This document shows, piece by piece, positions 1 to 64,000 of a DNA stretch of 64,000 bases. The stretch spans positions 27,660 through 91,659 of the forward strand of contig JAFVDD010000051.1 in NCBI GenBank assembly GCA_017478725.1, in the 5' to 3' direction. The position numbers and the translations under genes were made by a program. A model generated the notes under the pieces. The model had not been told where the DNA came from, ran no database searches, and saw nothing but the letters and a program-made list of their open reading frames with translations. The stretch is from Paludibacteraceae bacterium. Its GTDB lineage: Bacteria > Bacteroidota > Bacteroidia > Bacteroidales > Paludibacteraceae. How positions within the stretch are numbered: the stretch's first letter is position 1; each line of letters begins with the position of its first letter.

Positions 1-69
1 CATCTGACGTATTTAGTGCAGTCGGATGTGCTGATATATGATGGGCTACAGCTGAAGCGTGTGGATTAG
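1..69 (+). CDS. 3' end of an unidentified protein (partial)
   Basis: The frame is open from base 1 to a TAG at 67-69 and encodes 22 residues ending in LQLKRVD. The start lies outside the window. Only 11 bases separate it from the next gene, so it is probably the upstream member of the same transcription unit. Too little is visible to assign a family. Confidence 0.45.
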   Translation, partial: HLTYLVQSDVLIYDGLQLKRVD

Positions 70-80
70 GAGGGCGCGAT

Positions 81-737
81 ATGAAAACTCCACGTGTTTT
101 ATTAGAGCGGATGAAAGTCTATCGGCGTGTTCCGAAGGCTTTCTGGAACAAGGACTGTAATGAAGCCTTGTATAAATCCTTCGCGCGTTTCCCTATAAAG
201 AACTCGCATTGGCAGTATGAAGTCATCGAGTATCAGGGACACGAGTTTTTGCTGGACTCTATTCAAGAAGTTGCATATGACGCGCAAGGAAGATCTATTC
301 ACTTTTTCCGAGAGTCGCAGGATGAGATAGAAGAGACAACCACAGTCTATATACCTGCTGCTGATGGCAAGACGGTTGAAGTGCATGTTTGCAGCAACGG
401 ACGAGTGACAATTGGCTCAAGCGACTGTGATGGCAGTCCTGCCGATGATCCTTATTGCCATTGGATAGTGGATGGTAATGAAAGAGGCTTGACCGAACGA
501 GAGTGGACTGATGCTCAGAAGCGGTACATGGAGTTAGAAGAAAGACTTGTTTGGGGCGATGGCGAGTGTAATATGACAGTTGAGGAAGAGGAACAAGCAA
601 GAGAGTTCATCGAGAAAGGCAAAAATCGTCAGGTGCTTGAGTGCAATCTATACGGAAAACCGTTGCGCGAAATTCATTGGGATTGCGACGAGGTGCTTGA
701 CTATATTACATACGAATATACGTACGCAGACGAATGA
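81..737 (+). CDS. hypothetical acidic protein, 218 aa
   Basis: Encodes a 218-residue acidic, probably cytoplasmic protein with no signal peptide or membrane segment. It has several Trp and Cys residues in its C-terminal half and a Glu-rich stretch near residue 165. I do not recognise a family. The stop overlaps the next start in ATGA, so the two genes are almost certainly co-translated. A short unknown gene end, then two small soluble proteins, is an arrangement also seen for toxin and immunity genes, but nothing in the sequence proves that role. Confidence 0.75.
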   Translation: MKTPRVLLERMKVYRRVPKAFWNKDCNEALYKSFARFPIKNSHWQYEVIEYQGHEFLLDSIQEVAYDAQGRSIHFFRESQDEIEETTTVYIPAADGKTVEVHVCSNGRVTIGSSDCDGSPADDPYCHWIVDGNERGLTEREWTDAQKRYMELEERLVWGDGECNMTVEEEEQAREFIEKGKNRQVLECNLYGKPLREIHWDCDEVLDYITYEYTYADE

Positions 738-1153
738 CCGTCGTGGATTTATTAAATAGTGTTACTTTTGAGCAGATTGCTCCCTTCATTGTGAATATGG
801 AGAATGGGTTTGAACCGGACTTGCAGTCTTATAAGGAACATTTCGACATGCTTCTGTCTTTAACTCCCCAAAAAGGAGTGAGTGAGGTTTGTCATGTCGT
901 AATGGACTATGATGACTTTGAAGAGCAGATGAGAGTTGAGGTCTATCCGGTGGCAGCTGTTGAATGGGAGCAAGTGTTGGCTATGCCGGTGGAGATTGCT
1001 CCAGAAGTGAAGGCTTCAAGGGCGGAGATTGTGGCTCGGTGTATTTGGAATACAGCTAAGTATGGCTTCACATACGAGCAGATGCACACTATGATAGATT
1101 TTATACGTCGTTCCAATGAAAAGCATAATAAGAATAATCCTCATTTGAAGTGA
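734..1153 (+). CDS. hypothetical protein, 139 aa
   Basis: Encodes a 139-residue soluble protein starting MTVVDLLNSVTFEQIAPFI. It is mostly helical in appearance with a basic C-terminal tail (KHNKNNPHLK). Translation is coupled to the preceding gene by a 4-base ATGA overlap. It resembles small Bacteroidales proteins of unknown function that occur singly or as immunity-like partners. I cannot give it a function. Confidence 0.75.
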   Translation: MTVVDLLNSVTFEQIAPFIVNMENGFEPDLQSYKEHFDMLLSLTPQKGVSEVCHVVMDYDDFEEQMRVEVYPVAAVEWEQVLAMPVEIAPEVKASRAEIVARCIWNTAKYGFTYEQMHTMIDFIRRSNEKHNKNNPHLK

Positions 1154-1187
1154 TTATGAACTTTGGTGCAGAAAAAGTGGAGTGTAA

Positions 1188-1571
1188 GACGTGCCGGAGG
1201 AACTTCAGTGAGTAGTGGTGCAGTTCCCGCACCCCGCACGAGTTCGTAACGAAAGGCACGCTGCTTCGGGAACTAACTGCACTTTAAAATCAAACTCAGC
1301 ACGCCCTGTCATTTGACATCGAAGCACGGCTGGTTTGATTTCAGGGTTTCTGCAAAAGTCTGTTTGAGCGAAGTAGTAGAAACCCAGAGTCTCTCACCCT
1401 GGCATTGAGCGAGATAATTTCAGACTCCGGCCCTTGGACCGGCAAACACTCGTCTGAGGCGGTGAGAGGCTCTTTATCATGGAGTTTGTATCTCTCATAT
1501 AAGCACTCGGTAGTATGATTGCCAAATAGCGTCTGTGCGCCGCTTATTATAAGCGGCATTTATTTCTTTTT
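1188..1571 (+). ncRNA. candidate structured RNA with five successive stems and a terminator
   Basis: This gene-free stretch folds into consecutive stems on paper. They are 1218-1229 with 1267-1282 (12 bp, one 4-nt bulge), 1287-1295 with 1333-1341 (9 bp), 1344-1351 with 1378-1385 (8 bp), and 1387-1398 with 1461-1472 (11 of 12 bp). A possible pseudoknot joins 1190-1195 to 1255-1260. A perfect hairpin at 1539-1557, followed by a T-rich run, looks like an intrinsic terminator of the plus strand. I see no good promoter and no match to tmRNA or RNase P signatures. It could be a long 3' UTR of the gene ending at 1153. Confidence 0.5.
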
Positions 1572-1593
1572 TCCAATTTCTTGCCGCTAAATC

Positions 1594-1624
1594 TTGCACA
1601 ATTCAAAAAAAAGTTGTAACTTTG
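1594..1624 (+). promoter_or_regulatory. Bacteroidota-type promoter of hypA
   Basis: TTG at 1594-1596 and TAACTTTG at 1617-1624 are separated by 20 bases, the spacing found throughout this window. Transcription should start a few bases downstream, about 45 bases before the HypA start codon. Confidence 0.75.
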
Positions 1625-1672
1625 CAGGCGATTTACAGGAAAGAGTGAAAAACACGTTCGTAGAAAGAATCC

Positions 1673-2041
1673 ATGCACGAGTTAGGAATCGTCTTTTATA
1701 TCATCCGGGACGTCAAGAAAGCGGCGGAGGAAAACGGCGTGGAGCGCGTCTCGGCGGTGGTGATGAACATCGGCGAGGTGAGTACCATCGTGCCGGAATA
1801 CCTGACCGACTGCTGGCGTTGGGCGGCGGATAAAGAAGAGATGTTGAAAGGGTGCGAGTTGAGGATTGAGACCATTCCTGCCGTGACGCACTGCGACGGG
1901 TGCGGGAGAGAATACGGGACGGTGGAACACGGGAAGATCTGTCCGCATTGCGGGAGTGAGCAGACATGGCTCGTGCGAGGCAACGAAGTTGAGATAAAGG
2001 AGATTGTGGTGAATACTACGACCGCTTCGCTGAAGGAATAA
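1673..2041 (+). CDS. hypA: hydrogenase/urease nickel incorporation protein HypA
   Basis: HypA-family nickel metallochaperone, 122 aa, cytoplasmic. The invariant N-terminal Met-His-Glu, which binds nickel in the family, is present (MHELGI). A structural zinc site is formed by two CxxC pairs at Cys74/77 and Cys90/93. Length is normal (about 115 residues plus a short tail). The start at 1673 is fixed by the required MHE. No hypB, hydrogenase or urease gene lies in the window; the next two genes encode membrane proteins. It may serve a hydrogenase elsewhere in the genome. Confidence 0.9.
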   Translation: MHELGIVFYIIRDVKKAAEENGVERVSAVVMNIGEVSTIVPEYLTDCWRWAADKEEMLKGCELRIETIPAVTHCDGCGREYGTVEHGKICPHCGSEQTWLVRGNEVEIKEIVVNTTTASLKE

Positions 2042-2199
2042 AGACCGCTGCGCTGAAAGAGTAAGGATTGAAATGAATGAGAGAACTTTAGACAACATAT
2101 AATAACGCCATCGTCCGTGACGCCCGACCGAATGTGTTAAGTCTTAATTCTTTACTCCTTGAGAGAGCGAAGCGAACGATCCTTAATCTATTTAATAAC

Positions 2200-2532
2200 A
2201 TGGCTTGTTTTATTGTACCATTAACACAAGCGATTGCTACGACGGCATATCGCAAAAGCACAGAACATGTGCAGAAGAATAATTTCTTACATCGCAATTT
2301 GAAGTCCCTGGAAACGATGCTTTGGGGCGGCTCGCTGATGCTGATTGTGGATCATATCATCAACGGCGAAGTAACATGGATGTATCCGTTCTTTACCGCT
2401 CTGGAGACCGAAGGTGGCGGCATGGTGATACTCCGCGAGATGCTGACCGTGGGCGTACCGATGAGTGTACTGGTGACGGCTGTATGGGCGGTATGGTGCT
2501 ATATGAAAGAGCGCCGCGCTGTCAAAGCTTAA
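2200..2532 (+). CDS. small membrane protein, 110 aa
   Basis: Encodes 110 residues with two probable membrane segments (about residues 38-58 and 80-103) and a basic C-terminus (CYMKERRAVKA). The start at 2200 (MACFIVPLT) follows an AT-rich leader; an upstream in-frame ATG at 2134 would add 22 unremarkable residues. The gene lies 83 bases before another membrane protein gene in the same direction. Function unknown; the spacing suggests an operon with it. Confidence 0.7.
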   Translation: MACFIVPLTQAIATTAYRKSTEHVQKNNFLHRNLKSLETMLWGGSLMLIVDHIINGEVTWMYPFFTALETEGGGMVILREMLTVGVPMSVLVTAVWAVWCYMKERRAVKA

Positions 2533-2541
2533 AGAAATTCG

Positions 2542-2573
2542 ATATAACGACATAACGTTATAACGATATAACG
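2542..2573 (+). repeat. 8-bp tandem repeat, four copies
   Basis: Four consecutive octamers (ATATAACG, ACATAACG, TTATAACG, ATATAACG) fill the start of the spacer between two membrane protein genes. The units differ at only the first two bases. Confidence 0.85.
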
Positions 2574-2615
2574 AATCAATTATTTAATCATTTAATCAAC
2601 AAAATCTAATCAATT

Positions 2616-3716
2616 ATGTTTTTTGAAGTCTATGGAGAACACGCGCTCATTCAATGGGTGATGCTGTTCGCAGTCCTCGCCGGACTGATTCTGTGGAATG
2701 AGTTTGCACGTCGTACCAAATGGGGCGGTGCTATCACATTCTTTGCCATTCCGTTGGCGTTGACCGTTTATTTCATCGCCATCGCCATCGGTGCCCGCAC
2801 GGGTGCCCAGTGGGCGCTGACCAACCAGACGCACCTGTACATGCAGGGCTGGTTCCACTACGCCAAACTGTATGCCGCCCTCACCGGTTGTATCGGTTTT
2901 ATGATGATCAAGTACGAGTGGGGTATCGGCAAACAACGCTGGTTCAAACCGTTCCCGTTCATCATCGTGGCAATCAACATCCTCATTGCCTGCGTTTCTG
3001 ATTTCGAGAGCGCTATCATGGGTTGGAACAAATGGTGGCTGACCTCCGAGGGCGTATGGCAGTACGGCGGCTGGCACAACGTAATGAACGGCGTTGCAGG
3101 TCTGTTCAACATCTTCTGTATGACGGCTTGGTGGAACGTCTATCCGAGCAAGGACAAGAAAGATATGATCTGGGCGGACATGACGTGGGTGTTCATCCTC
3201 GTTTATGACATCTGGAACTTCGCTTACACCTACAACTGTCTGCCGACGCACAGCTGGTACTGCGGTATCGCGCTGCTGGTGGCTCCGACGATTGCAGCTC
3301 TGTGCTGGAACAAGGGCGGTTGGATCCAGAACCGCGCCAACACACTGGCTATCTGGTGTATGTTCGCACAGGTGTTCCCGCTGTTCCAAGAGACCTTCAA
3401 AGACGGTTTCCAGAAATACGACTGGGCTGTTCTGCCGGTTCTCTATCCGGACGGCGTGGCTACTATCGAGCAACTGTATGAGGTAGCAGGCCGCGAGGCT
3501 GCCACCGTAGGTACGACCGTTGATCCGTCGCAGGTAGCTGCCAACCCGACGATGATGCTTTGCATCAGCGCTTTGGCATTGATCACTAATATCATCGCCT
3601 TCGGTTATATCATGTACCAGGCCAAGACGCGCCACATCAACCCGTACAAGGAGGATGTCTTCGTTAACCAGCAGTACTACAAAGACGCGCAGGCTCGCGC
3701 CGTGGTGAACAGCTAA
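2616..3716 (+). CDS. multi-pass membrane protein (DUF5692-like)
   Basis: Encodes 366 residues with about nine hydrophobic membrane segments and many Trp residues; it begins MFFEVYGEHALIQW. It resembles the Bacteroidales DUF5692 family by eye, which has no established function; I could not test this. It follows a small membrane protein gene and hypA. An intrinsic terminator begins 14 bases after the stop, so this gene closes the unit. Confidence 0.75.
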   Translation: MFFEVYGEHALIQWVMLFAVLAGLILWNEFARRTKWGGAITFFAIPLALTVYFIAIAIGARTGAQWALTNQTHLYMQGWFHYAKLYAALTGCIGFMMIKYEWGIGKQRWFKPFPFIIVAINILIACVSDFESAIMGWNKWWLTSEGVWQYGGWHNVMNGVAGLFNIFCMTAWWNVYPSKDKKDMIWADMTWVFILVYDIWNFAYTYNCLPTHSWYCGIALLVAPTIAALCWNKGGWIQNRANTLAIWCMFAQVFPLFQETFKDGFQKYDWAVLPVLYPDGVATIEQLYEVAGREAATVGTTVDPSQVAANPTMMLCISALALITNIIAFGYIMYQAKTRHINPYKEDVFVNQQYYKDAQARAVVNS

Positions 3717-3730
3717 TCTGTATTCTTAAC

Positions 3731-3768
3731 AAAAAAATGGCATGCACATTTGTGTATGTCATTTTTTT
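3731..3768 (+). terminator. intrinsic terminator whose loop holds the next promoter's -33 box
   Basis: A near-perfect inverted repeat pairs the A7-TG arm (3731-3739) with the CA-T7 arm (3760-3768) and has a 4-base loop at 3748-3751. It ends in seven T. The loop overlaps the TTTG (3749-3752) that serves as the -33 element of the ttcA promoter, so one 50-base segment ends one unit and starts the next. Confidence 0.8.
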
Positions 3769-3780
3769 GTTGTACCTTTG
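3749..3780 (+). promoter_or_regulatory. Bacteroidota-type promoter of the ttcA-family gene
   Basis: TTTG at 3749-3752, then 20 bases, then TACCTTTG at 3773-3780. It decides the start of the next gene, because the in-frame ATG at 3742 lies upstream of the promoter. Confidence 0.85.
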
Positions 3781-3789
3781 CAGCCGTTT

Positions 3790-4581
3790 ATGATCAAGAC
3801 TCCGGAACAAATAGAACTATCCAAGCTGCAAAACCGGCTGACCAAGCGGTTTCACAAGGCTTGTGCCGACTATGGCTTGATAGCCGACGGCGATCATATC
3901 CTGATAGGCCTCAGCGGTGGTAAGGATTCGCTTGCCCTCGTCGAGTTCTTAGGTCGCCGCGCGCAGATTTACAAACCGCGGTTCCGCGTCACAGCCCTTC
4001 ATGTGCGCGTCAAAGAGCGGGCGTATATATCCGACCTCAGTTACCTGCAGCGCTTCTGCGACGAAGCGCATGTACCGCTGATTGTCCGTGACACAGCCAT
4101 CAACAGCGAAGCTGATCAACACAGCTCTGCCGTTAGCGACGGTGCTAAGCGCGCCTCCGACCCCTGCTTCCTCTGCGCGTGGTACAGGCGCAAGCAACTC
4201 TTCAATGTGGCGCAGGAACTGGGCTGCAACAAGATTGCTTTCGGTCATCACAAGGACGATATTGTCGAGACGCTGCTGATGAACCAGATTTTCCAAGGCA
4301 CCTACGCCACGATGCCGCCGCTGCTGCAAATGGAGAAAATGCCGTTGCAGATCATCCGTCCGCTGGCGCTCATAGAGGAAGGCGATCTCATCCGTTACGC
4401 CGCCCTCCGCGGCTATGAGAAACAGAAACAGCTCTGCCCTTTCGAGCACGTCAGTTCCCGCGCCAAAGTCAAAAACCTGCTCGCGCAGATCAAGACCCTC
4501 AACGCCGAAGCGCTGGACTCCATGTACAACGCCATGACCAATATCAAGGCAGAGTATTTGCCCAGAACAATCGTCAATTAA
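3790..4581 (+). CDS. ttcA: TtcA-family tRNA 2-thiocytidine biosynthesis protein
   Basis: ATP-dependent PP-loop enzyme, 263 aa, of the family that thiolates cytidine 32 of tRNA in the cytoplasm. The PP-loop SGGKDS is at residues 42-47. The cysteines expected to hold the iron-sulfur cluster are present as Cys126/Cys129 (CFLC) and Cys216 (CPFEH). The start at 3790 is chosen because the -7 box ends at 3780. Monocistronic in appearance. Related TtcA-like enzymes modify other positions, so the exact substrate is inferred. Confidence 0.85.
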   Translation: MIKTPEQIELSKLQNRLTKRFHKACADYGLIADGDHILIGLSGGKDSLALVEFLGRRAQIYKPRFRVTALHVRVKERAYISDLSYLQRFCDEAHVPLIVRDTAINSEADQHSSAVSDGAKRASDPCFLCAWYRRKQLFNVAQELGCNKIAFGHHKDDIVETLLMNQIFQGTYATMPPLLQMEKMPLQIIRPLALIEEGDLIRYAALRGYEKQKQLCPFEHVSSRAKVKNLLAQIKTLNAEALDSMYNAMTNIKAEYLPRTIVN

Positions 4582-4582
4582 T

Positions 4583-4631
4583 CTAAATCGTAAATAAATC
4601 GTACATCGTAAATCGTCAATCGTAAATAATT
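4583..4631 (+). repeat. short degenerate repeats of AATCGTAAAT type
   Basis: The whole spacer between the thiolase and the DUF486 gene consists of variants of (A)ATCGTAAAT / ATCGTACATCG repeated about five times. The style matches the TAACG octamers at 2542-2573, but the sequence differs. Confidence 0.7.
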
Positions 4632-4634
4632 CCC

Positions 4635-5006
4635 ATGAACGCCCTTTACACTATCCTGTTACTCTTAGCCTCCAATGTGTTTATGACCCTGGCGTGGTAC
4701 GGCCACCTGAAACTGCAGAACATGGGGTTCTTTACCAACGCCACGCCGCTGATCTTCGTGATACTCCTCTCGTGGGGCATCGCTTTTTTCGAATACTGCC
4801 TGCAGGTGCCTGCCAACCGTCTCGGCTTTGACGGCAACGGCGGACCCTTCACGCTGATGCAGCTGAAAGTCATCCAGGAGGTCATCACTCTGGTGGTGTT
4901 CGTTCTATTCTCGGCTATCGCCTTCGGAATGCCGCTCCGCTGGAACCATTTCGTGGCATGCCTTTTCCTCATTGCCGCCGTCTATTTCGTTTTCGGCTTC
5001 AAATAA
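4635..5006 (+). CDS. DUF486 (DMT-family) membrane protein
   Basis: Encodes 123 residues with four membrane helices. It carries features typical of the DUF486 family: an N-terminal helix ending in TLAWYGHLK, the central FFEYCLQVPANRLG, and a terminal VYFVFGFK. The family is distantly related to small drug/metabolite transporters, but its substrate is unknown. Full length for the family. A terminator follows at 5108-5135. Confidence 0.85.
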   Translation: MNALYTILLLLASNVFMTLAWYGHLKLQNMGFFTNATPLIFVILLSWGIAFFEYCLQVPANRLGFDGNGGPFTLMQLKVIQEVITLVVFVLFSAIAFGMPLRWNHFVACLFLIAAVYFVFGFK

Positions 5007-5107
5007 CGCTTACGGGCAACTCGCAAGCATCTTTGTTGTAGGTCGTTAGCGGAACGCGACCATCACGCGACCATCTTACGACGACAAAATAAGGACGATT
5101 ATAGAAC

Positions 5108-5135
5108 AATCTGCATCAAAAGTGCAGATTTTTTT
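5108..5135 (+). terminator. intrinsic terminator after the DUF486 gene
   Basis: An 8-bp stem (AATCTGCA / TGCAGATT, 5108-5115 with 5123-5130) is followed by a T run to 5135. The last Ts and the next G form the -33 box of the following promoter. Confidence 0.85.
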
Positions 5136-5164
5136 GGATATATCAAAAATTTGTTGTACTTTTG
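5133..5164 (+). promoter_or_regulatory. promoter in front of the 6S-like RNA region
   Basis: TTTG at 5133-5136, 20 bases, TACTTTTG at 5157-5164. No good coding start follows for more than 400 bases, so the promoter most likely serves an RNA gene. Confidence 0.75.
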
Positions 5165-5311
5165 CAGCAGAAATGGGAATTATACAGCGACAAGTGAGCC
5201 GGAATGATTTTCCTGTTTCGCGGAATCACTTACGCCGCGCCTGCCGCCGGCAGGAGGGGATGAGGGATTCAATCACATATTGAAAAGGCGTTTATTGACG
5301 CTTTGTATTTG

Positions 5312-5508
5312 ACGCACAAAAAGCTTAGCACACTTTTAATTACTACAGTCAGGACAAAGTAAGCAAAGACGCCTACGGGTATGACTATTCATAACCCCTT
5401 CGTACATCGTACCTGGTACTTTGTACATGTTCGTGGGTTTGTCATATCGGCGTAGGTTTCATTGTTGTTTATTAACTGTAGTGGGTAAGTGCTAAGACCC
5501 TTGTGCGT
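5312..5508 (+). ncRNA. ssrS: 6S RNA-like long imperfect hairpin
   Basis: A single rod-like fold spans 197 nt. ACGCACAA (5312-5319) pairs with TTGTGCGT (5501-5508), CTTAGCAC with GTGCTAAG (5487-5494), and ACTACAGT with ACTGTAGT across an internal loop. GACGCCTACG..ATGAC pairs with GTCAT..CGTAGG, AACCC with GGGTT, and nested GTAC stems form the tip near 5402-5427. Length, a single closed rod and a mid-stem internal loop are the hallmarks of 6S RNA, which binds housekeeping RNA polymerase. The Bacteroidales-1 RNA class is the likely match, from memory. The transcript would start near 5170, giving a longer precursor. Confidence 0.55.
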
Positions 5509-5599
5509 AGATGAGCAATAGCGAAGTCTGCGCTTTTTTGCGCGTGTATGCGTGAGTGCATAAAAATTATTAAGGAATTAAAATAATGGAGAAAGCCGA

Positions 5600-5656
5600 A
5601 GTCTTGCGCAAGAGCGAGTGTAAGTCTTGCTTACACAACTCGCCGAAGCCAAGACT
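5600..5656 (+). other. structured leader upstream of the LPP20-like gene
   Basis: AGTCTTG (5600-5606) pairs with CAAGACT (5650-5656) and encloses a second hairpin, GCGAGTGTAAG (5614-5624) with CTTACAC..CTCGC (5630-5643). An open frame runs through it from an ATG at 5586, but the folding and the downstream signal peptide argue that it is untranslated leader. Confidence 0.5.
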
Positions 5657-5729
5657 GGCGACGTCCGGAACGAAGTGGAGGATGCCGAAAAGCCAAGTGA
5701 GTAGGCGCAATATCAAAACAACAAACATC

Positions 5730-6521
5730 ATGAAAAAGATTATGTTACTCGCTACAGTAGTAGCAATGTCCATGGCAGTAGCAATGCCCGTTAATGCGCA
5801 GAGCCGCAAGGAGAAGAAAGCTGCAGCTAAAGCTCAGTGGGAGATGGAACAGAAACAACAACGCGAGGAAGCAGAGTTGAAACACAAACTGCGTATGGAC
5901 AGCATTGCCAATGCCGGCAAGGTGGCAGAAGAGCAAGCTCATAAGGCTGAGGCAGAACGCCGTGCGAAAGAAGCAGAGGCAAAAGCCCGCCAGAAGAAAG
6001 CCGAGGAAGCAGCTGCATTGGAAGAAAAAGAATTCAACGAGCCCTGTATGGATTTTGAAAGTACGGCTAATCTCATCCGCGCCCGTGGTATAGGAGAAGA
6101 TTTTGAGCAGCAACTCTCTGCTGAGATGGCACGTTCTGCTGCCATTGAGGAACTGGGCTCACAGATTTCCACGAAAGTACAGGCATTGCTGATGAACTAT
6201 AAGAAATCCGTTCGCCAGAACCTCAAGCGTGAGTCTTTGCGCCGAGTAGAAGGTCTGACCATGACTGAGGTAGATCAGGCTACCGGTTTCCGTGTGGCTT
6301 GTCGCAAGACGACTACATACATCCAGAACGGTGAGCGCATTTTCAAGACCTATATGGTCATTGAGTTGGGAGAAGACCAACTGCTCAAACCCATCTATGA
6401 TGGAATCCAGAAAGATGACGAATTGAAGATAGACGGTGATTATCAGTCTTTCAAGAGAGAGTTTGACGACCACTTCAAGAATCAGTCTGAAGAATCTCTG
6501 CAAGAGATGATTAACCTATAA
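5730..6521 (+). CDS. secreted LPP20-like protein with a coiled-coil N-terminal part
   Basis: Encodes 263 residues. A signal peptide (MKKIMLLATVVAMSMAVAMP..NAQS) is followed by a Lys/Glu/Ala-rich coiled coil (about residues 25-105). A C-terminal alpha/beta domain resembles the LPP20 fold, with the typical ARGIGEDFEQQLSAEMARSA start and TYMVIELG end. It is probably periplasmic or envelope-associated. The start at 5730 is chosen for the signal peptide; the longer frame from 5586 passes through a folded leader. It is related in plan to the protein at 14431-15498. Exact role unknown. Confidence 0.75.
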   Translation: MKKIMLLATVVAMSMAVAMPVNAQSRKEKKAAAKAQWEMEQKQQREEAELKHKLRMDSIANAGKVAEEQAHKAEAERRAKEAEAKARQKKAEEAAALEEKEFNEPCMDFESTANLIRARGIGEDFEQQLSAEMARSAAIEELGSQISTKVQALLMNYKKSVRQNLKRESLRRVEGLTMTEVDQATGFRVACRKTTTYIQNGERIFKTYMVIELGEDQLLKPIYDGIQKDDELKIDGDYQSFKREFDDHFKNQSEESLQEMINL

Positions 6522-6536
6522 CTTTTCTTCATCGCT

Positions 6537-6561
6537 CCGAGGGGGCTGATACCTCCCTCGG
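6537..6561 (+). other. hairpin downstream of the LPP20-like gene
   Basis: CCGAGGG (6537-6543) and CCCTCGG (6555-6561) form a 7-bp stem in the spacer between two convergent genes. It lacks a T run, so a terminator role is uncertain. Confidence 0.4.
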
Positions 6562-6609
6562 TTGCACTAATAAAACGATCTTTGATATATTGTCGAATCA
6601 ATAGAGCAT

Positions 6610-7941
6610 TTATAAAAAGGAAGCCATTAGGATTGGCAGTAGTTGCGTTTGCTCGTCATGGGAAAGGTCTTTAGCATATAACAAGACACGCTTTCCTATG
6701 CGGGCTGAGAATTTTTTACAAAATGCATCTAATGAGGCGTGCGACTTATGAGAAGAGGATTTGACTTCTATGGGAAGGATTTTATTTCCCCTTGACAGCA
6801 GAAAATCTATCTCATAATTATGCTTTTCATCTTTGGGAAATGTGTAATAAAAGAGGTTATTTCCGGCTGCCGCCAGCATTTGCGCTGCAATATTTTCATA
6901 CACATATCCCAAATTGGCGTCCAGTTTATCGCTTAATAGTTTTTCGTATAAACTATTTTCTGTATAATCTTTGTCCCAGAAAGCCAGAGTTACAAACAAA
7001 CCGGTATCGGCTGTGAAAATTTTATAACGACTGCTGTCCTTTGTAAGTGACATTCCTACATTCGGGTCATCGCAATGATAAACTATATTGACTGTTTTGC
7101 TGTCTTCCAAAGCCTTGATTAGTTCCAGTAGTTTGTCTTCTTCGACAGAACCGATTGCATTGTAAGGCACAAAACGGTTACTTGCGCGAGACAATTGTCC
7201 GGGGATGGACATGAACAGTTTGCTGATGCGACCGGTTGGGTCAATCTTCAGGAAATCATCTTCGTACAGTTGGATGATATTACGCTTTACTTCATCCACT
7301 TTTTGCAAATTGAGTGTATTAAGATAAGTGTTGACGGCTTGAGGCATACCGCCGACGAGCATATAAAGCCGGAACTCGCGCATTTTGGTCCGTAATGCGG
7401 CTCCTAAAGGCAAATGTTTGCCGTAAAATGTGCGCAATAACGGGACGGTCGCGGTGTCGCCTAACGCCCAGCGAAACTCTTCGTAATCCATCGGATACAT
7501 AGAAATGCGCTTTTCCTCACTTGGAATAGTAATATCTTGCGTGTTTTTCTTGATACTGATAAGGGAGCCTGTCTCTATGTAATCGTATCTTCCGTCCTGA
7601 ACGAGATACTTGATGGCTTGACGGGCTAAAGGACATTTTTGTACCTCATCAAAGATAATAACCGATTTCCGAGGTGATAGTGTCACTCCGTAATGCGCCT
7701 GTAATGTGAGGAAGATATAATCCAGATTGTCTAAATCTTCGAAAAGGTCTTTAATCTTTTTAGGTGCTTTATTAAAATCTATCAAGATATATGAATCGTA
7801 TTCATGCTTGGCAAACTCCTCGGCAATGGTTGATTTACCAACACGCCGTGCCCCCTCTATCAAAAGAGCTGTTTGACCATTGTCCTCATGCTTCCAATTA
7901 AGCATTCTTTCATACAATTTGCGCTTAAAGATACATTCCAT
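6610..7941 (-). CDS. AAA ATPase with DUF4143 domain
   Basis: Encodes 443 residues. The P-loop is GARRVGKST at residues 30-38, and a Walker B motif (VIIFDEVQ) follows. The C-terminal DUF4143 region contains a nuclease-like EIDFLLSRG..ILPIEVKSS signature of the PD-(D/E)xK type. Such proteins are abundant in Bacteroidales accessory regions; their function is not established. The start at 7941 is preferred over the longer frame from 7998 because the promoter -7 box occupies 7968-7975. It is convergent with the gene before it and divergent from the secreted protein family that follows. Confidence 0.85.
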   Translation of the reverse strand: MECIFKRKLYERMLNWKHEDNGQTALLIEGARRVGKSTIAEEFAKHEYDSYILIDFNKAPKKIKDLFEDLDNLDYIFLTLQAHYGVTLSPRKSVIIFDEVQKCPLARQAIKYLVQDGRYDYIETGSLISIKKNTQDITIPSEEKRISMYPMDYEEFRWALGDTATVPLLRTFYGKHLPLGAALRTKMREFRLYMLVGGMPQAVNTYLNTLNLQKVDEVKRNIIQLYEDDFLKIDPTGRISKLFMSIPGQLSRASNRFVPYNAIGSVEEDKLLELIKALEDSKTVNIVYHCDDPNVGMSLTKDSSRYKIFTADTGLFVTLAFWDKDYTENSLYEKLLSDKLDANLGYVYENIAAQMLAAAGNNLFYYTFPKDEKHNYEIDFLLSRGNKILPIEVKSSSHKSHASLDAFCKKFSARIGKRVLLYAKDLSHDEQTQLLPILMASFL

Positions 7942-7967
7942 ACAAATGGGATAATTAAAAAACGCTG

Positions 7968-7998
7968 CAAAGTTACATAAAATAAATGAATTATGCAA
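7968..7998 (-). promoter_or_regulatory. promoter of the DUF4143 ATPase gene
   Basis: On the minus strand, TTG (7998-7996), 20 bases and TAACTTTG (7975-7968) match the local promoter pattern and place the transcript start just before the ATG at 7941. Confidence 0.8.
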
Positions 7999-8017
7999 CT
8001 ATTTTAAACAAAAAAAA

Positions 8018-8100
8018 CAAAATCCCCCGCAATTTTATTTGTCTAAATACCGAAATCCCCCGTAATTTTATTTATAAAAATACCAAAATTCCCTGTAAAA
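8018..8100 (+). repeat. 33-bp tandem repeat, 2.5 copies
   Basis: Units 8018-8050 and 8051-8083 match closely (AAATCCCCCG.AATTTTATTT core) and a partial third copy runs to about 8100. The unit is a multiple of three and is open in the frame that leads into the next gene, where it would encode an 11-residue repeat around IPRNFI. The signal peptide starts only at 8160, so it is probably leader. Confidence 0.8.
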
Positions 8101-8159
8101 AAAATCTGTTGATTCGACAACATATCATAAATGCACGACAAACTAAAATAACGAACAAT

Positions 8160-9914
8160 ATGAGAAAACTATTAATTGTTTTGCTTTCGGCTCTCTCGCT
8201 GACAGCATTCGCACAGCAGAAAAAAGTAGCTGTGTATGTTGTTGGTAGTGAAGATGGCATAAATAAAGTTCTCGGTAGTAAATTATCTATTGCGCTTGGC
8301 AGGCACGGATATTCTGTAACAGAGAGAACAAGCGATTTTCTGTCGGTTATAGCAAAAGAGCAATCCTACCAACGAACAGGCACTGTTGATGATGAAGAAA
8401 TATCTCGAATCGGTAAACAATTCGGAGCACAATTGGTTTGTGTCGTCACGATAAAAAAAATATTTAATCTCCCATATGTATCCGCGCGCTTAATTGATGT
8501 AGAAACGGCAGAAGTTGAAGGGGCGGCATCCTTTTCAGGTCAATTAACTTCGGCGCAAGAAGTTATAGCGGCAGGCGATCAACTGACAACGGATATAATT
8601 AAAAGTATGTCATCCGAAAAAGGGCTAGCGTGGAAAAAAGTAGCTGTATATATTACAGAATCTGAAGCTAGCAAAAAAATATCACATATAGTAGGAGACA
8701 AACTGGTTTCTAGTTTCACAAATGCAGGTCGTTATATTACGATCGAGCGAACAGACCAGTTTCTCTCTCAATTGGGTTCCGAACATGCATACCAGCGAAC
8801 GGGGGCTGTGGATGACAAAACCATATCACATTTAGGAAAACAATTTGGTGTTGATTATGTCTGTGTTGTGGATATTACGGACGTTCTTGGAGAAAAATAT
8901 ATATCTGCTCGGATGATTGATGTGGAAACCGCAGAGATAATAAACATGTTCGAGAAATCTTCGGAAATGCAAAATGTAGATGATATTACTAATATCACTA
9001 ATGCCATTGCTTCTATCTTATCAAAAGGTAATTATAAAGAACAACGTTATGAAGATGCTACACTATGGACAACTGATATTCTTTATCCATCAATGATTAA
9101 GCAGATTCCTTCCACAGAGATTCCAAAATGGATTTTAAATATACCATCTAAATCTTACGTAGGAGTTTCCATGCCAGGTGGAGATGACATGGATGCAATT
9201 GGCATGGCTTTGTTTCAAAAAATACTTGCCAATGATGAGCCGTTATGGCATAAAGCTGGGGCGAAAAAAGAAAACTTTGACGGCGGACGTCAAGGAATCT
9301 ATAACTCATTACAGGACTCGGCTGAAATTTCATTTGACGCCACTATAAGTTATAACATACAAGAATTATCGAAATTATCAAATTATGAGACCATTTGTCG
9401 AATAAGCGACGGACACAGAAATAGATTGCACATAAAAATAACCTATAAAACAGAGAATGGTAGAGAATCCCTTGCTACCAAAAAGGAAAAAATAAGTAAA
9501 GGGATGTCTTACAAAACATTAAATTTAGAATTTAGTGATCGTCAATATTCTTTTATTATACATGAGGTCTATAGAAATGACACATGCAGATATACATGCC
9601 AGTACGAGAGAGAATTCAATAGACATAGTAATCAGTTCATTAATGATGTTTTTATAATGAAAAAAAAAGAAGAGGGGACTACTCCCATATATATTTTCCC
9701 TACTGTTAAAACGGATATAGCAGAACAGTGTCAACATCGCTATGTTTTTAGTCAACAAAGGTGTTTAGCTGAGCAATTATGGGAGTATTATCTAGATTTA
9801 TTCTTGAAGACATTGCCCGAAAATCATTTTTATGGTTCCATCGTTAGAAAAGGAACCCCTATTGTATGTCAAGAATATAACAATGGAGAATTTATTATAT
9901 ATTGCAAGGAATAG
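8160..9914 (+). CDS. secreted protein with two CsgG-like domains
   Basis: Encodes 584 residues. A signal peptide (MRKLLIVLLSALSLTAFAQ) is followed by two copies of a CsgG/FlgO-like domain. Each carries KVAVY, an S.ERT..FLS motif, YQRTG.VDD and IGKQFG/LGKQFG, then .SAR.IDVETAE; they cover about residues 20-155 and 160-295. The last 280 residues are unlike anything else here. Probably periplasmic or envelope protein of unknown role. The start is chosen for the signal peptide; the frame runs open back to 7986. First of four CsgG-like paralogues in a row. Base composition is AT-rich compared with flanking housekeeping genes. Confidence 0.8.
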   Translation: MRKLLIVLLSALSLTAFAQQKKVAVYVVGSEDGINKVLGSKLSIALGRHGYSVTERTSDFLSVIAKEQSYQRTGTVDDEEISRIGKQFGAQLVCVVTIKKIFNLPYVSARLIDVETAEVEGAASFSGQLTSAQEVIAAGDQLTTDIIKSMSSEKGLAWKKVAVYITESEASKKISHIVGDKLVSSFTNAGRYITIERTDQFLSQLGSEHAYQRTGAVDDKTISHLGKQFGVDYVCVVDITDVLGEKYISARMIDVETAEIINMFEKSSEMQNVDDITNITNAIASILSKGNYKEQRYEDATLWTTDILYPSMIKQIPSTEIPKWILNIPSKSYVGVSMPGGDDMDAIGMALFQKILANDEPLWHKAGAKKENFDGGRQGIYNSLQDSAEISFDATISYNIQELSKLSNYETICRISDGHRNRLHIKITYKTENGRESLATKKEKISKGMSYKTLNLEFSDRQYSFIIHEVYRNDTCRYTCQYEREFNRHSNQFINDVFIMKKKEEGTTPIYIFPTVKTDIAEQCQHRYVFSQQRCLAEQLWEYYLDLFLKTLPENHFYGSIVRKGTPIVCQEYNNGEFIIYCKE

Positions 9915-9943
9915 AAATTCAGAATAAAAAACGAGTATTATCA

Positions 9944-10795
9944 ATGAGAAAACTTTTAATTATCTTGCTCTCAGCTCTCTCGCTGACAGCATTCGCACAG
10001 CAAAAGAAAGTAGCTGTGTATGTAACAGGTCAACAGACAGGTATTAACAAAGTACTCGGTGATCAATTGGTTGCGGCATTTGCTAAGAGTGGTAAATACA
10101 TCGCCATTGAGCGCACCGCCAGTTTCTTGGCGGAATTAGGTAAGGAGCAGAACTACCAGCGTACAGGAGCGGTTGATGACAGCGAATTATCTCGCTTAGG
10201 TAAGCAGTTCGGGGTGCAACTGGTTTGTGTTGCCGATGTGAGTGATGTATTCGGAGAAAAGTACATTTCCAGTAGACTTATTGATGTGGAGAGTGCCGAG
10301 GTGGTTAATACTTCCAATGCGACAAGCAAGTTGGAAAATATGCAAGAGTTGCTAAATGTTACAGATGGATTGGCAAAAGAACTGACTGCAAAAACGGTTC
10401 AGGAGAAAGCAGCTGAAGCTGCGGCTGAGCAAAAGGCGAAGGAAACTGAAATCCAAAGATTAAAGAAAGCTATTTCTGAGGGGTATATTCAAATAGATAA
10501 TATCATGGTAGTTGTAGCAAATAGTTACCCAGAAATGACGCATGCAAGTGCTAAAAATGAAGCTAATAGATTCAACTTAGGAGGATTTAACGATTGGCGT
10601 TTACCAAGTCCAAGTGAAATGTCTAGAATTAAAAATGTATTTGATCAGTATCATGCAACATATTGGGATTTTCCATCATTGCCGTGGGACACTTTCGGTT
10701 GCTCGGGAAACTATTCCTATTATCGAGATGGAACAACAGCAAGAGACTGGAATGCGTGGAAAGAGAAAGTGGTGTTTGTTCGCGATGTAAAATAA
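9944..10795 (+). CDS. secreted CsgG-like protein with DUF1566-type C-terminus
   Basis: Encodes 283 residues. The signal peptide (MRKLLIILLSALSLTAFAQ) is nearly identical to the preceding gene's. One CsgG-like domain (about residues 20-150; YQRTGAVDDSELSRLGKQFG) is followed by a short Ala/Glu coiled coil. The C-terminal DUF1566/Lcl-like domain contains GGFNDWRLPSPSEM and ends in FVRDVK. DUF1566 domains occur on surface proteins of Bacteroidota. The start at 9944 puts the signal peptide at the N-terminus and leaves a 29-base spacer from the previous stop. Confidence 0.8.
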   Translation: MRKLLIILLSALSLTAFAQQKKVAVYVTGQQTGINKVLGDQLVAAFAKSGKYIAIERTASFLAELGKEQNYQRTGAVDDSELSRLGKQFGVQLVCVADVSDVFGEKYISSRLIDVESAEVVNTSNATSKLENMQELLNVTDGLAKELTAKTVQEKAAEAAAEQKAKETEIQRLKKAISEGYIQIDNIMVVVANSYPEMTHASAKNEANRFNLGGFNDWRLPSPSEMSRIKNVFDQYHATYWDFPSLPWDTFGCSGNYSYYRDGTTARDWNAWKEKVVFVRDVK

Positions 10796-10797
10796 TT

Positions 10798-10890
10798 ATG
10801 CAAATAGAAAAGAAATATTTATCATTGCCTTTGACAGCACAATTGGAGATTACGGATTACTGTAATCACCGGTGTGTGCAATGTAATTAA
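10798..10890 (+). pseudogene. radical SAM N-terminal stub (30 codons)
   Basis: A 30-residue frame starts two bases after the previous stop and ends at TAA 10888-10890. It finishes in LEITDYCNHRCVQCN: a complete CxxxCxxC radical-SAM cluster motif in the usual context of peptide-modifying enzymes, with nothing after it. The rest of the enzyme is absent, and the next gene starts 13 bases later. A deletion remnant is the simplest explanation. A deliberate short peptide is possible but unsupported. Confidence 0.65.
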
Positions 10891-10903
10891 AAAACTAAGT
10901 ATT

Positions 10904-11533
10904 ATGGAAAAGTATTGGATTGAACTGGCTTTTACGCTATTAGGTGCCCTTCTAGGTAGCAGTGGTGCAATCGGTTTATTTTTCTATTTACAGAAAAGGA
11001 AAGCCGAATATAATGAAACACTGTTTATTGAATATAAAAATATTGCTCAAGAACTTGCCGATATATTAAAAGATTTGTTAACTCTTTCATTCATTCCGAG
11101 TAACTATACAGATAAGCAGTTGGATGATATCGCACAAGACTTGTCGGCATTTTACTATAAGTATTATCTGATTCTACCTCAAGCCGTATTGCTTGAGATA
11201 CAAAGCCTGTACTCGTGCTTGCACCATAAAGGACGTTTCCTATTTATACCAATCATGGACAAAAACGAGCATGTCTATGTACAGAGACCTTTAAGAATGA
11301 AAAATGACCAAATAAAATTCATAAAGGATGCCTCATTGATTTTGCGCTATAATGTAAAAGTGATAGATAGATTTTACAAGAAATTTAAAGAGCGAAAAGC
11401 TGATACATTTTTGAAATGCCAAGCACGCCATGTAATAGTTGTATTGGATAGAGAATGGAATTTGAAAGATATGCACAAATGGGCAGAGTTAAGAACAAAA
11501 CAAACCCTCTATATGCAGGAAAACAAGAAATGA
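10904..11533 (+). CDS. membrane-anchored protein, 209 aa
   Basis: Encodes 209 residues with one N-terminal membrane segment (about residues 6-30; FTLLGALLGSSGAIGLFFYL), then a basic, helical soluble domain rich in Lys and Tyr, probably cytoplasmic. The start at 10904 is preferred to the frame start at 10874, which lies within the radical-SAM stub. I do not recognise a family. It interrupts the run of CsgG-like genes, and its stop touches the next start. Confidence 0.65.
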   Translation: MEKYWIELAFTLLGALLGSSGAIGLFFYLQKRKAEYNETLFIEYKNIAQELADILKDLLTLSFIPSNYTDKQLDDIAQDLSAFYYKYYLILPQAVLLEIQSLYSCLHHKGRFLFIPIMDKNEHVYVQRPLRMKNDQIKFIKDASLILRYNVKVIDRFYKKFKERKADTFLKCQARHVIVVLDREWNLKDMHKWAELRTKQTLYMQENKK

Positions 11534-11538
11534 ATATT

Positions 11539-13011
11539 ATGAGAAAACTATTAATTATCTTCCTTTCGGCACTTTCGCTGACAGTAGTTGCACAGAAACC
11601 TAAAATCGCTGTCTATATGACAGGCGATGACCCAGTTAATGAAATTGTGTCTAATCGTTTAGTGGATGATTTTGCACGTGGAAATGAATATACCACCGTA
11701 GAGCGGACAGCAAGTTTCTTGGCGGAGTTATCCAAAGAACATGCCTATGAGCGTTCCGGTGAAGTGGATGACGAGCAGATTGCTGCATTAGGACGCCAGT
11801 TTAATGTGCAGTATGTATGCGTTGTTTCAGTATTAGATGTATGGAATACCGAAAAATATATTACGGCACGTATCATAGACACGGAAACAGCTGAAGTTGT
11901 TGCATCATGCAGTTCCAATGGTTCTATCCAGAATAGTTCAGAACTTATTGGAGCATTAAATACCCTTTCGGATAGTTTTTTCAAGGCGATGCGTTCTACG
12001 AAACAAGCGGATGCGAAGAAAGTGGCAGTATACGTGTCGAAGACAGGAAATCGTGATGTAGATATCGTCCTTGGTGATCAACTGGTATCCGGTTTTGCAA
12101 AAAGCGGTCGCTATGTTGCGATAGAGCGCACCAATAGTTTTTTGAAGAAATTGAAAGACGAGCAAGGTTATCAACAATCTGGAGCCGTGGCAGATGATGA
12201 TTTGACCCGTTGGGGGCAACAGTTCGGAGTGCAATATGTATGTATTGCCAAATCAACCTCATGGGCAGGTGATTACTTCATTACTACAAGAATGGTTGAT
12301 GTAAAGACAGGTGAAGTAGTAAATAGTTACAAGATAGAGGGAAGAAAACTTGCAAATTCGCGTGACGTTGTGCGAGTGGCACAAGAGATTGCTTCCGAGT
12401 TATCTAAGGGAACACTTGCCGAGCAAGCAGAAGAAGCAAGATTGAAAAGAGAAGCGGAAGAAGCAAGAATACGTGCAGCAGAGGAAGCACGCCTACGAGC
12501 AGAGGCAGAAGAAAGAGCACGAATTGAGGCAGAGGAGAGAGCCAAAAGAGAAGAGGAGGAGAGATTAGAACGAGAAAAAGAAGAAGAAATTGCATATATC
12601 AATTCTTGCAAACGACAAGGCTATTTGATAGTTGAAACTAACGACGGAAAGTACATGATTGATTTAAATGCCAATAATAAATATACTAGCTTTAAGGAAG
12701 TTAATAGGACGTACTCAAAATATGGAAAATATGGATGGAGATTACCATACAAATATGAAATGAATCCCATTGTAAAAGCATTATTTCATAGTCGTTACGG
12801 ACAATTGTGTAAGAAACATTCTATGAGTACAGGACTTCGAGAAAAGGCAAAATATTGGTGTGTAAATGGGAAAAACCTGCGTTATTATATGGAAGTATAT
12901 GACTTTGGTGCATATGACGGTCCGAATGATGACTATACTTTTGCCTTCGCTGCGGATTATTATGTCAAAAGTGGTATAGATGCGTGTGCTTTTTATATTA
13001 TAAAATTATAA
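11539..13011 (+). CDS. secreted protein with two CsgG-like domains, coiled coil and DUF1566-like C-terminus
   Basis: Encodes 490 residues. The signal peptide (MRKLLIIFLSALSLTVVAQ) matches its neighbours. Two CsgG-like repeats (about residues 20-155 and 165-290) are followed by a charged coiled coil of repeated Glu-Ala-Arg units (about 295-355) and a C-terminal domain with YGWRLPYKYEM, the DUF1566-like signature. An alternative ATG at 11530 would add three residues and overlap the previous stop. Third CsgG-like member of the tandem family. Location likely periplasm or outer membrane; function unknown. Confidence 0.8.
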   Translation: MRKLLIIFLSALSLTVVAQKPKIAVYMTGDDPVNEIVSNRLVDDFARGNEYTTVERTASFLAELSKEHAYERSGEVDDEQIAALGRQFNVQYVCVVSVLDVWNTEKYITARIIDTETAEVVASCSSNGSIQNSSELIGALNTLSDSFFKAMRSTKQADAKKVAVYVSKTGNRDVDIVLGDQLVSGFAKSGRYVAIERTNSFLKKLKDEQGYQQSGAVADDDLTRWGQQFGVQYVCIAKSTSWAGDYFITTRMVDVKTGEVVNSYKIEGRKLANSRDVVRVAQEIASELSKGTLAEQAEEARLKREAEEARIRAAEEARLRAEAEERARIEAEERAKREEEERLEREKEEEIAYINSCKRQGYLIVETNDGKYMIDLNANNKYTSFKEVNRTYSKYGKYGWRLPYKYEMNPIVKALFHSRYGQLCKKHSMSTGLREKAKYWCVNGKNLRYYMEVYDFGAYDGPNDDYTFAFAADYYVKSGIDACAFYIIKL

Positions 13012-13039
13012 AGAAAAAAATATTAAGAGCCGTATATCT

Positions 13040-14395
13040 ATGAAAAAACTATTAATTATCTTGCTCTCGGCACTTTCGCTGACAGCAATGTCACAAGAAG
13101 TTAAGAAAGTGGCAATACTGGATGTCATTGATAAAAACAACGATGTTGATGATGGATTGAAGTTTATGCTTCGAGAAAATTTATCCGCAGCCATATCAAA
13201 CACATCAGGCTATGAAGCATTTAATAGGACAGATATCTCTCTCATAGTAGAAGAACTAAATTTTCAGCGAACAGGTCTCGTCTCAGATCAACAAATAAGA
13301 AAAATAGGAGAAATGACCGGGACGCAATACATATTAGTAACAGAAGTTGGAAAAATTAAAAATGATAAGAATAATATCATTCTTTCTGCGAAGTTGATAG
13401 ATGTCGTAACAAGTAAAATAGTAAACAACACAGTTCCTGAATATGTGTCAACAGATCCCACAATATTTCAACATTCCTGTATTGATTTAGCTAGCAAATT
13501 ATTAAATTTTGATATCAAACCTAACGACCGTTTAGATAGTAATACCCTATCTACAAAAGCATACACAAATAAAATAAAGGAAGATTCTTCAATGGGAAAT
13601 ATCATCAATAAGAATTTCTCAAAGCATCCATTTTCTATAGGTCAAGACAAAAGAGTTTATTTTTCACAAGGTAATTTACAATACAATCCATCAACCAATA
13701 CGGTACGTTTCGCTGTACATCAATACGATTATATTAATTACATGGTAACCACAAAAGAATGGGATGATCTTTTGTACTGGGCGCCTAAAAATAGTTCCGA
13801 CAAAGAAGAACAGGATTCGCCGGCTTTTGATTGGGGGCAATATCCAATAGTTAATGGAGGTAATGTGCCAAAACTATGGAGAACACTTCGCCCTAATGAA
13901 TGGGAATATCTGTTTATATTTCGTAAAAATGCTCTTAACCTATTTGCCCCAGCCAATATAAATGGTGTAAACGGGCTTATTATACTGCCTGATGAATGGA
14001 ATCTGCAAGGATCAAAACGATTTAAAACAGCATCCCAAATGGGATTCAAGGAGTACAAAAATCCTTTGAATGGTAGTTATTGGGCTGTTGATGAGGGTTC
14101 ATCTGCATCGAAAAATTACAAACGGAACACTTTTACTATTAGAGAATGGGAACAATTGGAAAAATCCGGAGCAATATTTCTTCCAGCGGCTTACTTTATT
14201 ATATTAAATACAACAATAATACAGGAGGACGAGGGATACCCTGTAGGATATTATTGGAGTCATCATGCGCGAGGTTATCATAGAGACGACTGTCTAATGG
14301 ATTTTAAAACATTTTGCGTGCATCCTATATTAGGCAGAGGATTAGGAGACAGAGCTTATGTGCGATTGGTTCAAGACATTGTTGATAAAAAATAG
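13040..14395 (+). CDS. secreted CsgG-like protein with FISUMP-like C-terminal domain
   Basis: Encodes 451 residues. A signal peptide (MKKLLIILLSALSLTAMSQ) precedes a diverged CsgG-like domain (about 22-145; AILDVID, FQRTGLVSDQQIRKIGEMTG, AKLIDVVT). From about residue 195, a Fibrobacter/Bacteroidales major-paralogue type domain shows VYFSQGNLQYNP, FDWGQYPIVNGG and LWRTLRPNEWEYL. Thus the shared N-terminal half has been joined to a different C-terminal module. Spacing to its neighbours (28 and 35 bases) suggests one operon. Confidence 0.8.
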   Translation: MKKLLIILLSALSLTAMSQEVKKVAILDVIDKNNDVDDGLKFMLRENLSAAISNTSGYEAFNRTDISLIVEELNFQRTGLVSDQQIRKIGEMTGTQYILVTEVGKIKNDKNNIILSAKLIDVVTSKIVNNTVPEYVSTDPTIFQHSCIDLASKLLNFDIKPNDRLDSNTLSTKAYTNKIKEDSSMGNIINKNFSKHPFSIGQDKRVYFSQGNLQYNPSTNTVRFAVHQYDYINYMVTTKEWDDLLYWAPKNSSDKEEQDSPAFDWGQYPIVNGGNVPKLWRTLRPNEWEYLFIFRKNALNLFAPANINGVNGLIILPDEWNLQGSKRFKTASQMGFKEYKNPLNGSYWAVDEGSSASKNYKRNTFTIREWEQLEKSGAIFLPAAYFIILNTTIIQEDEGYPVGYYWSHHARGYHRDDCLMDFKTFCVHPILGRGLGDRAYVRLVQDIVDKK

Positions 14396-14430
14396 CATTT
14401 ATGTTTAAAAACACTACACACTATCATATA

Positions 14431-15498
14431 ATGCAAAAACTATTAATAATTTTACTATCAGCCCTTTCACTGACGGCAGTAGCACAGCAGCCCAATTGGT
14501 ATAGTGACAGTGACAGGGATGCCAATTATCCGAAATGGCAGTATTTTACCAGTTTTGCAGAGGGGCAGAGGCAAAGCGGAGAGAGCATAGAGGCTGCTAT
14601 TTCTCGCATGAAAAATGCTGCGCGGGTAGAGGCGGTGAGTACCATTCGCGTGCATGTACAAAACACCACTATCAATCAGGCGCTCAGCCAGACACTGCGG
14701 ACGATGGAAGGCACGTTCCGGCAATCGGCACGTGAGTTTTCTTCTGCCACTAAGACGACCGTGGACATGGAGATACCAGGGTTGCAAGTCGAGAGTTGGC
14801 GCAATCCGCAGACGGGAGATATTGCCGCTTTTGCGTATATCAAAAAAAGTACGCTCATCCGGCAACTAGAGAAGAAGATAACTGTAGCGCTTACCAAAAT
14901 AGAGACCTCGCTTGACCAGATTGACCAACTCATCGCCACCGGGCAAAAGATGCAGGCACGCGAACTGGCGGAAAGAACGGTGCCGCAGTTTGTGGAAGTT
15001 GATGAGGCGCAGAAACTGCTTGCCGCGGTAGATGAGAACGCCGACGAGGAAAGTCTTCAACTGCAAGAGACGCGGACACTCCAGCACCGCCTGACAGGTA
15101 TCATTGCGCAACTGAAAAACGGCATCAACATCTGCCTGATTTGCAGGGCAGATATGTTCGGGCAGGGATACAATGCGCTAAAAGGCGAGATACAAAGGGA
15201 GTTAAGTCCGATGGGCTGTAATTTCGTGACAGAAGGTGGCAATCCGGATTGGACGATAACGGTTACAGCGAAGGCGCGGGAATATAACAAGAATGATTTT
15301 GGCGGCGTGAGTACGTATTATGCCTATGTGGATGCCAACATCATTGTGGAGAAGACGACCACCGGCCAGCGTATTTACGAAGACGCCATCAGCGAAAAGG
15401 GCGGACATACGCATAACTACGAACAGGCGGCGCGGCAGGCCTACAAAGACATTTCGCCCCGAATCAGTAAGATCATCAAAGAACAGATACAGCAATAA
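14431..15498 (+). CDS. secreted LPP20-like protein sharing the family signal peptide
   Basis: Encodes 355 residues. The signal peptide (MQKLLIILLSALSLTAVAQ) is that of the upstream family, but the mature part is different. It has an LPP20-like domain (about 20-150, starting PNWYSDSDRDANYPKWQYF), a helical linker and a C-terminal domain of about 130 residues that may resemble TolB-N/CsgG folds. GC content rises here relative to the genes before it. The start at 14431 is set by the signal peptide. Confidence 0.75.
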   Translation: MQKLLIILLSALSLTAVAQQPNWYSDSDRDANYPKWQYFTSFAEGQRQSGESIEAAISRMKNAARVEAVSTIRVHVQNTTINQALSQTLRTMEGTFRQSAREFSSATKTTVDMEIPGLQVESWRNPQTGDIAAFAYIKKSTLIRQLEKKITVALTKIETSLDQIDQLIATGQKMQARELAERTVPQFVEVDEAQKLLAAVDENADEESLQLQETRTLQHRLTGIIAQLKNGINICLICRADMFGQGYNALKGEIQRELSPMGCNFVTEGGNPDWTITVTAKAREYNKNDFGGVSTYYAYVDANIIVEKTTTGQRIYEDAISEKGGHTHNYEQAARQAYKDISPRISKIIKEQIQQ

Positions 15499-15652
15499 GA
15501 AAGTTATTAATACTCTTTTTCATCCTCTCATTTACTGTCATGGCGTAGCGCCCCAAGTTGGCTGTTATACATTAGATAATAATACTCATATGCCTTATGC
15601 CAAAGAAGCCGATGAAAAAGCCGCCATATATCTGCGTTGGGCTACACAATAA
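15495..15652 (+). pseudogene. decayed copy of the signal-peptide family
   Basis: Overlapping the previous stop, the frame from 15495 reads ATA, then RKLLILFFILSFTVMA, a TAG at 15546-15548, then RPKLAV. This is recognisably the family signal peptide and the first strand of the CsgG-like domain (compare QKPKIAV at 11539). The start codon is ATA and the Gln codon after the cleavage site is TAG. A second frame supplies a C-terminal-looking tail ending YLRWATQ at 15652, so the middle of the gene is missing. Confidence 0.6.
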
Positions 15653-15698
15653 AACAAATAACAATATCGATTTATATAACTTTCTAAACTCTATCATT

Positions 15699-16130
15699 AT
15701 GGTTAAGAAATTCTATCCTCTTCTTCTTTTGTTCGCATTCGGTATGTTCATGACATCTTGTAAAGACCATCTAAATATAGGTGGCACCAGTTCTGCTACA
15801 ATTTCAAGCATTGATACGACAACCTGTGTATGGACCTCTTATCACATTACCAATAATGACACGATTTGCACATATGTGCTAGATAACACAAGAGTCAAAG
15901 CGGGAGAGACCCTCCATCTGGATGCCACAGCCAGTGGTAAGGCATCCAATTTACAAACGATATTGTCCATCAACTATGAAGACCCTATCCGTATTGAATC
16001 GTACCCCTATCATCTTGATTACGTGATACGTGAAGCAGGCAAGTTTAGGATCAAATTAGCCACCTCATACCATTACGATACGGCAGAAGTATCGGGTAGT
16101 TCCGAGTATTCATTCACCATTTTTGAATAA
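15699..16130 (+). CDS. lipoprotein, 143 aa
   Basis: Encodes 143 residues. A lipoprotein signal peptide ends in GMFMTSC, with Cys near residue 19. The remaining beta-rich domain resembles an immunoglobulin-like fold (CVWTSYHITNNDTICTYVLDN; regular strand pattern to the C-terminus). Likely outer-membrane lipoprotein. The start at 15699 follows from the signal peptide; the frame is open back to 15597 inside the decayed gene. Function unknown. Confidence 0.7.
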   Translation: MVKKFYPLLLLFAFGMFMTSCKDHLNIGGTSSATISSIDTTTCVWTSYHITNNDTICTYVLDNTRVKAGETLHLDATASGKASNLQTILSINYEDPIRIESYPYHLDYVIREAGKFRIKLATSYHYDTAEVSGSSEYSFTIFE

Positions 16131-16144
16131 AATTACTGTAGCAC

Positions 16145-16714
16145 ATGGTTATTGATTTCTCCCGCCTGCAACAAACCCGTATTCCTGACCTAGCGGCCGT
16201 TTATGGCGGTGCGCGGGGCAGAACGATGTCCTCGCGACATCAATCTTACGCATGGCGGGCGCTGCAGGAAGCAGGCGTGACAACCCTCATCGACTTGCGC
16301 GAAAAAGACCACACTGACCGCTTGCCCGCTTTGTGCGAAGAACACGGCATACAGTATTTCCACTATCCGGTGGATACCTCTGCCGAGGCCATCGACAGCA
16401 TGGTGACGCTCTTCCCTGAATTGTGCCGCTGTATCGATGCCGGCTCTTTCTATATCGCCTGCGCGATGGGTCTGCACCGCACCGACATAGCCCTGTGTGC
16501 TTATTGGCTTTTCCATGGTGCTGACCAAGGCCAAGAGCCGCCGCACATACACGGCTACCGTCAAGAAGACGGCCACCGCATCGACAAAATCATGCGTGTC
16601 CTCAATGCCATGTATCAAGCCTTCTCTGAAAGCAACGGCACTGAACCGATAACGCAGGAAGAATTCCGTAAACGGAAAAATACAATCATACAACAAACGA
16701 ACAATCAACTATGA
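16145..16714 (+). CDS. dual-specificity / tyrosine phosphatase-like protein
   Basis: Encodes 189 residues, cytoplasmic. The catalytic Cx5R loop is Cys106-Ala-Met-Gly-Leu-His-Arg112. An upstream DLREK element fits the dual-specificity phosphatase fold, where it precedes the general-acid region. The His normally found just before the catalytic Cys is Ala here. The substrate is unknown. Its stop overlaps the start of the following lipoprotein gene in ATGA, so the two are co-translated. Confidence 0.75.
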   Translation: MVIDFSRLQQTRIPDLAAVYGGARGRTMSSRHQSYAWRALQEAGVTTLIDLREKDHTDRLPALCEEHGIQYFHYPVDTSAEAIDSMVTLFPELCRCIDAGSFYIACAMGLHRTDIALCAYWLFHGADQGQEPPHIHGYRQEDGHRIDKIMRVLNAMYQAFSESNGTEPITQEEFRKRKNTIIQQTNNQL

Positions 16715-17703
16715 AAACCTGCCACTATTTGCTGGTACTCGCCCTGTCCATTACGCTCTTGGGCTGTAATCGCGCCCAATCGCGTACAGAAAACAATGAC
16801 AATCAGTTGCTTTTTGCCACGGAGATGCCTGACGAGGAAGAAGATGACGAGGTCAGCATCGTGTCCTCGCCGGACGGAAGGATATGTCTCTATCGCCGGA
16901 ATATCCAGACAAGAGACGCATCCATGGGCTGGAGCATTATCTATGACGTCAAAGATGACGGCATGGTTTATACCTATGAAGGACTGCCGGATTGGGAAGG
17001 GGAACCGGCTACCTTGCAGCGGATATATTCGCTTCCTCATCCGCGGCGGCACCTGTATCTATTCGATGCTTTCTTCCGCATCAGCGGTTCTTACGGCTAT
17101 CAGGCATTTGTAGCGTACGAGTTGACCGGTCACGAACTCAAACGCGTAGCCGTTCTGACAGACGAACAGGGAGACCTTTCTGCGGAAACGGGATTCGAGT
17201 ACAATTTCGCCGATTATTATTTCCGCTTTGCCCGTGCCCTTGAATATGATTACCAATATACATGGGATGAAGAAAACGGCATCCTCTATTATCCGCTGTT
17301 GCAAGAGGACAGTTATCAACTCAACGACCGCTTCATCGTCTATCGATGGAACGGCAAAACGATGAAACCCACTACGGATACGGTCTGCAATCCGAGACTT
17401 TATGAGCCGCTGCGGAACTACGTATCATGCCTTCAGCATACCAAGGCCGGATATGCCCAGGTGCGAGTGGACAGTTTGCCGGACGGACGGCTGCGCTATA
17501 CGGCATGGGACAGAGAGCAGAATGTCGCTTCCAAACCCAACATAATCCTATTCGGCAAACGAGAGGGAGATGAATATCATTTCTATAACCCGCCCACCTA
17601 CACCTATGTTGTCACAATAGAAGACATTCCTGAGGTGCATGTATATTATGGTGATACTATTGGACAATTAGACGAACTTGCTAATTCATATACAGAAAAA
17701 TGA
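16711..17703 (+). CDS. lipoprotein, 330 aa
   Basis: Encodes 330 residues. The lipoprotein signal is MKTCHYLLVLALSITLLGC, so Cys19 would be lipidated. The acidic segment after it (DEEEDDE, about residues 37-44) is unusual. The rest is Tyr- and Asp-rich and beta-like, as in envelope proteins. I do not recognise a family. Translation is coupled to the phosphatase-like gene upstream, which suggests a common process. Confidence 0.7.
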   Translation: MKTCHYLLVLALSITLLGCNRAQSRTENNDNQLLFATEMPDEEEDDEVSIVSSPDGRICLYRRNIQTRDASMGWSIIYDVKDDGMVYTYEGLPDWEGEPATLQRIYSLPHPRRHLYLFDAFFRISGSYGYQAFVAYELTGHELKRVAVLTDEQGDLSAETGFEYNFADYYFRFARALEYDYQYTWDEENGILYYPLLQEDSYQLNDRFIVYRWNGKTMKPTTDTVCNPRLYEPLRNYVSCLQHTKAGYAQVRVDSLPDGRLRYTAWDREQNVASKPNIILFGKREGDEYHFYNPPTYTYVVTIEDIPEVHVYYGDTIGQLDELANSYTEK

Positions 17704-17725
17704 CTGTTTAATATTGCACGTAGCT

Positions 17726-18739
17726 ATGAATCAGACCAACCCGCGTATCCTCACAGAGGACACCATCCGCAAAGCAAAACTGAAACTTACTACCAATTAT
17801 AATCCGGAGCACCTGCTTCAGTGGGCGCATAGTGCCAATTTCCAAATGATTGTCGAAATAAAGGCCCGCAAAAGAGAGTGGCAAGCGGTGCTTAAAGATG
17901 GGAAAGAAGGACGAGAGGCTAAGTTTGAAGTTCGAACCCCTTGGAGCGACCCTACTGATTGTATGGATGCACTCATCGCTACAATCTATTATGATCCGCA
18001 TTCCGGCTTAGGGGTGGACTACACATTCAGTATCACCGAGCGATTCTTTGCTATCGGTCTATGCGGTTCATATGTAGTGGAGAGCCCTCTCTTCCATTGT
18101 GCTACAGAGCAGCAACTGATAGATTATCTCGATGACGATGAGACACCTTTCAAACGCTATTTGCATCTGGAGCACATCATGGAGCAAATGCAAAACTCCG
18201 AGCGTGGACGCGAAATGGGTCGGCAGTTACGTGCCCAGCAAAAAGAAAAAGCACGGAGAGAACAAAACGCGCAGAATACCGATACTACTCCGACATACGA
18301 ACAACTCTGTTCCGACCAATACAGGCAACATCCCTACGAGACGCGGGATCTGGATGAGCAAATGTCGATGGTTCGTCAGAGTATCGGCGGCTGGTGGAAA
18401 CCGCGCTTCCTGATAGACCGTCGGCATAAAAGCGTTTGCGAATTTATGGACGAAAGCGAACATCTTCTTACCATCACGGATGATGATATCGACTGGGGCA
18501 GTCTCAATGGTCTCCCTGCAAATCTCATTCAGCGTGTACGCGACCGAAACGGACATTTCCCTGTGCTCATCAGTCATTTCCATGATGGCAATGCCGGAGT
18601 ACAATGGCAAATCAACCCCGATGGCCGCTATTTCATGGACGATGACGGATTCGGCATGACAGATGACGAAGAGATAACTCTTACGGGAACCATCGACCGA
18701 ACAGGAAGAGTGATTATCAAATTTTGCTATAAAAGGTAA
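17726..18739 (+). CDS. hypothetical soluble protein, 337 aa
   Basis: Encodes 337 residues without signal peptide or membrane segment. There are two parts: an alpha/beta N-terminal domain (to about 150) and a C-terminal domain (from about 235) ending TGTIDRTGRVIIKFCYKR, joined by a charged helical linker. The start at 17726 (MNQTNPRIL) is 22 bases after the preceding stop; the longer frame from 17678 overlaps that gene. No family recognised. Confidence 0.7.
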   Translation: MNQTNPRILTEDTIRKAKLKLTTNYNPEHLLQWAHSANFQMIVEIKARKREWQAVLKDGKEGREAKFEVRTPWSDPTDCMDALIATIYYDPHSGLGVDYTFSITERFFAIGLCGSYVVESPLFHCATEQQLIDYLDDDETPFKRYLHLEHIMEQMQNSERGREMGRQLRAQQKEKARREQNAQNTDTTPTYEQLCSDQYRQHPYETRDLDEQMSMVRQSIGGWWKPRFLIDRRHKSVCEFMDESEHLLTITDDDIDWGSLNGLPANLIQRVRDRNGHFPVLISHFHDGNAGVQWQINPDGRYFMDDDGFGMTDDEEITLTGTIDRTGRVIIKFCYKR

Positions 18740-19166
18740 TACTATTTATAAGATGATGGTATAAACAGAGAACTCTGTATATGGTCTATTAGAAAGGTCT
18801 CTTTATGTAACTGAAAAATTAATGATTTATCTCTGGAACACCAGACTGGACCAATATAAAAATGCAGAGAAAACTGAAAAATCCTGCACAATTCCGGAGA
18901 AAACTGAAGAAAACTGTAAACGCCAATCCCCCGCATCGTATCTTTGTACTCGATTTAGGGAGCCATAGGACAAAGTCGTAAGAGCAGATCAGATACAGCA
19001 AAGAAACCGGATAGATATCCGTCTATGACGTCCGTAATGCAAACGAGGTGGTAACGAGAATGGAGCGACAAGAACTATATACGGAGATATAAGAACGTTG
19101 ATAGCAACAAATTACAAAGTCAGACCCGCATTAACGGGTCTGACTGCAAAAAAAATCCCTTTTCGC
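18740..19166. other. gene-free stretch with a possible weak promoter
   Basis: No convincing coding frame on either strand. TATCTTTG at 18939-18946 matches a -7 box, but the expected TTG 20 bases upstream is missing. A strong hairpin lies at 19118-19145. Otherwise I see nothing specific. Confidence 0.5.
19118..19145. terminator. perfect 11-bp inverted repeat, possible terminator
   Basis: AGTCAGACCCG (19118-19128) and CGGGTCTGACT (19135-19145) flank a 6-base loop. It is followed on the plus strand by an A run rather than a T run, so termination is likely weak or dependent on other factors. Confidence 0.5.
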
Positions 19167-19197
19167 TTGCGTATGTGCAAATTTTGTAGTATCTTTG
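19167..19197 (+). promoter_or_regulatory. promoter of the transglutaminase-like gene
   Basis: TTG at 19167-19169 within CTTGCGTATGTGC, 20 bases, TATCTTTG at 19190-19197. It gives a leader of about 60 bases. Confidence 0.85.
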
Positions 19198-19264
19198 CAG
19201 CGGAATTATAAGGGACGATATTACAAATAAGAATTACGAAACACACGATTTAAGAATTAGAAAG

Positions 19265-20737
19265 ATGAAAGGTTATACGATTTTAGGGATTGCGCTGGCA
19301 ATGGCTATGAGTGCCATGGCGCAGCAGAACAGTTTCGACGAGTTCCGTCAACGCCAGCAGGCCAGTTTCAATCAGTTCAAATCCGACCGGCAGGCGGAGT
19401 TTGACGAGTTCCGCCGGCGTGTCAATGCCGAGTATGCCGAGTTCATGCGCAGGCAGTGGGAGGAGTTTCCCGTGCAGGAGGCAGAGCAGCCCAAGAAAGA
19501 GCCGGAAGTCAAACCTATCCCTGCACCACAGGAACCGATTGACACCAAGCCCGTGGAAATCAACGTAAAACCCGTGGTGGTCGTTATCCCGCAGCCCGAA
19601 CCCGAACCCGAACCTATTGCGCCTGTCAAACCCAAAGAGGAGCCCTACAAACGCGTCAGTATCAACTATTTCGGTACCATCACCACTATCGGTTTCCCGC
19701 AGAACGACCGTCTGCATATCGCCGCCCTCAACGAGAACGCCATAGCCGATGCCTGGCAGGAGTTGGCAAAACCTCAATATGACATCACCGTCAAAACAGC
19801 GATGGACGCACGCAAAGCCGCCAACCTGTGCGACTGGGGATACATGCTGATGCTGCGCGACGCATGCGAGAAACAATACGGCAAGACCAACGAGGCGGTG
19901 CTCGCACAAGCCTATCTGATGGTTCAGTCCGGCTACCGCATCCGTCTGGGCATGGCCGACAACAAACTCTACATGCTCGTTGCCAGCGATTACGACATAT
20001 TCGATTATGTCTATTACACGCTTGGCGGCTGCAAGTTCTATCTCATCAGTTCCGACCAATGCAAGAGCATGCAGATCACCCAGGCCAAATACGGCAAGGA
20101 ACGTGCGTTATCGATGCAGATAGCCAAACTGCCCAAACTCAACTCAGAGCCGACACCCAAACGCACACTCACGTCCAAAAAGGGCGTCACCACTTCGGTG
20201 TCCGTCAACCGCAACCTGATCAATTTCTTCAACTCTTATCCGCAAGCCTGCGTGAGCGGCAAACAGAATACCCGTTGGGCGGCTTACGCCAACACGCCGC
20301 TGGACAAATCCGTCAAAGACATGCTCTATCCGTCTTTGAGAAAAACCATCGAAGGCATGAGCGAGCGCGAGGCGGTAGCTATCCTCCTCAACTGGGTACA
20401 GACCGCCTTTGAATACAAATACGACGACGAGGTGTGGGGACACGACCGCGCTTTCTTTGCCCAAGAGACACTCTTTTATCCCTACTGCGACTGCGAGGAC
20501 CGCTCCATCCTGTTCTCGCGCCTGGTGCGCGACCTGGTGGGACTGGACGTAGTGCTGCTCTATTACCCAGGACATCTGGCTACAGCCGTCGCATTCAGCC
20601 AAGAAGGCAAAGGCGACTATCTGACCTACAAGCAACGCAAATACATAGTATGCGACCCGACCTACATCAACGCCGGAGTAGGACGCACCATGCCGGGGAT
20701 GAACAATCAGGAAGCACAAATCATCGCACTCAAGTAA
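19265..20737 (+). CDS. secreted transglutaminase-like protein
   Basis: Encodes 490 residues. A signal peptide (MKGYTILGIALAMAMSAMAQ) is followed by a Gln/Arg/Phe-rich helical repeat (FDEFRQRQ.. units, residues 24-66) and a Pro/Glu linker with EPEPEP. The C-terminal transglutaminase/protease-like domain shows a candidate catalytic triad: Cys408 or Cys410 in CDCEDRS, His in YPGHLATA and Asp in VCDPTY. Probably periplasmic or surface-exposed. First gene of a unit with the two that follow (6-base gap, then a 1-base overlap). Confidence 0.8.
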   Translation: MKGYTILGIALAMAMSAMAQQNSFDEFRQRQQASFNQFKSDRQAEFDEFRRRVNAEYAEFMRRQWEEFPVQEAEQPKKEPEVKPIPAPQEPIDTKPVEINVKPVVVVIPQPEPEPEPIAPVKPKEEPYKRVSINYFGTITTIGFPQNDRLHIAALNENAIADAWQELAKPQYDITVKTAMDARKAANLCDWGYMLMLRDACEKQYGKTNEAVLAQAYLMVQSGYRIRLGMADNKLYMLVASDYDIFDYVYYTLGGCKFYLISSDQCKSMQITQAKYGKERALSMQIAKLPKLNSEPTPKRTLTSKKGVTTSVSVNRNLINFFNSYPQACVSGKQNTRWAAYANTPLDKSVKDMLYPSLRKTIEGMSEREAVAILLNWVQTAFEYKYDDEVWGHDRAFFAQETLFYPYCDCEDRSILFSRLVRDLVGLDVVLLYYPGHLATAVAFSQEGKGDYLTYKQRKYIVCDPTYINAGVGRTMPGMNNQEAQIIALK

Positions 20738-20743
20738 AGGCAC

Positions 20744-21304
20744 ATGACGAAAACCAACAAGGTCATAGGAATCATCTTGGCGGCAGCGCTGGCGATTGGA
20801 GCTGCCGCAGGTGTGGTGTGGTATTCCGGCATGCTCGCCAGCCAGGAAACAGAGAAAGCCGCTGAGCCGGAAGCGGAACCTACGGTTGCGGAAGGACAGA
20901 CCCGGAACGGCGAAACCATGCTCAACGATCATGCCACACACGGCGCCGTGTATTTCGCTGAAGAGCAAGCCGAGGCTGATCCTATGCTCGTAGGCAAATG
21001 GCGCAATACGGACAACCCGCAATGGTACAAAGTTTTTTACGACGACTACGACGAAGAGGAAGAATTATTCTGGGGTAAAGAATGGAACGAAGCCGATGAC
21101 GTAGCGGAGGAAGATCTGCGCTACCACGGCAACGGATGGTTCCGGTGGGACACCTACGGAGAGACGCTCCGTGAGTTTGCCACCATGGACTCCAGAGACG
21201 TGCCCATTGCCAAAATCTATGTGATTGACTACCTGTCACCCGACTCGCTATCCTATCACGAAGACCAATCACCCAAACAGGTTTACCAATTTACACGACC
21301 ATAA
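20744..21304 (+). CDS. membrane-anchored protein, 186 aa
   Basis: Encodes 186 residues with one N-terminal membrane segment (about 6-29; Ala/Gly/Ile-rich), then a Glu/Ala linker and an acidic, Trp-rich extracytoplasmic domain. No family recognised. The stop TAA shares its last base with the ATG of the galactanase gene (TAATG), so translation is coupled. Confidence 0.7.
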   Translation: MTKTNKVIGIILAAALAIGAAAGVVWYSGMLASQETEKAAEPEAEPTVAEGQTRNGETMLNDHATHGAVYFAEEQAEADPMLVGKWRNTDNPQWYKVFYDDYDEEEELFWGKEWNEADDVAEEDLRYHGNGWFRWDTYGETLREFATMDSRDVPIAKIYVIDYLSPDSLSYHEDQSPKQVYQFTRP

Positions 21305-22482
21305 TGTCAACCATCCATTTTCATTTATCCGTTACCAAAAGTCTGTGTCTGGCAGTGGCGGCCATGTGCCTTACTGCCTGCTATCACCGCCCGGCAACTC
21401 CTCGCGGTTCGTTTGCCAAAGGAGCCGACGTGAGTTGGCTGAGCGAGATGGAGCACGACGGAGTGAAGTTTTATGAGCCGGGGCAGACCGGCGTCACGTC
21501 CGCTGACTCGCTGTCAGAGAGCGACTGTCTGGATATCATGCAGCGGCTGGGCATGAACGCTGTCCGGCTGCGCGTGTGGGTCAACCACTCCACCGGCTGG
21601 AGCAACAAAGCCGATGTCGTAGCCATGGCTACACGGGCTGCCCGACAGGGTCTGAGAGTGATGATTGATTTCCATTATTCGGATTTCTTTGCCGACCCCG
21701 CTCATCAGACCATCCCTGCCGCATGGCAGAACTACAGTTATGACCAATTGTGCGAAGCCGTGCGCGAGCACACGCTCGATGTTCTCTATGCGCTCAAAGA
21801 GGCAGGAGTGAAACCCGAATGGGTACAGGTAGGCAACGAGACCCCAAACGGCATGCTTTGGCCGGTAGGCAGGGTGACAGACCTGAGCACGCCGCGCGGT
21901 GTCTCCGAAGCACCGGTTGCGGATCATTGGGACGAATACGCAGGCCTTACCGCCACAGGCTACAAAGCTGTCAAAGAGGCTTTTCCAGACGCCATGGTGA
22001 TTGTACACGTGGATAACGCATTCATGTACCGCGACTGGTTCTTCCGCGCAATGGAAGAGCACGGAGGACGCTATGACATGATAGGTCTCAGCCACTATCC
22101 CATGATGACCGAATGGTCGGGTATCCCGTGGCAGGAAGCCAACCGGCGTGCCGAGGAGAATATACGTGCACTCATTGCCACCTTCCGCCGCCCTGTCATG
22201 ATAGCCGAGATAGGAATGATCAACTGGGGAGAGGGTGAGCAATACGACTCTGTAGCCGGCATGGCCGATATAGTCATGACCGATTTCCTCACACGCATAT
22301 CGGATATCGACTCCTGCGCCGGTGTTTTCTATTGGGAACCGCAATGCTACGGAGGCTGGCGTCCGACGGAGTATATACCCTTAGGATGGGCGGGCTACGA
22401 CATGGGGTCCTTCACGCCCGAAGGCTACCCCTCTCCGGCGCTACAGACATTGTTGGGATGGTCGCTACGCGACGTTAAATAG
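21304..22482 (+). CDS. GH53 arabinogalactan endo-beta-1,4-galactanase lipoprotein
   Basis: Encodes 392 residues. The lipobox CLTAC places the lipidated Cys at residue 26, so it is probably anchored at the outer membrane. The GH53 TIM barrel starts at FAKGADVSWLSEME. RLRVWVN, IDFHYSDFFADP, the acid/base Glu179 in VQVGNETPNGM and the nucleophile in MIAEIGM (near residue 300) are all in place. Family members cleave beta-1,4-galactan side chains of pectin. No other pectin-related genes are nearby. Confidence 0.9.
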   Translation: MSTIHFHLSVTKSLCLAVAAMCLTACYHRPATPRGSFAKGADVSWLSEMEHDGVKFYEPGQTGVTSADSLSESDCLDIMQRLGMNAVRLRVWVNHSTGWSNKADVVAMATRAARQGLRVMIDFHYSDFFADPAHQTIPAAWQNYSYDQLCEAVREHTLDVLYALKEAGVKPEWVQVGNETPNGMLWPVGRVTDLSTPRGVSEAPVADHWDEYAGLTATGYKAVKEAFPDAMVIVHVDNAFMYRDWFFRAMEEHGGRYDMIGLSHYPMMTEWSGIPWQEANRRAEENIRALIATFRRPVMIAEIGMINWGEGEQYDSVAGMADIVMTDFLTRISDIDSCAGVFYWEPQCYGGWRPTEYIPLGWAGYDMGSFTPEGYPSPALQTLLGWSLRDVK

Positions 22483-22518
22483 TTAACCTGTTTGCTGCAC
22501 TAACTATAAACAGTCACA

Positions 22519-23430
22519 ATGAATCCGTATATACAATCATTGCGTCCGCGGACGTTGCCGCTCTCTATGTCGGGAATCATTCTCGGCAGCGGTTTGGCTT
22601 TTACAGAATTACCCATTACGAATGATGATTCACACATTACAGTTGTGCAGTGGGTCATCTTCATCTTGGCTATACTGACTACACTCAGCCTGCAGATACT
22701 CAGTAATCTAAGCAACGAACTGGGTGATGCTCTCAAAGGAACCGATGCCGACCAACAGGGCCGTGCAGCCTACGGATTGCAGAGCGGTGCAATCACACAA
22801 CAGCAGATGAAGCGGATGATTGCGCTCTTTATAGGTCTGTCCGTACTCTTCGGCACAGCGTTAGTGTTCACTGCCTTCTGGTGCCAACCGTCAACTGGCG
22901 GTTATCAGCCATCAGCAGTCTACAATACGCTCGTTTTTCTCGGATTGGGTTTGCTGGCAATCATTGGCGCGATGACCTACACACTGGGCAAGCATAGTTA
23001 CGGTTATATCGGTTTGGGCGATTTAGGGGTGTTCGTTTTCTTCGGTCTGCTGAGCACGCTCGGCGCCTATTACCTGCAGACCAAAGCATTGACCATGGAG
23101 GTTTGCCTGCTGGGCGCAGCTATCGGTTTTCCGTGCGTAGGAGTACTGAACCTGAATAATATCCGCGACATGGACAACGACCGTCTGCACGGCAAACGCA
23201 CCTTTGCAAGCCTGCTGGGCAAAACAGGAGCCAAGATATACCACTGCTGCCTGCTCGTCGCCTGTATAGCACTCTTCTGTGTCTTCCGGCATTGGTGGGT
23301 ACTTGCAATCTCGCCCCTCTGGATATGGCATATATGGTATATTTTCCGCCACGAAGGGCATGATCTTGACCTGCAGATGCCCGTCCTTATGTTCACCACA
23401 ATTATTGTAGCTTGTCTGGGAATTTGGTAA
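22519..23430 (+). CDS. menA: 1,4-dihydroxy-2-naphthoate polyprenyltransferase
   Basis: UbiA-superfamily integral membrane enzyme, 303 aa. It attaches the isoprenoid tail in menaquinone synthesis. The N-terminus (YIQSLRPRTLPLSMSGI) is typical of MenA. The two Asp-rich metal/diphosphate motifs appear as NELGDALKGTDADQQGR and NNIRDMDNDR. Eight or nine membrane helices. Full length. A terminator follows immediately. Confidence 0.9.
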   Translation: MNPYIQSLRPRTLPLSMSGIILGSGLAFTELPITNDDSHITVVQWVIFILAILTTLSLQILSNLSNELGDALKGTDADQQGRAAYGLQSGAITQQQMKRMIALFIGLSVLFGTALVFTAFWCQPSTGGYQPSAVYNTLVFLGLGLLAIIGAMTYTLGKHSYGYIGLGDLGVFVFFGLLSTLGAYYLQTKALTMEVCLLGAAIGFPCVGVLNLNNIRDMDNDRLHGKRTFASLLGKTGAKIYHCCLLVACIALFCVFRHWWVLAISPLWIWHIWYIFRHEGHDLDLQMPVLMFTTIIVACLGIW

Positions 23431-23435
23431 AAAAA

Positions 23436-23458
23436 CGTCCTTCGGGACGATTTTTTTT
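23436..23458 (+). terminator. intrinsic terminator of menA
   Basis: CGTCC-TTCG-GGACG, a tetraloop hairpin, followed by eight T. The last three Ts (23456-23458) plus the next G form the -33 box of the porQ promoter. Confidence 0.9.
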
Positions 23459-23487
23459 GCATATATGCGAAAAAAGTTGTATCTTTG
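23456..23487 (+). promoter_or_regulatory. promoter of porQ
   Basis: TTTG 23456-23459, 20 bases, TATCTTTG 23480-23487. The putative TTG start at 23485 lies inside the -7 box and can therefore be excluded. Confidence 0.85.
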
Positions 23488-23511
23488 CACCCGAAATTAA
23501 TATGCGGTATT

Positions 23512-24612
23512 GTGGCTTTACGCAGATACATAGTAATCCTGTTGCTGGGCACGTGGTGGCTTGGTAGTTTACAGGCTCAGGTATCCAACGCCGGACGTTC
23601 GGTTTTCTCGTTCATGAGTCTGCCTACTTCTTCGCGCATCAACGCGCTGGGCGGATCTAATGTCAGCCTCAGCGACGGCGATGTGTCGATGGGAATGTGC
23701 AACCCTGCCCTGCTCCACAACGAGACACATATGGTGCTCCAGCTCAACTATTCCTACTACCTGCCTGGAACCATGTTCGGTTCGGCACTCTACGGGCATA
23801 ATTTCGGACGGTCGAAAATAGAAAAGCCGGCAGAGGGAGAACCCGACCGACCCAACTATTTCGCAGTGGGAGTCCACTATCTGGACTACGGCAATATGAA
23901 ATATGCAGACGAGAACGGCAACATCACCGGCGGCACATTCGGCGCGCGGGATATCCTCATCGACGTCATGTATGCCCGTCAGTTGCACCCCTGCTGGAAA
24001 GTTGGTGTGACGCTGAAGCCCGTCTATTCCATCTACGCGAGTTATTCCTCGTTCGCCATCGGCGCTGATGTAGGAGCGCATTTCCAGACTCCCGACTCGG
24101 CATTTCAGATGGGTCTGGTGTTGCAGAATATAGGCTGGCAGCTGAAAGGTTTCTACTCACAGGAAGGAGGCCGCAACCATGAGATGCTTCCGCTCAACCT
24201 GCAACTGGGTCTCACCTATCGCGTCAGGCATGCCCCGCTGCGGTTTCATGTACAACTGCATAACCTGCAAACCTGGTATCTCAGCTACGAATGGACCAGC
24301 AACGACAAAAGCCCCACTACGGGCGATGTACTGCCACACGATGTGAAATGGTATGATATGCTGTTCCGTCACACAATCTTCAGTTTGGAGATTGTGCCTA
24401 AAAGCGAGCGGTTCTATATCGCCCTCAGTTACAACCATCGCCGCCGTGCAGAGCTGAACCTGATTGACCAGCGATCGCTGGCGGGATTCTCGCTCGGCGC
24501 AGGTGTCCGCATCAAACAGGCACGCATCGGATTTGCCATGAGCCAGCTGACCAAATCCAACTTCTCCTATCAGGTGGGCCTGACACTGGATATTAATTCA
24601 TTGATGCACTAA
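23512..24612 (+). CDS. porQ: type IX secretion system protein PorQ
   Basis: Encodes 366 residues with a signal peptide (MALRRYIVILLLGTWWLGSLQAQ) and an outer-membrane beta-barrel of the PorV/PorQ family. Diagnostic opening: SNAGRSVFSFMSLPTSSR..ALGG, then NPALL. PorQ belongs to the T9SS attachment machinery, which processes cargo with C-terminal sorting domains. I place the start at the GTG at 23512 because the frame's TTG at 23485 is within the promoter. It implies that this genome uses T9SS, relevant to the surface proteins at 49-64 kb. Confidence 0.85.
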   Translation: MALRRYIVILLLGTWWLGSLQAQVSNAGRSVFSFMSLPTSSRINALGGSNVSLSDGDVSMGMCNPALLHNETHMVLQLNYSYYLPGTMFGSALYGHNFGRSKIEKPAEGEPDRPNYFAVGVHYLDYGNMKYADENGNITGGTFGARDILIDVMYARQLHPCWKVGVTLKPVYSIYASYSSFAIGADVGAHFQTPDSAFQMGLVLQNIGWQLKGFYSQEGGRNHEMLPLNLQLGLTYRVRHAPLRFHVQLHNLQTWYLSYEWTSNDKSPTTGDVLPHDVKWYDMLFRHTIFSLEIVPKSERFYIALSYNHRRRAELNLIDQRSLAGFSLGAGVRIKQARIGFAMSQLTKSNFSYQVGLTLDINSLMH

Positions 24613-24687
24613 TCGTGCCCATTAGGGTTAAGAAAAAATCGTGCCCTTTAGGGTTAAGAAAAAATCGTACCCTTTAGGGTTAAGAAG
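24611..24687 (+). repeat. 26-bp tandem repeat, three copies
   Basis: Three units begin at about 24611, 24637 and 24663, each containing TCGT(G/A)CCC(A/T)TTAGGGTTAAG followed by A-rich spacer. Within each unit, CCC.TTAGGG is a small inverted repeat. They fill the spacer between porQ and cmk. Confidence 0.9.
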
Positions 24688-24706
24688 TCAATTAGAAAGT
24701 AAAATT

Positions 24707-25429
24707 ATGATGCAGAATCTTGTCATAGCCATTGACGGTTACTCTTCCTGCGGCAAATCTACGCTCGCGAAAGCTCTCGCAAAGAAAGCGCATTGTACGT
24801 ATGTGGACACGGGCGCCATGTACCGTGCCATAGCACTCTTCATGATTCGTCAGAATGTAACACGCAAGGAAAGTATTATCAAGGAACTCGCGCAGATACA
24901 TATTGATTTTATTCCGACCGAAGAGGGGCAACATGTTACGCTTAACGGCAAGGATGTTGAAAAAGAGATTCGCACCCTGGAAGTAGGCAATCGCGCCAGT
25001 GAGATCTCTACGATTAAAGAGGTGCGTGAATTTCTGGTGGCGCAGCAACGCAAAATGGCAGACTACGGAGGTGTGGTAATGGACGGACGGGATATAGGTA
25101 CTGTGGTACTGCCTGATGCCGATCTCAAACTCTTCATGACCGCCAGGCCGGAGGTGCGGGCACAACGGAGGTATGACGAACTGGTTGCCAAGGGAGAGAA
25201 ACCTGTATTTGAGGAGGTGCTCAAAGATATCAACGAGCGCGATTACAGGGACACCCACCGTGCTGAATCTCCGCTCCGCAAAGCCGACAACGCTATTGAG
25301 ATTGATAACAGCGATATGACGCCCGAGGAGCAACTCAAGAAAGCTTGTCAACTATATGATGAGACATTCAAAAAGCTGTACAAAAGCATCTTCGGGCGAG
25401 ACGCAGACAGCAATGTCTATTACGATTGA
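24707..25429 (+). CDS. cmk: cytidylate kinase
   Basis: Encodes 240 residues, cytoplasmic. Phosphorylates CMP and dCMP with ATP. The P-loop reads GYSSCGKST near the N-terminus, DTGAMYRA and MDGRDIGTVVLP are the CMP-binding motifs, and the Arg pair of RDTHRAESPL is present. Two adjacent ATGs (24707, 24710) are possible starts. Its 3' end overlaps ispH by 17 bases, an arrangement I have seen often in Bacteroidales. Confidence 0.95.
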   Translation: MMQNLVIAIDGYSSCGKSTLAKALAKKAHCTYVDTGAMYRAIALFMIRQNVTRKESIIKELAQIHIDFIPTEEGQHVTLNGKDVEKEIRTLEVGNRASEISTIKEVREFLVAQQRKMADYGGVVMDGRDIGTVVLPDADLKLFMTARPEVRAQRRYDELVAKGEKPVFEEVLKDINERDYRDTHRAESPLRKADNAIEIDNSDMTPEEQLKKACQLYDETFKKLYKSIFGRDADSNVYYD

Positions 25430-26321
25430 TGAACATAGTGGTTTCTGCTTTGGTGTGACACGCGCCATCAACGCAGCCGAACAGGAGCTCCGCCAAGGAG
25501 CTCTTTGCTGCCTGGGAGATATCGTGCATAACGGTCAGGAGGTAGCCCGGCTGGAGCAGATGGGTTTGCAAACCATTGACAACGACGATCTGCGTTCACT
25601 GCCTCCCCACTCGCGCGTACTGCTCCGCGCGCACGGCGAACCTCCTGCCACCTACTGGATCGCCCGGCAGCGCGGCATAGAGATTATCGATGCCACTTGT
25701 CCCGTAGTGAAGAAGTTGCAAGACCGCATACGGGCTTGCTATGAACAGCATAAAAATGACGAAGCCGGACCCCCTCAGATAGTTATTTACGGCAAACCCG
25801 GTCACGCTGAGGTCATTGGTTTGCAGGGGCAGACCAATGACACCGCTATTGTCATTGAATCTGCGGAGCAGTGCGACCGTCTGGATTTCCGGCGTCCCAT
25901 ATACCTGTTCTCGCAAACCACAAAAAGCGTGGAGGGATTTCAGGCATTGGTAGAGGCAATCCGAACCCGTAATCAGGAGGCTTCTATATCATACGGCCGC
26001 GACATCCCGTTCGAATACCACGACACTATCTGCCGCAACGTAGCTAACCGCGTAGCAAAGATTCAGGAGTTTGCCCGAGCACATGATATAGTGATTTTTG
26101 TAGGCGGCAGCAAATCATCCAACGCCAAGGTATTATACAACCACTGTCTGCACGCCAACCCCAACAGCATCTTTATCTCCTCTCCGGACGAGCTGACAAA
26201 CGAACTACTCGCCCGCTGCCACGCAGTCGGACGAGTAGGCATATGCGGTGCAACGAGTACTCCGCAGTGGCTCATGGAGCAGATCAGCGCACGCTTATCA
26301 GCTTGCGCACCTTCGCATTAA
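25413..26321 (+). CDS. ispH: 4-hydroxy-3-methylbut-2-enyl diphosphate reductase
   Basis: Encodes 302 residues. Last step of the MEP isoprenoid pathway, using a 4Fe-4S cluster held by three Cys: Cys12 (GFCFGV), Cys95 (ATCPVV) and Cys206 (TICRNV). The substrate-binding His in LRAHGEP and the C-terminal GATSTP motif are present. The start at 25413 lies inside cmk. The 3' end overlaps the convergent GH77 gene by 38 bases. A source of the isoprenoid chains needed by menA. Confidence 0.95.
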   Translation: MSITIDEHSGFCFGVTRAINAAEQELRQGALCCLGDIVHNGQEVARLEQMGLQTIDNDDLRSLPPHSRVLLRAHGEPPATYWIARQRGIEIIDATCPVVKKLQDRIRACYEQHKNDEAGPPQIVIYGKPGHAEVIGLQGQTNDTAIVIESAEQCDRLDFRRPIYLFSQTTKSVEGFQALVEAIRTRNQEASISYGRDIPFEYHDTICRNVANRVAKIQEFARAHDIVIFVGGSKSSNAKVLYNHCLHANPNSIFISSPDELTNELLARCHAVGRVGICGATSTPQWLMEQISARLSACAPSH

Positions 26322-28896
26322 ACGCATCTTTCTTAAGCAGCTCCTCTACAGTGAGGTGCATACGCCAGTTCCATATCTGGCGGGGATTGGACGGCACGTT
26401 GATACGGTCGGAGAACTGGTCTTTGACACGTACGTCGCCGTCAATTGCCATCCAGTCTTGTAGCGGCAGAATTGTCCACATAGCCGGACTATACATGTGC
26501 TGGTTGATGATAAACTCAGCTATCTCAGGTGTCATCTCTTTAGGTGCGTCCCCCCACCAGCCCATCTGCTCGTTATAGAACTGCTGCGTCACGTTTCTGT
26601 CTTCTTCCCACCAAGCGCGTAACGGATTCATGTCATGCGTTCCGGTCGTGCAGACACTCTGATAAGGAGCATCGGCTGGATGAGCAAACTTGACCGTCGG
26701 ATCCTTAGGCATACGTTGTATCTCCAAGCTTAGAATCTGCAACTCGTGCATCACATCCGGCACACAAGCAGGTACCATGCCCAAGTCCTCGCCACAGCAA
26801 AGCATATGTGTAGCACCAAGCAGTGTAGGTAATTTACTCATAGCCGATTCACGCCAGAAGTGCGTATGGCGACGGTAGAAATAGTCGTTGTAGATACGCA
26901 TGAGAATCTCTTTCTGGTCCGAATAGAGTTCGTTGAACGAGTGGCTCTGATAGATGGAGATACGCGGATGGAGCATACCCGGACGGCGTTGATCCTCCAC
27001 CATCAATACCTCGCAATGCAGGTAAATCAGCCCGTTCAGGAGATTCTTGGCCGCTTCTTTGGACAATCCGCTGGCTTTCAACTGTTTGGGATCATCCATC
27101 AGCCGATCGTACCACTCCTGCACCTTAACCTGAGTATCAAACTCAGGACGGAACCAATAGACATAGTTATCACGGGTCTGAAGAGCGTTTTTCTTCGCCC
27201 ATTCGACATCGTACCCCAGTACCTCACCAAGGAAATTGGAGCGGATATAGGGTTTGGTGAGACGATCCCAATCAAGACAGACGCCCTGAGCACACAAATC
27301 ATCGTAACTGTACGGCAGCGCCGGCACGAAATGACCGCAGAGCCCCCACACATCGGTCTTGCGCATCTGCCAGATACGGAAGAAACCTAAGATATGATCC
27401 ACACGGTAGGCATCGAAATAGTCCTGCATCTTGCTGAACCGTTTCCGCCACCATGCGTAGTTGTCCTCTGACATCTTGTCCCAATTATAGGTCGGGAAGC
27501 CCCAGTTCTGACCGCTGATAGAGAAATCGTCGGGCGGCGCACCGGCAGAGGCATCCAGATTAAAGAGTTCCGGATACACAGCAGCGTCCACGCTGTCCGG
27601 ACTGATACCGATAGGTATATCGCCCTTCATCGCCACCCCTATGCTATGAGCATATGCTACTGCATCGGAGAGTTGCTTGTCAGCATGGAACTGGAGGAAA
27701 TAGTAATACTCCTTGGGTTGCTTGTCGCGCTTGGACAGGAACGCCGCATAAGGCTCCAGCCATTCACGGTTCTTCGCAAAGAAAAGCTTGTATTCCTCGC
27801 TGCCGAAAAGGGAATCCTTGTCTTGCTTGAAGAGCAGTTTGAAGAACACGGTCTTGGCATCATACACACGCTGATAATCCGCAATAGTGAGGGCGTTCAG
27901 TTCCGCTTTTTGCAAATCATATTTCTTCTTCTGCTGAGGCGTGAGACGACCCATTTTCTCTATATTGATATAGATCGGATGCAACGCGAAGACCGAAACG
28001 GCATTATAGGGATAACTGTCCAGATCGTTGTGGCGCAACGTAGTATCATTGATAGGAAGTGTCTGGATCATCTTCTGACACGTAGCTGCAGCCCATTCGG
28101 CCATTTTTTTGAGGTCTTGGAATTCACCGATACCAAAATCATCTTCCGTACGGAGTGAGAAAACAGGTACCGCCACTCCGGCACCCTTCCATCTCGGCTG
28201 CGTACGGCGGAAACCGCGGTCATTCTGCTCAATGACAATATCCTTATCTACGCCCCATATCTGACGGTTTTCTCCCCACTCGATATCAACCTGGGCACCT
28301 GTCTTGAGGTCATAGACGATGTATTTGTATTCAATGATCTGCGCACTGCTCACCTTGATGTCAGCTTTCCAAACCGGGAACTCAGCATCACTCATGATAA
28401 GCTTGTTGTCTGCTTTCCAGTCACCCAACTCGGGGCAGTTACCTATGATAGCAACGCCCTGGGTAGGAAGAATCTGCGGCAGATCGATGGAGAAACGGAT
28501 GTTACCCTGCCGCTTTGAGCGAAGCGGCCTGTCTGACTTTGTTTTTCTGCTAAACAGCGCTTTCAGAAACGCTGTAGTATAGAAGCTATCCTCATACGTG
28601 CTGGCCTGCCATGCATCGCGGACTACTATGCATTTGTCGCTTGATTTGAGTGTCAGAGAACGCGGGTTCCCTGCCTCATAGATATACCGTCCGTCCTGCA
28701 GACGTAGCGCATATTTATACTGCACACTGCCGGCAAAATCACTCACGGGCACGTTGACTGTCCAGAAATCCGTCCCCTGACAATTCAATGTCAGAGGTTC
28801 TTTTTCGGTCCATCCCAAAATTGACTCTTTGGTCTCAATCACACAAAGCGTCTGGCCGAACTCGGCACGATAATGAATTTGAAAATTGATGTTCAT
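26284..28896 (-). CDS. malQ: 4-alpha-glucanotransferase (GH77) with two CBM20 modules
   Basis: Encodes 870 residues. Two N-terminal starch-binding CBM20-like modules (about 1-100 and 115-225; YKYALR.QDGRYIYEAGNPR and GNCPELGDWKADN) precede the GH77 catalytic domain. DAYRVDHILGFFR (nucleophile Asp), EDLGMVPACVPDVM (acid/base Glu) and TGTHDM are the GH77 active-site motifs. It transfers maltodextrin segments in glycogen/maltodextrin metabolism, cytoplasmic. The start at 28896 is fixed by the promoter at 28923. Two-CBM20 DPE2-like architecture is common in Bacteroidales. Confidence 0.9.
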   Translation of the reverse strand: MNINFQIHYRAEFGQTLCVIETKESILGWTEKEPLTLNCQGTDFWTVNVPVSDFAGSVQYKYALRLQDGRYIYEAGNPRSLTLKSSDKCIVVRDAWQASTYEDSFYTTAFLKALFSRKTKSDRPLRSKRQGNIRFSIDLPQILPTQGVAIIGNCPELGDWKADNKLIMSDAEFPVWKADIKVSSAQIIEYKYIVYDLKTGAQVDIEWGENRQIWGVDKDIVIEQNDRGFRRTQPRWKGAGVAVPVFSLRTEDDFGIGEFQDLKKMAEWAAATCQKMIQTLPINDTTLRHNDLDSYPYNAVSVFALHPIYINIEKMGRLTPQQKKKYDLQKAELNALTIADYQRVYDAKTVFFKLLFKQDKDSLFGSEEYKLFFAKNREWLEPYAAFLSKRDKQPKEYYYFLQFHADKQLSDAVAYAHSIGVAMKGDIPIGISPDSVDAAVYPELFNLDASAGAPPDDFSISGQNWGFPTYNWDKMSEDNYAWWRKRFSKMQDYFDAYRVDHILGFFRIWQMRKTDVWGLCGHFVPALPYSYDDLCAQGVCLDWDRLTKPYIRSNFLGEVLGYDVEWAKKNALQTRDNYVYWFRPEFDTQVKVQEWYDRLMDDPKQLKASGLSKEAAKNLLNGLIYLHCEVLMVEDQRRPGMLHPRISIYQSHSFNELYSDQKEILMRIYNDYFYRRHTHFWRESAMSKLPTLLGATHMLCCGEDLGMVPACVPDVMHELQILSLEIQRMPKDPTVKFAHPADAPYQSVCTTGTHDMNPLRAWWEEDRNVTQQFYNEQMGWWGDAPKEMTPEIAEFIINQHMYSPAMWTILPLQDWMAIDGDVRVKDQFSDRINVPSNPRQIWNWRMHLTVEELLKKDAFNAKVRKLISVR

Positions 28897-28922
28897 GGTA
28901 TAGATATTTACATTTTCGACTA

Positions 28923-28954
28923 CAAATATACACTTTTTTTTGCATTCCTGCAAA
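28923..28954 (-). promoter_or_regulatory. promoter of the GH77 gene
   Basis: Minus strand TTTG (28954-28951), 20 bases, TATATTTG (28930-28923). It abuts the stop codon of the upstream UPF0104-like gene. Confidence 0.75.
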
Positions 28955-29836
28955 TTATTCTGCTTTTTTTCTCAAAAAAACAAATGTCAGGCAAGGTAGC
29001 AGTGTGTTTATCACCCATAGCAGTACACCTGCAAGGGCTGCATTCGGCGATCCGAACAGGCATATAGCCCATGCTCCGCGCACTCCGGCTTCCACTATGG
29101 GTATATTCGGAGTTACAGTAACAAGCAGATAATACACAGGCAGCAACTGGAAATACGGCAACGCGAACTGAAAGTCCGCTCCCAATGCAAAGAGAACCAA
29201 TGCCAGTTGAATGCACCAGCAAGCCAAACGCACCAGACTCTGAGCGACAGATTTCCAAAGCAAAGCGCCATTAACCTCCGCCCACCGTCTCAGAGCCTTT
29301 GGCGCCAAAGCCAGCAGAACAGCCAACACCAGACTAACGGCTATAAGCGCGTTGAGATAACTCTCGCCCAGCAATGCCAACAGTTTCGGACTAAACGCCA
29401 GAGCAGTCACTCCGGCCAGAATGATGGCTATAGTCATAGTAGCACTGCCTACAGCCCCCATCGAAAGCACTTTGGCAGCCACTTCTTTAGAGGGATGCAG
29501 ATTGTCCCGTTGCACTTCCATCACACCGCGAGCCGGGTATTCGCCAAGCCGCCAAGGTGTGACCACACCCGCCAACTTGCTGTAATACACTTGCCGCTGC
29601 GCTTCGCCGAACGGCATAGGTATCAATGTTTTCCACCGCCATGCTTCGAGTGCCATATTGACAGGCATCAAGCATACGCAAAGTGTCAATGCCGTCCAAT
29701 GACGCCAGGTAATCGCCCCGAGACTATGCGCCACAACGTCATAATGCTCATAGGTCGCCAGCGTATAGAACAAATAGACATAGGCAGCTATTGCTACCGC
29801 CCATTCAAGCATATGTAACAGCCGTCTGCGATTCAT
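28955..29836 (-). CDS. UPF0104 / LPG-synthase-like membrane protein
   Basis: Encodes 293 residues with about seven membrane helices. The pattern fits the lysylphosphatidylglycerol synthase transmembrane family (PF03706): EAWRWKTL, then YYSKLAGVVTPWRLGEYPARG. Those members without the synthase domain are of unknown function, possibly flippase-like. The start at 29836 (MNRRRLLHM) is preferred, because the longer frame enters the divergent promoter region. Confidence 0.8.
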   Translation of the reverse strand: MNRRRLLHMLEWAVAIAAYVYLFYTLATYEHYDVVAHSLGAITWRHWTALTLCVCLMPVNMALEAWRWKTLIPMPFGEAQRQVYYSKLAGVVTPWRLGEYPARGVMEVQRDNLHPSKEVAAKVLSMGAVGSATMTIAIILAGVTALAFSPKLLALLGESYLNALIAVSLVLAVLLALAPKALRRWAEVNGALLWKSVAQSLVRLACWCIQLALVLFALGADFQFALPYFQLLPVYYLLVTVTPNIPIVEAGVRGAWAICLFGSPNAALAGVLLWVINTLLPCLTFVFLRKKAE

Positions 29837-29862
29837 AATCCGGTACAAAATTACAAAAAATA

Positions 29863-29893
29863 TTGCATATGTGCAATTTTTTCTATATCTTTG
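29863..29893 (+). promoter_or_regulatory. promoter of the HHH-domain gene
   Basis: TTG at 29863-29865 within ATTGCATATGTGC, 20 bases, TATCTTTG at 29886-29893, ten bases before the start codon. Confidence 0.85.
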
Positions 29894-29903
29894 TGCGATT
29901 TTT

Positions 29904-31715
29904 ATGCCGTTTCTCTTTGCTCTCATATTGTCCATCAGTCTGGATGATATCATTCTGGATATCTACCGCGCCGCAACTGAGTTCGGCGAAGTTGATTATG
30001 AGCAATTGCAAACTGATTTGTATGCGCTGCATGAGGCTCCTATCGACCTGAACCATACCACGGAAGAGGAATTGAGCCAACTGCCATTTCTCTCCGCGCA
30101 GCAGATAGACGATATTCTCGGCTATGCCGACCGGCATCCGTTTGAGTCTGTCTATGAACTCCGTATGATTCCTTCGCTGACCGATTATGAGATACGCGAT
30201 TTGGTTCCTTTCATCCACGTGCGCGAGCGCGCACCCGACAACAAGATGTACGCGCGAGAGGTACTGCACTATGGCAAACATGAAGTACTGGCACGCATAG
30301 ACGCACGCAATATAGAGGATTTTGAGGGTAGCGACCCTATGTATATACAGGCGCGCTATAAGTTTGATTACGAGCGGCGAGTGACTGCAGGGTTTCAACT
30401 CCGCCGTCCGGCCGGCAGCCGGGCTGACGGATTGCAGTATAACGGTTATCTGCAATTACGCGATATCGGGCATATGCATACACTGACGGCTGGACATTTT
30501 CAAGCTTCGTTTGGTCAAGGACTGGTTTTTGCGCCTGTGTTCCACACCGGCAAATCCGCCTATGCCGGCAATGTGGGTATTGGCAGAGAGGGATTGCGGT
30601 ATTACTCCTCGCCTGACGGCGAGGGATTGCAAGGCGCAGGCGCTACATTCCGCTGGCAATGGGGCAAACAGATGCGGTTGGATGCAAGTGCGCTCTACTC
30701 CATCAAGCGTGCTAATGACAGCGTACTGCATCACCTGATCGGCACCAACCTCACCTTCCGCTACAAACGACTGCAAGTGGAGGTGAGCGCAGCCCAAAAC
30801 ATCTGGTCGGACAGCATAAGTCCGTATCGTAACACAGCGTACAATGAGCATTATTTCCGGGGCAGAAGCCAAACTGTGGCAGGCGCTTCTATGCGGTATA
30901 ACCATGGCTGGTTCGACCTGTTCGGCGAAGTGGCAACCAGCCAGAACAGGGAGCGTTGGGGAGCCGGCGTGATAGCAGGCAGCCGCTTCTATCCGGCGAG
31001 CGGCATCAGTCTGACAGCTCTGTACCGCTACTATTCGCCGTGGTTTGACAATACGCTGGGCTACGCATTCTCGGAAACAAGCCGTCTGGGTGATGAAAAC
31101 GGCGGGTATATCGGTTTTGATATAACCCGTTTGAGCCGGTGGCGTTTCAGCGGCTATGGGGATATATTCCGTTTCAGCGGTCCCAAATACGGTATTAACC
31201 AATATCCCACCATCGGCTATGACGTCATGGCCGATGTACAATACCATGCAACAAGGGAGTGGCGGTTAGGCGGACGCCTGCGGGTTCGGGAGAAAGGCGG
31301 CGAGAGGACTTGGTCATTGCGAACTCTGTTCGAATGGAGCCAAGCCGGATGGTTGCTGCGCAGCACAGCGGAAGCAAATTGGGTGAACAGTTATGGAGTA
31401 ACGGTCTATCAGGACGTGGCATACCGTTTTCAGGCAGCACCTGTGAGTATTCGAGGAAGAGTGCAGTTTTTTGATGCACGCGAATGGACTAACAGAGTTT
31501 ATTGCTACGAGCACGATGTATTATATGCCTACAGCAATTCGGCTGTATATGGATTGGGAGGAAGGGCATACCTGTGTTTCCATTGGCAGATAGTCAATCA
31601 GTTAGGGCTCTACCTCAAGATTAGCGAAACCATTTACCAATCCGCTTGGGCTGCTGACCATGACCGACGTTCTACCCGCACGGATATTCATTTTCTGCTT
31701 CGCGCGAAACTGTAA
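29904..31715 (+). CDS. exported helix-hairpin-helix protein with barrel-like C-terminal part
   Basis: Encodes 603 residues. A signal peptide (MPFLFALILSISLD) precedes two ComEA-type helix-hairpin-helix motifs (about residues 35-105; PIDLNHTTEEELSQLPFLS and HPFESVYELRMIPSLTDYE). From about 150 the sequence alternates as in an outer-membrane beta-barrel (repeated Tyr/Arg/Trp strands, LRAKL at the C-terminus). The family is frequent in Bacteroidota and unstudied. The start follows from the promoter; the frame is open 33 bases further upstream. Confidence 0.8.
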   Translation: MPFLFALILSISLDDIILDIYRAATEFGEVDYEQLQTDLYALHEAPIDLNHTTEEELSQLPFLSAQQIDDILGYADRHPFESVYELRMIPSLTDYEIRDLVPFIHVRERAPDNKMYAREVLHYGKHEVLARIDARNIEDFEGSDPMYIQARYKFDYERRVTAGFQLRRPAGSRADGLQYNGYLQLRDIGHMHTLTAGHFQASFGQGLVFAPVFHTGKSAYAGNVGIGREGLRYYSSPDGEGLQGAGATFRWQWGKQMRLDASALYSIKRANDSVLHHLIGTNLTFRYKRLQVEVSAAQNIWSDSISPYRNTAYNEHYFRGRSQTVAGASMRYNHGWFDLFGEVATSQNRERWGAGVIAGSRFYPASGISLTALYRYYSPWFDNTLGYAFSETSRLGDENGGYIGFDITRLSRWRFSGYGDIFRFSGPKYGINQYPTIGYDVMADVQYHATREWRLGGRLRVREKGGERTWSLRTLFEWSQAGWLLRSTAEANWVNSYGVTVYQDVAYRFQAAPVSIRGRVQFFDAREWTNRVYCYEHDVLYAYSNSAVYGLGGRAYLCFHWQIVNQLGLYLKISETIYQSAWAADHDRRSTRTDIHFLLRAKL

Positions 31716-31760
31716 CACGCCTGAAAGTAACACGTTGCAAAAAGGAGGGGTATAATACAC

Positions 31761-31784
31761 AAAAAAGCGCCTGAAAGCGCTTTT
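31761..31784. terminator. bidirectional terminator between the HHH gene and tRNA-Met
   Basis: AAGCGC and GCGCTT (31765-31770, 31777-31782) form a stem with A runs on the left and T runs on the right, so it can stop both the plus-strand HHH gene and the minus-strand ompA-tRNA transcript. Confidence 0.8.
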
Positions 31785-31787
31785 CTG

Positions 31788-31862
31788 TGGTCCCACTTGG
31801 GCTTGAACCAAGGACCCCCTGATTATGAGTCAGGTGCTACTAACCAACTGAGCTATGGGACC
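31788..31862 (-). tRNA. tRNA-Met (anticodon CAT)
   Basis: Minus-strand cloverleaf. Acceptor GGTCCCA (31862-31856) pairs with TGGGACC (31795-31789), D-arm AGCTCAGTTGGTTAG, anticodon stem CCTGA/TCAGG with loop CTCATAA, and T-arm CTTGGTTCAAGCCCAAG. The 3' CCA is not encoded. CAT could also mark tRNA-Ile with a modified C34; the body resembles elongator Met. Its first ten bases overlap the end of the ompA gene. Confidence 0.9.
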
Positions 31863-33604
31863 ATGCGTTTGGCAGATTGATACAACTGCGACGCATCTTC
31901 TTTAGTAATAGACAACTCCTCCTCCGTCAACTCCGGTATATGCAATACCCAGTCCGGTGTGAGTTTGTTGGGGTTGATGATCTGGTTGTTAGCCAGATAA
32001 ATATACACCCAGCAATGCGTGTTGTCGTAGTATTGGCGCGCCAACTGGGCAAGCGAACTGTTTTTGCTGACCGTTGCTTTCTCTCCATGGCGCAATGCGT
32101 ATGGGCTCTGTTCATCCGAAGAAGAAGTCTCAACGGATGCCGGCTGAGCTGAACGAACCTCGATCACCACCACTTCATCTTTGGTTTCACCGGGTTCCTC
32201 CGCCTTCTTGTCTTTCGCCCGCAACTCCGTCTCACGCTTGGAACGGAGATTATCCAACTCGGCAGAGAGGACAAGGAATGTTTCTTCATTCACCAACTGG
32301 ATAGCAGCTCTTCGGTTGGGGCTATAAGCCGCCGTACTGCGTCCGCCTACCAGCTTGCCTACACCGCCTGCATAGAGATGGTCAGACGGGATATTGTATT
32401 CCTCCTGCAACTCTTCCATCACATTGGCAGCACGTCTGTCTCCTATGAGATAGTTGACCTTGTCGGAGCCGGTATTGTCGCAATAACCGGTAATAACCGC
32501 GTAGAGAGAAGCATCCTCGCGCATGCGGTCAGCTACCTGCTGGATGGTAGCAAGTCCCTGATTATTGATTTTGGTCTTGCCCGTCGGGAAGTAGATATAA
32601 TAACTTGACGATGAGCGTGCAGGAGCTTGCGCCACCTCTGCTACTGCATGGGTAGCAGGCTGTGTATTATCGCGTATTTCAATGATCGTGTCGTGGTAAA
32701 TGACAACCGTGTCGTGTACATATACCGGCTCGGGATTTGCTATATGTTTGGCGATTACCGGATCAGGCTCGTTGCCACCTATGTTGCGGACATGCGAGTG
32801 ATTCTTGCCCGCCAGCTTGATACGCATATTGAGCGTAACATCCAGCAGTCCGTCGTTGTTCTTGGAGGCCACGCCCGCATCGCCTGCGTATCCGCGTCCG
32901 TCCAACGCATCGGACAGGAAATAGTTATAGTTTGCGCGCAGACCCAATGCCAATGTTCTGTTAAGATTAAACTCCAGATTCAAACCGAACTGAACAAACG
33001 GCGTACCGTCAAACGTAGTCATGTAATCCGGTCTCCCTACCTGCCCGTCGGCGTTGACATATGCGAGCGTACCGCCCTTGACATGCGTCGGGTTCTGAAC
33101 CGGAGATGCATTGGTATTGCGATTGTCATGATACATCGCCCATGTCTGATACCACGTATAACCGCCACCGAACATAGCATCAAGCCCCACTATCTTGCGT
33201 TTGCCATGCGGATAGAACAGTCCGATTACGTCAATCGATATATATCCCGATGCACGATGGAGATTTCCGTAAAGCAAGGTATCGGCATGCCCTGTGTTCC
33301 CGCGAACTCCGTAACGGCCGTACATATACTCCACACCCAGTCCGAATACCGGCGTAAAATCATACTCAATATCCAAACCCGCGGAAGGATAAGAAACCGG
33401 ATGCTTCATCTCCGTATTGAAATCTCCGTCAAAGACATTGAATCCGACATGGGGTATGATAGACCAGTTGGCATTACGGCGGGCTACATGGGTATTTTGG
33501 ATGGTATCATAAGGATGGTAGCCCTGTACAAGCAACGTATCCTCCTGCGCCCAGAGTGGCACGAAAGCCATCAAAGCGAGCCATGTAAACAATAACTTTT
33601 TCAT
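31853..33604 (-). CDS. OmpA-family outer-membrane protein with C-terminal LysM-like segment
   Basis: Encodes 583 residues. A signal peptide (MKKLLFTWLALMAFVPLWAQ) is followed by an eight-stranded OmpA-like barrel (about 40-260). The OmpA C-terminal peptidoglycan-binding domain (about 335-450) shows YFPTGKTKINNQG and TGYCDNTGSDKVN..GDRRAANV. A LysM-like tail follows (SSLAQLARQYY..WVYIYLANNQII). The stop TAG lies inside the tRNA-Met gene, so the mRNA and tRNA are cotranscribed. The start at 33604 is set by the promoter at 33646. Confidence 0.85.
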   Translation of the reverse strand: MKKLLFTWLALMAFVPLWAQEDTLLVQGYHPYDTIQNTHVARRNANWSIIPHVGFNVFDGDFNTEMKHPVSYPSAGLDIEYDFTPVFGLGVEYMYGRYGVRGNTGHADTLLYGNLHRASGYISIDVIGLFYPHGKRKIVGLDAMFGGGYTWYQTWAMYHDNRNTNASPVQNPTHVKGGTLAYVNADGQVGRPDYMTTFDGTPFVQFGLNLEFNLNRTLALGLRANYNYFLSDALDGRGYAGDAGVASKNNDGLLDVTLNMRIKLAGKNHSHVRNIGGNEPDPVIAKHIANPEPVYVHDTVVIYHDTIIEIRDNTQPATHAVAEVAQAPARSSSSYYIYFPTGKTKINNQGLATIQQVADRMREDASLYAVITGYCDNTGSDKVNYLIGDRRAANVMEELQEEYNIPSDHLYAGGVGKLVGGRSTAAYSPNRRAAIQLVNEETFLVLSAELDNLRSKRETELRAKDKKAEEPGETKDEVVVIEVRSAQPASVETSSSDEQSPYALRHGEKATVSKNSSLAQLARQYYDNTHCWVYIYLANNQIINPNKLTPDWVLHIPELTEEELSITKEDASQLYQSAKRMVP

Positions 33605-33645
33605 CCAAAATGCAGCTAACGTTAGCGCGCAAACAATTCTGGGTG

Positions 33646-33677
33646 CAAAGTTACAACTTTTTTTTGAAACAACCAAA
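33646..33677 (-). promoter_or_regulatory. promoter of ompA and tRNA-Met
   Basis: Minus strand TTTG (33677-33674), 20 bases, TAACTTTG (33653-33646). Confidence 0.85.
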
Positions 33678-33714
33678 CATTTTAAGAAAAAAAAAATCTT
33701 TTTTATAGAATGTA

Positions 33715-33745
33715 TTGCATATATGAAAAATTTTACGTAAATTTG
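33715..33745 (+). promoter_or_regulatory. promoter of pta-ackA
   Basis: TTG at 33715-33717 within ATTGCATATATG, 20 bases, TAAATTTG at 33738-33745. The leader to pta is about 165 bases and includes a CCCGC/GCGGG hairpin (33761-33776). Confidence 0.85.
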
Positions 33746-33818
33746 CAGTCGTTTTAAAAGCCCGCATAAAGGCGGGTATCCGAAGTCAAAGTGGCATTAG
33801 GGTGACATCAGCCGAATC

Positions 33819-33847
33819 ACCTACTAATAACCTACTAATCACCTACT
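33819..33847 (+). repeat. 11-bp tandem repeat in the pta leader
   Basis: Units ACCTACTAATA (33819-33829) and ACCTACTAATC (33830-33840), then a partial ACCTACT. They lie in the 5' untranslated region, 68 bases before the start codon. Confidence 0.85.
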
Positions 33848-33914
33848 CGTACACCGTAATTTGTACGAAATAACACGAACCACAAGTCGAAACACAAAAC
33901 AAAACTATACGATT

Positions 33915-34913
33915 ATGGACATTCTAAATCAAATGATTGCGCGTGCGAAAGCGAATCCGCAGCGCATTGTATTGCCGGAAGGCGATGAACCGAGAACATT
34001 GGAAGCTGCCAACATCTTGCTCAGAGACAAGATTGCGCAGCTTATTTTGATTGGTGACCCTGAGAAAATCAAGGGCATGGCAGCCGAGAAAGGCTATGAG
34101 TACATCAAAGAGGCTAAGATAGTAGATCCTCTTCGCGATGCGAAGATGCCTGAATATGCCAACCTGCTGTTTGAGCTCCGCAAGGCGAAAGGCATGACGG
34201 AGGAAGAGGCGAAGAAGAAAGCACAGGATCCGTTGTATCTGGGCTGTCTGATGATCAAGGCAGGTGACGCTGACGGCGAACTCGCCGGTGCGCGCGGCAC
34301 GACGGCTGACACCATCCGTCCGGCGTTCCAGATTCTGAAAACCAAACCGGGTTGCTCGATTGTAAGCGGTGCGTTCCTTATGTTCACTCCTGCCAAGCAG
34401 TTAGGCGAGAACGGTTTCCTGCTGTTTGCCGACTGCGCCGTCAACCCGAATCCAGACGCCAAGCAGTTGGCGGAGATAGCCATCTCTACCGCAGAGACGG
34501 CCCGCGCCATCGCAGGCATCGAGCCGCGCGTAGCCATGCTGAGTTTCAGCACCAAGGGCAGCGCCAAGCATGAGCTGGTTGACAAAGTAGCGGAGGCGAC
34601 GAAGTTAGCCAAGGAGATGGCTCCCGAGTTGCAGTTGGACGGCGAGTTGCAGGCCGACGCAGCACTGGTAGAGAGCGTAGCCAAGACCAAAGCTCCGGGC
34701 AGTCCTGTAGCGGGCAAAGCCAATGTGCTGGTATTCCCTGATTTGCAGGCCGGTAACATCGGTTACAAGCTGGTTGAGCGTTTCAGCGGTGCCGACGCGG
34801 TTGGCCCGATTTTGCAAGGCATTGCCGCTCCGGTGAACGACCTGAGCCGCGGATGCAAGGTGCAGGATATTGTACAAATGGTAGTAATCACAGCAAATCA
34901 AGCAATCAAGTAA
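33915..34913 (+). CDS. pta: phosphate acetyltransferase
   Basis: Encodes 332 residues, cytoplasmic. Converts acetyl-CoA and phosphate to acetyl phosphate. It is the short (catalytic domain only) form: RIVLPEGDEPRTLEAA at the start, GARGTTADTIRPA, VSGAFLMF and the C-terminal DLSRGC are typical. The start at 33915 is preferred over the in-frame ATG at 33861. One base separates its stop from the ackA start, so the acetate pathway is one operon. Confidence 0.95.
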   Translation: MDILNQMIARAKANPQRIVLPEGDEPRTLEAANILLRDKIAQLILIGDPEKIKGMAAEKGYEYIKEAKIVDPLRDAKMPEYANLLFELRKAKGMTEEEAKKKAQDPLYLGCLMIKAGDADGELAGARGTTADTIRPAFQILKTKPGCSIVSGAFLMFTPAKQLGENGFLLFADCAVNPNPDAKQLAEIAISTAETARAIAGIEPRVAMLSFSTKGSAKHELVDKVAEATKLAKEMAPELQLDGELQADAALVESVAKTKAPGSPVAGKANVLVFPDLQAGNIGYKLVERFSGADAVGPILQGIAAPVNDLSRGCKVQDIVQMVVITANQAIK

Positions 34914-34914
34914 T

Positions 34915-36105
34915 ATGAAAATCTTAGTTTTGAACTGCGGAAGCAGTAGTATCAAATACAAGCTCTTTGAGATGGAGAGCAAGCAGGTAATGGCACAAGG
35001 CGGCATCGAGAAAATCGGTCTGCCGGATTCGTTCCTGTTAGTCAAACTGCCGAACGGCGAGAAAGTGAAATTCGAGAAACCGATGCCGGAACATACCGTA
35101 GGTATCGAGTTGATTTTAGAGAAACTCGTTGACCCGCAAATCGGTTGTATCAAAGACCTCAAAGAGATCAACGCAGTCGGTCACCGCGTAGTGCATGGCG
35201 GCGAGAAATTCAACAAGTCGGTGCTCATTACGCCGGAAGTGAAGGCGCAGATTGTAGAGTGCATTGATTTGGCTCCGCTGCATAACCCCGCCAACCTGAA
35301 GGGTATTGACGCGATTGAGAAAATCCTGCCGGGCGTGCCGCAAGTGGCTGTATTCGACACCGCTTTCCACCAGACGATGCCGGATTACGCATACATGTAC
35401 GCACTTCCGTATGAGCTGTACGAGAAATACGCCATCCGCCGTTACGGATTCCACGGCACGAGCCACCGCTATGTAAGCGCGCGTGTGTGCGAATTTTTAG
35501 GAGTTGACCCGAAGGGCAAGAAAATCGTTACCGCCCACATCGGCGGCGGCGGTAGTTGCACGGCCGTAATGGACGGCAAGAGCGTGGACACGAGTATGGG
35601 TCTGACGCCGGTTGAAGGTCTGGTGATGGGTACGCGTGCCGGCGACCTTGACCTTGGCGCAGCGACATTCATCATGGACAAAGAGCACCTTGACACCGCA
35701 GGATTCAACAACCTGGTGAACAAGAAATCCGGTCTGCTCGGCGTAAGCGGCGTATCGAGCGACTGCCGTGACATCGAGGCTGCTATCAATCAGGGCAACA
35801 AGCGTGCCGACCTGGCGCGCAAGATGTTTATCTACCGTTTGAAGAAATACATCGGCGCGTACGCCGCTGCGATGAACGGAATCGATATACTTGTGTTCAC
35901 CGCCGGTATCGGAGAGAACGATCCGTATATCCGCGCAGAGGTGATGAAAGGTTTGAGTTTCCTGGGCATCGAGTTGGACGAAGAAGCCAACAACGTGCGC
36001 GGCGAAGAACGCATCATCAGCAAGAAGGGCAGCAAAGTGACCGTTGTTCTGATTCCGACCGACGAGGAACTGATGATTGCCAGCGACACTGAAGCACTCG
36101 TATAA
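34915..36105 (+). CDS. ackA: acetate kinase
   Basis: Encodes 396 residues, ASKHA fold. Transfers phosphate between acetyl phosphate and ADP, giving ATP and acetate. KILVLNCGSSSIKYK at the N-terminus, HRVVHGGEKF, DTAFHQTMP, RRYGFHGTSHRYV and the AHIGGGGS nucleotide site are all intact. Full length; acts directly after pta. Confidence 0.97.
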   Translation: MKILVLNCGSSSIKYKLFEMESKQVMAQGGIEKIGLPDSFLLVKLPNGEKVKFEKPMPEHTVGIELILEKLVDPQIGCIKDLKEINAVGHRVVHGGEKFNKSVLITPEVKAQIVECIDLAPLHNPANLKGIDAIEKILPGVPQVAVFDTAFHQTMPDYAYMYALPYELYEKYAIRRYGFHGTSHRYVSARVCEFLGVDPKGKKIVTAHIGGGGSCTAVMDGKSVDTSMGLTPVEGLVMGTRAGDLDLGAATFIMDKEHLDTAGFNNLVNKKSGLLGVSGVSSDCRDIEAAINQGNKRADLARKMFIYRLKKYIGAYAAAMNGIDILVFTAGIGENDPYIRAEVMKGLSFLGIELDEEANNVRGEERIISKKGSKVTVVLIPTDEELMIASDTEALV

Positions 36106-36168
36106 ATTAATCGTCATAACGACATTACGTCATGGCGAAAAAAGTATCATGAAAAACACACACCACGA

Positions 36169-37809
36169 ATGAACAAACCGATTATTTATCAGGTTATCCC
36201 GCGGCTGTTCGCCAATTTCAACGAGACGCGCAAGCACAATGGCACGAAAGAGGAGAACGGCTGCGGCAAGATGGCTGACATCAATGTGCATGCACTCAAG
36301 TCCATTGCGGACTTGGGTGCAACACATGTATGGTACACCGGTATTATCCGTCACGCCACCGCCGAACACAACAACCCCGCTATCACCAAAGGCAAAGCGG
36401 GTTCGCCCTACGCCATCACGGATTATTATGATGTATCCCCAGACATCGCGAAGAACGAGAAAAAGCGCATGGCTGAATGGGAAGCACTGATTGAGCGCAC
36501 CCACCAAGCCGGTCTGGGAGTACTGATGGATTTTGTGCCGAACCATGTGAGCCGCGAATACAAGAGCCTCTGCAAACCTGCCGGAGTAAAGGATTTAGGA
36601 GAAGGTGACCACCCCGAATGGGCATTCTCGCCTCTCAATAATTTCTACTACCTGCCGGGCCAGCGGTTCACGATGGACAAAGACTTGCAGGGGTATGAAG
36701 AGATGCCTGCCAAGGTGACCGGCAACGACTGCTGGAACAGTCATCCGGGCAGCAACGACTGGTATGAAACCGTCAAACTGAACTACGGCGTACATTACCA
36801 AGGCGGCATGGAGAAACAGTTTGACCCCATTCCCGACACATGGTACAAGATGCTGGATATTCTGCTCTTCTGGGCCGGTAAAGGCATAGACGGAGTACGT
36901 GTAGATATGGCAGAGATGGTGCCGGTAGAGTTCTTCAGATGGGCTATTGCCAAACTGAAGAAGAAATATCCCAAGTTTATCGTGATAGGCGAATGTTACG
37001 ACCCGGGGCGCTACGACGCCTATATTGCCGCAGGATTCGACTATCTGTACGACAAAGTGGGTATGTATGATTACCTGCGCGGCGTGACGAGCAAAGGCTG
37101 GGCGGCAGAAGGCATCACCTACCAATGGATGCAACACGGCGACAACCGGTTGCCGCATATGCTGTATTTTCTGGAGAATCACGACGAGCAACGCATTGCG
37201 AGCGGATTTTATTGCGGCAACGGAGCCTGTGCCGAGCCGGCAATGATTGTTTCCGCCACCCTGACCCAGGGTCCGACAATGGTGTATATGGGTCAGGAAT
37301 TAGGTGAGCGCGGCATGGATATGGAAGGTTTCAGCGGTATTGACGGCAGAACAACCATCTTCGATTACTGGGGCGTGAAAAGCCTACAGGCATGGGCCAA
37401 CAAAGGCAAGTACGACGGCGGCAAGCTGACCGAGGAGCAGAAAACACTCCGTGCGTTCTACAAGAAACTGCTTTGCCTTGCCCGCGACAACCGGGCTATC
37501 CAACGCGGCCAGTTATACGACATCACCTACGCGCAGGGAGAGGGGTTCAACAAACACGAGCAGTTTGCCTATATCCGTTATTACAGGACAGAGACACTGC
37601 TGGTGGTAGTCAATTTCCACGACCGCGAAGACACCATGCATGTGCGCGTGCCGAACGATGCGTTCGTGTATTTGGGAATGGAGGAACAACAGAAAGCAGT
37701 GGCAACAGATTTGCTGCGCGGCGGCAAACAGACTATATCCTGGCGCGCAGGAGAACCGATTGAACTGACCCTGCCGGCGTGGACCGGAGTGGTATTGAAG
37801 ATCAAGTAA
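36169..37809 (+). CDS. GH13 alpha-amylase family protein
   Basis: Encodes 546 residues with no signal peptide, so probably cytoplasmic. GH13 motifs are DFVPNH, GVRVDMAEM with nucleophile Asp246, IGECYD with acid/base Glu275, and ENHDEQR. A C-terminal beta domain ends ELTLPAWTGVVLKIK. It likely acts on alpha-glucans together with the GH77 enzyme, but substrate and transferase or hydrolase activity cannot be read from the sequence. Confidence 0.85.
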   Translation: MNKPIIYQVIPRLFANFNETRKHNGTKEENGCGKMADINVHALKSIADLGATHVWYTGIIRHATAEHNNPAITKGKAGSPYAITDYYDVSPDIAKNEKKRMAEWEALIERTHQAGLGVLMDFVPNHVSREYKSLCKPAGVKDLGEGDHPEWAFSPLNNFYYLPGQRFTMDKDLQGYEEMPAKVTGNDCWNSHPGSNDWYETVKLNYGVHYQGGMEKQFDPIPDTWYKMLDILLFWAGKGIDGVRVDMAEMVPVEFFRWAIAKLKKKYPKFIVIGECYDPGRYDAYIAAGFDYLYDKVGMYDYLRGVTSKGWAAEGITYQWMQHGDNRLPHMLYFLENHDEQRIASGFYCGNGACAEPAMIVSATLTQGPTMVYMGQELGERGMDMEGFSGIDGRTTIFDYWGVKSLQAWANKGKYDGGKLTEEQKTLRAFYKKLLCLARDNRAIQRGQLYDITYAQGEGFNKHEQFAYIRYYRTETLLVVVNFHDREDTMHVRVPNDAFVYLGMEEQQKAVATDLLRGGKQTISWRAGEPIELTLPAWTGVVLKIK

Positions 37810-37838
37810 CCGGAGCTGAGAAAGAGGAACGATGCACC

Positions 37839-38801
37839 ATGTTTGAACGAATCAGAGACATAGCCCATTTAGTGAGGTGGAGCAACCTGCTGTTTATTGC
37901 CGCACTCATCTACGTGATGAACTATTGGGTGGCCGTGCCGGTGCTCCATCAGTCGGCTTTTTCTGCCGTACTGCCGTGGTACGTTCTCCTGCTGCTTGCT
38001 CTGGCAACGATGCTGATTGCAGGCGGCGGCTATGTGGTGAACGATTATTTCGATGTCAAGATTGACCGCATCAACCGTCCCGACCAGCTGATTGTGACGC
38101 GTACCGTGAGCCGTGAAGGCGCCATGCGGCTGAGCTTATGGCTGAGCGGAACAGGTGTAGCCTGCGGTTTAGCGGTTGCAGCATTGGTAAGGAGCACCAC
38201 GCTGGCTGTCATCTTTGTGATTGTGCCGGGCTTGCTGTGGTTCTACTCCAGCAGTTACAAACGGCTGTTCATGGCAGGCAATTTAATCATTGCTTTGCTG
38301 TCCGGCATGACACCTATGCTGGTAGCCATCGCCAATATTGCGCAACTGCGGAAACTGTACGACGTCATCCTGCCCTACACCACGCTGGAGCATGACCTGT
38401 ATGCATGGCTGGGCGGATTTGCAGTCTTCGCTTTTCTGCTGACATGGATTCGCGAAATCATCAAAGACATGCAGGACCAGCAGGGCGACCGCGAACTGGA
38501 GTGCCACTCCATGCCGGTAGTATGGGGCGACACCTGGACCAAGGTCTTTGTCACGCTGCTGACAGGCATCACCATAGCCTTGATCGGCTACCTGTGGTGG
38601 AGTGTATTGCCTTTCCCGCGTGCGTGGATGAGCCTCAGTACACGCTATATCGTATTGGGTATCCTCATTCCGCTGCTGAGCGCACTATGGCTGCTTTGGG
38701 CAGCGAAGATCCCGAGTGACTACAAGACATGCCAGCAAGTCGTCAAACTGACCATGCTGCTGGGCATGCTCTATAGTATCGTGATTGTCAGGGGGTTGTA
38801 G
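37839..38801 (+). CDS. UbiA-family prenyltransferase
   Basis: Encodes 320 residues with about nine membrane helices. The two Asp-rich motifs of the UbiA superfamily are NDYFDVKIDRINRPDQ and DMQDQQGD. Annotated relatives in Bacteroidota are called geranylgeranylglycerol-phosphate geranylgeranyltransferase-like, but substrate is not established. Start at 37839 (MFERIRDIAHLVRWSN). It is a second UbiA-type enzyme besides menA. Confidence 0.85.
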   Translation: MFERIRDIAHLVRWSNLLFIAALIYVMNYWVAVPVLHQSAFSAVLPWYVLLLLALATMLIAGGGYVVNDYFDVKIDRINRPDQLIVTRTVSREGAMRLSLWLSGTGVACGLAVAALVRSTTLAVIFVIVPGLLWFYSSSYKRLFMAGNLIIALLSGMTPMLVAIANIAQLRKLYDVILPYTTLEHDLYAWLGGFAVFAFLLTWIREIIKDMQDQQGDRELECHSMPVVWGDTWTKVFVTLLTGITIALIGYLWWSVLPFPRAWMSLSTRYIVLGILIPLLSALWLLWAAKIPSDYKTCQQVVKLTMLLGMLYSIVIVRGL

Positions 38802-38829
38802 ATTATCCCGCATATCCGAGTCTCCAAAG

Positions 38830-38864
38830 AAAAAGCGACACATCAGAGGATGTATCGCTTTTTT
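38830..38864. terminator. bidirectional terminator between the UbiA gene and maf
   Basis: AAAAGCGACACAT and ATGTATCGCTTTT pair around a short loop, with A and T runs on either side. It overlaps the last codons and stop of maf on the minus strand (38843). Confidence 0.8.
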
Positions 38865-39412
38865 AATTCCTGATAAACGATGTGCGTGGGGAATCCCATT
38901 ACGTTGAAATAGGAGCCGTTCAGGCGGATACAGCCTACGTAGCCTATCCATTCCTGAATGCCGTAAGCGCCGGCCTTGTCAAAGGGGTGGCAGGTGGTGA
39001 TATAGTAATCTATTTCCTCTTCGGTCAGCGGGCGAAACGCCACATCAGTTTTGTCCACCACCGTATCCATCCGGCCGTCACACTCCGCAAAGGTGACCGC
39101 TGTATAAACCTGATGAGTCTTGCCGCTCAGCAGCCGCAGCATCTCCTGTGCCTCTTTCGCGTTTTGCGGTTTGCCGAGCATTCGGCCGTCGCACCAGACT
39201 ATAGTATCAGCAGTAACCAGCAACTGACCAGCTTTCAAGTTTCCCGTGTACGCACGCGCCTTCGCGCGCGATATATACATAGGTATATCTCCTGCCTGCA
39301 AATCCGCGGGGAATGACTCGTCGGCGTCTATCGAGACGGCGGAGAACGACACTCCCAATCCCGCCATCAGTTCACGGCGGCGGGGACTCTGACTGCCTAA
39401 AATGATTTGCAT
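38843..39412 (-). CDS. maf: Maf family nucleotide pyrophosphatase
   Basis: Encodes 189 residues. Maf proteins hydrolyse non-canonical and canonical nucleoside triphosphates (dTTP/UTP type). The N-terminal SQSPRRRELM, the TADTIVW acidic site and KPQNAKEAQEMLRLLSG are conserved, and the GIQEWIGYVGC..GSYFNVMG region is as in the YhdE-like group. One base separates its start from the stop of the topoisomerase gene, so the two form a unit. Confidence 0.93.
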   Translation of the reverse strand: MQIILGSQSPRRRELMAGLGVSFSAVSIDADESFPADLQAGDIPMYISRAKARAYTGNLKAGQLLVTADTIVWCDGRMLGKPQNAKEAQEMLRLLSGKTHQVYTAVTFAECDGRMDTVVDKTDVAFRPLTEEEIDYYITTCHPFDKAGAYGIQEWIGYVGCIRLNGSYFNVMGFPTHIVYQELKKRYIL

Positions 39413-39413
39413 A

Positions 39414-42074
39414 TTAGAATAAATCCAACTGGGGGTCTTCTTTCGGTTTCTCGAAAGTCATGGTCACGCCTTCTACTTCGATTTGGTCGTTGGCAGAAGT
39501 CTCAGAAATAGCATGATCCGCCGAAGGTTCCTGTTTCTCCGGCATTTCCTGATACTCAGGCGTTTCTTCCTCCTCTGCCTCCGGCTCAGGTTCGGGCTCG
39601 GGTTCCGGCTCAGGCGTGATATCTTCAAACCGTGCCACCTCAAGCGTTGTGATGCGTTTGCCCTTGACGCGTGGTGATTTTTCGTCTATAAACTCGCTCA
39701 TCACTATATCCACAGGCTCGCGCTTGTCATCGGCAAGCACAACACGGAACGTAGCCTCAGCCCGGTCGCTCAACAGCGCCATGCGCGAATCCTTGTCCTC
39801 CCCAAGGAACGACTGCACCTTGGCGTTCGCGTCCTCAAACGTAAAACGCTTGCCGTAGTAATATTTCTGCTCGGCGTTCCACTGGATGAGCGACCACACT
39901 TTGGTGCTATCCCATTTCTCAATACGGAGGATATTGTCGTCGAAATGCGCCGTGAGGTCGAAACTTGTGGTGTAGTATTCGCCGGAAGTGGTGATCACCA
40001 ATATGCGGTCTTCGTCCCAGAACTCTCCCAGATACATCCCGTGCTCGTCATAGTTGACACGCAACACATCCGGATCAAACCACACTTTGCGTCCGCCTAA
40101 TGTAGAGTGACCTTTCTGTTTGAGCGTGATGGATTTCACCTCAAACTTGGTGAGCAGATTGCCGCGTGCGGTGCGCGATTTGACAGTCAGTTCGCTCAGA
40201 TCCTTGCATACCTCCAGTTTCTTGAGATGCAATGCGGGTTTGAGTGCCACGCGGATCACTTCGGCTTCTCCGTTGGGATTGGCGGTAAAATACACCACTT
40301 TCGATCCCGGCTTGCCTTGCGTCAGGTCGTACTCCTTATCCTTGGCCACTCCGGTTACATTGAAACGTTTCATGTAATAAACGCCCTTCTTGCCGTCGCG
40401 GTAAACCACATTATATACAGTGCGGTCGTCGCCGCGTTTGAAAATGGCGATGTGCAGGATATCGGAGCCGACAAAGATTTTCTCTGCTACCTTGATAACC
40501 TTGTAGCGGCCGTCCTTGTGGAAAACTATCAGTTCGTCTATATCCGAGCAGTTGAAGAGGAACTCGTCCTTTTTGAGACCTGTACCTATGAATCCTTCCG
40601 CACGGTTGATAAACAACTTCTCGTTGTTCTCCACCACCGCCTTGACGTTAATCACGCCGAAATTACGGACCTCTGTACGTCTCGGATAGGAAGCTCCGTA
40701 TTTGTCTTTCAGCATCTGGAACCACCGGATGGTGTAGTCGGTCAGATGGTTGAGATTCTTGACACACTCCTTGATTTTCTTCTCCAGGTCGCGCATCAGT
40801 TCGTCGGCTTTCTTGGAGTCGAACTTGGTGATGCGGATCATTCGGATCTCAAAGAGTTTCTCTATATCTTCGGTGCGCACCTCACGTAGCAGTTGAGCCT
40901 TCCACGGAGTCAAAGCCTCGTCCACATAGGCGATCAGTTTCTCCTTGTTAGGTGCGTTTTCATACCCCTCCTGCTTATAGATGCGGTTCTCGATGAAGAT
41001 TTTCTCCAGCGATGTATAGAAATATTTCTCCTCCAGCTCGCCTTTCTCTATCTCCAACTCCCATTTCAGCAGACTCTTGGTGTTCTCTGTGGAGAGTTTC
41101 AGCAGGTTGCTGACCGTAGTGAAAATCGGTTTTTTGTTCTCCACCACGCAGCAGTTGGGACTGATGTTTACTTCGCAATCGGTGAACGCATAGAGGGCGT
41201 CGATGGCCTTGTCGGACGATGAGCCCGGAGCCAACTGGACTACGATGCGTGCCGTATCGGCGGTGAAATCATCAATCTTCCGGATTTTGATTTTGCCTTT
41301 CTGGTTCGCCTTGAGGATAGTCTCAATGATTTTGGAGGTAGTGGTGCCGAACGGGATCTCGGTGATGACGAGTGTCTTATTGTCGTCGGCTTTCTGGATA
41401 CGCGCGCGTATCTTGACTTGTCCGCCGCGCTCGCCGTCGTTGTAGCGGGTCACGTCCAGCACACCGCCTGTAGGGAAATCCGGATAGAGTTGGAATTCCT
41501 CGCCGCGCAGGTACGCCAGCGAGGCATCGCAAAGTTCGTTGAAGTTATGCGGCAGAATTTTCGAGTTGAGTCCGACGGCTATACCCTCCACGCCCTGCGC
41601 TAAGAGCAGCGGGAACTTGACGGGCAGGTGAATAGGCTCGTTCTTGCGTCCGTCGTAACTCTTCATCCAGTGGGTGGTCTTGGGGTTGAAAACGGTGTCG
41701 AGGGCAAACTTGCTCAACCGCGCCTCTATGTATCGCGGCGCTGCGGCACCGTCGCCCGTGAGGATATTTCCCCAGTTACCCTGGCAATCAATCAACAGGT
41801 CTTTTTGTCCCAACTGCACCAGCGCATCGCCTATCGACGCATCGCCGTGCGGGTGGTATTGCATCGTCTGGCCTACTATATTGGCTACTTTGTTCATCTT
41901 GCCATCGTCCACACACTTCATTGCATGCAGAATACGGCGCTGTACCGGCTTCAATCCATCCTCGATTGCGGGTACAGCGCGTTCCAATATCACATACGAC
42001 GCATAGTCCAGAAACCAGTCCTGGTACATGCCCGTCAGGTGATACTTGATGGCGTCGTTGAAACTGTCAGCCAT
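39414..42074 (-). CDS. parC: DNA topoisomerase IV subunit A (gyrase A family)
   Basis: Encodes 886 residues. Type IIA topoisomerase cleavage subunit with catalytic Tyr115 in AAPRYIEARLS. YHPHGDAS and the KPVQRRILHAM helix are typical. The C-terminal beta-pinwheel is followed by a long acidic tail with EPEPEPEPEPEAEEEE and a final PQLDLF. Bacteroidota have two gyrA-like genes; the short blade domain and LTGMYQDWFLDYASYVI start suggest the ParC branch. No parE is nearby. A 55-residue membrane protein gene sits three bases upstream. Confidence 0.88.
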   Translation of the reverse strand: MADSFNDAIKYHLTGMYQDWFLDYASYVILERAVPAIEDGLKPVQRRILHAMKCVDDGKMNKVANIVGQTMQYHPHGDASIGDALVQLGQKDLLIDCQGNWGNILTGDGAAAPRYIEARLSKFALDTVFNPKTTHWMKSYDGRKNEPIHLPVKFPLLLAQGVEGIAVGLNSKILPHNFNELCDASLAYLRGEEFQLYPDFPTGGVLDVTRYNDGERGGQVKIRARIQKADDNKTLVITEIPFGTTTSKIIETILKANQKGKIKIRKIDDFTADTARIVVQLAPGSSSDKAIDALYAFTDCEVNISPNCCVVENKKPIFTTVSNLLKLSTENTKSLLKWELEIEKGELEEKYFYTSLEKIFIENRIYKQEGYENAPNKEKLIAYVDEALTPWKAQLLREVRTEDIEKLFEIRMIRITKFDSKKADELMRDLEKKIKECVKNLNHLTDYTIRWFQMLKDKYGASYPRRTEVRNFGVINVKAVVENNEKLFINRAEGFIGTGLKKDEFLFNCSDIDELIVFHKDGRYKVIKVAEKIFVGSDILHIAIFKRGDDRTVYNVVYRDGKKGVYYMKRFNVTGVAKDKEYDLTQGKPGSKVVYFTANPNGEAEVIRVALKPALHLKKLEVCKDLSELTVKSRTARGNLLTKFEVKSITLKQKGHSTLGGRKVWFDPDVLRVNYDEHGMYLGEFWDEDRILVITTSGEYYTTSFDLTAHFDDNILRIEKWDSTKVWSLIQWNAEQKYYYGKRFTFEDANAKVQSFLGEDKDSRMALLSDRAEATFRVVLADDKREPVDIVMSEFIDEKSPRVKGKRITTLEVARFEDITPEPEPEPEPEPEAEEEETPEYQEMPEKQEPSADHAISETSANDQIEVEGVTMTFEKPKEDPQLDLF

Positions 42075-42077
42075 TCG

Positions 42078-42245
42078 TTAGCCCAGGCGCTTGTTGATAA
42101 TGATGTAGGACAAGATTCCGATGAACTCCAATGCCAGAGCGCTGATCAGCAAGGCATTTTCCTGTACAGCGTACTTGTAAACAATCAGGCATACTACTCC
42201 CAGAAGCAGGATAATGATGCCTAAATACTGAAGAAATGATTTCAT
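42078..42245 (-). CDS. small two-helix membrane protein, 55 aa
   Basis: Short gene on the minus strand: MKSFLQYLGIIILLLGVVCL, a short loop (YKYAVQEN) and a second helix ending in IIINKRLG. Its promoter is at 42285 and its stop lies three bases before the topoisomerase start, so it leads that operon. Small proteins of this shape are common in Bacteroidales; function unknown. Confidence 0.8.
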   Translation of the reverse strand: MKSFLQYLGIIILLLGVVCLIVYKYAVQENALLISALALEFIGILSYIIINKRLG

Positions 42246-42284
42246 ATAACGCGTTATTTAAGTGTCTTGATTTATTTCGGTTTG

Positions 42285-42316
42285 CAAAGATACGATTTTT
42301 TTGTGACATGTGCAAA
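42285..42316 (-). promoter_or_regulatory. promoter of the small-protein/parC/maf operon
   Basis: Minus strand TTTG (42316-42313) followed by CACATGTCAC, 20 bases to TATCTTTG (42292-42285). Confidence 0.85.
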
Positions 42317-42339
42317 AAAATCTTTGTTTTTTACCAAAA

Positions 42340-43416
42340 TCACCGTACTATTCGGTATATTCCTCCCGGCATGGCACGTACAACGCCCTCCATTTCCATC
42401 ATCATGAGGTCGGAAGCCACGTCGCTGTAATCCGCTCCTGTTTCCATGACCAGCATGTTGATATGAATACCGTCCTCCGCTTCCTGCAGCAGCCGGGCCA
42501 TCTGTGTCTGGCGTTCGCTCAGGTCAGCCTTCAGTTCGGTCATGGAGGTCTGTACCGGCCGGTGCGCCGTCTTGCGTGTAGTCCACCCCATCGCCTCTAT
42601 CAGGTCGTCCGCCCCGTCTGTCAGTTGAGCCTCATGCATCCGGATCAGGCGGTTGCAGCCCTGCGCGTTCTCATCGGTCGGACGCCCGGGAAAAGCAAAG
42701 AGTTCACGGTCGTAGTCGCGTGCCATTCGCGCCGTGATCAGGCTGCCGCCTTTCGAACGCGATTCCACTACCACCACGGCATCTGCCAGCCCTGCCACTA
42801 TCCGGTTGCGCTGTACAAAATTTCCGGCTACCGGTTCAGTGCCGGAAACAAACTCGGTCAGCAATCCGCCGTGCTCCAGTGCGGCTACGGCTTCGGGGCG
42901 GTGCTGCGAGGGGTAGATGCGGTCTAACCCGTGGGCGGGAATGATAATAGTCGGTATGCCGTACTGGATAGCTGCGCGATGGGCGGCGATGTCTATGCCG
43001 TAGGCGCCGCCGCTGACAATGGTCACACGCTCCAGCCGGCAGGCCAGGTCACGCACCAGGGCGGTGGTCATCTCGCGTCCGCGTTCGCTGGCACGACGCG
43101 TACCTACCACGCTGACAAAATAGCCGTCCAAGGGGTTCACATGCCCTTTGGCGTAAAGCACCAGCGGCCGGTCGGGGCATTGCCGCAAGCGGTAAGGGTA
43201 ATCCTTGTCCGACAGCGTATAGACGCGTATCCCGTGCTCTTCTATCCATTCCGTCTCGCGTTGGGCGCGTGCCAGACACTCCTCCATGCCGGGCTCGTCT
43301 ATCTGCCTCCACGCCTCAGCTGCCGAGCCGTAGTGCCCGGTCAGCTGGAGGGCTTTTCTAAGCCGGTTGCGGAAAACCAGACTCAGCGCAATGTCGTATG
43401 TATATGTTTTTTCCAT
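42340..43416 (-). CDS. dprA: DNA processing protein DprA
   Basis: Encodes 358 residues. The Rossmann-like DprA core contains VGTRRASERGREM, SGGAYGIDIAAH, the NRIVAGLADAVVVVES stretch and SLITARMA..FAFPGRP. The C-terminal winged helix begins near residue 290. DprA loads RecA on incoming single-stranded DNA during transformation. Start at the ATG 43416; a GTG at 43422 is also in frame. It overlaps the vanZ-like gene by 34 bases. Confidence 0.92.
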   Translation of the reverse strand: MEKTYTYDIALSLVFRNRLRKALQLTGHYGSAAEAWRQIDEPGMEECLARAQRETEWIEEHGIRVYTLSDKDYPYRLRQCPDRPLVLYAKGHVNPLDGYFVSVVGTRRASERGREMTTALVRDLACRLERVTIVSGGAYGIDIAAHRAAIQYGIPTIIIPAHGLDRIYPSQHRPEAVAALEHGGLLTEFVSGTEPVAGNFVQRNRIVAGLADAVVVVESRSKGGSLITARMARDYDRELFAFPGRPTDENAQGCNRLIRMHEAQLTDGADDLIEAMGWTTRKTAHRPVQTSMTELKADLSERQTQMARLLQEAEDGIHINMLVMETGADYSDVASDLMMMEMEGVVRAMPGGIYRIVR

Positions 43417-43781
43417 AACCACCGGCCTGCTCCGGCCACTCCCGTTCCGGCTATGGCGCCTGCCAGATCAGCCGCCACGTCCGCCCACTCGCCCGAACGG
43501 GTCTCGGTGCAGGCGTATTGCATCCATTCCATACATCCGCCGTACACCGTCACTACGGCTATTACGGCGACAAAAGCGTGCCATCGGCTGTGGCCGTTTT
43601 GGAAGGCGCCCCACATGGCTGCCAGTCCCAATAGCGCATACATCAGCCCGTGCAGTACTTTGTCGCTTGCGCGGATATCCAGTATCTCTTGCGGACGCTC
43701 TATCAGACTGACTACGGCAATCCCCGCAGCCATTACAACCGCGGGGATATAAGCCGTGTATGATTTCAGACCGTTACTCAT
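43383..43781 (-). CDS. VanZ-like membrane protein
   Basis: Encodes 132 residues with four membrane helices and the VanZ-like signature SDKVLHGLMYALLG..W and GGCMEWMQ....R.GEWADVAADLAGA. The family name derives from glycopeptide-resistance clusters, but most members have no known role. Start at 43781 overlaps the end of upp by four bases and its end overlaps dprA, so the three genes are translationally linked. Confidence 0.85.
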   Translation of the reverse strand: MSNGLKSYTAYIPAVVMAAGIAVVSLIERPQEILDIRASDKVLHGLMYALLGLAAMWGAFQNGHSRWHAFVAVIAVVTVYGGCMEWMQYACTETRSGEWADVAADLAGAIAGTGVAGAGRWLWKKHIHTTLR

Positions 43782-44446
43782 AGTTTGGTGCCGAAGCACA
43801 GATCGCCTGCGTCACCCAGACCCGGTACGATGTATTTTTTCTCATTGAGCACTGGGTCTATTGCCGCGCACCAAAGGGTAATATCCTCCCTGTCTCCCAG
43901 CGCCTGACGGATATAGTCTATCGCCTGGTTGGTTGCTATCGTGCAGCACAGGTGGGTGTGTGCCGGTTTGCCGTGCCTGAGCAGCGCCAGATAGCCTACC
44001 TCCATCGACATGCCGGTAGCCAGCATCGGATCTACCAGCACCAGAGTCTTGCCCTCAATCGACGGTGCTGCCATGTATTCCGCCACTATCTCCAACTGCT
44101 GCTCGCCGTGGGCGTTTCTGCCCATCCGGCGGTAGGCGCTCAAAAAAGCGTTCTCCGCTCCGTCGAACATATTCAGAAATCCCTGGTGGAACGGCAGTCC
44201 GGCACGCAGTATCGTACCCAGCACAATATGGTCGGTGATGGTGTTCACAGTAGCGGTACCCAGCGGCGTCTGTACATCCGTGGGGGTGTAACTCATTGCC
44301 TTGCTGACCTCTACTGCCATCACCTCGCCTATGCGTTCTATGTTGCGGCGGAAGCGAAGACTGTCCTGCTGGATTTTCACGTCGCGTATCTCACGCATGT
44401 ATTGGTTGAGCAGACTGTTCTGCTCCGACAGATTGATGACTTTCAT
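43778..44446 (-). CDS. upp: uracil phosphoribosyltransferase
   Basis: Encodes 222 residues, cytoplasmic. Makes UMP from uracil and PRPP in pyrimidine salvage. The PRPP loop is VLVDPMLATGMSM, GTILRAGLPFHQG and YIVPGLGDAGDLCFGT match the uracil site and C-terminus. The start at 44446 (MKVINLSEQN) is used; the longer frame would run into the previous gene. Confidence 0.93.
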   Translation of the reverse strand: MKVINLSEQNSLLNQYMREIRDVKIQQDSLRFRRNIERIGEVMAVEVSKAMSYTPTDVQTPLGTATVNTITDHIVLGTILRAGLPFHQGFLNMFDGAENAFLSAYRRMGRNAHGEQQLEIVAEYMAAPSIEGKTLVLVDPMLATGMSMEVGYLALLRHGKPAHTHLCCTIATNQAIDYIRQALGDREDITLWCAAIDPVLNEKKYIVPGLGDAGDLCFGTKL

Positions 44447-44454
44447 ACTCCGGA

Positions 44455-45096
44455 TTATTGAATGGATTTGGCGAGTTTCTGCTCTTTTTTCAGCGTAGCT
44501 ATCTGGGTTTTGCACTGTGTTTCCAGAGTAGTGATATCCGCTGCTTTCTGGATGACCTCCTGGTTGTAGATCTGCACGGCGTTCTGTCCGCTGCGCAGTT
44601 TTTCCTCCACGTCCGTGATGGCGCGTTTGCGGTCGGCTACCTCGCGCAGGCTGTAATTGAGCTCTTTCTGCTGGCTGGTCAGCAACTCGTTATAGCTGTC
44701 GCGGGTTTCCTGGTTCAGCTCCACTTTCTTGCCCATCGCCAGCAGCTGTTTCTCTATCGTCTTCTGCATCGCGATCAGGTCGTGCTCCTCCTGCTCGTAG
44801 GTCTTGCGCAGACTGCCTGCCAGTTTGAAGGCCTCCTGGATGGTAGCGCTCATCTCCTTGGCGTGAGCCTGCTCGGTCTTCAGTTCGGCACGGGATTTTT
44901 TCAGCTGTGCCAGGTTCTGCTCCAGCCCCTGCTCCATGGTCTTCAGCGATGCCATGTACATAGCCGGCTGGCTCAGATAAGCGTCTCGCAGCGAATCCAG
45001 TTTCAAGTCCTTGATTTCAACACCTATCGGTGTTACATGTTGTGCCATTACAGCCATACTCATGGCAGCAAAAGCGATCATAAAGATTTTTCTCAT
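44455..45096 (-). CDS. secreted coiled-coil protein, 213 aa
   Basis: Encodes 213 residues. After the signal peptide (MRKIFMIAFAAMSMAVMAQ) almost the entire mature protein is predicted coiled coil with many Lys, Glu and Gln. It may be a periplasmic structural protein; no family recognised. Its leader, from the promoter at 45225, is about 120 bases and contains a conserved structured element (45124-45194). Confidence 0.75.
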   Translation of the reverse strand: MRKIFMIAFAAMSMAVMAQHVTPIGVEIKDLKLDSLRDAYLSQPAMYMASLKTMEQGLEQNLAQLKKSRAELKTEQAHAKEMSATIQEAFKLAGSLRKTYEQEEHDLIAMQKTIEKQLLAMGKKVELNQETRDSYNELLTSQQKELNYSLREVADRKRAITDVEEKLRSGQNAVQIYNQEVIQKAADITTLETQCKTQIATLKKEQKLAKSIQ

Positions 45097-45123
45097 ACTA
45101 TCCTTGTTTTTTGTTTTGCTATT

Positions 45124-45194
45124 GGGGTCCCCGCAAATTTCAATTTGTGGGGAGAGCGGAGGCACCGAGCGCCCTAATGACCGCGAGGCGGTCA
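45124..45194 (-). other. structured repeat element, copy 1, in a 5' leader
   Basis: On the minus strand: stem TGACCGC/GCGGTCA, linker TTAGGGCG, four bases, linker GTGCCTCCGCTCTCCCCA, stem CAAAT/ATTTG, then CGGGGACCCC. The same linkers in the same order occur at 55279-55358 with entirely different stem sequences. TCCCC and GGGGA extend the second stem. Confidence 0.7.
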
Positions 45195-45224
45195 GTCAAT
45201 GCGCGAAGTCGCTAAACGCGACTG

Positions 45225-45255
45225 CAAAGATACAAAATTATTTTCACACATGCAA
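45225..45255 (-). promoter_or_regulatory. promoter of the coiled-coil protein gene
   Basis: Minus strand TTG (45255-45253) within CTTGCATGTGTG, 20 bases, TATCTTTG (45232-45225). Confidence 0.8.
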
Positions 45256-45323
45256 GCGCGCACGCATTTTATTGAAAAAAAGTACAAAAAATAATTATTT
45301 TTCACCTACTTTCACCGTTCGCC

Positions 45324-45355
45324 TTTTCACTTTTCGTCTTAATTTTGTACCTTTG
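45324..45355 (+). promoter_or_regulatory. promoter of the DUF5063 gene (weak -33)
   Basis: TACCTTTG at 45348-45355 is a good -7 box; the -33 region (45324-45327) is TTTT rather than TTTG. Confidence 0.6.
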
Positions 45356-45375
45356 CATGTTTTTTCATGTATTGT

Positions 45376-45891
45376 ATGAAGTCTTTTGTTTTCCAAGACG
45401 CTACCGTCTCTTTTGTCACTGCCGCAGCGCAAACCTGCCTGCTCATGGAGCGGGTAGCCGAATATGAACGCGATGAGTGGATCGAGCAAATGCTCCGGCT
45501 CCTGCCGGTTCTCTATCTCCGCACACGCCTGCTGGAAGACGCCGAGCCTATGCTTGACGACGAGCCGCAGCGTTTTGTCACCGAGGAGGACTACAACTGC
45601 ACGCTTTTCGGAATCCGCAATCTGCTCGGCGAAGACGACGCCTATCTGGATGTGTTTGTCGATCAGGGCATCTATACCGACGAAGTCCGCACCGCCTATA
45701 TCTCCGAGGGAATGGCGGATATCTATCAGGAACTCAAGGATATGGCGGCGGCGTTCCAGTTGGGCGAAGAACCCGTCATGAACGATGCCGTCATCGCCTG
45801 CCGCAGAGCTTTCGAGACACGGTGGGGCCAGACGCTACTGGCTGTCCTGAGGCCCCTGCACGCTATCAGCCATAGCGAAATAGAAGACTAA
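45376..45891 (+). CDS. DUF5063 domain protein
   Basis: Encodes 171 residues, acidic, all-helical, cytoplasmic. It fits DUF5063 by its YERDEWIEQMLRLLPVLYLR segment and Asp/Glu-rich EDDAYLDVFVDQGIYTDEV. The family is usually next to a 3'-5' exonuclease gene in Bacteroidota, as here. An ATG at 45367 would add three residues. Function unknown. Confidence 0.8.
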   Translation: MKSFVFQDATVSFVTAAAQTCLLMERVAEYERDEWIEQMLRLLPVLYLRTRLLEDAEPMLDDEPQRFVTEEDYNCTLFGIRNLLGEDDAYLDVFVDQGIYTDEVRTAYISEGMADIYQELKDMAAAFQLGEEPVMNDAVIACRRAFETRWGQTLLAVLRPLHAISHSEIED

Positions 45892-45925
45892 CCGTCCATC
45901 TTCAAATTTTCAAATCTTCAGATTT

Positions 45926-46732
45926 TTGAATAACGCTTATATCCATCATATCAGTAAAGATCTCATCCAATGGATGCCCCTCACGGCGTTCGAGGGCGAG
46001 GTCATTGTGGTGGACAAACCCGAAATGGTGGCGGACGCCGTGGCGTATCTCCGCCGCCAGAAAGTGCTGGGCGTAGATACCGAAGCGAGACCCAGTTTCC
46101 AGAGGGGGCTCCATTACCCTACCGCGCTGGTCCAGATTGCCACTCACGAGCGGTGCTATCTCTTCCGCCTCACCCACGTAGGCATGCCTCAGGAGCTGGC
46201 GGACATCTTCGCCGATCCCGCTATCTGCAAGGTCGGGCTGGCTTTCCGCGACGACATCAACGGCCTTAGGCGGCGCCGCAATTTCACGCCTGCCAACTGC
46301 GTGGACGTACAATCGCTCGTCAGCCGCTACGGCATTCTCGACCTCGGACTCCAGAAAGTGTTTGCCATCTGCTTCGGACAAAAGATCTCCAAATCGCAGC
46401 AACTCACCAACTGGGAAAACTCCCACCTCACGCCCGAGCAGGCGCGCTATGCCTCTACCGACGCCTGGGCTACCCTCCTCATCTACGAGGACCTCATGGC
46501 GCATGATCCCCTGCCCCAGGCGGAAGCCGACGCTCTCCGCCGCGAGGAGAAAGAGCGCCAGATCGAGCACCAGCAGCAGATCCAGGACCAGCGCCTCATG
46601 GAGCAGGGTATCACTCCCCCGCCCCACCTCACGCCCGAAGAGCGGGCGGCCAAACAGGCGGCTAAGCGCACTGCCAAACGCCGCGCACAGCGCCAGCGCA
46701 AGAAAATCAGGAAATCCACTAATCCGCAATAA
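45926..46732 (+). CDS. 3'-5' exonuclease (DnaQ-like DEDD, RNase D type)
   Basis: Encodes 268 residues. The DEDDy exonuclease domain shows the first acidic pair in VLGVDTEARPS, the second Asp in GLAFRDDINGL, and the Tyr/Asp pair in ARYASTDAWATL. A basic Lys/Arg/Gln tail follows (from about 210). The likely start is TTG at 45926, as no ATG is available upstream of the conserved domain. It follows DUF5063 at 34 bases. Confidence 0.82.
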   Translation: MNNAYIHHISKDLIQWMPLTAFEGEVIVVDKPEMVADAVAYLRRQKVLGVDTEARPSFQRGLHYPTALVQIATHERCYLFRLTHVGMPQELADIFADPAICKVGLAFRDDINGLRRRRNFTPANCVDVQSLVSRYGILDLGLQKVFAICFGQKISKSQQLTNWENSHLTPEQARYASTDAWATLLIYEDLMAHDPLPQAEADALRREEKERQIEHQQQIQDQRLMEQGITPPPHLTPEERAAKQAAKRTAKRRAQRQRKKIRKSTNPQ

Positions 46733-46734
46733 TT

Positions 46735-48168
46735 ATGAAACGTCTCCTTATTCTTCTGTACTCTGTACTCTGTACTCTGTCTTCTTTCGCGCAAGCGAAA
46801 TACGTTTTCTATTTCATCGGCGACGGCATGGGCGCCAACCAGGTGCTCGTCTCCGAGATGTACCGCTCTGCCCTCAACGGCGAGCCTCTCGGACGCACAC
46901 AAACGCTGATGACCACTTTCCCCTATTCGGGTCAGGTTGCCACTTTCTCCCGCAGCAACGGTATCACCGACTCCGCCGCCGCGGGCACCTGTCTGGCTAC
47001 GGGCAGCAAGACCAACAACGGCGTACTCGGCCTCAATGCCGGCGGCGACACCCTCACCACCATCGCCGAGCAGCTCAAGGCGGAGGGATGGGGAGTAGGT
47101 ATCATGACTACCGTAGCCATCGACCATGCCACGCCGGCGGCTTTCTACGCCAATGTGGACAAGCGAAACAGTTATTACGAGATAGGCGGACAGCTCTGCC
47201 TAAGCGGCTTTGATTTCTTCGGCGGAGCGGGATTCCATTACCCAGAGGGCAAACACGACAACAAACCTGTCAACCTCTACCGTCTGGCGGAGCAGAGCGG
47301 CTATACGATCGCCCACGGCTATCAGGAGGCGCAGGATATCATCCGCAGCAGTATGCCGGAGTCCACCAAGCCCGTCACGGATGTGGACAAACTCATCCTC
47401 ATTCAGTCCTCCGACGACCAGGGTGCCCGTCATGGCAGCAATCTGCCTTATGCTATCGACCGCGAGGCGGGCGATCTCACCCTGGCGCAGATTGTGGAGA
47501 CCGCCATCCTCTTTCTCAACGACCGCCACGAGCGGTTCTTTATGATGGTGGAGGGCGGCATGATCGATTACGCCTGCCATGGCGACGATGCCGCTACCGC
47601 TATCGGCGAGACATGGGACATGGACGAGGCGATGCGGCTGGCGTATGATTTCTACCTCGCCCACCCCGACGAGACACTCATCGTCGTCACCGCCGACCAT
47701 GAGACCGGAGGTCTCGCTCTCGGCAACAGCGATTACACCCTCCATCTCGACCTGCTCCAATACCAGCGCTGCTCGGCGTGGATCTTGAGCGACAAGTTCT
47801 CCCGCCTGTTCGACGAGAACAAACGCCCCTCATGGGACGCCGTCAAAACGCTCTACCGCGACAACCTCGGGTTATGGGACAAAGTGGAGGTGACGCTTGA
47901 CGAAGAGACAGAACTCAAAGCACTCTACAAAGCCGCTTTGGCGCACAAGGGCAAGGACGCCAAAACAATGTACAAAACCATCAACTCCCTCTCCAACGCC
48001 GGCGTCCAGTTGCTCAACCGGAAAGCCAAAGTGGGTTGGACCTCTTGGGCTCATACAGCCAGTGCGGTGCCTGTTTTCGCCATCGGCGTGGGAGCCGAGC
48101 GGTTCACCGGATGGCACGACAACACCGAAATCGTTCCCCTCATCCGCCGCGCGATTGACCAACCATAA
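46735..48168 (+). CDS. alkaline phosphatase
   Basis: Encodes 477 residues, secreted (signal peptide MKRLLILLYSVLCTLSSFAQ). The nucleophile Ser80 is in ITDSAAAGTCLATG. Metal ligands are IGDGMG, IDHATPAAFYAN, VEGGMIDYACHGDD, TADHETGG and TSWAHTASAVPVF. Family members release phosphate from many esters in the periplasm. A heptamer repeat lies within the signal peptide codons. It begins two bases after the exonuclease stop. Confidence 0.92.
   Translation: MKRLLILLYSVLCTLSSFAQAKYVFYFIGDGMGANQVLVSEMYRSALNGEPLGRTQTLMTTFPYSGQVATFSRSNGITDSAAAGTCLATGSKTNNGVLGLNAGGDTLTTIAEQLKAEGWGVGIMTTVAIDHATPAAFYANVDKRNSYYEIGGQLCLSGFDFFGGAGFHYPEGKHDNKPVNLYRLAEQSGYTIAHGYQEAQDIIRSSMPESTKPVTDVDKLILIQSSDDQGARHGSNLPYAIDREAGDLTLAQIVETAILFLNDRHERFFMMVEGGMIDYACHGDDAATAIGETWDMDEAMRLAYDFYLAHPDETLIVVTADHETGGLALGNSDYTLHLDLLQYQRCSAWILSDKFSRLFDENKRPSWDAVKTLYRDNLGLWDKVEVTLDEETELKALYKAALAHKGKDAKTMYKTINSLSNAGVQLLNRKAKVGWTSWAHTASAVPVFAIGVGAERFTGWHDNTEIVPLIRRAIDQP
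46755..46780 (+). repeat. 7-bp tandem repeat inside the phosphatase signal peptide
   Basis: TCTGTAC at 46755-46761, 46762-46768 and 46769-46775, then TCTGT. One unit gained or lost shifts the reading frame. Confidence 0.9.
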
Positions 48169-48512
48169 TCCTCCACGGCCCTTCCTAATGTTCCCCGTAA
48201 CCTTTTTTAGTAGGCATCGCAGCCCTGTTTGAAAGTCCCCGCAGCCCTGTTTGAAAGTCTCCGCGGCCTTGCCAAAAATGCACCGTCTCCGTCCCTTCGG
48301 AGTCGGTGCATTCTCGTTACCATCTCGTTAGCATTACGGACGTCATAGTCCTGTTTTTATGCTCCCCTCCCACTCCTCTCTTTTATGGGGAGAGCGGGCA
48401 TCCCCGAGGAGCTGATGCCGCCCGGCGGCAGTCTTTCTCCGAGGGTGACGAACGCAAACACGCCCCGCATTTCTGCGAGGCGTATTGGGTTATTTCCGGT
48501 TGCATGGATAAC
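48169..48512. other. gene-free stretch with direct repeats, hairpin and a diverged structured element
   Basis: A 20-bp sequence beginning CGCAGCCCTGTTTG is present twice (48218-48237, 48240-48259), followed by a degraded third copy. An inverted repeat AATGCACCG/CGGTGCATT (48277-48312) forms a strong hairpin without a T run. Around 48377-48430, GGGGAGAGCGGGCATC resembles the structured element seen at 45124 and 55279. No credible gene. Confidence 0.6.
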
Positions 48513-48803
48513 TTATTGAGCAACGAAATCGAATTCGTTGCGTTTGATGAGTAACGGATAACGCTCGGGGTGACGTAGAGAATCTACCTCCAGATCAACC
48601 TCCAACTTTGGCCATTCTATAGCATTTTTGCCGTTCATCCGGATATCCAACACCTCATTTATGGTAGCGTTGCGCATCCATGGCACACGGTTATAAGACA
48701 AGAAATAATCTTGTCCCATTACAGAAATCATAACTCCTTTATCGTTAATCATCAATACGTCCGCCGATGTGGAGTTGATATTGTTTTTTAAAGAGGTTTG
48801 CAT
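48513..48803 (-). CDS. DUF2442-like protein
   Basis: Encodes 96 residues. The C-terminal half has the DUF2442 look (VPWMRNATINEVLDIRM, IEWPKLEVDLEVDSL..PERYPLL). DUF2442 genes are commonly paired with DUF4160 genes, and such pairs are regarded as toxin-antitoxin-like. Here the upstream partner overlaps by 59 bases and is short. Start at 48803. Confidence 0.7.
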   Translation of the reverse strand: MQTSLKNNINSTSADVLMINDKGVMISVMGQDYFLSYNRVPWMRNATINEVLDIRMNGKNAIEWPKLEVDLEVDSLRHPERYPLLIKRNEFDFVAQ

Positions 48804-48915
48804 ATATCTCTACTATCGTTTTAATCTTATTAATTTCGTTCTGGCTGAAATCTCCTTTATAAGCGACTTCCACTTCAGGTTCCAGCCAAAATTTTGCAAT
48901 TTCACTCCCTTTCAT
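48745..48915 (-). CDS. short DUF4160-like protein, possibly truncated
   Basis: A 56-residue frame, MKGSEIAKFWLEPEVEVAYK then DFSQNEINKIKTIVEIYANLF. It resembles the second half of DUF4160 proteins, which are usually about 80 residues. The N-terminal strand pair expected for the family is missing, and just upstream lies a 51-bp relic of a surface-protein gene end, so the gene may have been cut by rearrangement. It overlaps the DUF2442-like gene. Confidence 0.6.
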   Translation of the reverse strand: MKGSEIAKFWLEPEVEVAYKGDFSQNEINKIKTIVEIYANLFKKQYQLHIGGRIDD

Positions 48916-48987
48916 TTATCTTACAGGCTGCAGGTCAGGCTTTCGCCTATAACCTTTCGCCTTTCGTCATTAAAGGCCCTTGCACTA

Positions 48988-49038
48988 TTACCGAACGCGC
49001 TGTCCGTCAATGGTGTAGGCCTTGTCGCCGTGGCGGAT
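48988..49038 (-). pseudogene. relic of a surface-protein C-terminus
   Basis: Reads FIRHGDKAYTIDGQRVR and a stop on the minus strand. Over 51 bases it differs by about three from the last codons of the large gene at 49597 (RRGDKTYTIDGQRVR). It abuts the stop of the toxin gene at 49042. Confidence 0.8.
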
Positions 49039-49041
49039 AAA

Positions 49042-49356
49042 TTAATCGTGAAACAATAGGCTGTGACGAGCGTCCTCAACAGATACTACCATCTCGCCGG
49101 ATGGTAGAACGGCTACACGAAAAGCAAAATGAAAATCCTCGTAGATAAAATCGAGATACCCCTTTCGTTTCCAATCCAACACATATCGGGATTCATTGTA
49201 CAAATAATACGTCTTCCCTAATGTCTGCAATGCATTGTACAACCGTTGTTCTTTGTTCAGAACCGTTTGGAGATCCAGCGTTGGATGCTTCTCCATCGCT
49301 GCCACATAAAAATCTTCTACAGCCTGATAGACAGTTTCATGAACGATGACTCTCAT
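49042..49356 (-). CDS. probable toxin of a type II toxin-antitoxin pair
   Basis: Encodes 104 residues. A RelE/ParE-like alpha/beta arrangement is suggested by the WKRKGYLDFIYEDFHFAFRV and VSVEDARHSLLF strands. Its start overlaps the stop of a 44-residue gene by ATGA, the standard order antitoxin then toxin. I infer the role from architecture; no diagnostic catalytic residue is certain. Confidence 0.6.
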   Translation of the reverse strand: MRVIVHETVYQAVEDFYVAAMEKHPTLDLQTVLNKEQRLYNALQTLGKTYYLYNESRYVLDWKRKGYLDFIYEDFHFAFRVAVLPSGEMVVSVEDARHSLLFHD

Positions 49357-49487
49357 CTTTGTTGGCTGTAGTGCTTTTGGATTTTGGCAGTCAGACGCTC
49401 ATGCATCTCGTCCAATGTCATATAATGCGGCATTTCAGATGCAAAGATGACATCATAATTTACCTTTTTTGCTGCTTCTGCACTCAT
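49353..49487 (-). CDS. probable antitoxin, 44 aa
   Basis: MSAEAAKKVNYDVIFASEMP, then HYMTLDEMHERLTAKIQKHY: a short charged helical protein. It is directly downstream of a clear promoter (49518-49549) and translationally coupled to the toxin-like gene. Confidence 0.65.
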   Translation of the reverse strand: MSAEAAKKVNYDVIFASEMPHYMTLDEMHERLTAKIQKHYSQQR

Positions 49488-49517
49488 AATTGTTCGTACA
49501 TCTTTTCATTTCCGCTG

Positions 49518-49549
49518 CAAAGGTACACAAAAAAATCGACATACGCAAA
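49518..49549 (-). promoter_or_regulatory. promoter of the 49.4-kb toxin-antitoxin pair
   Basis: Minus strand TTTG (49549-49546) followed by CGTATGTCG, 20 bases, TACCTTTG (49525-49518). The -33 box is located in the loop of the terminator of the upstream gene. Confidence 0.85.
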
Positions 49550-49566
49550 TGTATGCCGATTTTTTT
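49529..49566 (-). terminator. terminator of the 1616-residue protein gene, fused to the next promoter
   Basis: A hairpin with arms AAAAATCGaCATAC and GTATGcCGATTTTT ends in T runs in both directions. On the minus strand it follows the stop at 49597 by 30 bases. Confidence 0.85.
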
Positions 49567-49596
49567 GTTATTTCCCCCTTTTATGGGGTCGCACTG

Positions 49597-52500
49597 TTAA
49601 CGAACGCGCTGTCCGTCAATGGTGTAGGTCTTGTCGCCGCGGCGGATGATGATCATGCCGTTCTCCAAGGTCTTGACAGCCTTCACCTCAGCAGCCGTGT
49701 TGTCGATAGCGTCTGCACCGCCCTTAGCAGGGAAGGTTATTACTACCTCGTTGTAGCCGAAGATCCATGTGAACTGGTACTCGCCGGTCACATCAGCTTG
49801 GAACCAAAGGTTTTTTCCATCGTTTATGAGTTCCGAAGCGGTGTTCACAGAACGGGTAATCTCAACGCCGTCGCCATTCCAGCCCATCCACTTGTTGTCA
49901 ACATACATCTTGAAGGTCACCCAAGTTTCAGCTTCGATTGTCTTGGTTGCGGTAGCTGACTTGCGGTCTGCTGACAGTACAGCTGCATCTGCTGTTGTGC
50001 TCCAACTATTGAGATCGCCTGCGAGATAAACCGTCTGCGGCACCAAAGCACCGTAAACCTTGAATACTTCGTTAGTATAGGTAATCGTCACATCGCCGGC
50101 CTCGGCAAGCGTGAAGTGAATATTACCGTTTTCGCCGGCATACAGACCTGCGATGAGCTCTGATTGAGTCAGGTCGTCGAAGCCCTTCATGTTGCTCCAT
50201 GTGCCGTCCAACGACAGTTTGAACACATGACTTCCTGCCGGTACATTCTTAAAGGTATAGGAATCTTCCAGCGCTTTCACACCAGCGGGTTCCCAGTTAT
50301 AGCCGGTGAACTCTTCATTTCCGGTGATGTAGAACTTCACAGCGGTGAAGGTAGCAACAACCTCTATATCCTCGGTGCCTACGGTGAACTGCTTAACCTC
50401 AAGGATGTCCACGCCGCCTGCGGTCAGTTTGGTCAGTGCATGACCATTCTTAGAAGCCTCAACGGTCAGAACAGTACCCTTGGTGAACGCATCGCCGCTG
50501 GTGATAGCCACACCGGCATTCTTAACCGTAATCGACTCACCGAAGGTCACTGCGTGTTTGTTCACCGTAACGGCTACGTCGAACCACTCGCTTGCATAGG
50601 TCTCGCTCTCATACTCATAGGAAGCTTTTACCTTAACGGTTCCGTCTTCGGTAACAGTCTCAGGATCAGTTGTCCATGTTAACTCATCCTCTACAGCAAT
50701 TGCCCAACCGTTGGTATATACATCCTTAACGCCAAGACCGCTGTGGTCAAATGCGTCACCGTACTCATAAGCGGTCTTGCTGGCAGTGCCGTAAATGGCT
50801 GCATGATCCCATTCTCCTGCATCGAACGAGAGGATGTAGCTTCCTGCGCTGAACTCATAAACAGAGTCCTTCGCATAATAGGTGATATTACCGAACACAC
50901 GTACCTTCTCGCCTTTAATAACGCCTGCTTCAGCCTCAAAGTTCTGATTGTTAACATCTTTGCCGTTGTAAATCTCGAACTTCGTTCCGGTGAGGAAGCC
51001 GTTCTCGTCCAAGTCTTGGATGAAATAGGTACGCGTACCTGCCATAGCAGCTGTTACATCTTCGCTTACATAAGCTTCTACTACAACGCCTGTAGTAGTA
51101 CCGCTGTTGTCGATAGCAGCGATAGCCTCAGCTACGGTGTAGAGTTTAGTGAACTTGGCAGTGATGGTCACATCGCTTGCCGGCATTGCGAAAGTTGTAG
51201 AAAGAGCCTGAGCATTTGCGAAAGAAACCTCTTTGTTAGCCTCCCAGCCGAGGAATACATAGCCTTCTACAGCCGTAGCCGAAACGGTTATCTCGTCGCC
51301 GTAGTTCTTGTTCTCCTGGTTAGCAGAAAGGGTTGCGTTTGCGCCACCTTCTTGCGCCATCGTAACGGTGTAGTTAACCTTAGCAAAAGTCGCGGTAACA
51401 GTGAGAGTGCCTGCGGCTGTCTCTGCAGGGATAGAAATCTGCTTTGTGTCTGCATCATAACTTGCAGCAGCTACACCGCTGATGGCAATGTTTGTCAACT
51501 CATAGCCTGTGGCAACCGTTTCCTCAACAACGATTGTTACGTCATTGCAAGTCTTAACAGACTCAACCTCAACGCCGTTCACTTTGAGTGCAAACGTATT
51601 GCCGTTGTCCTCACCAGCCTTAACAAACTCAACTTCGTCGCAATGCGGACAAGTAGTCAGGTAGTCGGAGTAAGAGGTAACGGATTTCGCAACTTCATAT
51701 TTCACCTCAATAGCAGTAAACTTAACTTGTCCATTAGTTGCTGTACCACTATTGCCAACACTAAATGTTGCAGATGTACCTGTAGCACTAACAGTCGAAC
51801 CACTTGTAACTTGAGTTTCGCCATCTAAAAGTACTCCTGTGTTGCTTATATTATATGTAAGCTTGATGGATTTCAGTTCACCAGACGTCGTAGCAATAGT
51901 AATTTTTGCAGACTCGCCTTGATAGAAACGCCATTCATTTCCGCTTGTATAATACTTACCTGTATTTGTTCCAGAAGATGCAGTTGCTGTTACATCAGAG
52001 TTGAGCGTAACAGAACTATATTGTGTTCCATTGCTCCAACTGTTTGCAGTAGCATAGTCAGAGATGGTTACCGAAGCAGTTTTCTCCTCGGTGCCCTCCT
52101 CTACCGTCTTCGTTGCAAATACAGCGTAGAAGTTGACGTCAGCTGCAGGCATTTCGGTCTTGGAGGTATAAGTCGGAGCATTTGCTTGTGCCACGGCCAG
52201 CGGAGCTTCCGCCCAGCCCATGAAAGTCAAACCTGCGCAATCGCCTGTAGCTACAGCCTCAGGAGCTTCCTCCAATGCGGTGCCGGCCAAAGCGGATTGT
52301 GTCTTCTTAGCCACGCCGTTCACATACCATGTAGCCGTATATTTCTTCTGTACGGTGAGGGTATAGAAGAGATCATCTTCAGCAATAGCGTTGACGGTGT
52401 CGTTTCCGGCAAAGTTCACAATGATGAAGGTCTCACCCGGAGCCACGAGTGTAATCACGCCATTCGCATCAACGGTAGCTACATCTTCGTCTGTGCTGCT

Positions 52501-54447
52501 ATACGTTACCGGCAGGTTACGCGGGTTGGTCAGCGTCGGGAGAGAGCTCATCTCGCCGATGATAGCTGTAGCCTCGTCAGCGCTCCATGCGAGATTAGCG
52601 GCCAGTTTGTTAACGGTCAGCGAGAGGTTGACAGTCTTGCTCTCTGCGCCGCCACCGGCTACTGTGATCTTGCCGTCAAACGTGCCGGCAGCACTCGTCT
52701 TGGGAGTAACCGTAATCTGTGTCTCAGCCAGCAGACCGTCCACAGGAATAGAGGTAGCGTTCAGCGTATAAGCATCCTTGATAGCATCATCCAGCGTAAT
52801 GGTTATATTGCCGGCTGTCAGGTTGGCACCCGATACATTGAAGCTTTGAGCCACAGGAGTAGATTTAATATCTACAGAGCCGAAGTCCAGTGCTGATTTG
52901 GAAACTACAATAGCCGGAGTAGCACTTACTTTGTATGCGCCGCCGATGGTCACATCGTAGTTCGGCATCACAAAGCGACCGTCCTCATGCTCTATTTTGG
53001 TCTCGCTGTCGCTTGTACGATAGATATCCAGATCGCCATCCAGTTCGTAGCCTGCCGCAGGAGCAGCGGCTGCTTGGATGTATGTTCCTGCCAGCACATA
53101 AGTCGGGTTGGCGTTCTCTGCGTCATCTTCCCATGTAAAAGTACCGTTGCTTACCTCTGCAGCTTCGATCTTATAACGCGGAGTAATCTTGGCGGTTACG
53201 GTGAACAAATCTATATCTACGCCATCCGGATTGGAGCTTGTACCTTTGATGTTTACAACACCGCTGAGCGTGCCTACCGGATTGAGGTCATACAGACTGA
53301 CGGTTACTTCTTGGTTCACATTGCCTTCGCCATCGGGGTTGATATAAACAGGCTCAACTGTATATCCGGACGGAACAATCATTGCCAATTGTTGTGTCAG
53401 GTGTACACCTTTAACTGTGAAAGTATAGCCGGCAGGAGTCTCGTCGTACTCCAGCAGGTCTTGACCGAAGTCATGGTCTGCGCCGTCTTCTGTCCATACG
53501 CGCTCTTTTACAGTCAGTTTGGCTGCCACTTTGGCTGTGTCGGTACCCAGACCGCCACCGTTAACCAAAATATTGCCATCGAATGTACCGGTAGCCGAGG
53601 TACTCGGAGTAACTGTAATGGTTGCCGAAACAGCTTTGCTCGCATCAGGAGTGAGAGAGCCGGTAGTTACCGCAGTACTAAAACCGGTGGGAGCCGTAAC
53701 AGTCAGTGCGCCCGTCAGATTAGAACCGGTAATAGTGAATGTCTTAGCCTCAGCATCCAGGCCCTTATATGTCGTTCCAAAATCCAAACTCTTTGGCTCA
53801 AGAGAAACGCCCGGTTTCTTTGCGGCAGCTTTGTAGAATGTTATTTCTACTGCATCAATACGCCAGTTGCCAGATGTATTTGTTGCTTCAAATAAAAGAG
53901 CAAAATACCCCGAGCATTCATCGAACGTAAAATCGGCATCAGAAATGGTTGCTCCCTGAGTTCCACTAGTGAGCTTTAGCTGAGAAAATGTAGTGTTGTT
54001 AGATGAATACAGCAAATATACTTTAGTGCTTGTATCAGCGCTACCACCAGTATGTTTATAACTGATTTTGCTAACATTGTTAATAGCAGTGGTAGAGGCA
54101 AAAGCGCTAGCAGTAGATGATGTCGTCACAGGAGAAACAGCATATTTGGAGTAATTTGCAAGTGTGCAACTGCTTCTGTTATTCTTGTTTGTTCCAACAG
54201 AAGATTTATTACCTCCATATGTAATTATCCATCCTCTGTCATCAATTGTTTTTTCATACTTGGCGTAGCTGGATGTGTTATTGACAACAGCTGCAGAGGT
54301 AATTGTAAATAATTCCTCGTAATCAGCCGCCCACATACTTCCCGCGCCGACCGTGAGAAGGACGAGTAAAGTGACTGCAAAACGTATACCTTTGCTATAC
54401 CCTTGGTATACCTTTGCATTACTTGAAAAAAGTTTTAGTTTTCTCAT
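49597..54447 (-). CDS. large multidomain secreted surface protein, 1616 aa
   Basis: A signal peptide (to about residue 40, ending AGSMWA) is followed by an N-terminal module to about 212 and the junction AAAKKPGVSLEPKSLDFG. Two choice-of-anchor-D-like repeats follow (about 213-320 and 515-620; SLDFG, SALDFG, TGTFDGNI, AGTFDGKI), then a BIG2-like Ig domain (622-705) and an InlB/Flg_new-like repeat (about 710-780). Later come TYFIQDLDENGFLTG (OB-fold-like, about 1130-1230), Ig-like repeats and a CBM-like segment. The C-terminal motif is KTLENGMIIIRRGDKTYTID. The N-terminal module lies between two inverted 23-bp repeats. Likely T9SS cargo displayed on the cell. Confidence 0.85.
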   Translation of the reverse strand: MRKLKLFSSNAKVYQGYSKGIRFAVTLLVLLTVGAGSMWAADYEELFTITSAAVVNNTSSYAKYEKTIDDRGWIITYGGNKSSVGTNKNNRSSCTLANYSKYAVSPVTTSSTASAFASTTAINNVSKISYKHTGGSADTSTKVYLLYSSNNTTFSQLKLTSGTQGATISDADFTFDECSGYFALLFEATNTSGNWRIDAVEITFYKAAAKKPGVSLEPKSLDFGTTYKGLDAEAKTFTITGSNLTGALTVTAPTGFSTAVTTGSLTPDASKAVSATITVTPSTSATGTFDGNILVNGGGLGTDTAKVAAKLTVKERVWTEDGADHDFGQDLLEYDETPAGYTFTVKGVHLTQQLAMIVPSGYTVEPVYINPDGEGNVNQEVTVSLYDLNPVGTLSGVVNIKGTSSNPDGVDIDLFTVTAKITPRYKIEAAEVSNGTFTWEDDAENANPTYVLAGTYIQAAAAPAAGYELDGDLDIYRTSDSETKIEHEDGRFVMPNYDVTIGGAYKVSATPAIVVSKSALDFGSVDIKSTPVAQSFNVSGANLTAGNITITLDDAIKDAYTLNATSIPVDGLLAETQITVTPKTSAAGTFDGKITVAGGGAESKTVNLSLTVNKLAANLAWSADEATAIIGEMSSLPTLTNPRNLPVTYSSTDEDVATVDANGVITLVAPGETFIIVNFAGNDTVNAIAEDDLFYTLTVQKKYTATWYVNGVAKKTQSALAGTALEEAPEAVATGDCAGLTFMGWAEAPLAVAQANAPTYTSKTEMPAADVNFYAVFATKTVEEGTEEKTASVTISDYATANSWSNGTQYSSVTLNSDVTATASSGTNTGKYYTSGNEWRFYQGESAKITIATTSGELKSIKLTYNISNTGVLLDGETQVTSGSTVSATGTSATFSVGNSGTATNGQVKFTAIEVKYEVAKSVTSYSDYLTTCPHCDEVEFVKAGEDNGNTFALKVNGVEVESVKTCNDVTIVVEETVATGYELTNIAISGVAAASYDADTKQISIPAETAAGTLTVTATFAKVNYTVTMAQEGGANATLSANQENKNYGDEITVSATAVEGYVFLGWEANKEVSFANAQALSTTFAMPASDVTITAKFTKLYTVAEAIAAIDNSGTTTGVVVEAYVSEDVTAAMAGTRTYFIQDLDENGFLTGTKFEIYNGKDVNNQNFEAEAGVIKGEKVRVFGNITYYAKDSVYEFSAGSYILSFDAGEWDHAAIYGTASKTAYEYGDAFDHSGLGVKDVYTNGWAIAVEDELTWTTDPETVTEDGTVKVKASYEYESETYASEWFDVAVTVNKHAVTFGESITVKNAGVAITSGDAFTKGTVLTVEASKNGHALTKLTAGGVDILEVKQFTVGTEDIEVVATFTAVKFYITGNEEFTGYNWEPAGVKALEDSYTFKNVPAGSHVFKLSLDGTWSNMKGFDDLTQSELIAGLYAGENGNIHFTLAEAGDVTITYTNEVFKVYGALVPQTVYLAGDLNSWSTTADAAVLSADRKSATATKTIEAETWVTFKMYVDNKWMGWNGDGVEITRSVNTASELINDGKNLWFQADVTGEYQFTWIFGYNEVVITFPAKGGADAIDNTAAEVKAVKTLENGMIIIRRGDKTYTIDGQRVR
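53805..53827 (-). repeat. left 23-bp inverted repeat at the N-terminal module junction
   Basis: On the minus strand it reads TGCCGCAAAGAAACCGGGCG plus TTT, encoding the AAKKPGV junction of the 1616-residue protein. An exact inverted copy is at 55151-55173, 1.37 kb away. Confidence 0.9.
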
Positions 54448-54548
54448 AATGTTAGAAATTTTAGTTAGTTGTATAAAGTTGTTAAAGTAATTCCATTATT
54501 GCCAACTATTGACAAACACTTAATATTAACCAACTAAATTAACGTATT
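54448..54548. other. divergent leader between two surface-protein modules
   Basis: This 101-bp region contains no TAnnTTTG box on either strand, unlike almost every other unit in the window. The two halves are similar when read outward (TTAGTTAGTTG... against TTAGTTGGTTAAT...), so the two genes have related 5' leaders. Confidence 0.6.
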
Positions 54549-55202
54549 ATGAAACATTTCAAACTTCATCATGGGGAATTAACAGGGGTTGCTCCCGGTT
54601 CTATTCCGACACGCTCCCGACTCGATTCTCTCTCGTTAGTGTCTCGCCAGTCTGTTTTGGGCATCTTACTTGTGTTCCTGACACTGTTTAGCGGCAATGT
54701 TTGGGCGGCGGTAAATGGGGCTATAACCTCTACACTTGCTGCTGGCGACCAAGTTGTCCTCATTAACACTAGCGGAACCGCAGAGTTTAATGGTGTTAGT
54801 AGTAATATCGGGCAGAAAGCCGATTACTCTGGCACTCCAAACGGAACATGCATTTTGACTGTAGAAGCTGGTAAATCCGGTTCTGGGAATTTCTCTTTTA
54901 AAATGAGTGATGGTAGTTACTTGGCATACACAAGTACCTCCACATCTAGCAATAATTACCTTCATACAGTTTCTAATCCAAGTACGACTGCTGAAAATCA
55001 GCAAGTTTCTTGGACGGTTACATTTGATAATAATAATGCAGCAACCGTAAGAAACGTGTACAACACAAACCGTTACTTGAATTACAACTCAAGTAGTCCT
55101 CGCTTCTGCTGTTATACCTCAGGACAACAAAACGTAAAGTTCTTCAAACTTGCCGCAAAGAAACCGGGCGTTTGTCAAGAGCCGGCACAGTGGCCGGGTT
55201 GA
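54549..55202 (+). CDS. truncated surface protein (N-terminal module only)
   Basis: Encodes 217 residues. A long N-terminal region with a signal peptide ends in GNVWAA near residue 57, and a beta-rich module follows (LAAGDQVVLIN, YLAYTSTS, TNRYLNYNSSSPRF). The end KLAAKKPGV copies the junction of the 1616-residue protein, then EPAQWPG and a stop where the long repetitive body should begin. As it stands the gene lacks body and sorting domain. It lies head to head with the large gene and shares the 23-bp inverted repeat with it. Confidence 0.7.
   Translation: MKHFKLHHGELTGVAPGSIPTRSRLDSLSLVSRQSVLGILLVFLTLFSGNVWAAVNGAITSTLAAGDQVVLINTSGTAEFNGVSSNIGQKADYSGTPNGTCILTVEAGKSGSGNFSFKMSDGSYLAYTSTSTSSNNYLHTVSNPSTTAENQQVSWTVTFDNNNAATVRNVYNTNRYLNYNSSSPRFCCYTSGQQNVKFFKLAAKKPGVCQEPAQWPG
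55151..55173 (+). repeat. right 23-bp inverted repeat
   Basis: Identical to the minus-strand sequence at 53827-53805 and read in the same frame (GCC GCA AAG AAA CCG GGC GTT). Similarity extends about 15 bases upstream with three mismatches. Confidence 0.9.
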
Positions 55203-55226
55203 GCGGATGGAGTTAATTTAGTTAGT

Positions 55227-55463
55227 TGTATTAAGTTTGTCAAAGAACGTTCGCGTTCGGCAACAAGGTCGCATAGACCAAATCGCAGATTTGTTAGGGC
55301 GACTTGTGCCTCCGCTCTCCCCACTGGACGCACTGCGTTAGCGTCCATCGGGGACCCCGAAAAGGGGGAAGGCGCGCTATCTGACTGCCCCATGGGGCGC
55401 AGGATATGATATCTCTTTTACTCCGCCCGAAGTTATCGGGCAAAGGGATCTTTGAAAGATTGA
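55227..55463. repeat. intergenic element with GTCAAAGAAC and GGGATCTTTGAAAGATTGA ends
   Basis: Left end TTGTATTAAGTTTGTCAAAG (from 55227), right end GGGATCTTTGAAAGATTGA at 55445-55463 immediately after a GCCCGA/TCGGGC hairpin. The ends are imperfect inverted copies of each other. About 200 bp between them include structured-element copy 2. Shorter relatives with the same ends are at 56243-56312. Confidence 0.65.
55279..55358 (+). other. structured repeat element, copy 2
   Basis: Stem CAAATC/GATTTG, linker TTAGGGCG, four bases, GTGCCTCCGCTCTCCCCA, stem TGGACGC/GCGTCCA, CGGGGACCCC. The linkers match copy 1 (45124-45194) exactly, while both stems differ in sequence. Confidence 0.7.
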
Positions 55464-55530
55464 AATGACTGAAAACAAAATCAGACGCGAAATATCGTGT
55501 CTGACTGAAGAATGGTGGTGAAGTGCTAAA

Positions 55531-55953
55531 TCAGCGGGATATATGCATGCTTGTCAAAAGCAAACAAAAATCATTGTAAGTAAGAATAGCAGTTTGCCCG
55601 TACTTGCAAATAACAAGCAAATCCTTATCGCCTGTAACGATAAAGTCCGCAGGAATAGCTTTTGCCATTGCAAGCAAATAGACATCCTTGGCATCTCTAA
55701 TCTCTAATTTAACGTCCGGATAGTTCTCTACCGGCAAACAGCGTTCGCGTATAAGTGTCCACATCGCTTCAATTGATTCAGAGGAAATATGCTGACGAAC
55801 TTTGGGACGCGATAAGACATCTGTGAGTTCCGAAATCAAGTGCTCCGAAACATAGATGTGTATGTTCGGATTAGAGAACAAGTCAGCAACTGTATGCAAC
55901 TGCTTGCCAAACAAAAAAGACACCCAGATATTTGTATCAAGGATTACGTTCAT
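55531..55953 (-). CDS. PIN-domain toxin
   Basis: Encodes 140 residues. PIN ribonuclease fold: MNVILDTNIWVSFL holds the first Asp, SEHLISELTDVL the Glu, and DAKDVYLLAMA and FIVTGDKDLL the remaining acidic residues. Such proteins are RNases of VapBC-type pairs. The start at 55953 overlaps the antitoxin stop by four bases. Confidence 0.85.
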   Translation of the reverse strand: MNVILDTNIWVSFLFGKQLHTVADLFSNPNIHIYVSEHLISELTDVLSRPKVRQHISSESIEAMWTLIRERCLPVENYPDVKLEIRDAKDVYLLAMAKAIPADFIVTGDKDLLVICKYGQTAILTYNDFCLLLTSMHISR

Positions 55954-56147
55954 TTCCCGTAACGTACTGCGTTGACTTCTGCTTGGATTTCCTCTTCGCT
56001 GAGAGCATTGGAGGGGTTCGCATTGCAAGCCTTGATAAAATGATCAATGACCGTAGAGGGTTTCTCTACAATCCAGCCCATGCGACTTGCAAACTGCATC
56101 ACCATAGCGACATCTGCCGAAGGCATTCTTAATACGATATCTTCCAT
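55950..56147 (-). CDS. antitoxin partner of the PIN toxin
   Basis: Encodes 65 residues starting MEDIVLRMPSADVAMVMQFA and ending in an acidic helix (LSEEEIQAEVNAVRYGK). The start at 56147 follows the promoter at 56177. It is typical of small Bacteroidales antitoxins next to PIN genes. Confidence 0.75.
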   Translation of the reverse strand: MEDIVLRMPSADVAMVMQFASRMGWIVEKPSTVIDHFIKACNANPSNALSEEEIQAEVNAVRYGK

Positions 56148-56176
56148 AGTCGTGCTTAAATTAACTTTTGCCGCTG

Positions 56177-56207
56177 CAAAAGTACTGCTTTTTTTTGACA
56201 TACGCAA
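56177..56207 (-). promoter_or_regulatory. promoter of the PIN toxin-antitoxin pair
   Basis: Minus strand TTG (56207-56205) followed by CGTATGTC, 20 bases, TACTTTTG (56184-56177). Confidence 0.8.
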
Positions 56208-56242
56208 GAAAAGGCGCAAAAAAATGCACTTTATCAGTCAAT

Positions 56243-56312
56243 TTCAATACGTCAAAGAGCGTTATATATAGTCTGTCCGGCTAAACGGACAAAGGGATCT
56301 TTGAAAGATTGA
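56243..56312. repeat. short copy of the intergenic element
   Basis: Left end TCAATACGTCAAAGAGCGTT, hairpin TGTCCG/CGGACA (56274-56291), right end GGGATCTTTGAAAGATTGA (56294-56312). The right end equals that at 55445-55463, while the hairpin stem has a different sequence. A degraded right end (GGGAACCCTGAAAGATTG) is near 56468. Confidence 0.7.
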
Positions 56313-56527
56313 CATAATGGATACAAAAAGCGGCAACCCGCTTGTTGTATGGATTACCGCGCGCTTAAGCTAAAACTCGCACGACTGCGTGCTCTGCACT
56401 TGTAGAATGCTACGTTTTGTTCTACGCTTTTCCCACAGCAAACTGCCGGAGGCTTGGTTTACTTTGGGAACCCTGAAAGATTGTTAGTATATCACCATGC
56501 TTTGAGCAATAATGCGATGAACATATA
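56313..56527. other. gene-free stretch downstream of the element
   Basis: No coding frame with a plausible start. It contains a few small inverted repeats (for example GTAGAAC/GTTCTAC types) and the degraded element end near 56468. Confidence 0.4.
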
Positions 56528-56785
56528 CTATATTTTTTCAATAGAGTAAAGAATAGCCATTTCTTTATAGTTGATGCGTCTAATTTCCATTCCATATTGG
56601 TTAGCCAACTCCAGCTCTATTGGGACATTATCAGCTCCTTGTTCTAACGATTTAATCTTTGTGTTTAATCCGGCAAGGTAGCGTTTCGCAGTCAAGGGAG
56701 CACGATATTGAAAAATTATCGTAGTCCGAAGGCTAGCAATGTCGCTTCTTGCTTTTGTGGATAGAAAAATATCAAAACGCTTCAT
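56528..56785 (-). CDS. RelE/ParE-family toxin
   Basis: Encodes 85 residues. FDIFLSTKARSDIASL and the C-terminal YGMEIRRINYKEMAILYSIE match the ParE/RelE superfamily: two helices, then a beta sheet with the conserved Arg/Tyr region. Two bases separate it from the antitoxin upstream. Confidence 0.75.
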   Translation of the reverse strand: MKRFDIFLSTKARSDIASLRTTIIFQYRAPLTAKRYLAGLNTKIKSLEQGADNVPIELELANQYGMEIRRINYKEMAILYSIEKI

Positions 56786-56787
56786 TG

Positions 56788-57030
56788 CTATGCTTCGCGA
56801 ATATCATTCATACCATATGCTTGCCCAACCTCATGGCAGAGATTATCATATACCTCCGACCATGGATGCATAGGCTTGCTCTTGAAATCAACATCGATAA
56901 GCGGTTTGCTATCACGAATGATTGCTTTCAATGCGGTATCAAGTTCTTCTACTGTATGGAGTTTCTCCCAATGTTCCATAGAAATTGTTCCTGCCGGCTG
57001 CATGAGAGGCTGTTTTACTGTTGCTTGCAT
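56788..57030 (-). CDS. antitoxin partner of the ParE-like toxin
   Basis: Encodes 80 residues starting MQATVKQPLMQPAGTISMEH, with helical dimerisation region and a toxin-binding tail (WSEVYDNLCHEVGQAYGMND). The start at 57030 is preceded by AGGAGGAACTCAT, an unusually good Shine-Dalgarno sequence for this genome. Confidence 0.7.
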   Translation of the reverse strand: MQATVKQPLMQPAGTISMEHWEKLHTVEELDTALKAIIRDSKPLIDVDFKSKPMHPWSEVYDNLCHEVGQAYGMNDIREA

Positions 57031-57065
57031 ATGAGTTCCTCCTTTCGTTTTTACCTTTGTCGCTG

Positions 57066-57096
57066 CAAAGGTACAACAAAAAATCCGAACATGCAA
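57066..57096 (-). promoter_or_regulatory. promoter of the ParE-like pair
   Basis: Minus strand TTG (57096-57094), 20 bases, TACCTTTG (57073-57066). Confidence 0.8.
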
Positions 57097-57148
57097 GTTT
57101 TTAATGAGAAATTTTCATTCTGCCCGCATTTTAACGGTAATCCATTAT

Positions 57149-57349
57149 GTCAATACGTCAAAGAGCGTTGCGCCACAGGCGCAGGTATGTCGGGTGCCCC
57201 GAAACAAGGGGCGGCATACAAAATACAAATTGTTGTTACCGCGAACGGTAGATCTATAGCAGAGAGACTGCTTACCAAACAAACGCGATCTTTTACATTA
57301 TGATTTAACAAAAAATATTAAGCTTTGTTGTTATTTTTCCGCAAAAATG
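57149..57349. other. gene-free stretch starting with an element left end
   Basis: TCAATACGTCAAAGAGCGTT at 57149-57168 is identical to the end at 56243, followed by a GCGCC/GGCGC hairpin and a second GC-rich hairpin (GCCCCG..CGGGGC region). No matching right end was found. Confidence 0.5.
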
Positions 57350-57381
57350 TTTGCGTATTTGAAATTTTTGTCGTACCTTTG
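57350..57381 (+). promoter_or_regulatory. promoter of the 57.4-kb toxin-antitoxin pair
   Basis: TTTG at 57350-57353 followed by CGTATTTG, 20 bases, TACCTTTG at 57374-57381. Confidence 0.85.
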
Positions 57382-57405
57382 CCGCAGAATTTCAAAATGT
57401 AAACA

Positions 57406-57543
57406 ATGGAACAATATCCGTACACAGTGAACGAACTCCGCGCAAGTGTGGAAGAAGGCACTCGTCAGGTGGAGAGCGGTCAGTATTACACTGATGCTCA
57501 GGTTAACCGTTTATTAGAACTCCGCAGACGTCAATTGGCATGA
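57406..57543 (+). CDS. antitoxin, 45 aa
   Basis: Encodes MEQYPYTVNELRASVEEGTR and an Arg-rich helix ending in LLELRRRQLA. Short, directly behind a promoter, and coupled by ATGA to the toxin gene. Confidence 0.75.
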   Translation: MEQYPYTVNELRASVEEGTRQVESGQYYTDAQVNRLLELRRRQLA

Positions 57544-57854
57544 TGCAAATCATTTGGTCAGAGCGTGCTTTCATCCGTCGTCAAGCGATAGAGGATTATA
57601 TTCTAATTTCGTTTGGCTATATTGCATATACCAAATACGTTCATGCGATTGATGCATGGAAAGAGTTGGTATTGACTCATCCGCAAGCAGGAGCCATTGA
57701 GCCTTTGCTAACAGGAATGCGTAAGGAGTATCGCAGTTTTGTGATTGCCAACCAAACCAAATGTATTTATTACATAGAAGGTAACGATATTGTTTTTGTT
57801 GACTGGTGGGACACTCGACGTTCCATTCAAACCTTAACTTCAGGGCTTCATTAA
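57540..57854 (+). CDS. RelE/ParE-family toxin
   Basis: Encodes 104 residues: MMQIIWSERAFIRRQAIEDY, then RKEYRSFVIANQTKCIYYIE and VDWWDTRRS, the usual ParE/RelE pattern of two helices and a beta sheet ending with WDTRR. The start overlaps the antitoxin stop. Confidence 0.8.
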   Translation: MMQIIWSERAFIRRQAIEDYILISFGYIAYTKYVHAIDAWKELVLTHPQAGAIEPLLTGMRKEYRSFVIANQTKCIYYIEGNDIVFVDWWDTRRSIQTLTSGLH

Positions 57855-57857
57855 ACA

Positions 57858-58393
57858 TTAAAACATTTTCTCCGGCGTAACACTAACGCCCGGTTCTGTT
57901 GATGGAATGTATAGTGTTAAATCGTCCAAGCAACGAGCGGCAGTAGTGCCATCGTAAAAAACTCCGACATAGACATTCTTATAGCTACGCAAATCTCGTT
58001 GGATTCTATACCACGTGCCTTTAGTTATGCCGTCACCTGCAGCTTGTGCATCTCCGACTTGAGTCCACGTTTTACCATCTGAGGATACTTTTACAAGCCA
58101 AGAAGCGGCCTTGGAATTCGTTGATAGTTTACTAATATAAAACTCAACCGAGTCCGGTGCAGCAATTTTGTTCTTAGTCACAATGGAGCCACTTGCTTTA
58201 CCGTCTGTTGAACCGAAATACAGCCACCATGTGCAGAAACTCCAGAATTAGTCTGCTGCGTGGTAATAGTGGTAATTGTCCAATCCGTGTAAACAGAAGC
58301 GGCACTTTCAAAGTCGACCGTCAAATCTGCCCACGCACCCACGCTGAATGCTAATAGCATCAGCAGGGAGAGAAAGAGTTTTTGTTTTTTCAT
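57858..58393 (-). pseudogene. frameshifted surface-protein N-terminal module
   Basis: The first frame (58393 to 58178) has a signal peptide MKKQKLFLSLLMLLAFSVGA (WA follows) and ends prematurely. A second frame from about 58240 continues WLYFGSTDGKASG through a discoidin-like region to STEPGVSVTPEKMF and a stop. A single-base indel near CACATGGTGG (about 58235-58245) separates them. The end matches the KKPGVSLEP junction of the 1616-residue protein, after which the body is absent. Head to head with the gene at 58618. Confidence 0.75.
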
Positions 58394-58617
58394 AATGTAA
58401 TTGATTTTGTTGTTTATAAAGTTAACCAATATAGGCCGATTTGGATAAATATATCTGCGCGTCTGTCGGGTGTCTTTTATGGAACGGTACAAGGTTCATC
58501 AAGACCGACCGACGACCGAGACACCACCGAGACACCGTCGAGACGTCATCGAGGTTTTATCGAGGCATTATTTATGTACAATTAACTCAATAATTAACTT
58601 TTAAACTCTTTTACATT
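58394..58617. other. divergent leader of the second surface-module pair
   Basis: No TAnnTTTG box found on either strand. A low-complexity stretch repeats CCGAGACACC-like units (about 58505-58560). Both genes begin after an ...ACATTATG leader resembling that of the large gene. Confidence 0.5.
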
Positions 58618-59187
58618 ATGAACAAAAAACATTTACTCTTACCCCTCTTACTGGCCTTTGTCATCGGCATCGGCAATGTGTGGGCGGAAACGTACAATCT
58701 CGTTACGGATGCCAACGACTTATCCGATGGAGACAAAATATTGATTGTATCTCCAGCGGGGAGTGTTAAATCAAGTGGAACTACATATAATTATTCTGCA
58801 CAAGCCTTAACTTCTACTGCATCCTCTACAAGGCTTGCAGGTAGTACTGTAACAATATCTTCTAACACTATCACTTCAACAAATGCGGAAGAATTTACGT
58901 TATCAAAGAGCACAGATAGTTGGAAAATATATTCGGGTACAAAATACCTTACAGCAACGGCAAAAAATCAATTAGCAACGGGTGCCGAAAATAGTGCTTT
59001 GGCGTTCTCTATTAGTATCGAAGGCACGGCAGCTACGATTTCTTGCGTAGTTGGCTCAGATAATGTAAAACTTCAGTTAAATGCCACGGTTTCCAACTCG
59101 AAAGTAAACACATATTTTGCTTTATATACAAGTAGTCAAAAGGCGGTGTACATTTTCAAAAAGGAGTCAAAAGAACCGGGCGATTGA
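58618..59187 (+). CDS. truncated surface protein (N-terminal module only)
   Basis: Encodes 189 residues. The signal peptide (MNKKHLLLPLLLAFVIGIGN, then VWAE) is followed by a beta-rich module resembling that at 54549 (LSDGDKILIVSPAG, TKYLTATAKNQ, VYIFKKESKEPGD). The end SKEPG is the shared junction, after which a stop replaces the body. Probably silent unless recombined. Confidence 0.7.
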   Translation: MNKKHLLLPLLLAFVIGIGNVWAETYNLVTDANDLSDGDKILIVSPAGSVKSSGTTYNYSAQALTSTASSTRLAGSTVTISSNTITSTNAEEFTLSKSTDSWKIYSGTKYLTATAKNQLATGAENSALAFSISIEGTAATISCVVGSDNVKLQLNATVSNSKVNTYFALYTSSQKAVYIFKKESKEPGD

Positions 59188-59466
59188 GATGTGCCAAAAA
59201 AGAGGGTGTTGTTTCAACAATTGTATTAAGTATGTCAAAGAGCTATTCTATTCAATTTTCAGAGTACTGAATAGCGGTACTATGGGGTATCTAAAATCCT
59301 ATTGGATTGCTTGTTTTCTGTCTGTTCCGAGTATGTGGTCACAAATTGTGACCTCATCCATGCGGCTTCCTGTGGCTCAAGTTTAGTTTTAGTATCTTGT
59401 GAGGATGTGGTTAAAATTCACAACCATCTCTACAACCTCTTGCTTATCAAGCGCATACGTTTAGTG
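59188..59466. other. gene-free stretch with an element left end
   Basis: TTGTATTAAGTATGTCAAAG and AGC (59221-59242) resembles the left ends at 55227 and 57149. A GAATAG/CTATTC hairpin follows (about 59243-59275). Nothing coding. Confidence 0.45.
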
Positions 59467-59874
59467 TTACTTTAAAGTCCGTAAGAATTCATCCAGATGG
59501 AGAACTAAGATTTTCGGAAAATCTATCTTGCTTAAAACATCAAAGTGACTATCATTGGACACGATATAAGTAGCATTAGCAACAAATGCGCAGTCCACAA
59601 ATTTATTATCATCAGGATCAACCTTTATCAACTCTAAATGAAAGCGAGGATCGAAAAACTCCACAAACTCACTTTCTACCAAAGTAGCGAGCACATTATC
59701 CGCAATCTCCGAAGTAGTCAGACGCGCGATTACTTCATGGTATTCTTCCAATATCTCATTTGACACACACAAAATGTACATCCCCCGTTGGAGAGCACGC
59801 CATACTTGAAAGTTTTCACTCTTCGACGAAAGCGACGCAATCAGGCAATTTGTATCAAGTACGACCTTCCTCAT
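59467..59874 (-). CDS. PIN-domain toxin (second pair)
   Basis: Encodes 135 residues. MRKVVLDTNCLIASLSSKSE, NEILEEYHEVIARL, DPDDNKFVDCAFVANA and IVSNDSHFDVL carry the four acidic positions of PIN ribonucleases of the VapC / COG1569 type. Start overlaps the antitoxin stop by four bases. Confidence 0.88.
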   Translation of the reverse strand: MRKVVLDTNCLIASLSSKSENFQVWRALQRGMYILCVSNEILEEYHEVIARLTTSEIADNVLATLVESEFVEFFDPRFHLELIKVDPDDNKFVDCAFVANATYIVSNDSHFDVLSKIDFPKILVLHLDEFLRTLK

Positions 59875-60125
59875 TGTTCGGAATAACGATAAGGAGTACG
59901 CAAATGTGTATTCAGTATAGCCTCATTTTTCTCCGCACTCCACTCGCCGTTCTCCCACAGACGATCCATCTCTGCAGTAACTTTTTGTGCATAATAATTA
60001 GACACTATCTGACGCAACTCTTGTATTTGCTCAACAGACTTCATCTGTCCAACCACACGAAGCAAACCCATTCGCGCTTCATGTAGGGTCATTTCTCTTG
60101 CTGACATAGAGTATTTGGTTTTCAT
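59871..60125 (-). CDS. antitoxin partner of the second PIN toxin
   Basis: Encodes 84 residues, helical and charged (MTLHEARMGLLRVVGQMKSV; LWENGEWSAEKNEAILN). The ATG at 60125 lies only about four bases after the expected transcript start, so the ATG at 60107 (MSAREM) is a real alternative. Confidence 0.75.
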   Translation of the reverse strand: MKTKYSMSAREMTLHEARMGLLRVVGQMKSVEQIQELRQIVSNYYAQKVTAEMDRLWENGEWSAEKNEAILNTHLRTPYRYSEQ

Positions 60126-60133
60126 TTCCGCTG

Positions 60134-60164
60134 CAAAGGTACAACAAATTTTTCATATATGCAA
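60134..60164 (-). promoter_or_regulatory. promoter of the second PIN pair
   Basis: Minus strand TTG (60164-60162) followed by CATATATG, 20 bases, TACCTTTG (60141-60134). Confidence 0.85.
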
Positions 60165-60223
60165 GAAAAAAAGTATATTTTTTTACTTTGTAAAAGGCGG
60201 AGGGGCGAAAAGGGAGAAAACGC

Positions 60224-60838
60224 CTAATTTTCAGAGGAAAGAATGTATTTGGGGATATAGGCGCGGAGGGTGTTGCGGTTGCAATGGAGACGGCGTGCTA
60301 TCTCGCGCTGGGAGAGTCCTTTGGCCAGTGCGCGGCGTATATAGGCGTCGTGTCGGTAGAGCGGGTGCGCCTGCCATGAGTTGTGTGATCCTTTGGCGCG
60401 GCCTATATGCACGCCTTCGGCTTTTCTGCGCGCCAGGGCTTCGCGTGTGCGCTGGGAGATGAGATTGCGTTCGATCTCCGCCGAGAGGGCGAAAGCGAAC
60501 GCCAGCACTTTGGACTGGATATCATTGCCGAGGCGGTAGCCGTCCTTGACCGTCCAGACGCGCACCTCATGCTCCATACAGAAACTGAGGATCTCCATGA
60601 TCATGAAGACCGAGCGTCCGAGGCGGCTGATCTCGCTGCAGACGAGCAAGTCGCCGCGTTTCATGCGGCGGAGCAGTTGCCCCAGACGACGGGTGCGGTA
60701 AGAGCGTGTGCCGGAGACAGTCTCCTCGATCCAACCATCGATAGAGAGGTGTTCGCGGGTACAGAACTGAGTGATTTCAAAACGCTGGTTCTCAACGGTT
60801 TGTTTGTCGGTTGAGACACGGATATAGCCATATGTCAT
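60224..60838 (-). CDS. Mpi-family serine recombinase (DNA invertase)
   Basis: Encodes 204 residues. Resolvase/invertase catalytic domain: nucleophile Ser9 in YGYIRVSTDKQ, then KRGDLLVCSEISRLGRS and the long helix SKVLAFAFALSAEIERNLIS. A C-terminal helix-turn-helix follows (LAKGLSQREIARRLHCNRNT). It matches the master DNA invertase (Mpi) group that flips promoters between inverted repeats in Bacteroides. A GTG at 60877 would extend it through a heptamer repeat. It is a natural candidate to act on the inverted repeats at 53.8 and 55.2 kb, though the target is unproven. Confidence 0.88.
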   Translation of the reverse strand: MTYGYIRVSTDKQTVENQRFEITQFCTREHLSIDGWIEETVSGTRSYRTRRLGQLLRRMKRGDLLVCSEISRLGRSVFMIMEILSFCMEHEVRVWTVKDGYRLGNDIQSKVLAFAFALSAEIERNLISQRTREALARRKAEGVHIGRAKGSHNSWQAHPLYRHDAYIRRALAKGLSQREIARRLHCNRNTLRAYIPKYILSSEN

Positions 60839-60843
60839 GGAAA

Positions 60844-60866
60844 TTGAAAGTTGAAAGTTGAAAGTT
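60844..60866 (-). repeat. 7-bp repeat in front of the recombinase gene
   Basis: Three TTGAAAG heptamers (plus strand) lie just upstream of the recombinase ATG. Two similar units occur upstream of the next minus-strand gene (about 61656-61672). Confidence 0.75.
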
Positions 60867-60968
60867 AGCCTCCTCACGAAAACAGCCCGCCGGGAGGCGA
60901 GCTGAGGTAGTAATGGGCAACAGGTTACCAGAGTACCAGATTTCCGGGTTACCGGATTACCGAAACGA

Positions 60969-61652
60969 TTAGAGGCGAGTGCCTAACAGGTTAAAGATCT
61001 GACCGTTCTGCTCGATGAGGACAGTGCCGTTGCGGAGGACAAGCCTACCCTTTTCTCCCCTAAAGGAGGGGTTGCCGAGGGCGGTGCTCTCAGGGGTTTC
61101 GGGTTGCTCGGGATGAGGGAAGACAAGGCGATAAATAATGAAATCGTGGGGATAGGACGAGAGGTAATCTACATAGGACGGGGCGGTGTATTTGCCCGAA
61201 TAGGCGGGTTTCTCCCCTATGAAACGGCGGGTTGAAGTGTTGACCGTGCAGATAGTGGCGGTGCTGTCTTCGGCGAACTCAAACGTCCAGCGAGTCTGCG
61301 GCGAGATAGTGCTCACGAGGTCGGTTCCCTTTGGGTTGGAGAGGTAGAGTCCGTAGTGGCCTACAACATGAAAGGCGTTGCTGCCCAGCGGGACGAGCTT
61401 CCATATATAGGTTTCGTCGCCGGTGAGGCTGTCGGTGCGCCAGAGGTCGGTAGTAGGCAGGGGAGAGGAAGCCGATTCGATGAGTACGCGGCCGTTGCGG
61501 CAGAAGATATATTGTCCGTCGGAAAGAATCCCTTCGGCGGAAGTGACACGCGCGAGGGTGGCTATCGTTGTATCGACAGGCACGGCGACAGAATCCGTTG
61601 CCCGGAGGGTGATGGCGGAGAAGAGAGCTAAGAGAAGGAAGAGAGGACGCAT
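60969..61652 (-). CDS. secreted protein with C-terminal sorting-like motif
   Basis: Encodes 227 residues. A signal peptide (MRPLFLLLALFSAITLRA) is followed by a beta-rich domain with a module-like stretch (ILSDGQYIFCRNGRVL; TYIWKLVPLGSNAFHVVG). The end GRLVLRNGTVLIEQNGQIFN, then LLGTRL, resembles the ends of the proteins at 49597 and 62501. Possibly a short T9SS cargo. Function unknown. Confidence 0.75.
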   Translation of the reverse strand: MRPLFLLLALFSAITLRATDSVAVPVDTTIATLARVTSAEGILSDGQYIFCRNGRVLIESASSPLPTTDLWRTDSLTGDETYIWKLVPLGSNAFHVVGHYGLYLSNPKGTDLVSTISPQTRWTFEFAEDSTATICTVNTSTRRFIGEKPAYSGKYTAPSYVDYLSSYPHDFIIYRLVFPHPEQPETPESTALGNPSFRGEKGRLVLRNGTVLIEQNGQIFNLLGTRL

Positions 61653-61697
61653 GGGGAGTTGAAAGTTGAAAGGTGAATAGGCGAAGGGTGAGCCGTG

Positions 61698-61970
61698 TCA
61701 AAACAGGTCGGAGTGTGTTCCTGTGTACAAAAACAAAAGCGTCAATTCAGTGTCATTCTGCCTCCACACCAACAACCAGTTGGGCTCAATATGGCACTCC
61801 CAGTCTCCTACATACTGCGAAGAAAGTTTATGGGGTTTATACTGAATAGGCAATGCACCTTCTTTTTCCAGAATGCGGATTGCTTCCTGCAATTTGGCAA
61901 TGTTCAACCCTCGCTTCTGACAGCGTTTTACATCTTTCCTGAAGCGGTTAGTGTAATCTACTTTGTACAT
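61698..61970 (-). CDS. YafQ-family toxin
   Basis: Encodes 90 residues. MYKVDYTNRFRKDVKRCQKR, then HKLSSQYVGDWECHIEPNWL and YTGTHSDLF. The conserved GDWECHI..NWLL and C-terminal TGTHSDLF mark the YafQ branch of RelE-like mRNA interferases, with the catalytic His in THSDLF. Its start shares one base with the antitoxin stop. Confidence 0.92.
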   Translation of the reverse strand: MYKVDYTNRFRKDVKRCQKRGLNIAKLQEAIRILEKEGALPIQYKPHKLSSQYVGDWECHIEPNWLLVWRQNDTELTLLFLYTGTHSDLF

Positions 61971-62203
61971 CAGCCTAAGATTTGTTTGAACATATCGTCT
62001 GCGCTGTCAGCATGATAGATGCGTCCGCAACGTATATCATCCATCGCCTCCTCCATAGCCGAGAGGTGTTTCTTAGAACGCTTGGGTTGCGATAGAGGCT
62101 CAACCCCCCAGTCCATCGCACGTGCAATAGACCGGAATCGCTTAACATCCATAACAGGAACGTTTACTGTAAACGGACGATATTCAACTGAGGTGGTGTT
62201 CAT
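61970..62203 (-). CDS. antitoxin partner of the YafQ toxin
   Basis: Encodes 77 residues starting MNTTSVEYRPFTVNVPVMDV and ending ADSADDMFKQILG. It is not obviously RelB/DinJ, but position and size fit. Promoter at 62221. Confidence 0.75.
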   Translation of the reverse strand: MNTTSVEYRPFTVNVPVMDVKRFRSIARAMDWGVEPLSQPKRSKKHLSAMEEAMDDIRCGRIYHADSADDMFKQILG

Positions 62204-62220
62204 AATTCAAGAATTTGCCG

Positions 62221-62252
62221 CAAAGATACGAGTTTTTTTTGACATATGCAAA
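62221..62252 (-). promoter_or_regulatory. promoter of the YafQ pair
   Basis: Minus strand TTTG (62252-62249) followed by CATATGTC, 20 bases, TATCTTTG (62228-62221). Confidence 0.85.
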
Positions 62253-62350
62253 TTTTAGTCAATATTTTTGCCGGTAAAGGGTTTATTTGTCAAACGGCAA
62301 TTCGCCTTTGGAGCCAGCCACTGCTTGAATGAATCGGCTTTTTTGGAAGG

Positions 62351-62381
62351 CAAAGGTACAACAAAAAATCGACATACGCAA
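62351..62381 (-). promoter_or_regulatory. second promoter upstream of the YafQ pair
   Basis: Minus strand TTG (62381-62379) followed by CGTATGTCG, 20 bases, TACCTTTG (62358-62351). No start codon follows before the next promoter, so it either adds a longer leader or makes a short RNA. Confidence 0.7.
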
Positions 62382-62398
62382 GGGTATGCCGATTTTTT
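62363..62398 (-). terminator. terminator of the partial surface-protein gene, fused to a promoter
   Basis: Arms AAAAAATCGaCATAC and GTATGcCGATTTTTT flank a 6-base loop, almost the same hairpin as at 49529-49566. Confidence 0.8.
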
Positions 62399-62413
62399 GT
62401 CAGAGAGGTTCCT

Positions 62414-62484
62414 GTGCTCCGGATGACCGGATTTCCGGATTACCAGATCTCCGGGAAGCCGGATTACCGGAAAGCCGGGAGTCA
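62414..62484. repeat. degenerate CCGGATTACCGG-type repeats
   Basis: CCGGATGACCGG, TTCCGGATTACC, AGCCGGATTACCGG and GCCGGGAG follow one another downstream of the partial surface-protein gene. A similar run (TTACCGGATTACCG) is at about 60925-60962, downstream of the other secreted-protein gene. Confidence 0.7.
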
Positions 62485-62500
62485 GGAGTTATGGGGTCTC

Positions 62501-64000
62501 TTAGCGGATCTGTGCGCCGAGAACGTTAAAGATTTGACCGTTCTTCTCGATGATGAGCTGACCGTCACGGAGAGCCTTGACAGCGTTAGCGGCAGCATCA
62601 ACAGCGTCGATAGCCTCGGTGTCAGGACCCTTCAAGGTAGCCTTGATAGCTTTCTCTTTCGAGTTGAGCGCATCAACGGTGATGTTGAGGTCAGCATCAA
62701 CGGTAACAGTACCGGAAACGAGGTACCAGATTTCGCTGTAGTACAATTGACCACCATACTCAACGAGTGTAGCTGCGACGGAAGGCTTGATTCCATCATC
62801 ATACGAACCAGCTATTACAGTGCCATATGCCGGAGTAGCAGAAACAGCGTACTCGCCGGCTACCAGCTCAGTCTGGCCTTGCGGCAAGATAATATAGAGC
62901 GTGATAGTAGTATTATCAGTCTCGCCAGATACGATAACAATACCGTTGGAAGTTGCATAAGTATCATTCAGAGTATATGACTCGAAGTCATAAACGAAGT
63001 CAGCCTCATCCTCATCGTATTTATACGGATCAACGGCAGTTGATGTTGCCAATGTGATGACATATACATTACCATCCGCACCCACGAGCGTACCGGCGAT
63101 AAGAGCCGCTTCTGATTCTTCGTCGATAGTAACGGTTACAGAACCATCGGTGAATGTGATCTTGTCGGTGCCATTAACAAGGCGGACATACGAATAACCC
63201 GGGTCAAGATCAGCTGCTGCATATGTACCGGCTGCCTCTGTTACGGTATTACCATTGGAAAGAGTGATGAAGTATGTCTCATTTTGACCCATTACCTGCC
63301 ACCAGCCTTCGTCAGCAGTAGCATCTTCCCATTCCAAACCTTCGGTAATAGTGATTTCAATCGTGTCAGCGGGAGCTACGGGAGCTTTAGCAACGGAAAC
63401 GAAGATAGCGTTGGAAACTTGCGGAGCGTTGTTGTACTCGCCGTAGATAGCCTTAACGGTAAGGGTGTCACCTGCCTCTACGTCAAGTTCAGCAAATTTC
63501 TTGCTTTCTCCGGCAGCATTGAGCACACCATAAATATATACCTGAGCCGTTTCGTCAGAGAGATAGAGGTTGCCATAGGTAGTACTCTTGATGCTATCTA
63601 CGACACCAGTGAGGATGCAGGTATCTTTGGTGTTCTTGAGAGCGAGGAACTCAGCGATAGTCTTCTCACCGAGGTTCTCAGGAGCCGGAGCACGCTCGAT
63701 GATTTCTACGGTGCAGCCTTCTGCGAGCTCATAAGTGGTATTATATTTGGCAAGGTTACCGTGCGCAATAACGAGGTCGCCTACGTTAACGGCGTCAGCC
63801 TTGTCTGCGATGGCGCACTTGTAAGCCTCGAATACCCTGCCACCATCCTGAGTGTCAGCCATCCAGAAGGACATCGAGCCGTTAGCCCAAGCATAAGCGA
63901 TCTCGGTAACATAACCCTTCACGTACACCTCAGCGGTGCTACCAGCGGCAGCAGCCTTAGCAGCAGAGTCGCAGGAGATGGTATCAATGGTAACAACAAC
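62501..64000 (-). CDS. large secreted surface protein, C-terminal part (partial)
   Basis: The frame is open to the window edge (500 codons, no upstream stop), so the N-terminus lies beyond. An OB-fold-like region (AEVYVKGYVTEIAYAW; FWMADTQDGGRVFEAYKC) is repeated (TCILTGVVDSIKSTTYGNLY), as in the 1616-residue protein. Acidic beta-rich repeats follow. The last residues, KALRDGQLIIEKNGQIFNVL then GAQIR, form the shared C-terminal motif. Likely exported by T9SS and surface-anchored. Confidence 0.8.
   Translation of the reverse strand, partial: VVVTIDTISCDSAAKAAAAGSTAEVYVKGYVTEIAYAWANGSMSFWMADTQDGGRVFEAYKCAIADKADAVNVGDLVIAHGNLAKYNTTYELAEGCTVEIIERAPAPENLGEKTIAEFLALKNTKDTCILTGVVDSIKSTTYGNLYLSDETAQVYIYGVLNAAGESKKFAELDVEAGDTLTVKAIYGEYNNAPQVSNAIFVSVAKAPVAPADTIEITITEGLEWEDATADEGWWQVMGQNETYFITLSNGNTVTEAAGTYAAADLDPGYSYVRLVNGTDKITFTDGSVTVTIDEESEAALIAGTLVGADGNVYVITLATSTAVDPYKYDEDEADFVYDFESYTLNDTYATSNGIVIVSGETDNTTITLYIILPQGQTELVAGEYAVSATPAYGTVIAGSYDDGIKPSVAATLVEYGGQLYYSEIWYLVSGTVTVDADLNITVDALNSKEKAIKATLKGPDTEAIDAVDAAANAVKALRDGQLIIEKNGQIFNVLGAQIR

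Follow-up and report, generated by a model that had tools for sequence, protein, structure and literature searches.

The question raised by this locus is whether an inverted repeat that joins the gene of a giant exported protein to a short divergent ORF marks a DNA switch which, in this ruminant gut bacterium, would give the protein another front end. The window, i.e., the whole stretch of 64,000 nucleotides analysed here, had been described in an earlier note as containing an inversion that swaps an N-terminal coding module and not a promoter alone. The Mpi-linked layout, the in-frame arms, a DNA motif shared between loci and a head exchange between two species all support this proposal, and the locus is very probably a two-headed gene switch flipped by an Mpi-family serine invertase.

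The elements on which the note had relied were recovered from the sequence. The 23-bp inverted repeat is exact over 23 nt, encodes AAKKPGV in the same frame in both divergent genes (contexts AAAKKPGV and LAAKKPGV), and lies 620 and 602 bp from the respective ATGs, as derived from the coordinates; its arms are embedded in a 49-nt stretch that is 84% complementary. The large minus-strand gene (54447-49597) indeed encodes 1616 aa, and the divergent plus-strand ORF (54549-55202) is truncated, comprising 217 aa with a stop 9 codons past AAKKPGV. A script run over the 64-kb window returned this repeat as the sole exact inverted repeat of at least 16 nt whose arms are separated by 60-8000 bp. When up to three mismatches are tolerated, the 2.16-Mb assembly (84% complete) contains the 23-mer twice and the reversed 23-mer used as a control not at all; no match to the 23-mer was found in IMG/VR. 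Both arms are within ORFs, not outside coding sequence and flanking a promoter as in promoter inversion, and they belong to two divergent ORFs, not to one gene as in intragenic inversion; the layout is that of a gene-altering inversion, where a gene and its shorter divergent partner both contain the repeat in frame. Inversion simulated in silico gave an open gene of 1610 residues consisting of head A2 and the body with the frame kept, and left head A1 truncated, just as had been claimed.

The most probable sequence of events is as follows. The body of the giant exported protein would stay outside a 1.3-kb segment bearing two divergent heads, both of which have a start codon and a signal-peptide-like stretch of their own. 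Recombination by an Mpi-family serine invertase would take place between two sites in the same codon phase, one ending each head, so that head A2 would replace A1 on the body with the frame unchanged and the displaced head would remain as a short truncated ORF. The outcome would be an either/or choice of head rather than on/off switching. The features of the locus are collected in Table 1.

Table 1. Features of the putative head switch and its surroundings; positions are those of the window.
Feature	Coordinates	Strand	Basis
Body (constant part) of the large gene past the joint, with InlB-like Flg_new_2 domains and the C-terminal tail KAVKTLENGMIIIRRGDKTYTIDGQRVR	49597..53804	-	ORF; Pfam PF18998 1.8e-15
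Putative crossover site, arm 1 (joint AAKKPGV)	53805..53827	-	repeat search, window
Head A1 (signal-peptide-like start and module), now fused to the body	53828..54447	-	ORF
Head A2 (signal-peptide-like start and predicted beta-trefoil), silent/truncated slot	54549..55150	+	ORF, structure model
Putative crossover site, arm 2	55151..55173	+	repeat search, window
Short tail past the silent site, stop-terminated (CQEPAQWPG, stop)	55174..55202	+	ORF; compare CCEPVMAHTDA, stop, in G082
Head B1; reading frame broken; joint STEPGVSVTPEKMF, stop; no body behind	57858..58393	-	ORF
Core GAACCGGGCG, B1 joint	57887..57896	-	motif search
Head B2, silent, 189 aa; distant A2 homologue (28%)	58618..59187	+	ORF, alignment
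Core GAACCGGGCG, B2 joint	59173..59182	+	motif search
Mpi-family serine recombinase, complete ORF	60227..60838	-	NF009949 307.7 bits, cut-off 272; PF00239 7.6e-33

The large protein is probably located at the cell surface. A PorV family of the T9SS, the only component of this system tested, is present in the genome (354.7 and 135.7 bits vs. a cut-off of 90); the C-terminal signal TIGR04183 gave eight matches across the genome, none of them on the large gene, and the C-terminal tail of the large protein resembles those found on five further long ORFs in the vicinity of Mpi genes. No relatives of the whole 1616-aa protein were found in the genome-contig collection, which may omit the window's own genome. 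Head A2 is predicted to fold as a lectin-like beta-trefoil, which makes a change of ligand plausible; the model of head A1 is weak (pLDDT 50), too poor for a structure search. The two heads may thus differ in ligand, and the locus may serve as an antigenic or receptor-specificity switch.

A second, related divergent pair, B1/B2, lies at 57858-59187, and its core GAACCGGGCG is common to both pairs in the same reading phase. (NCBIfam matches of head B2 to AB5 B-subunits, at 14-16 bits vs. cut-offs of 165-203, were taken as chance.) Hence the locus might be conceived as a multi-site shufflon, where A2, B1 or B2 could each be joined to the body via the shared core ACCGGGCG. There are four core sites in one codon phase with alternating direction, and the assembly has 11 RAACCGGGCG sites, four of which fall within these 5.4 kb. 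Against this, long arms are found at only two of the four in-phase cores, the B arms are poorly matched past the 10-11-nt core (76% over 29 nt) and B1 is frameshifted, so that a shufflon is possible but rather unlikely.

The serine invertase gene that the note had placed 5 kb away is situated 5053 bp from the silent arm and belongs to the Mpi family (NF009949). Its residues R7, S9, R72 and R75, which we take to be catalytic, are among the invariant columns of an alignment with 11 relatives. Toxin-antitoxin-like genes and pair B lie between the Mpi gene and pair A, and the distance of 5 kb is larger than in the other ten measured pairs (see below). This distance, along with the intervening genes, the decay of pair B (B1 frame broken, no body) and a weak half-site match of the window's sites, would suit a fossil switch, created by Mpi-driven inversion and now locked in this genome. 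However, the arms are still identical over 23 nt, the Mpi ORF is complete with residues conserved in relatives, and the A2 frame is intact. We regard a locked switch as unlikely, slightly more so than a shufflon, and the copy in the window presumably still flips.

The two-headed switch is better understood when other Mpi genes of the genus are considered. On the basis of sequence, what appears to be the same arrangement was assigned at 14 of the 113 recombinase loci of the genus sample, at five of them on short repeats only; no such pair was assigned at the other 99. One further assigned locus, L263, is outside the 113, among 47 other named loci. The 113 loci are the surroundings of all recombinase matches listed with scores of roughly 230 bits and above, together with two of lower score, the remaining weak or partial matches being excluded; four of the 113 (L134, L232, L233 and L234) contain no Mpi ORF by pattern. 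Exact matches of at least 16 nt were counted when shared by a long ORF and the final 150 nt of a shorter one. At the 113 loci, divergent matches were in frame in seven cases (six loci) and out of frame in two (one locus), convergent ones in 0 and four, and same-strand ones in 19 and 14. In an earlier run of 102 loci, without L224-L234 and with a greater minimum ORF length, the same-strand in-frame matches numbered 17, of which 16 belonged to the repeat-rich L190 and L191 or to simple repeats. The 47 other loci gave L263 in frame vs. one divergent match out of frame, the convergent counts being 0 and five. When the short-ORF condition was dropped, L165, L135 and L144 were also in frame. All ten assigned repeats of at least 16 nt have their arms in frame, this being a search criterion for seven of the ten, and ten of the 21 repeats in a broader list were assigned. 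Divergent matches of at least 12 nt were in frame in 55 cases and out of frame in 78; since short exact matches are common by chance, the assignment of L076, L127, L139 and L161 (11-14 nt) is based not on repeat length but on motif, layout and position, and L132 was assigned by comparing it with L144. Of the 11 divergent matches of at least 14 nt that were in frame, three (L076 at aa 1611, L130 and L178) were disregarded as apparent chance matches. In 18 control loci (280 kb) for which no Mpi gene had been fetched, no match of at least 16 nt occurred in any layout, a weak control because only about one divergent match is expected there.

The order Mpi - silent head - active head - body was found in 11 of 11 measured pairs, in six of which the silent site is at most 300 bp from Mpi; L135, with Mpi between two long genes, is an exception to this order. 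In the measured pairs, the distance from the site to the end of the reading frame is 8-38 codons for the silent ORF and 380-2298 for the active one. This adjacency and order suggest that an Mpi-family enzyme acts on these inverted sites and that Mpi is the enzyme in question.

An exchange of heads can be seen between two species, represented by the short-read MAGs G030 and G015. At an orthologous locus, the two share a head (97.2% identity over 527 nt) that is active in G030 but inverted and silent in G015; the G015 tail after that head is 96% identical to the G030 silent tail, the bodies, which run in the same direction, share 83% identity over 3.5 kb, and the sequence switches at the repeat. 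The two genomes thus resemble the two states of a flip, before and after. Their difference amounts to more than a single simple flip, because the silent head of G015 is frameshifted and its signal peptide is unlike that of the active copy in G030. The pairwise comparison spanned 27 loci, with L132/L144 as the pair studied in detail; mixed orientation was also noticed in other pairs. Relatives of the window's own heads occur elsewhere: in G128, an A2-like head (60%) is fused to a body that shares 54% identity with that of the window over 453 aa, with no such site visible at the joint and about 170 other residues after the head, and G114 has an A1-like head on a different body. Heads on other bodies in other species, as well as the exchanged signal peptide of G015, could also be produced in the absence of an invertase, through gene conversion or RecA-type homologous recombination. 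The stretches shared are of 11-25 nt, very short for homologous recombination, and the adjacency and order relative to Mpi as well as a dyad-like site motif common to the loci speak against this mechanism, which we consider quite improbable.

The motif in question is a DNA motif, common to the repeats of different loci. Right half-sites, when reverse-complemented, match the left half-sites of other loci with a Fisher p of 6e-13 for ten active arms and of 3e-7 for six loci that had not contributed to the matrix (one arm each); the pooled significance has to be read with the register set by eye and with a homologous joint common to several loci. The pooled held-out test comprised 20 arms (eight other loci plus pairs A and B of the window), which had been aligned visually with the core as reference. 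As L142 and L263 could not be aligned immediately, they were first omitted and then scored together with L132, L135, L144 and L165, also absent from the test. At these six loci, 8 of 11 arms had p <0.05, the misses being both L142 arms (p 0.62 and 0.35) and one L135 arm; no alignment to the half-site was achieved for one L263 arm. The window's sites are among the weakest (A1 p 0.03, A2 0.10, B1 0.04, B2 0.07), and single-site dyad scores compared with shuffles gave p <0.05 for 4 of 24 arms and 0.05 or more for 20. That the repeat is just a coding motif common to both genes, with protein selection maintaining a linker such as KPGV or INGS and no recombination taking place, is the least credible reading: the sites do encode short Gly/Pro/Ser-rich linkers at the head-body boundary and a homologous INGS joint recurs at several loci, but identity in ten loci extends over 16-25 nt including synonymous positions, where the paired heads are unrelated or distantly related (the clearest of 11 being L141, 31% over 385 aa, and L127, 36% over 108 aa), the peptides differ from locus to locus (KPGV, QTG, INGS, QTNGT, SPEPT) round a similar DNA core, TTGAGCC is translated as L-E-P in the window but as L-S in L127, and the G030/G015 heads are exchanged at the site.

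On balance, we lean towards a wider reading, where a branch of Mpi, a promoter inverter, has turned into a coding-sequence recombinase in rumen Paludibacteraceae. It would flip head cassettes on giant exported proteins so that a locus alternates binding folds, and a pool of heads would be shuffled among bodies genus-wide via a common DNA site doubling as a linker.

Systems that invert coding sequence are known. In the G segment of phage Mu, the serine invertase Gin swaps coding parts of tail-fibre genes, and shufflons swap coding modules; in contrast to the C-terminal swaps of Mu and PilV, the exchange in the window would concern an N-terminal head including the signal peptide. The intragenic inversions of Chanin 2024 reportedly alter coding sequence with both repeats in one gene; here coding sequence would be altered as well, but the repeats sit in two divergent genes. 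The gene-altering programmed inversions of Milman, Yelin and Kishony 2023 are said to oppose a gene to a shorter partner with asymmetry of size and orientation, which is the layout of the window locus. The global DNA invertase Mpi of Bacteroides fragilis falls into the same NCBIfam equivalog as the window's recombinase; the targets named for it are promoters, whereas the putative sites here are inside coding sequence and a protein head would be exchanged. In the Ureaplasma mba/UU172 loci for surface proteins, inversion at short inverted repeats leads to alternate expression, and chimeric genes have been proposed (PMC3047005, abstract). That system is from a different phylum, and the abstract mentions neither a recombinase nor a constant body with two complete heads. 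The B. fragilis hsdS shufflons use tyrosine integrases (PMC3090145). Coding inversion is therefore already known, and it is the Mpi-linked swap of an N-terminal head that would be new, within limited literature searches.

If true, this would extend an enzyme family of surface variation from promoter switching to protein-head exchange, help to explain N-terminal differences among large exported proteins of rumen Bacteroidales, and predict hidden alternative proteins in existing assemblies. It would also offer one possible reason for contig breaks beside Mpi genes above expectation: 12 of 113 Mpi genes lie at most 300 bp from a contig end vs. 2.5 expected. A tie between these breaks and the half-sites is suggestive only. 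Among 32 hand-picked contig ends near Mpi, half-site p was about 0.02 or less at five (0.7 expected), one of which (G128, L075) is upstream of its gene and not at the head joint, and p was <0.005 at two (0.16 expected).

The large gene and the divergent open reading frame (ORF) share 23 bp, inverted relative to each other and read in one common frame as AAKKPGV, so that both the coordinates and the reading frames bore out the repeat described in the earlier note. The 49-nt stretch around the exact repeat is 84% complementary. A script applied to the whole window found no other exact inverted repeat of at least 16 nt in which 60-8000 bp separated the arms. Across the assembly, the 23-mer occurs twice. 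Each gene has its own signal-peptide-like stretch and its own head: A1, now fused to the body (the constant part of the large exported protein after the joint), and A2, belonging to the silent ORF; comparison of the two heads gave no meaningful similarity (best match 13 residues, E 6.9). Inversion between the arms in the script produced an open 1610-residue ORF composed of the A2 head, AAKKPGV and the body, and shortened the A1 gene to an ORF ending CQEPAQWPG*. This agrees with the proposal that a flip would keep the frame, join the A2 module to the body and truncate the first module; as both start codons lie inside the segment, the switch would be either/or. The nearby serine invertase gene was also confirmed, and a curated NCBIfam model assigns it to the Mpi family. 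An element like TTGTATTAAGTTTGTCAAAGA lies 3′ of both silent heads (55226-55246 and 59221-59241), and also at 56241 and 57147; some other loci have similar CAAAGA-type sequences after their silent site.

Features of the putative head-swap region in the window
Feature	Position	Strand	Description
Large gene	54447-49597	minus	1616 aa
Divergent ORF	54549-55202	opposite to large gene	217 aa
Divergent pair B1 + B2	57858-59187		
Mpi-family serine recombinase	60227-60838	minus	curated NCBIfam model, 307.7 bits, cut-off 272

Of 151 genomes of the genus searched for the recombinase, 101 had matches. The surroundings of matches of ~230 bits or more, plus two weaker ones, made up 113 loci with the window included. 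These were searched for exact matches of at least 16 nt linking a long ORF to the final 150 nt of a shorter one. In the divergent layout, seven matches were in frame (six loci) and two out of frame (one locus); the corresponding numbers were zero and four for the convergent layout, and 19 and 14 for the same-strand layout. A scan without the short-ORF condition added L165, L135 and L144, all in frame. Altogether, 14 of the 113 loci were assigned as pairs (the window, L076, L127, L132, L135, L136, L137, L139, L141, L142, L144, L152, L161 and L165), counting L076, L127, L139 and L161 with arms of only 11-14 nt; 47 further named loci provided one more case, L263. Among named records, the nearest are Paludibacteraceae and uncultured Bacteroidales MAGs, most of them from ruminants.

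The gene order Mpi, silent head, active head, body was found in all 11 measured pairs, with the Mpi 3′ end towards the silent head in nine and the silent site less than 300 bp from Mpi in six. Between the site and the stop of the silent ORFs lie 8-38 codons; the active ORFs continue 380-2298 residues past the site, some being cut at the end of the fetched stretch. By coordinates, L132, L144 and L165 have this order too. L135 (genome G021) departs from it: its in-frame repeat (7451 and 14294) connects long ORFs of 1709 and 2433 aa that flank Mpi, and a flip would give each body the other's head and turn Mpi round as well. We have high confidence in reading the layout as a head-swap switch belonging to this lineage.

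Pairwise comparison (blastn) of 27 loci included the pair G030 (L132) and G015 (L144), genomes of two species that share the locus, Mpi and the body in one direction (83% identity over 3.5 kb). The head joined to the body in G030 has a 97.2%-identical counterpart (527 nt), inverted, in the silent slot of G015. Past the site, 290 nt of the G015 silent gene match the tail of the G030 silent gene at 96% identity; the head and tail similarities overlap by 39 bp, and the site is inside the overlap. The G015 arms form an exact inverted repeat of 22 bp. Judged from these alignments, the two genomes resemble the states before and after a flip. In G015 the silent head has a frameshift and a signal peptide unlike that of the G030 copy, and the active head of G015 is a different one, indicating that the two genomes are separated by more than one event.

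G128, the genome with the Mpi nearest to the window's (77-78%), encodes in one ORF an A2-like head (60%, residues 18-203) and a body that shares 54% identity with the window's across 453 aa; similarity to the head stops at the joint, and ~170 other residues precede the body similarity. G114 has an A1-like head (68%) that stops at the joint; none of the ORFs at this locus matched the window body. Among 178 genomes, the window's own aside, matches below 1e-25 were found only in these two. We conclude that the heads are cassettes. Two G128 contigs (L124 1-30, L075 1-30) start with AACCGTCCC followed by half-site-like sequence; one bears Mpi, the other the A2-like gene.

By-eye line-up of arms from different loci gave a common core, roughly TGGYTCAA-n-AAAY-GG-n-C-GTTT-n-TTGAGCC. 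Reverse-complemented right halves were scored on a matrix of the other loci's left halves. They scored above background (Fisher p: ten active arms, 6e-13; ten silent arms, 3e-10; six loci outside the matrix, one arm each, 3e-7), with the register set by eye and a homologous joint, INGS, common to several loci. The window arms rank with the weakest (p 0.03 for A1 and 0.10 for A2), and L142 fails the test. TTGAGCC is read L-E-P in the window and L-S in L127, so selection on the protein alone does not explain this string.

The window Mpi has the residues conserved among its relatives. A tree of 111 Mpi proteins placed the 11 rows from the ten loci then labelled as pairs within a single half (support 95/84, 51 rows), where they were scattered (9 changes, a value as low in 25 of 500 shuffles). 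We consider with moderate confidence that Mpi drives the switch, and with lower confidence that the window's exact copy still flips.

B1 and B2 share the core GAACCGGGCG at their joints in the same phase, and B1 is frameshifted and has no body. The assembly contains 11 RAACCGGGCG sites, and the A and B joints account for four of them. The B pair may be a decayed second switch or the spare heads of a shufflon.

The A2 head model, built with ten relatives including B2 (pLDDT 82), matched beta-trefoils in Foldseek, BEL lectin first, then interleukin-1, FGF, CBM42 and others (E 4e-5 to 1e-3, TM mostly 0.6-0.7, identity 10-18%). As this fold is common to lectins and cytokines, sugar binding by the modelled A2 head is put forward as a hypothesis. 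The A1 model was poor. The genome has type IX secretion PorV-family genes; the type IX tail model had no match on the body, so the surface location is putative.

Gene-altering inversions were reportedly surveyed by Milman in 2023. Mpi is described as a global promoter inverter (PMC4747536). In Ureaplasma, surface genes are switched by inversion (PMC3047005). In the literature searched, which covered subscription papers thinly, none of the titles concerned a swap of N-terminal heads linked to Mpi; this gives weak evidence that this is a new form of an already known type of inversion.

Close Mpi relatives occur in records labelled Akkermansiaceae/Akkermansia, Treponema and Fibrobacteraceae (L273, L278, L284, L285, L295, L309), the named strains T. 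vincentii and T. berlinense among them; this may reflect transfer between phyla or, for the MAGs, mis-binning. Adjacent Mpi gene pairs are found in G030 (L132 8731-11097) and G094 (L139 14018-15645). Between and beside the heads and Mpi in the window lie toxin-antitoxin-like genes (55531-57096, 57540-57854, 59467-60125 and 61698-61970): two PIN-domain genes, a YafQ toxin family gene and a weak ParE-like match under its cut-off. Relatives of the ~57.4-57.9 kb stretch are near Mpi in G030, G055 and G102. Repeats with an eight-base period, of the type TTACCGGA, occupy 60917-60965 and 62400-62480.
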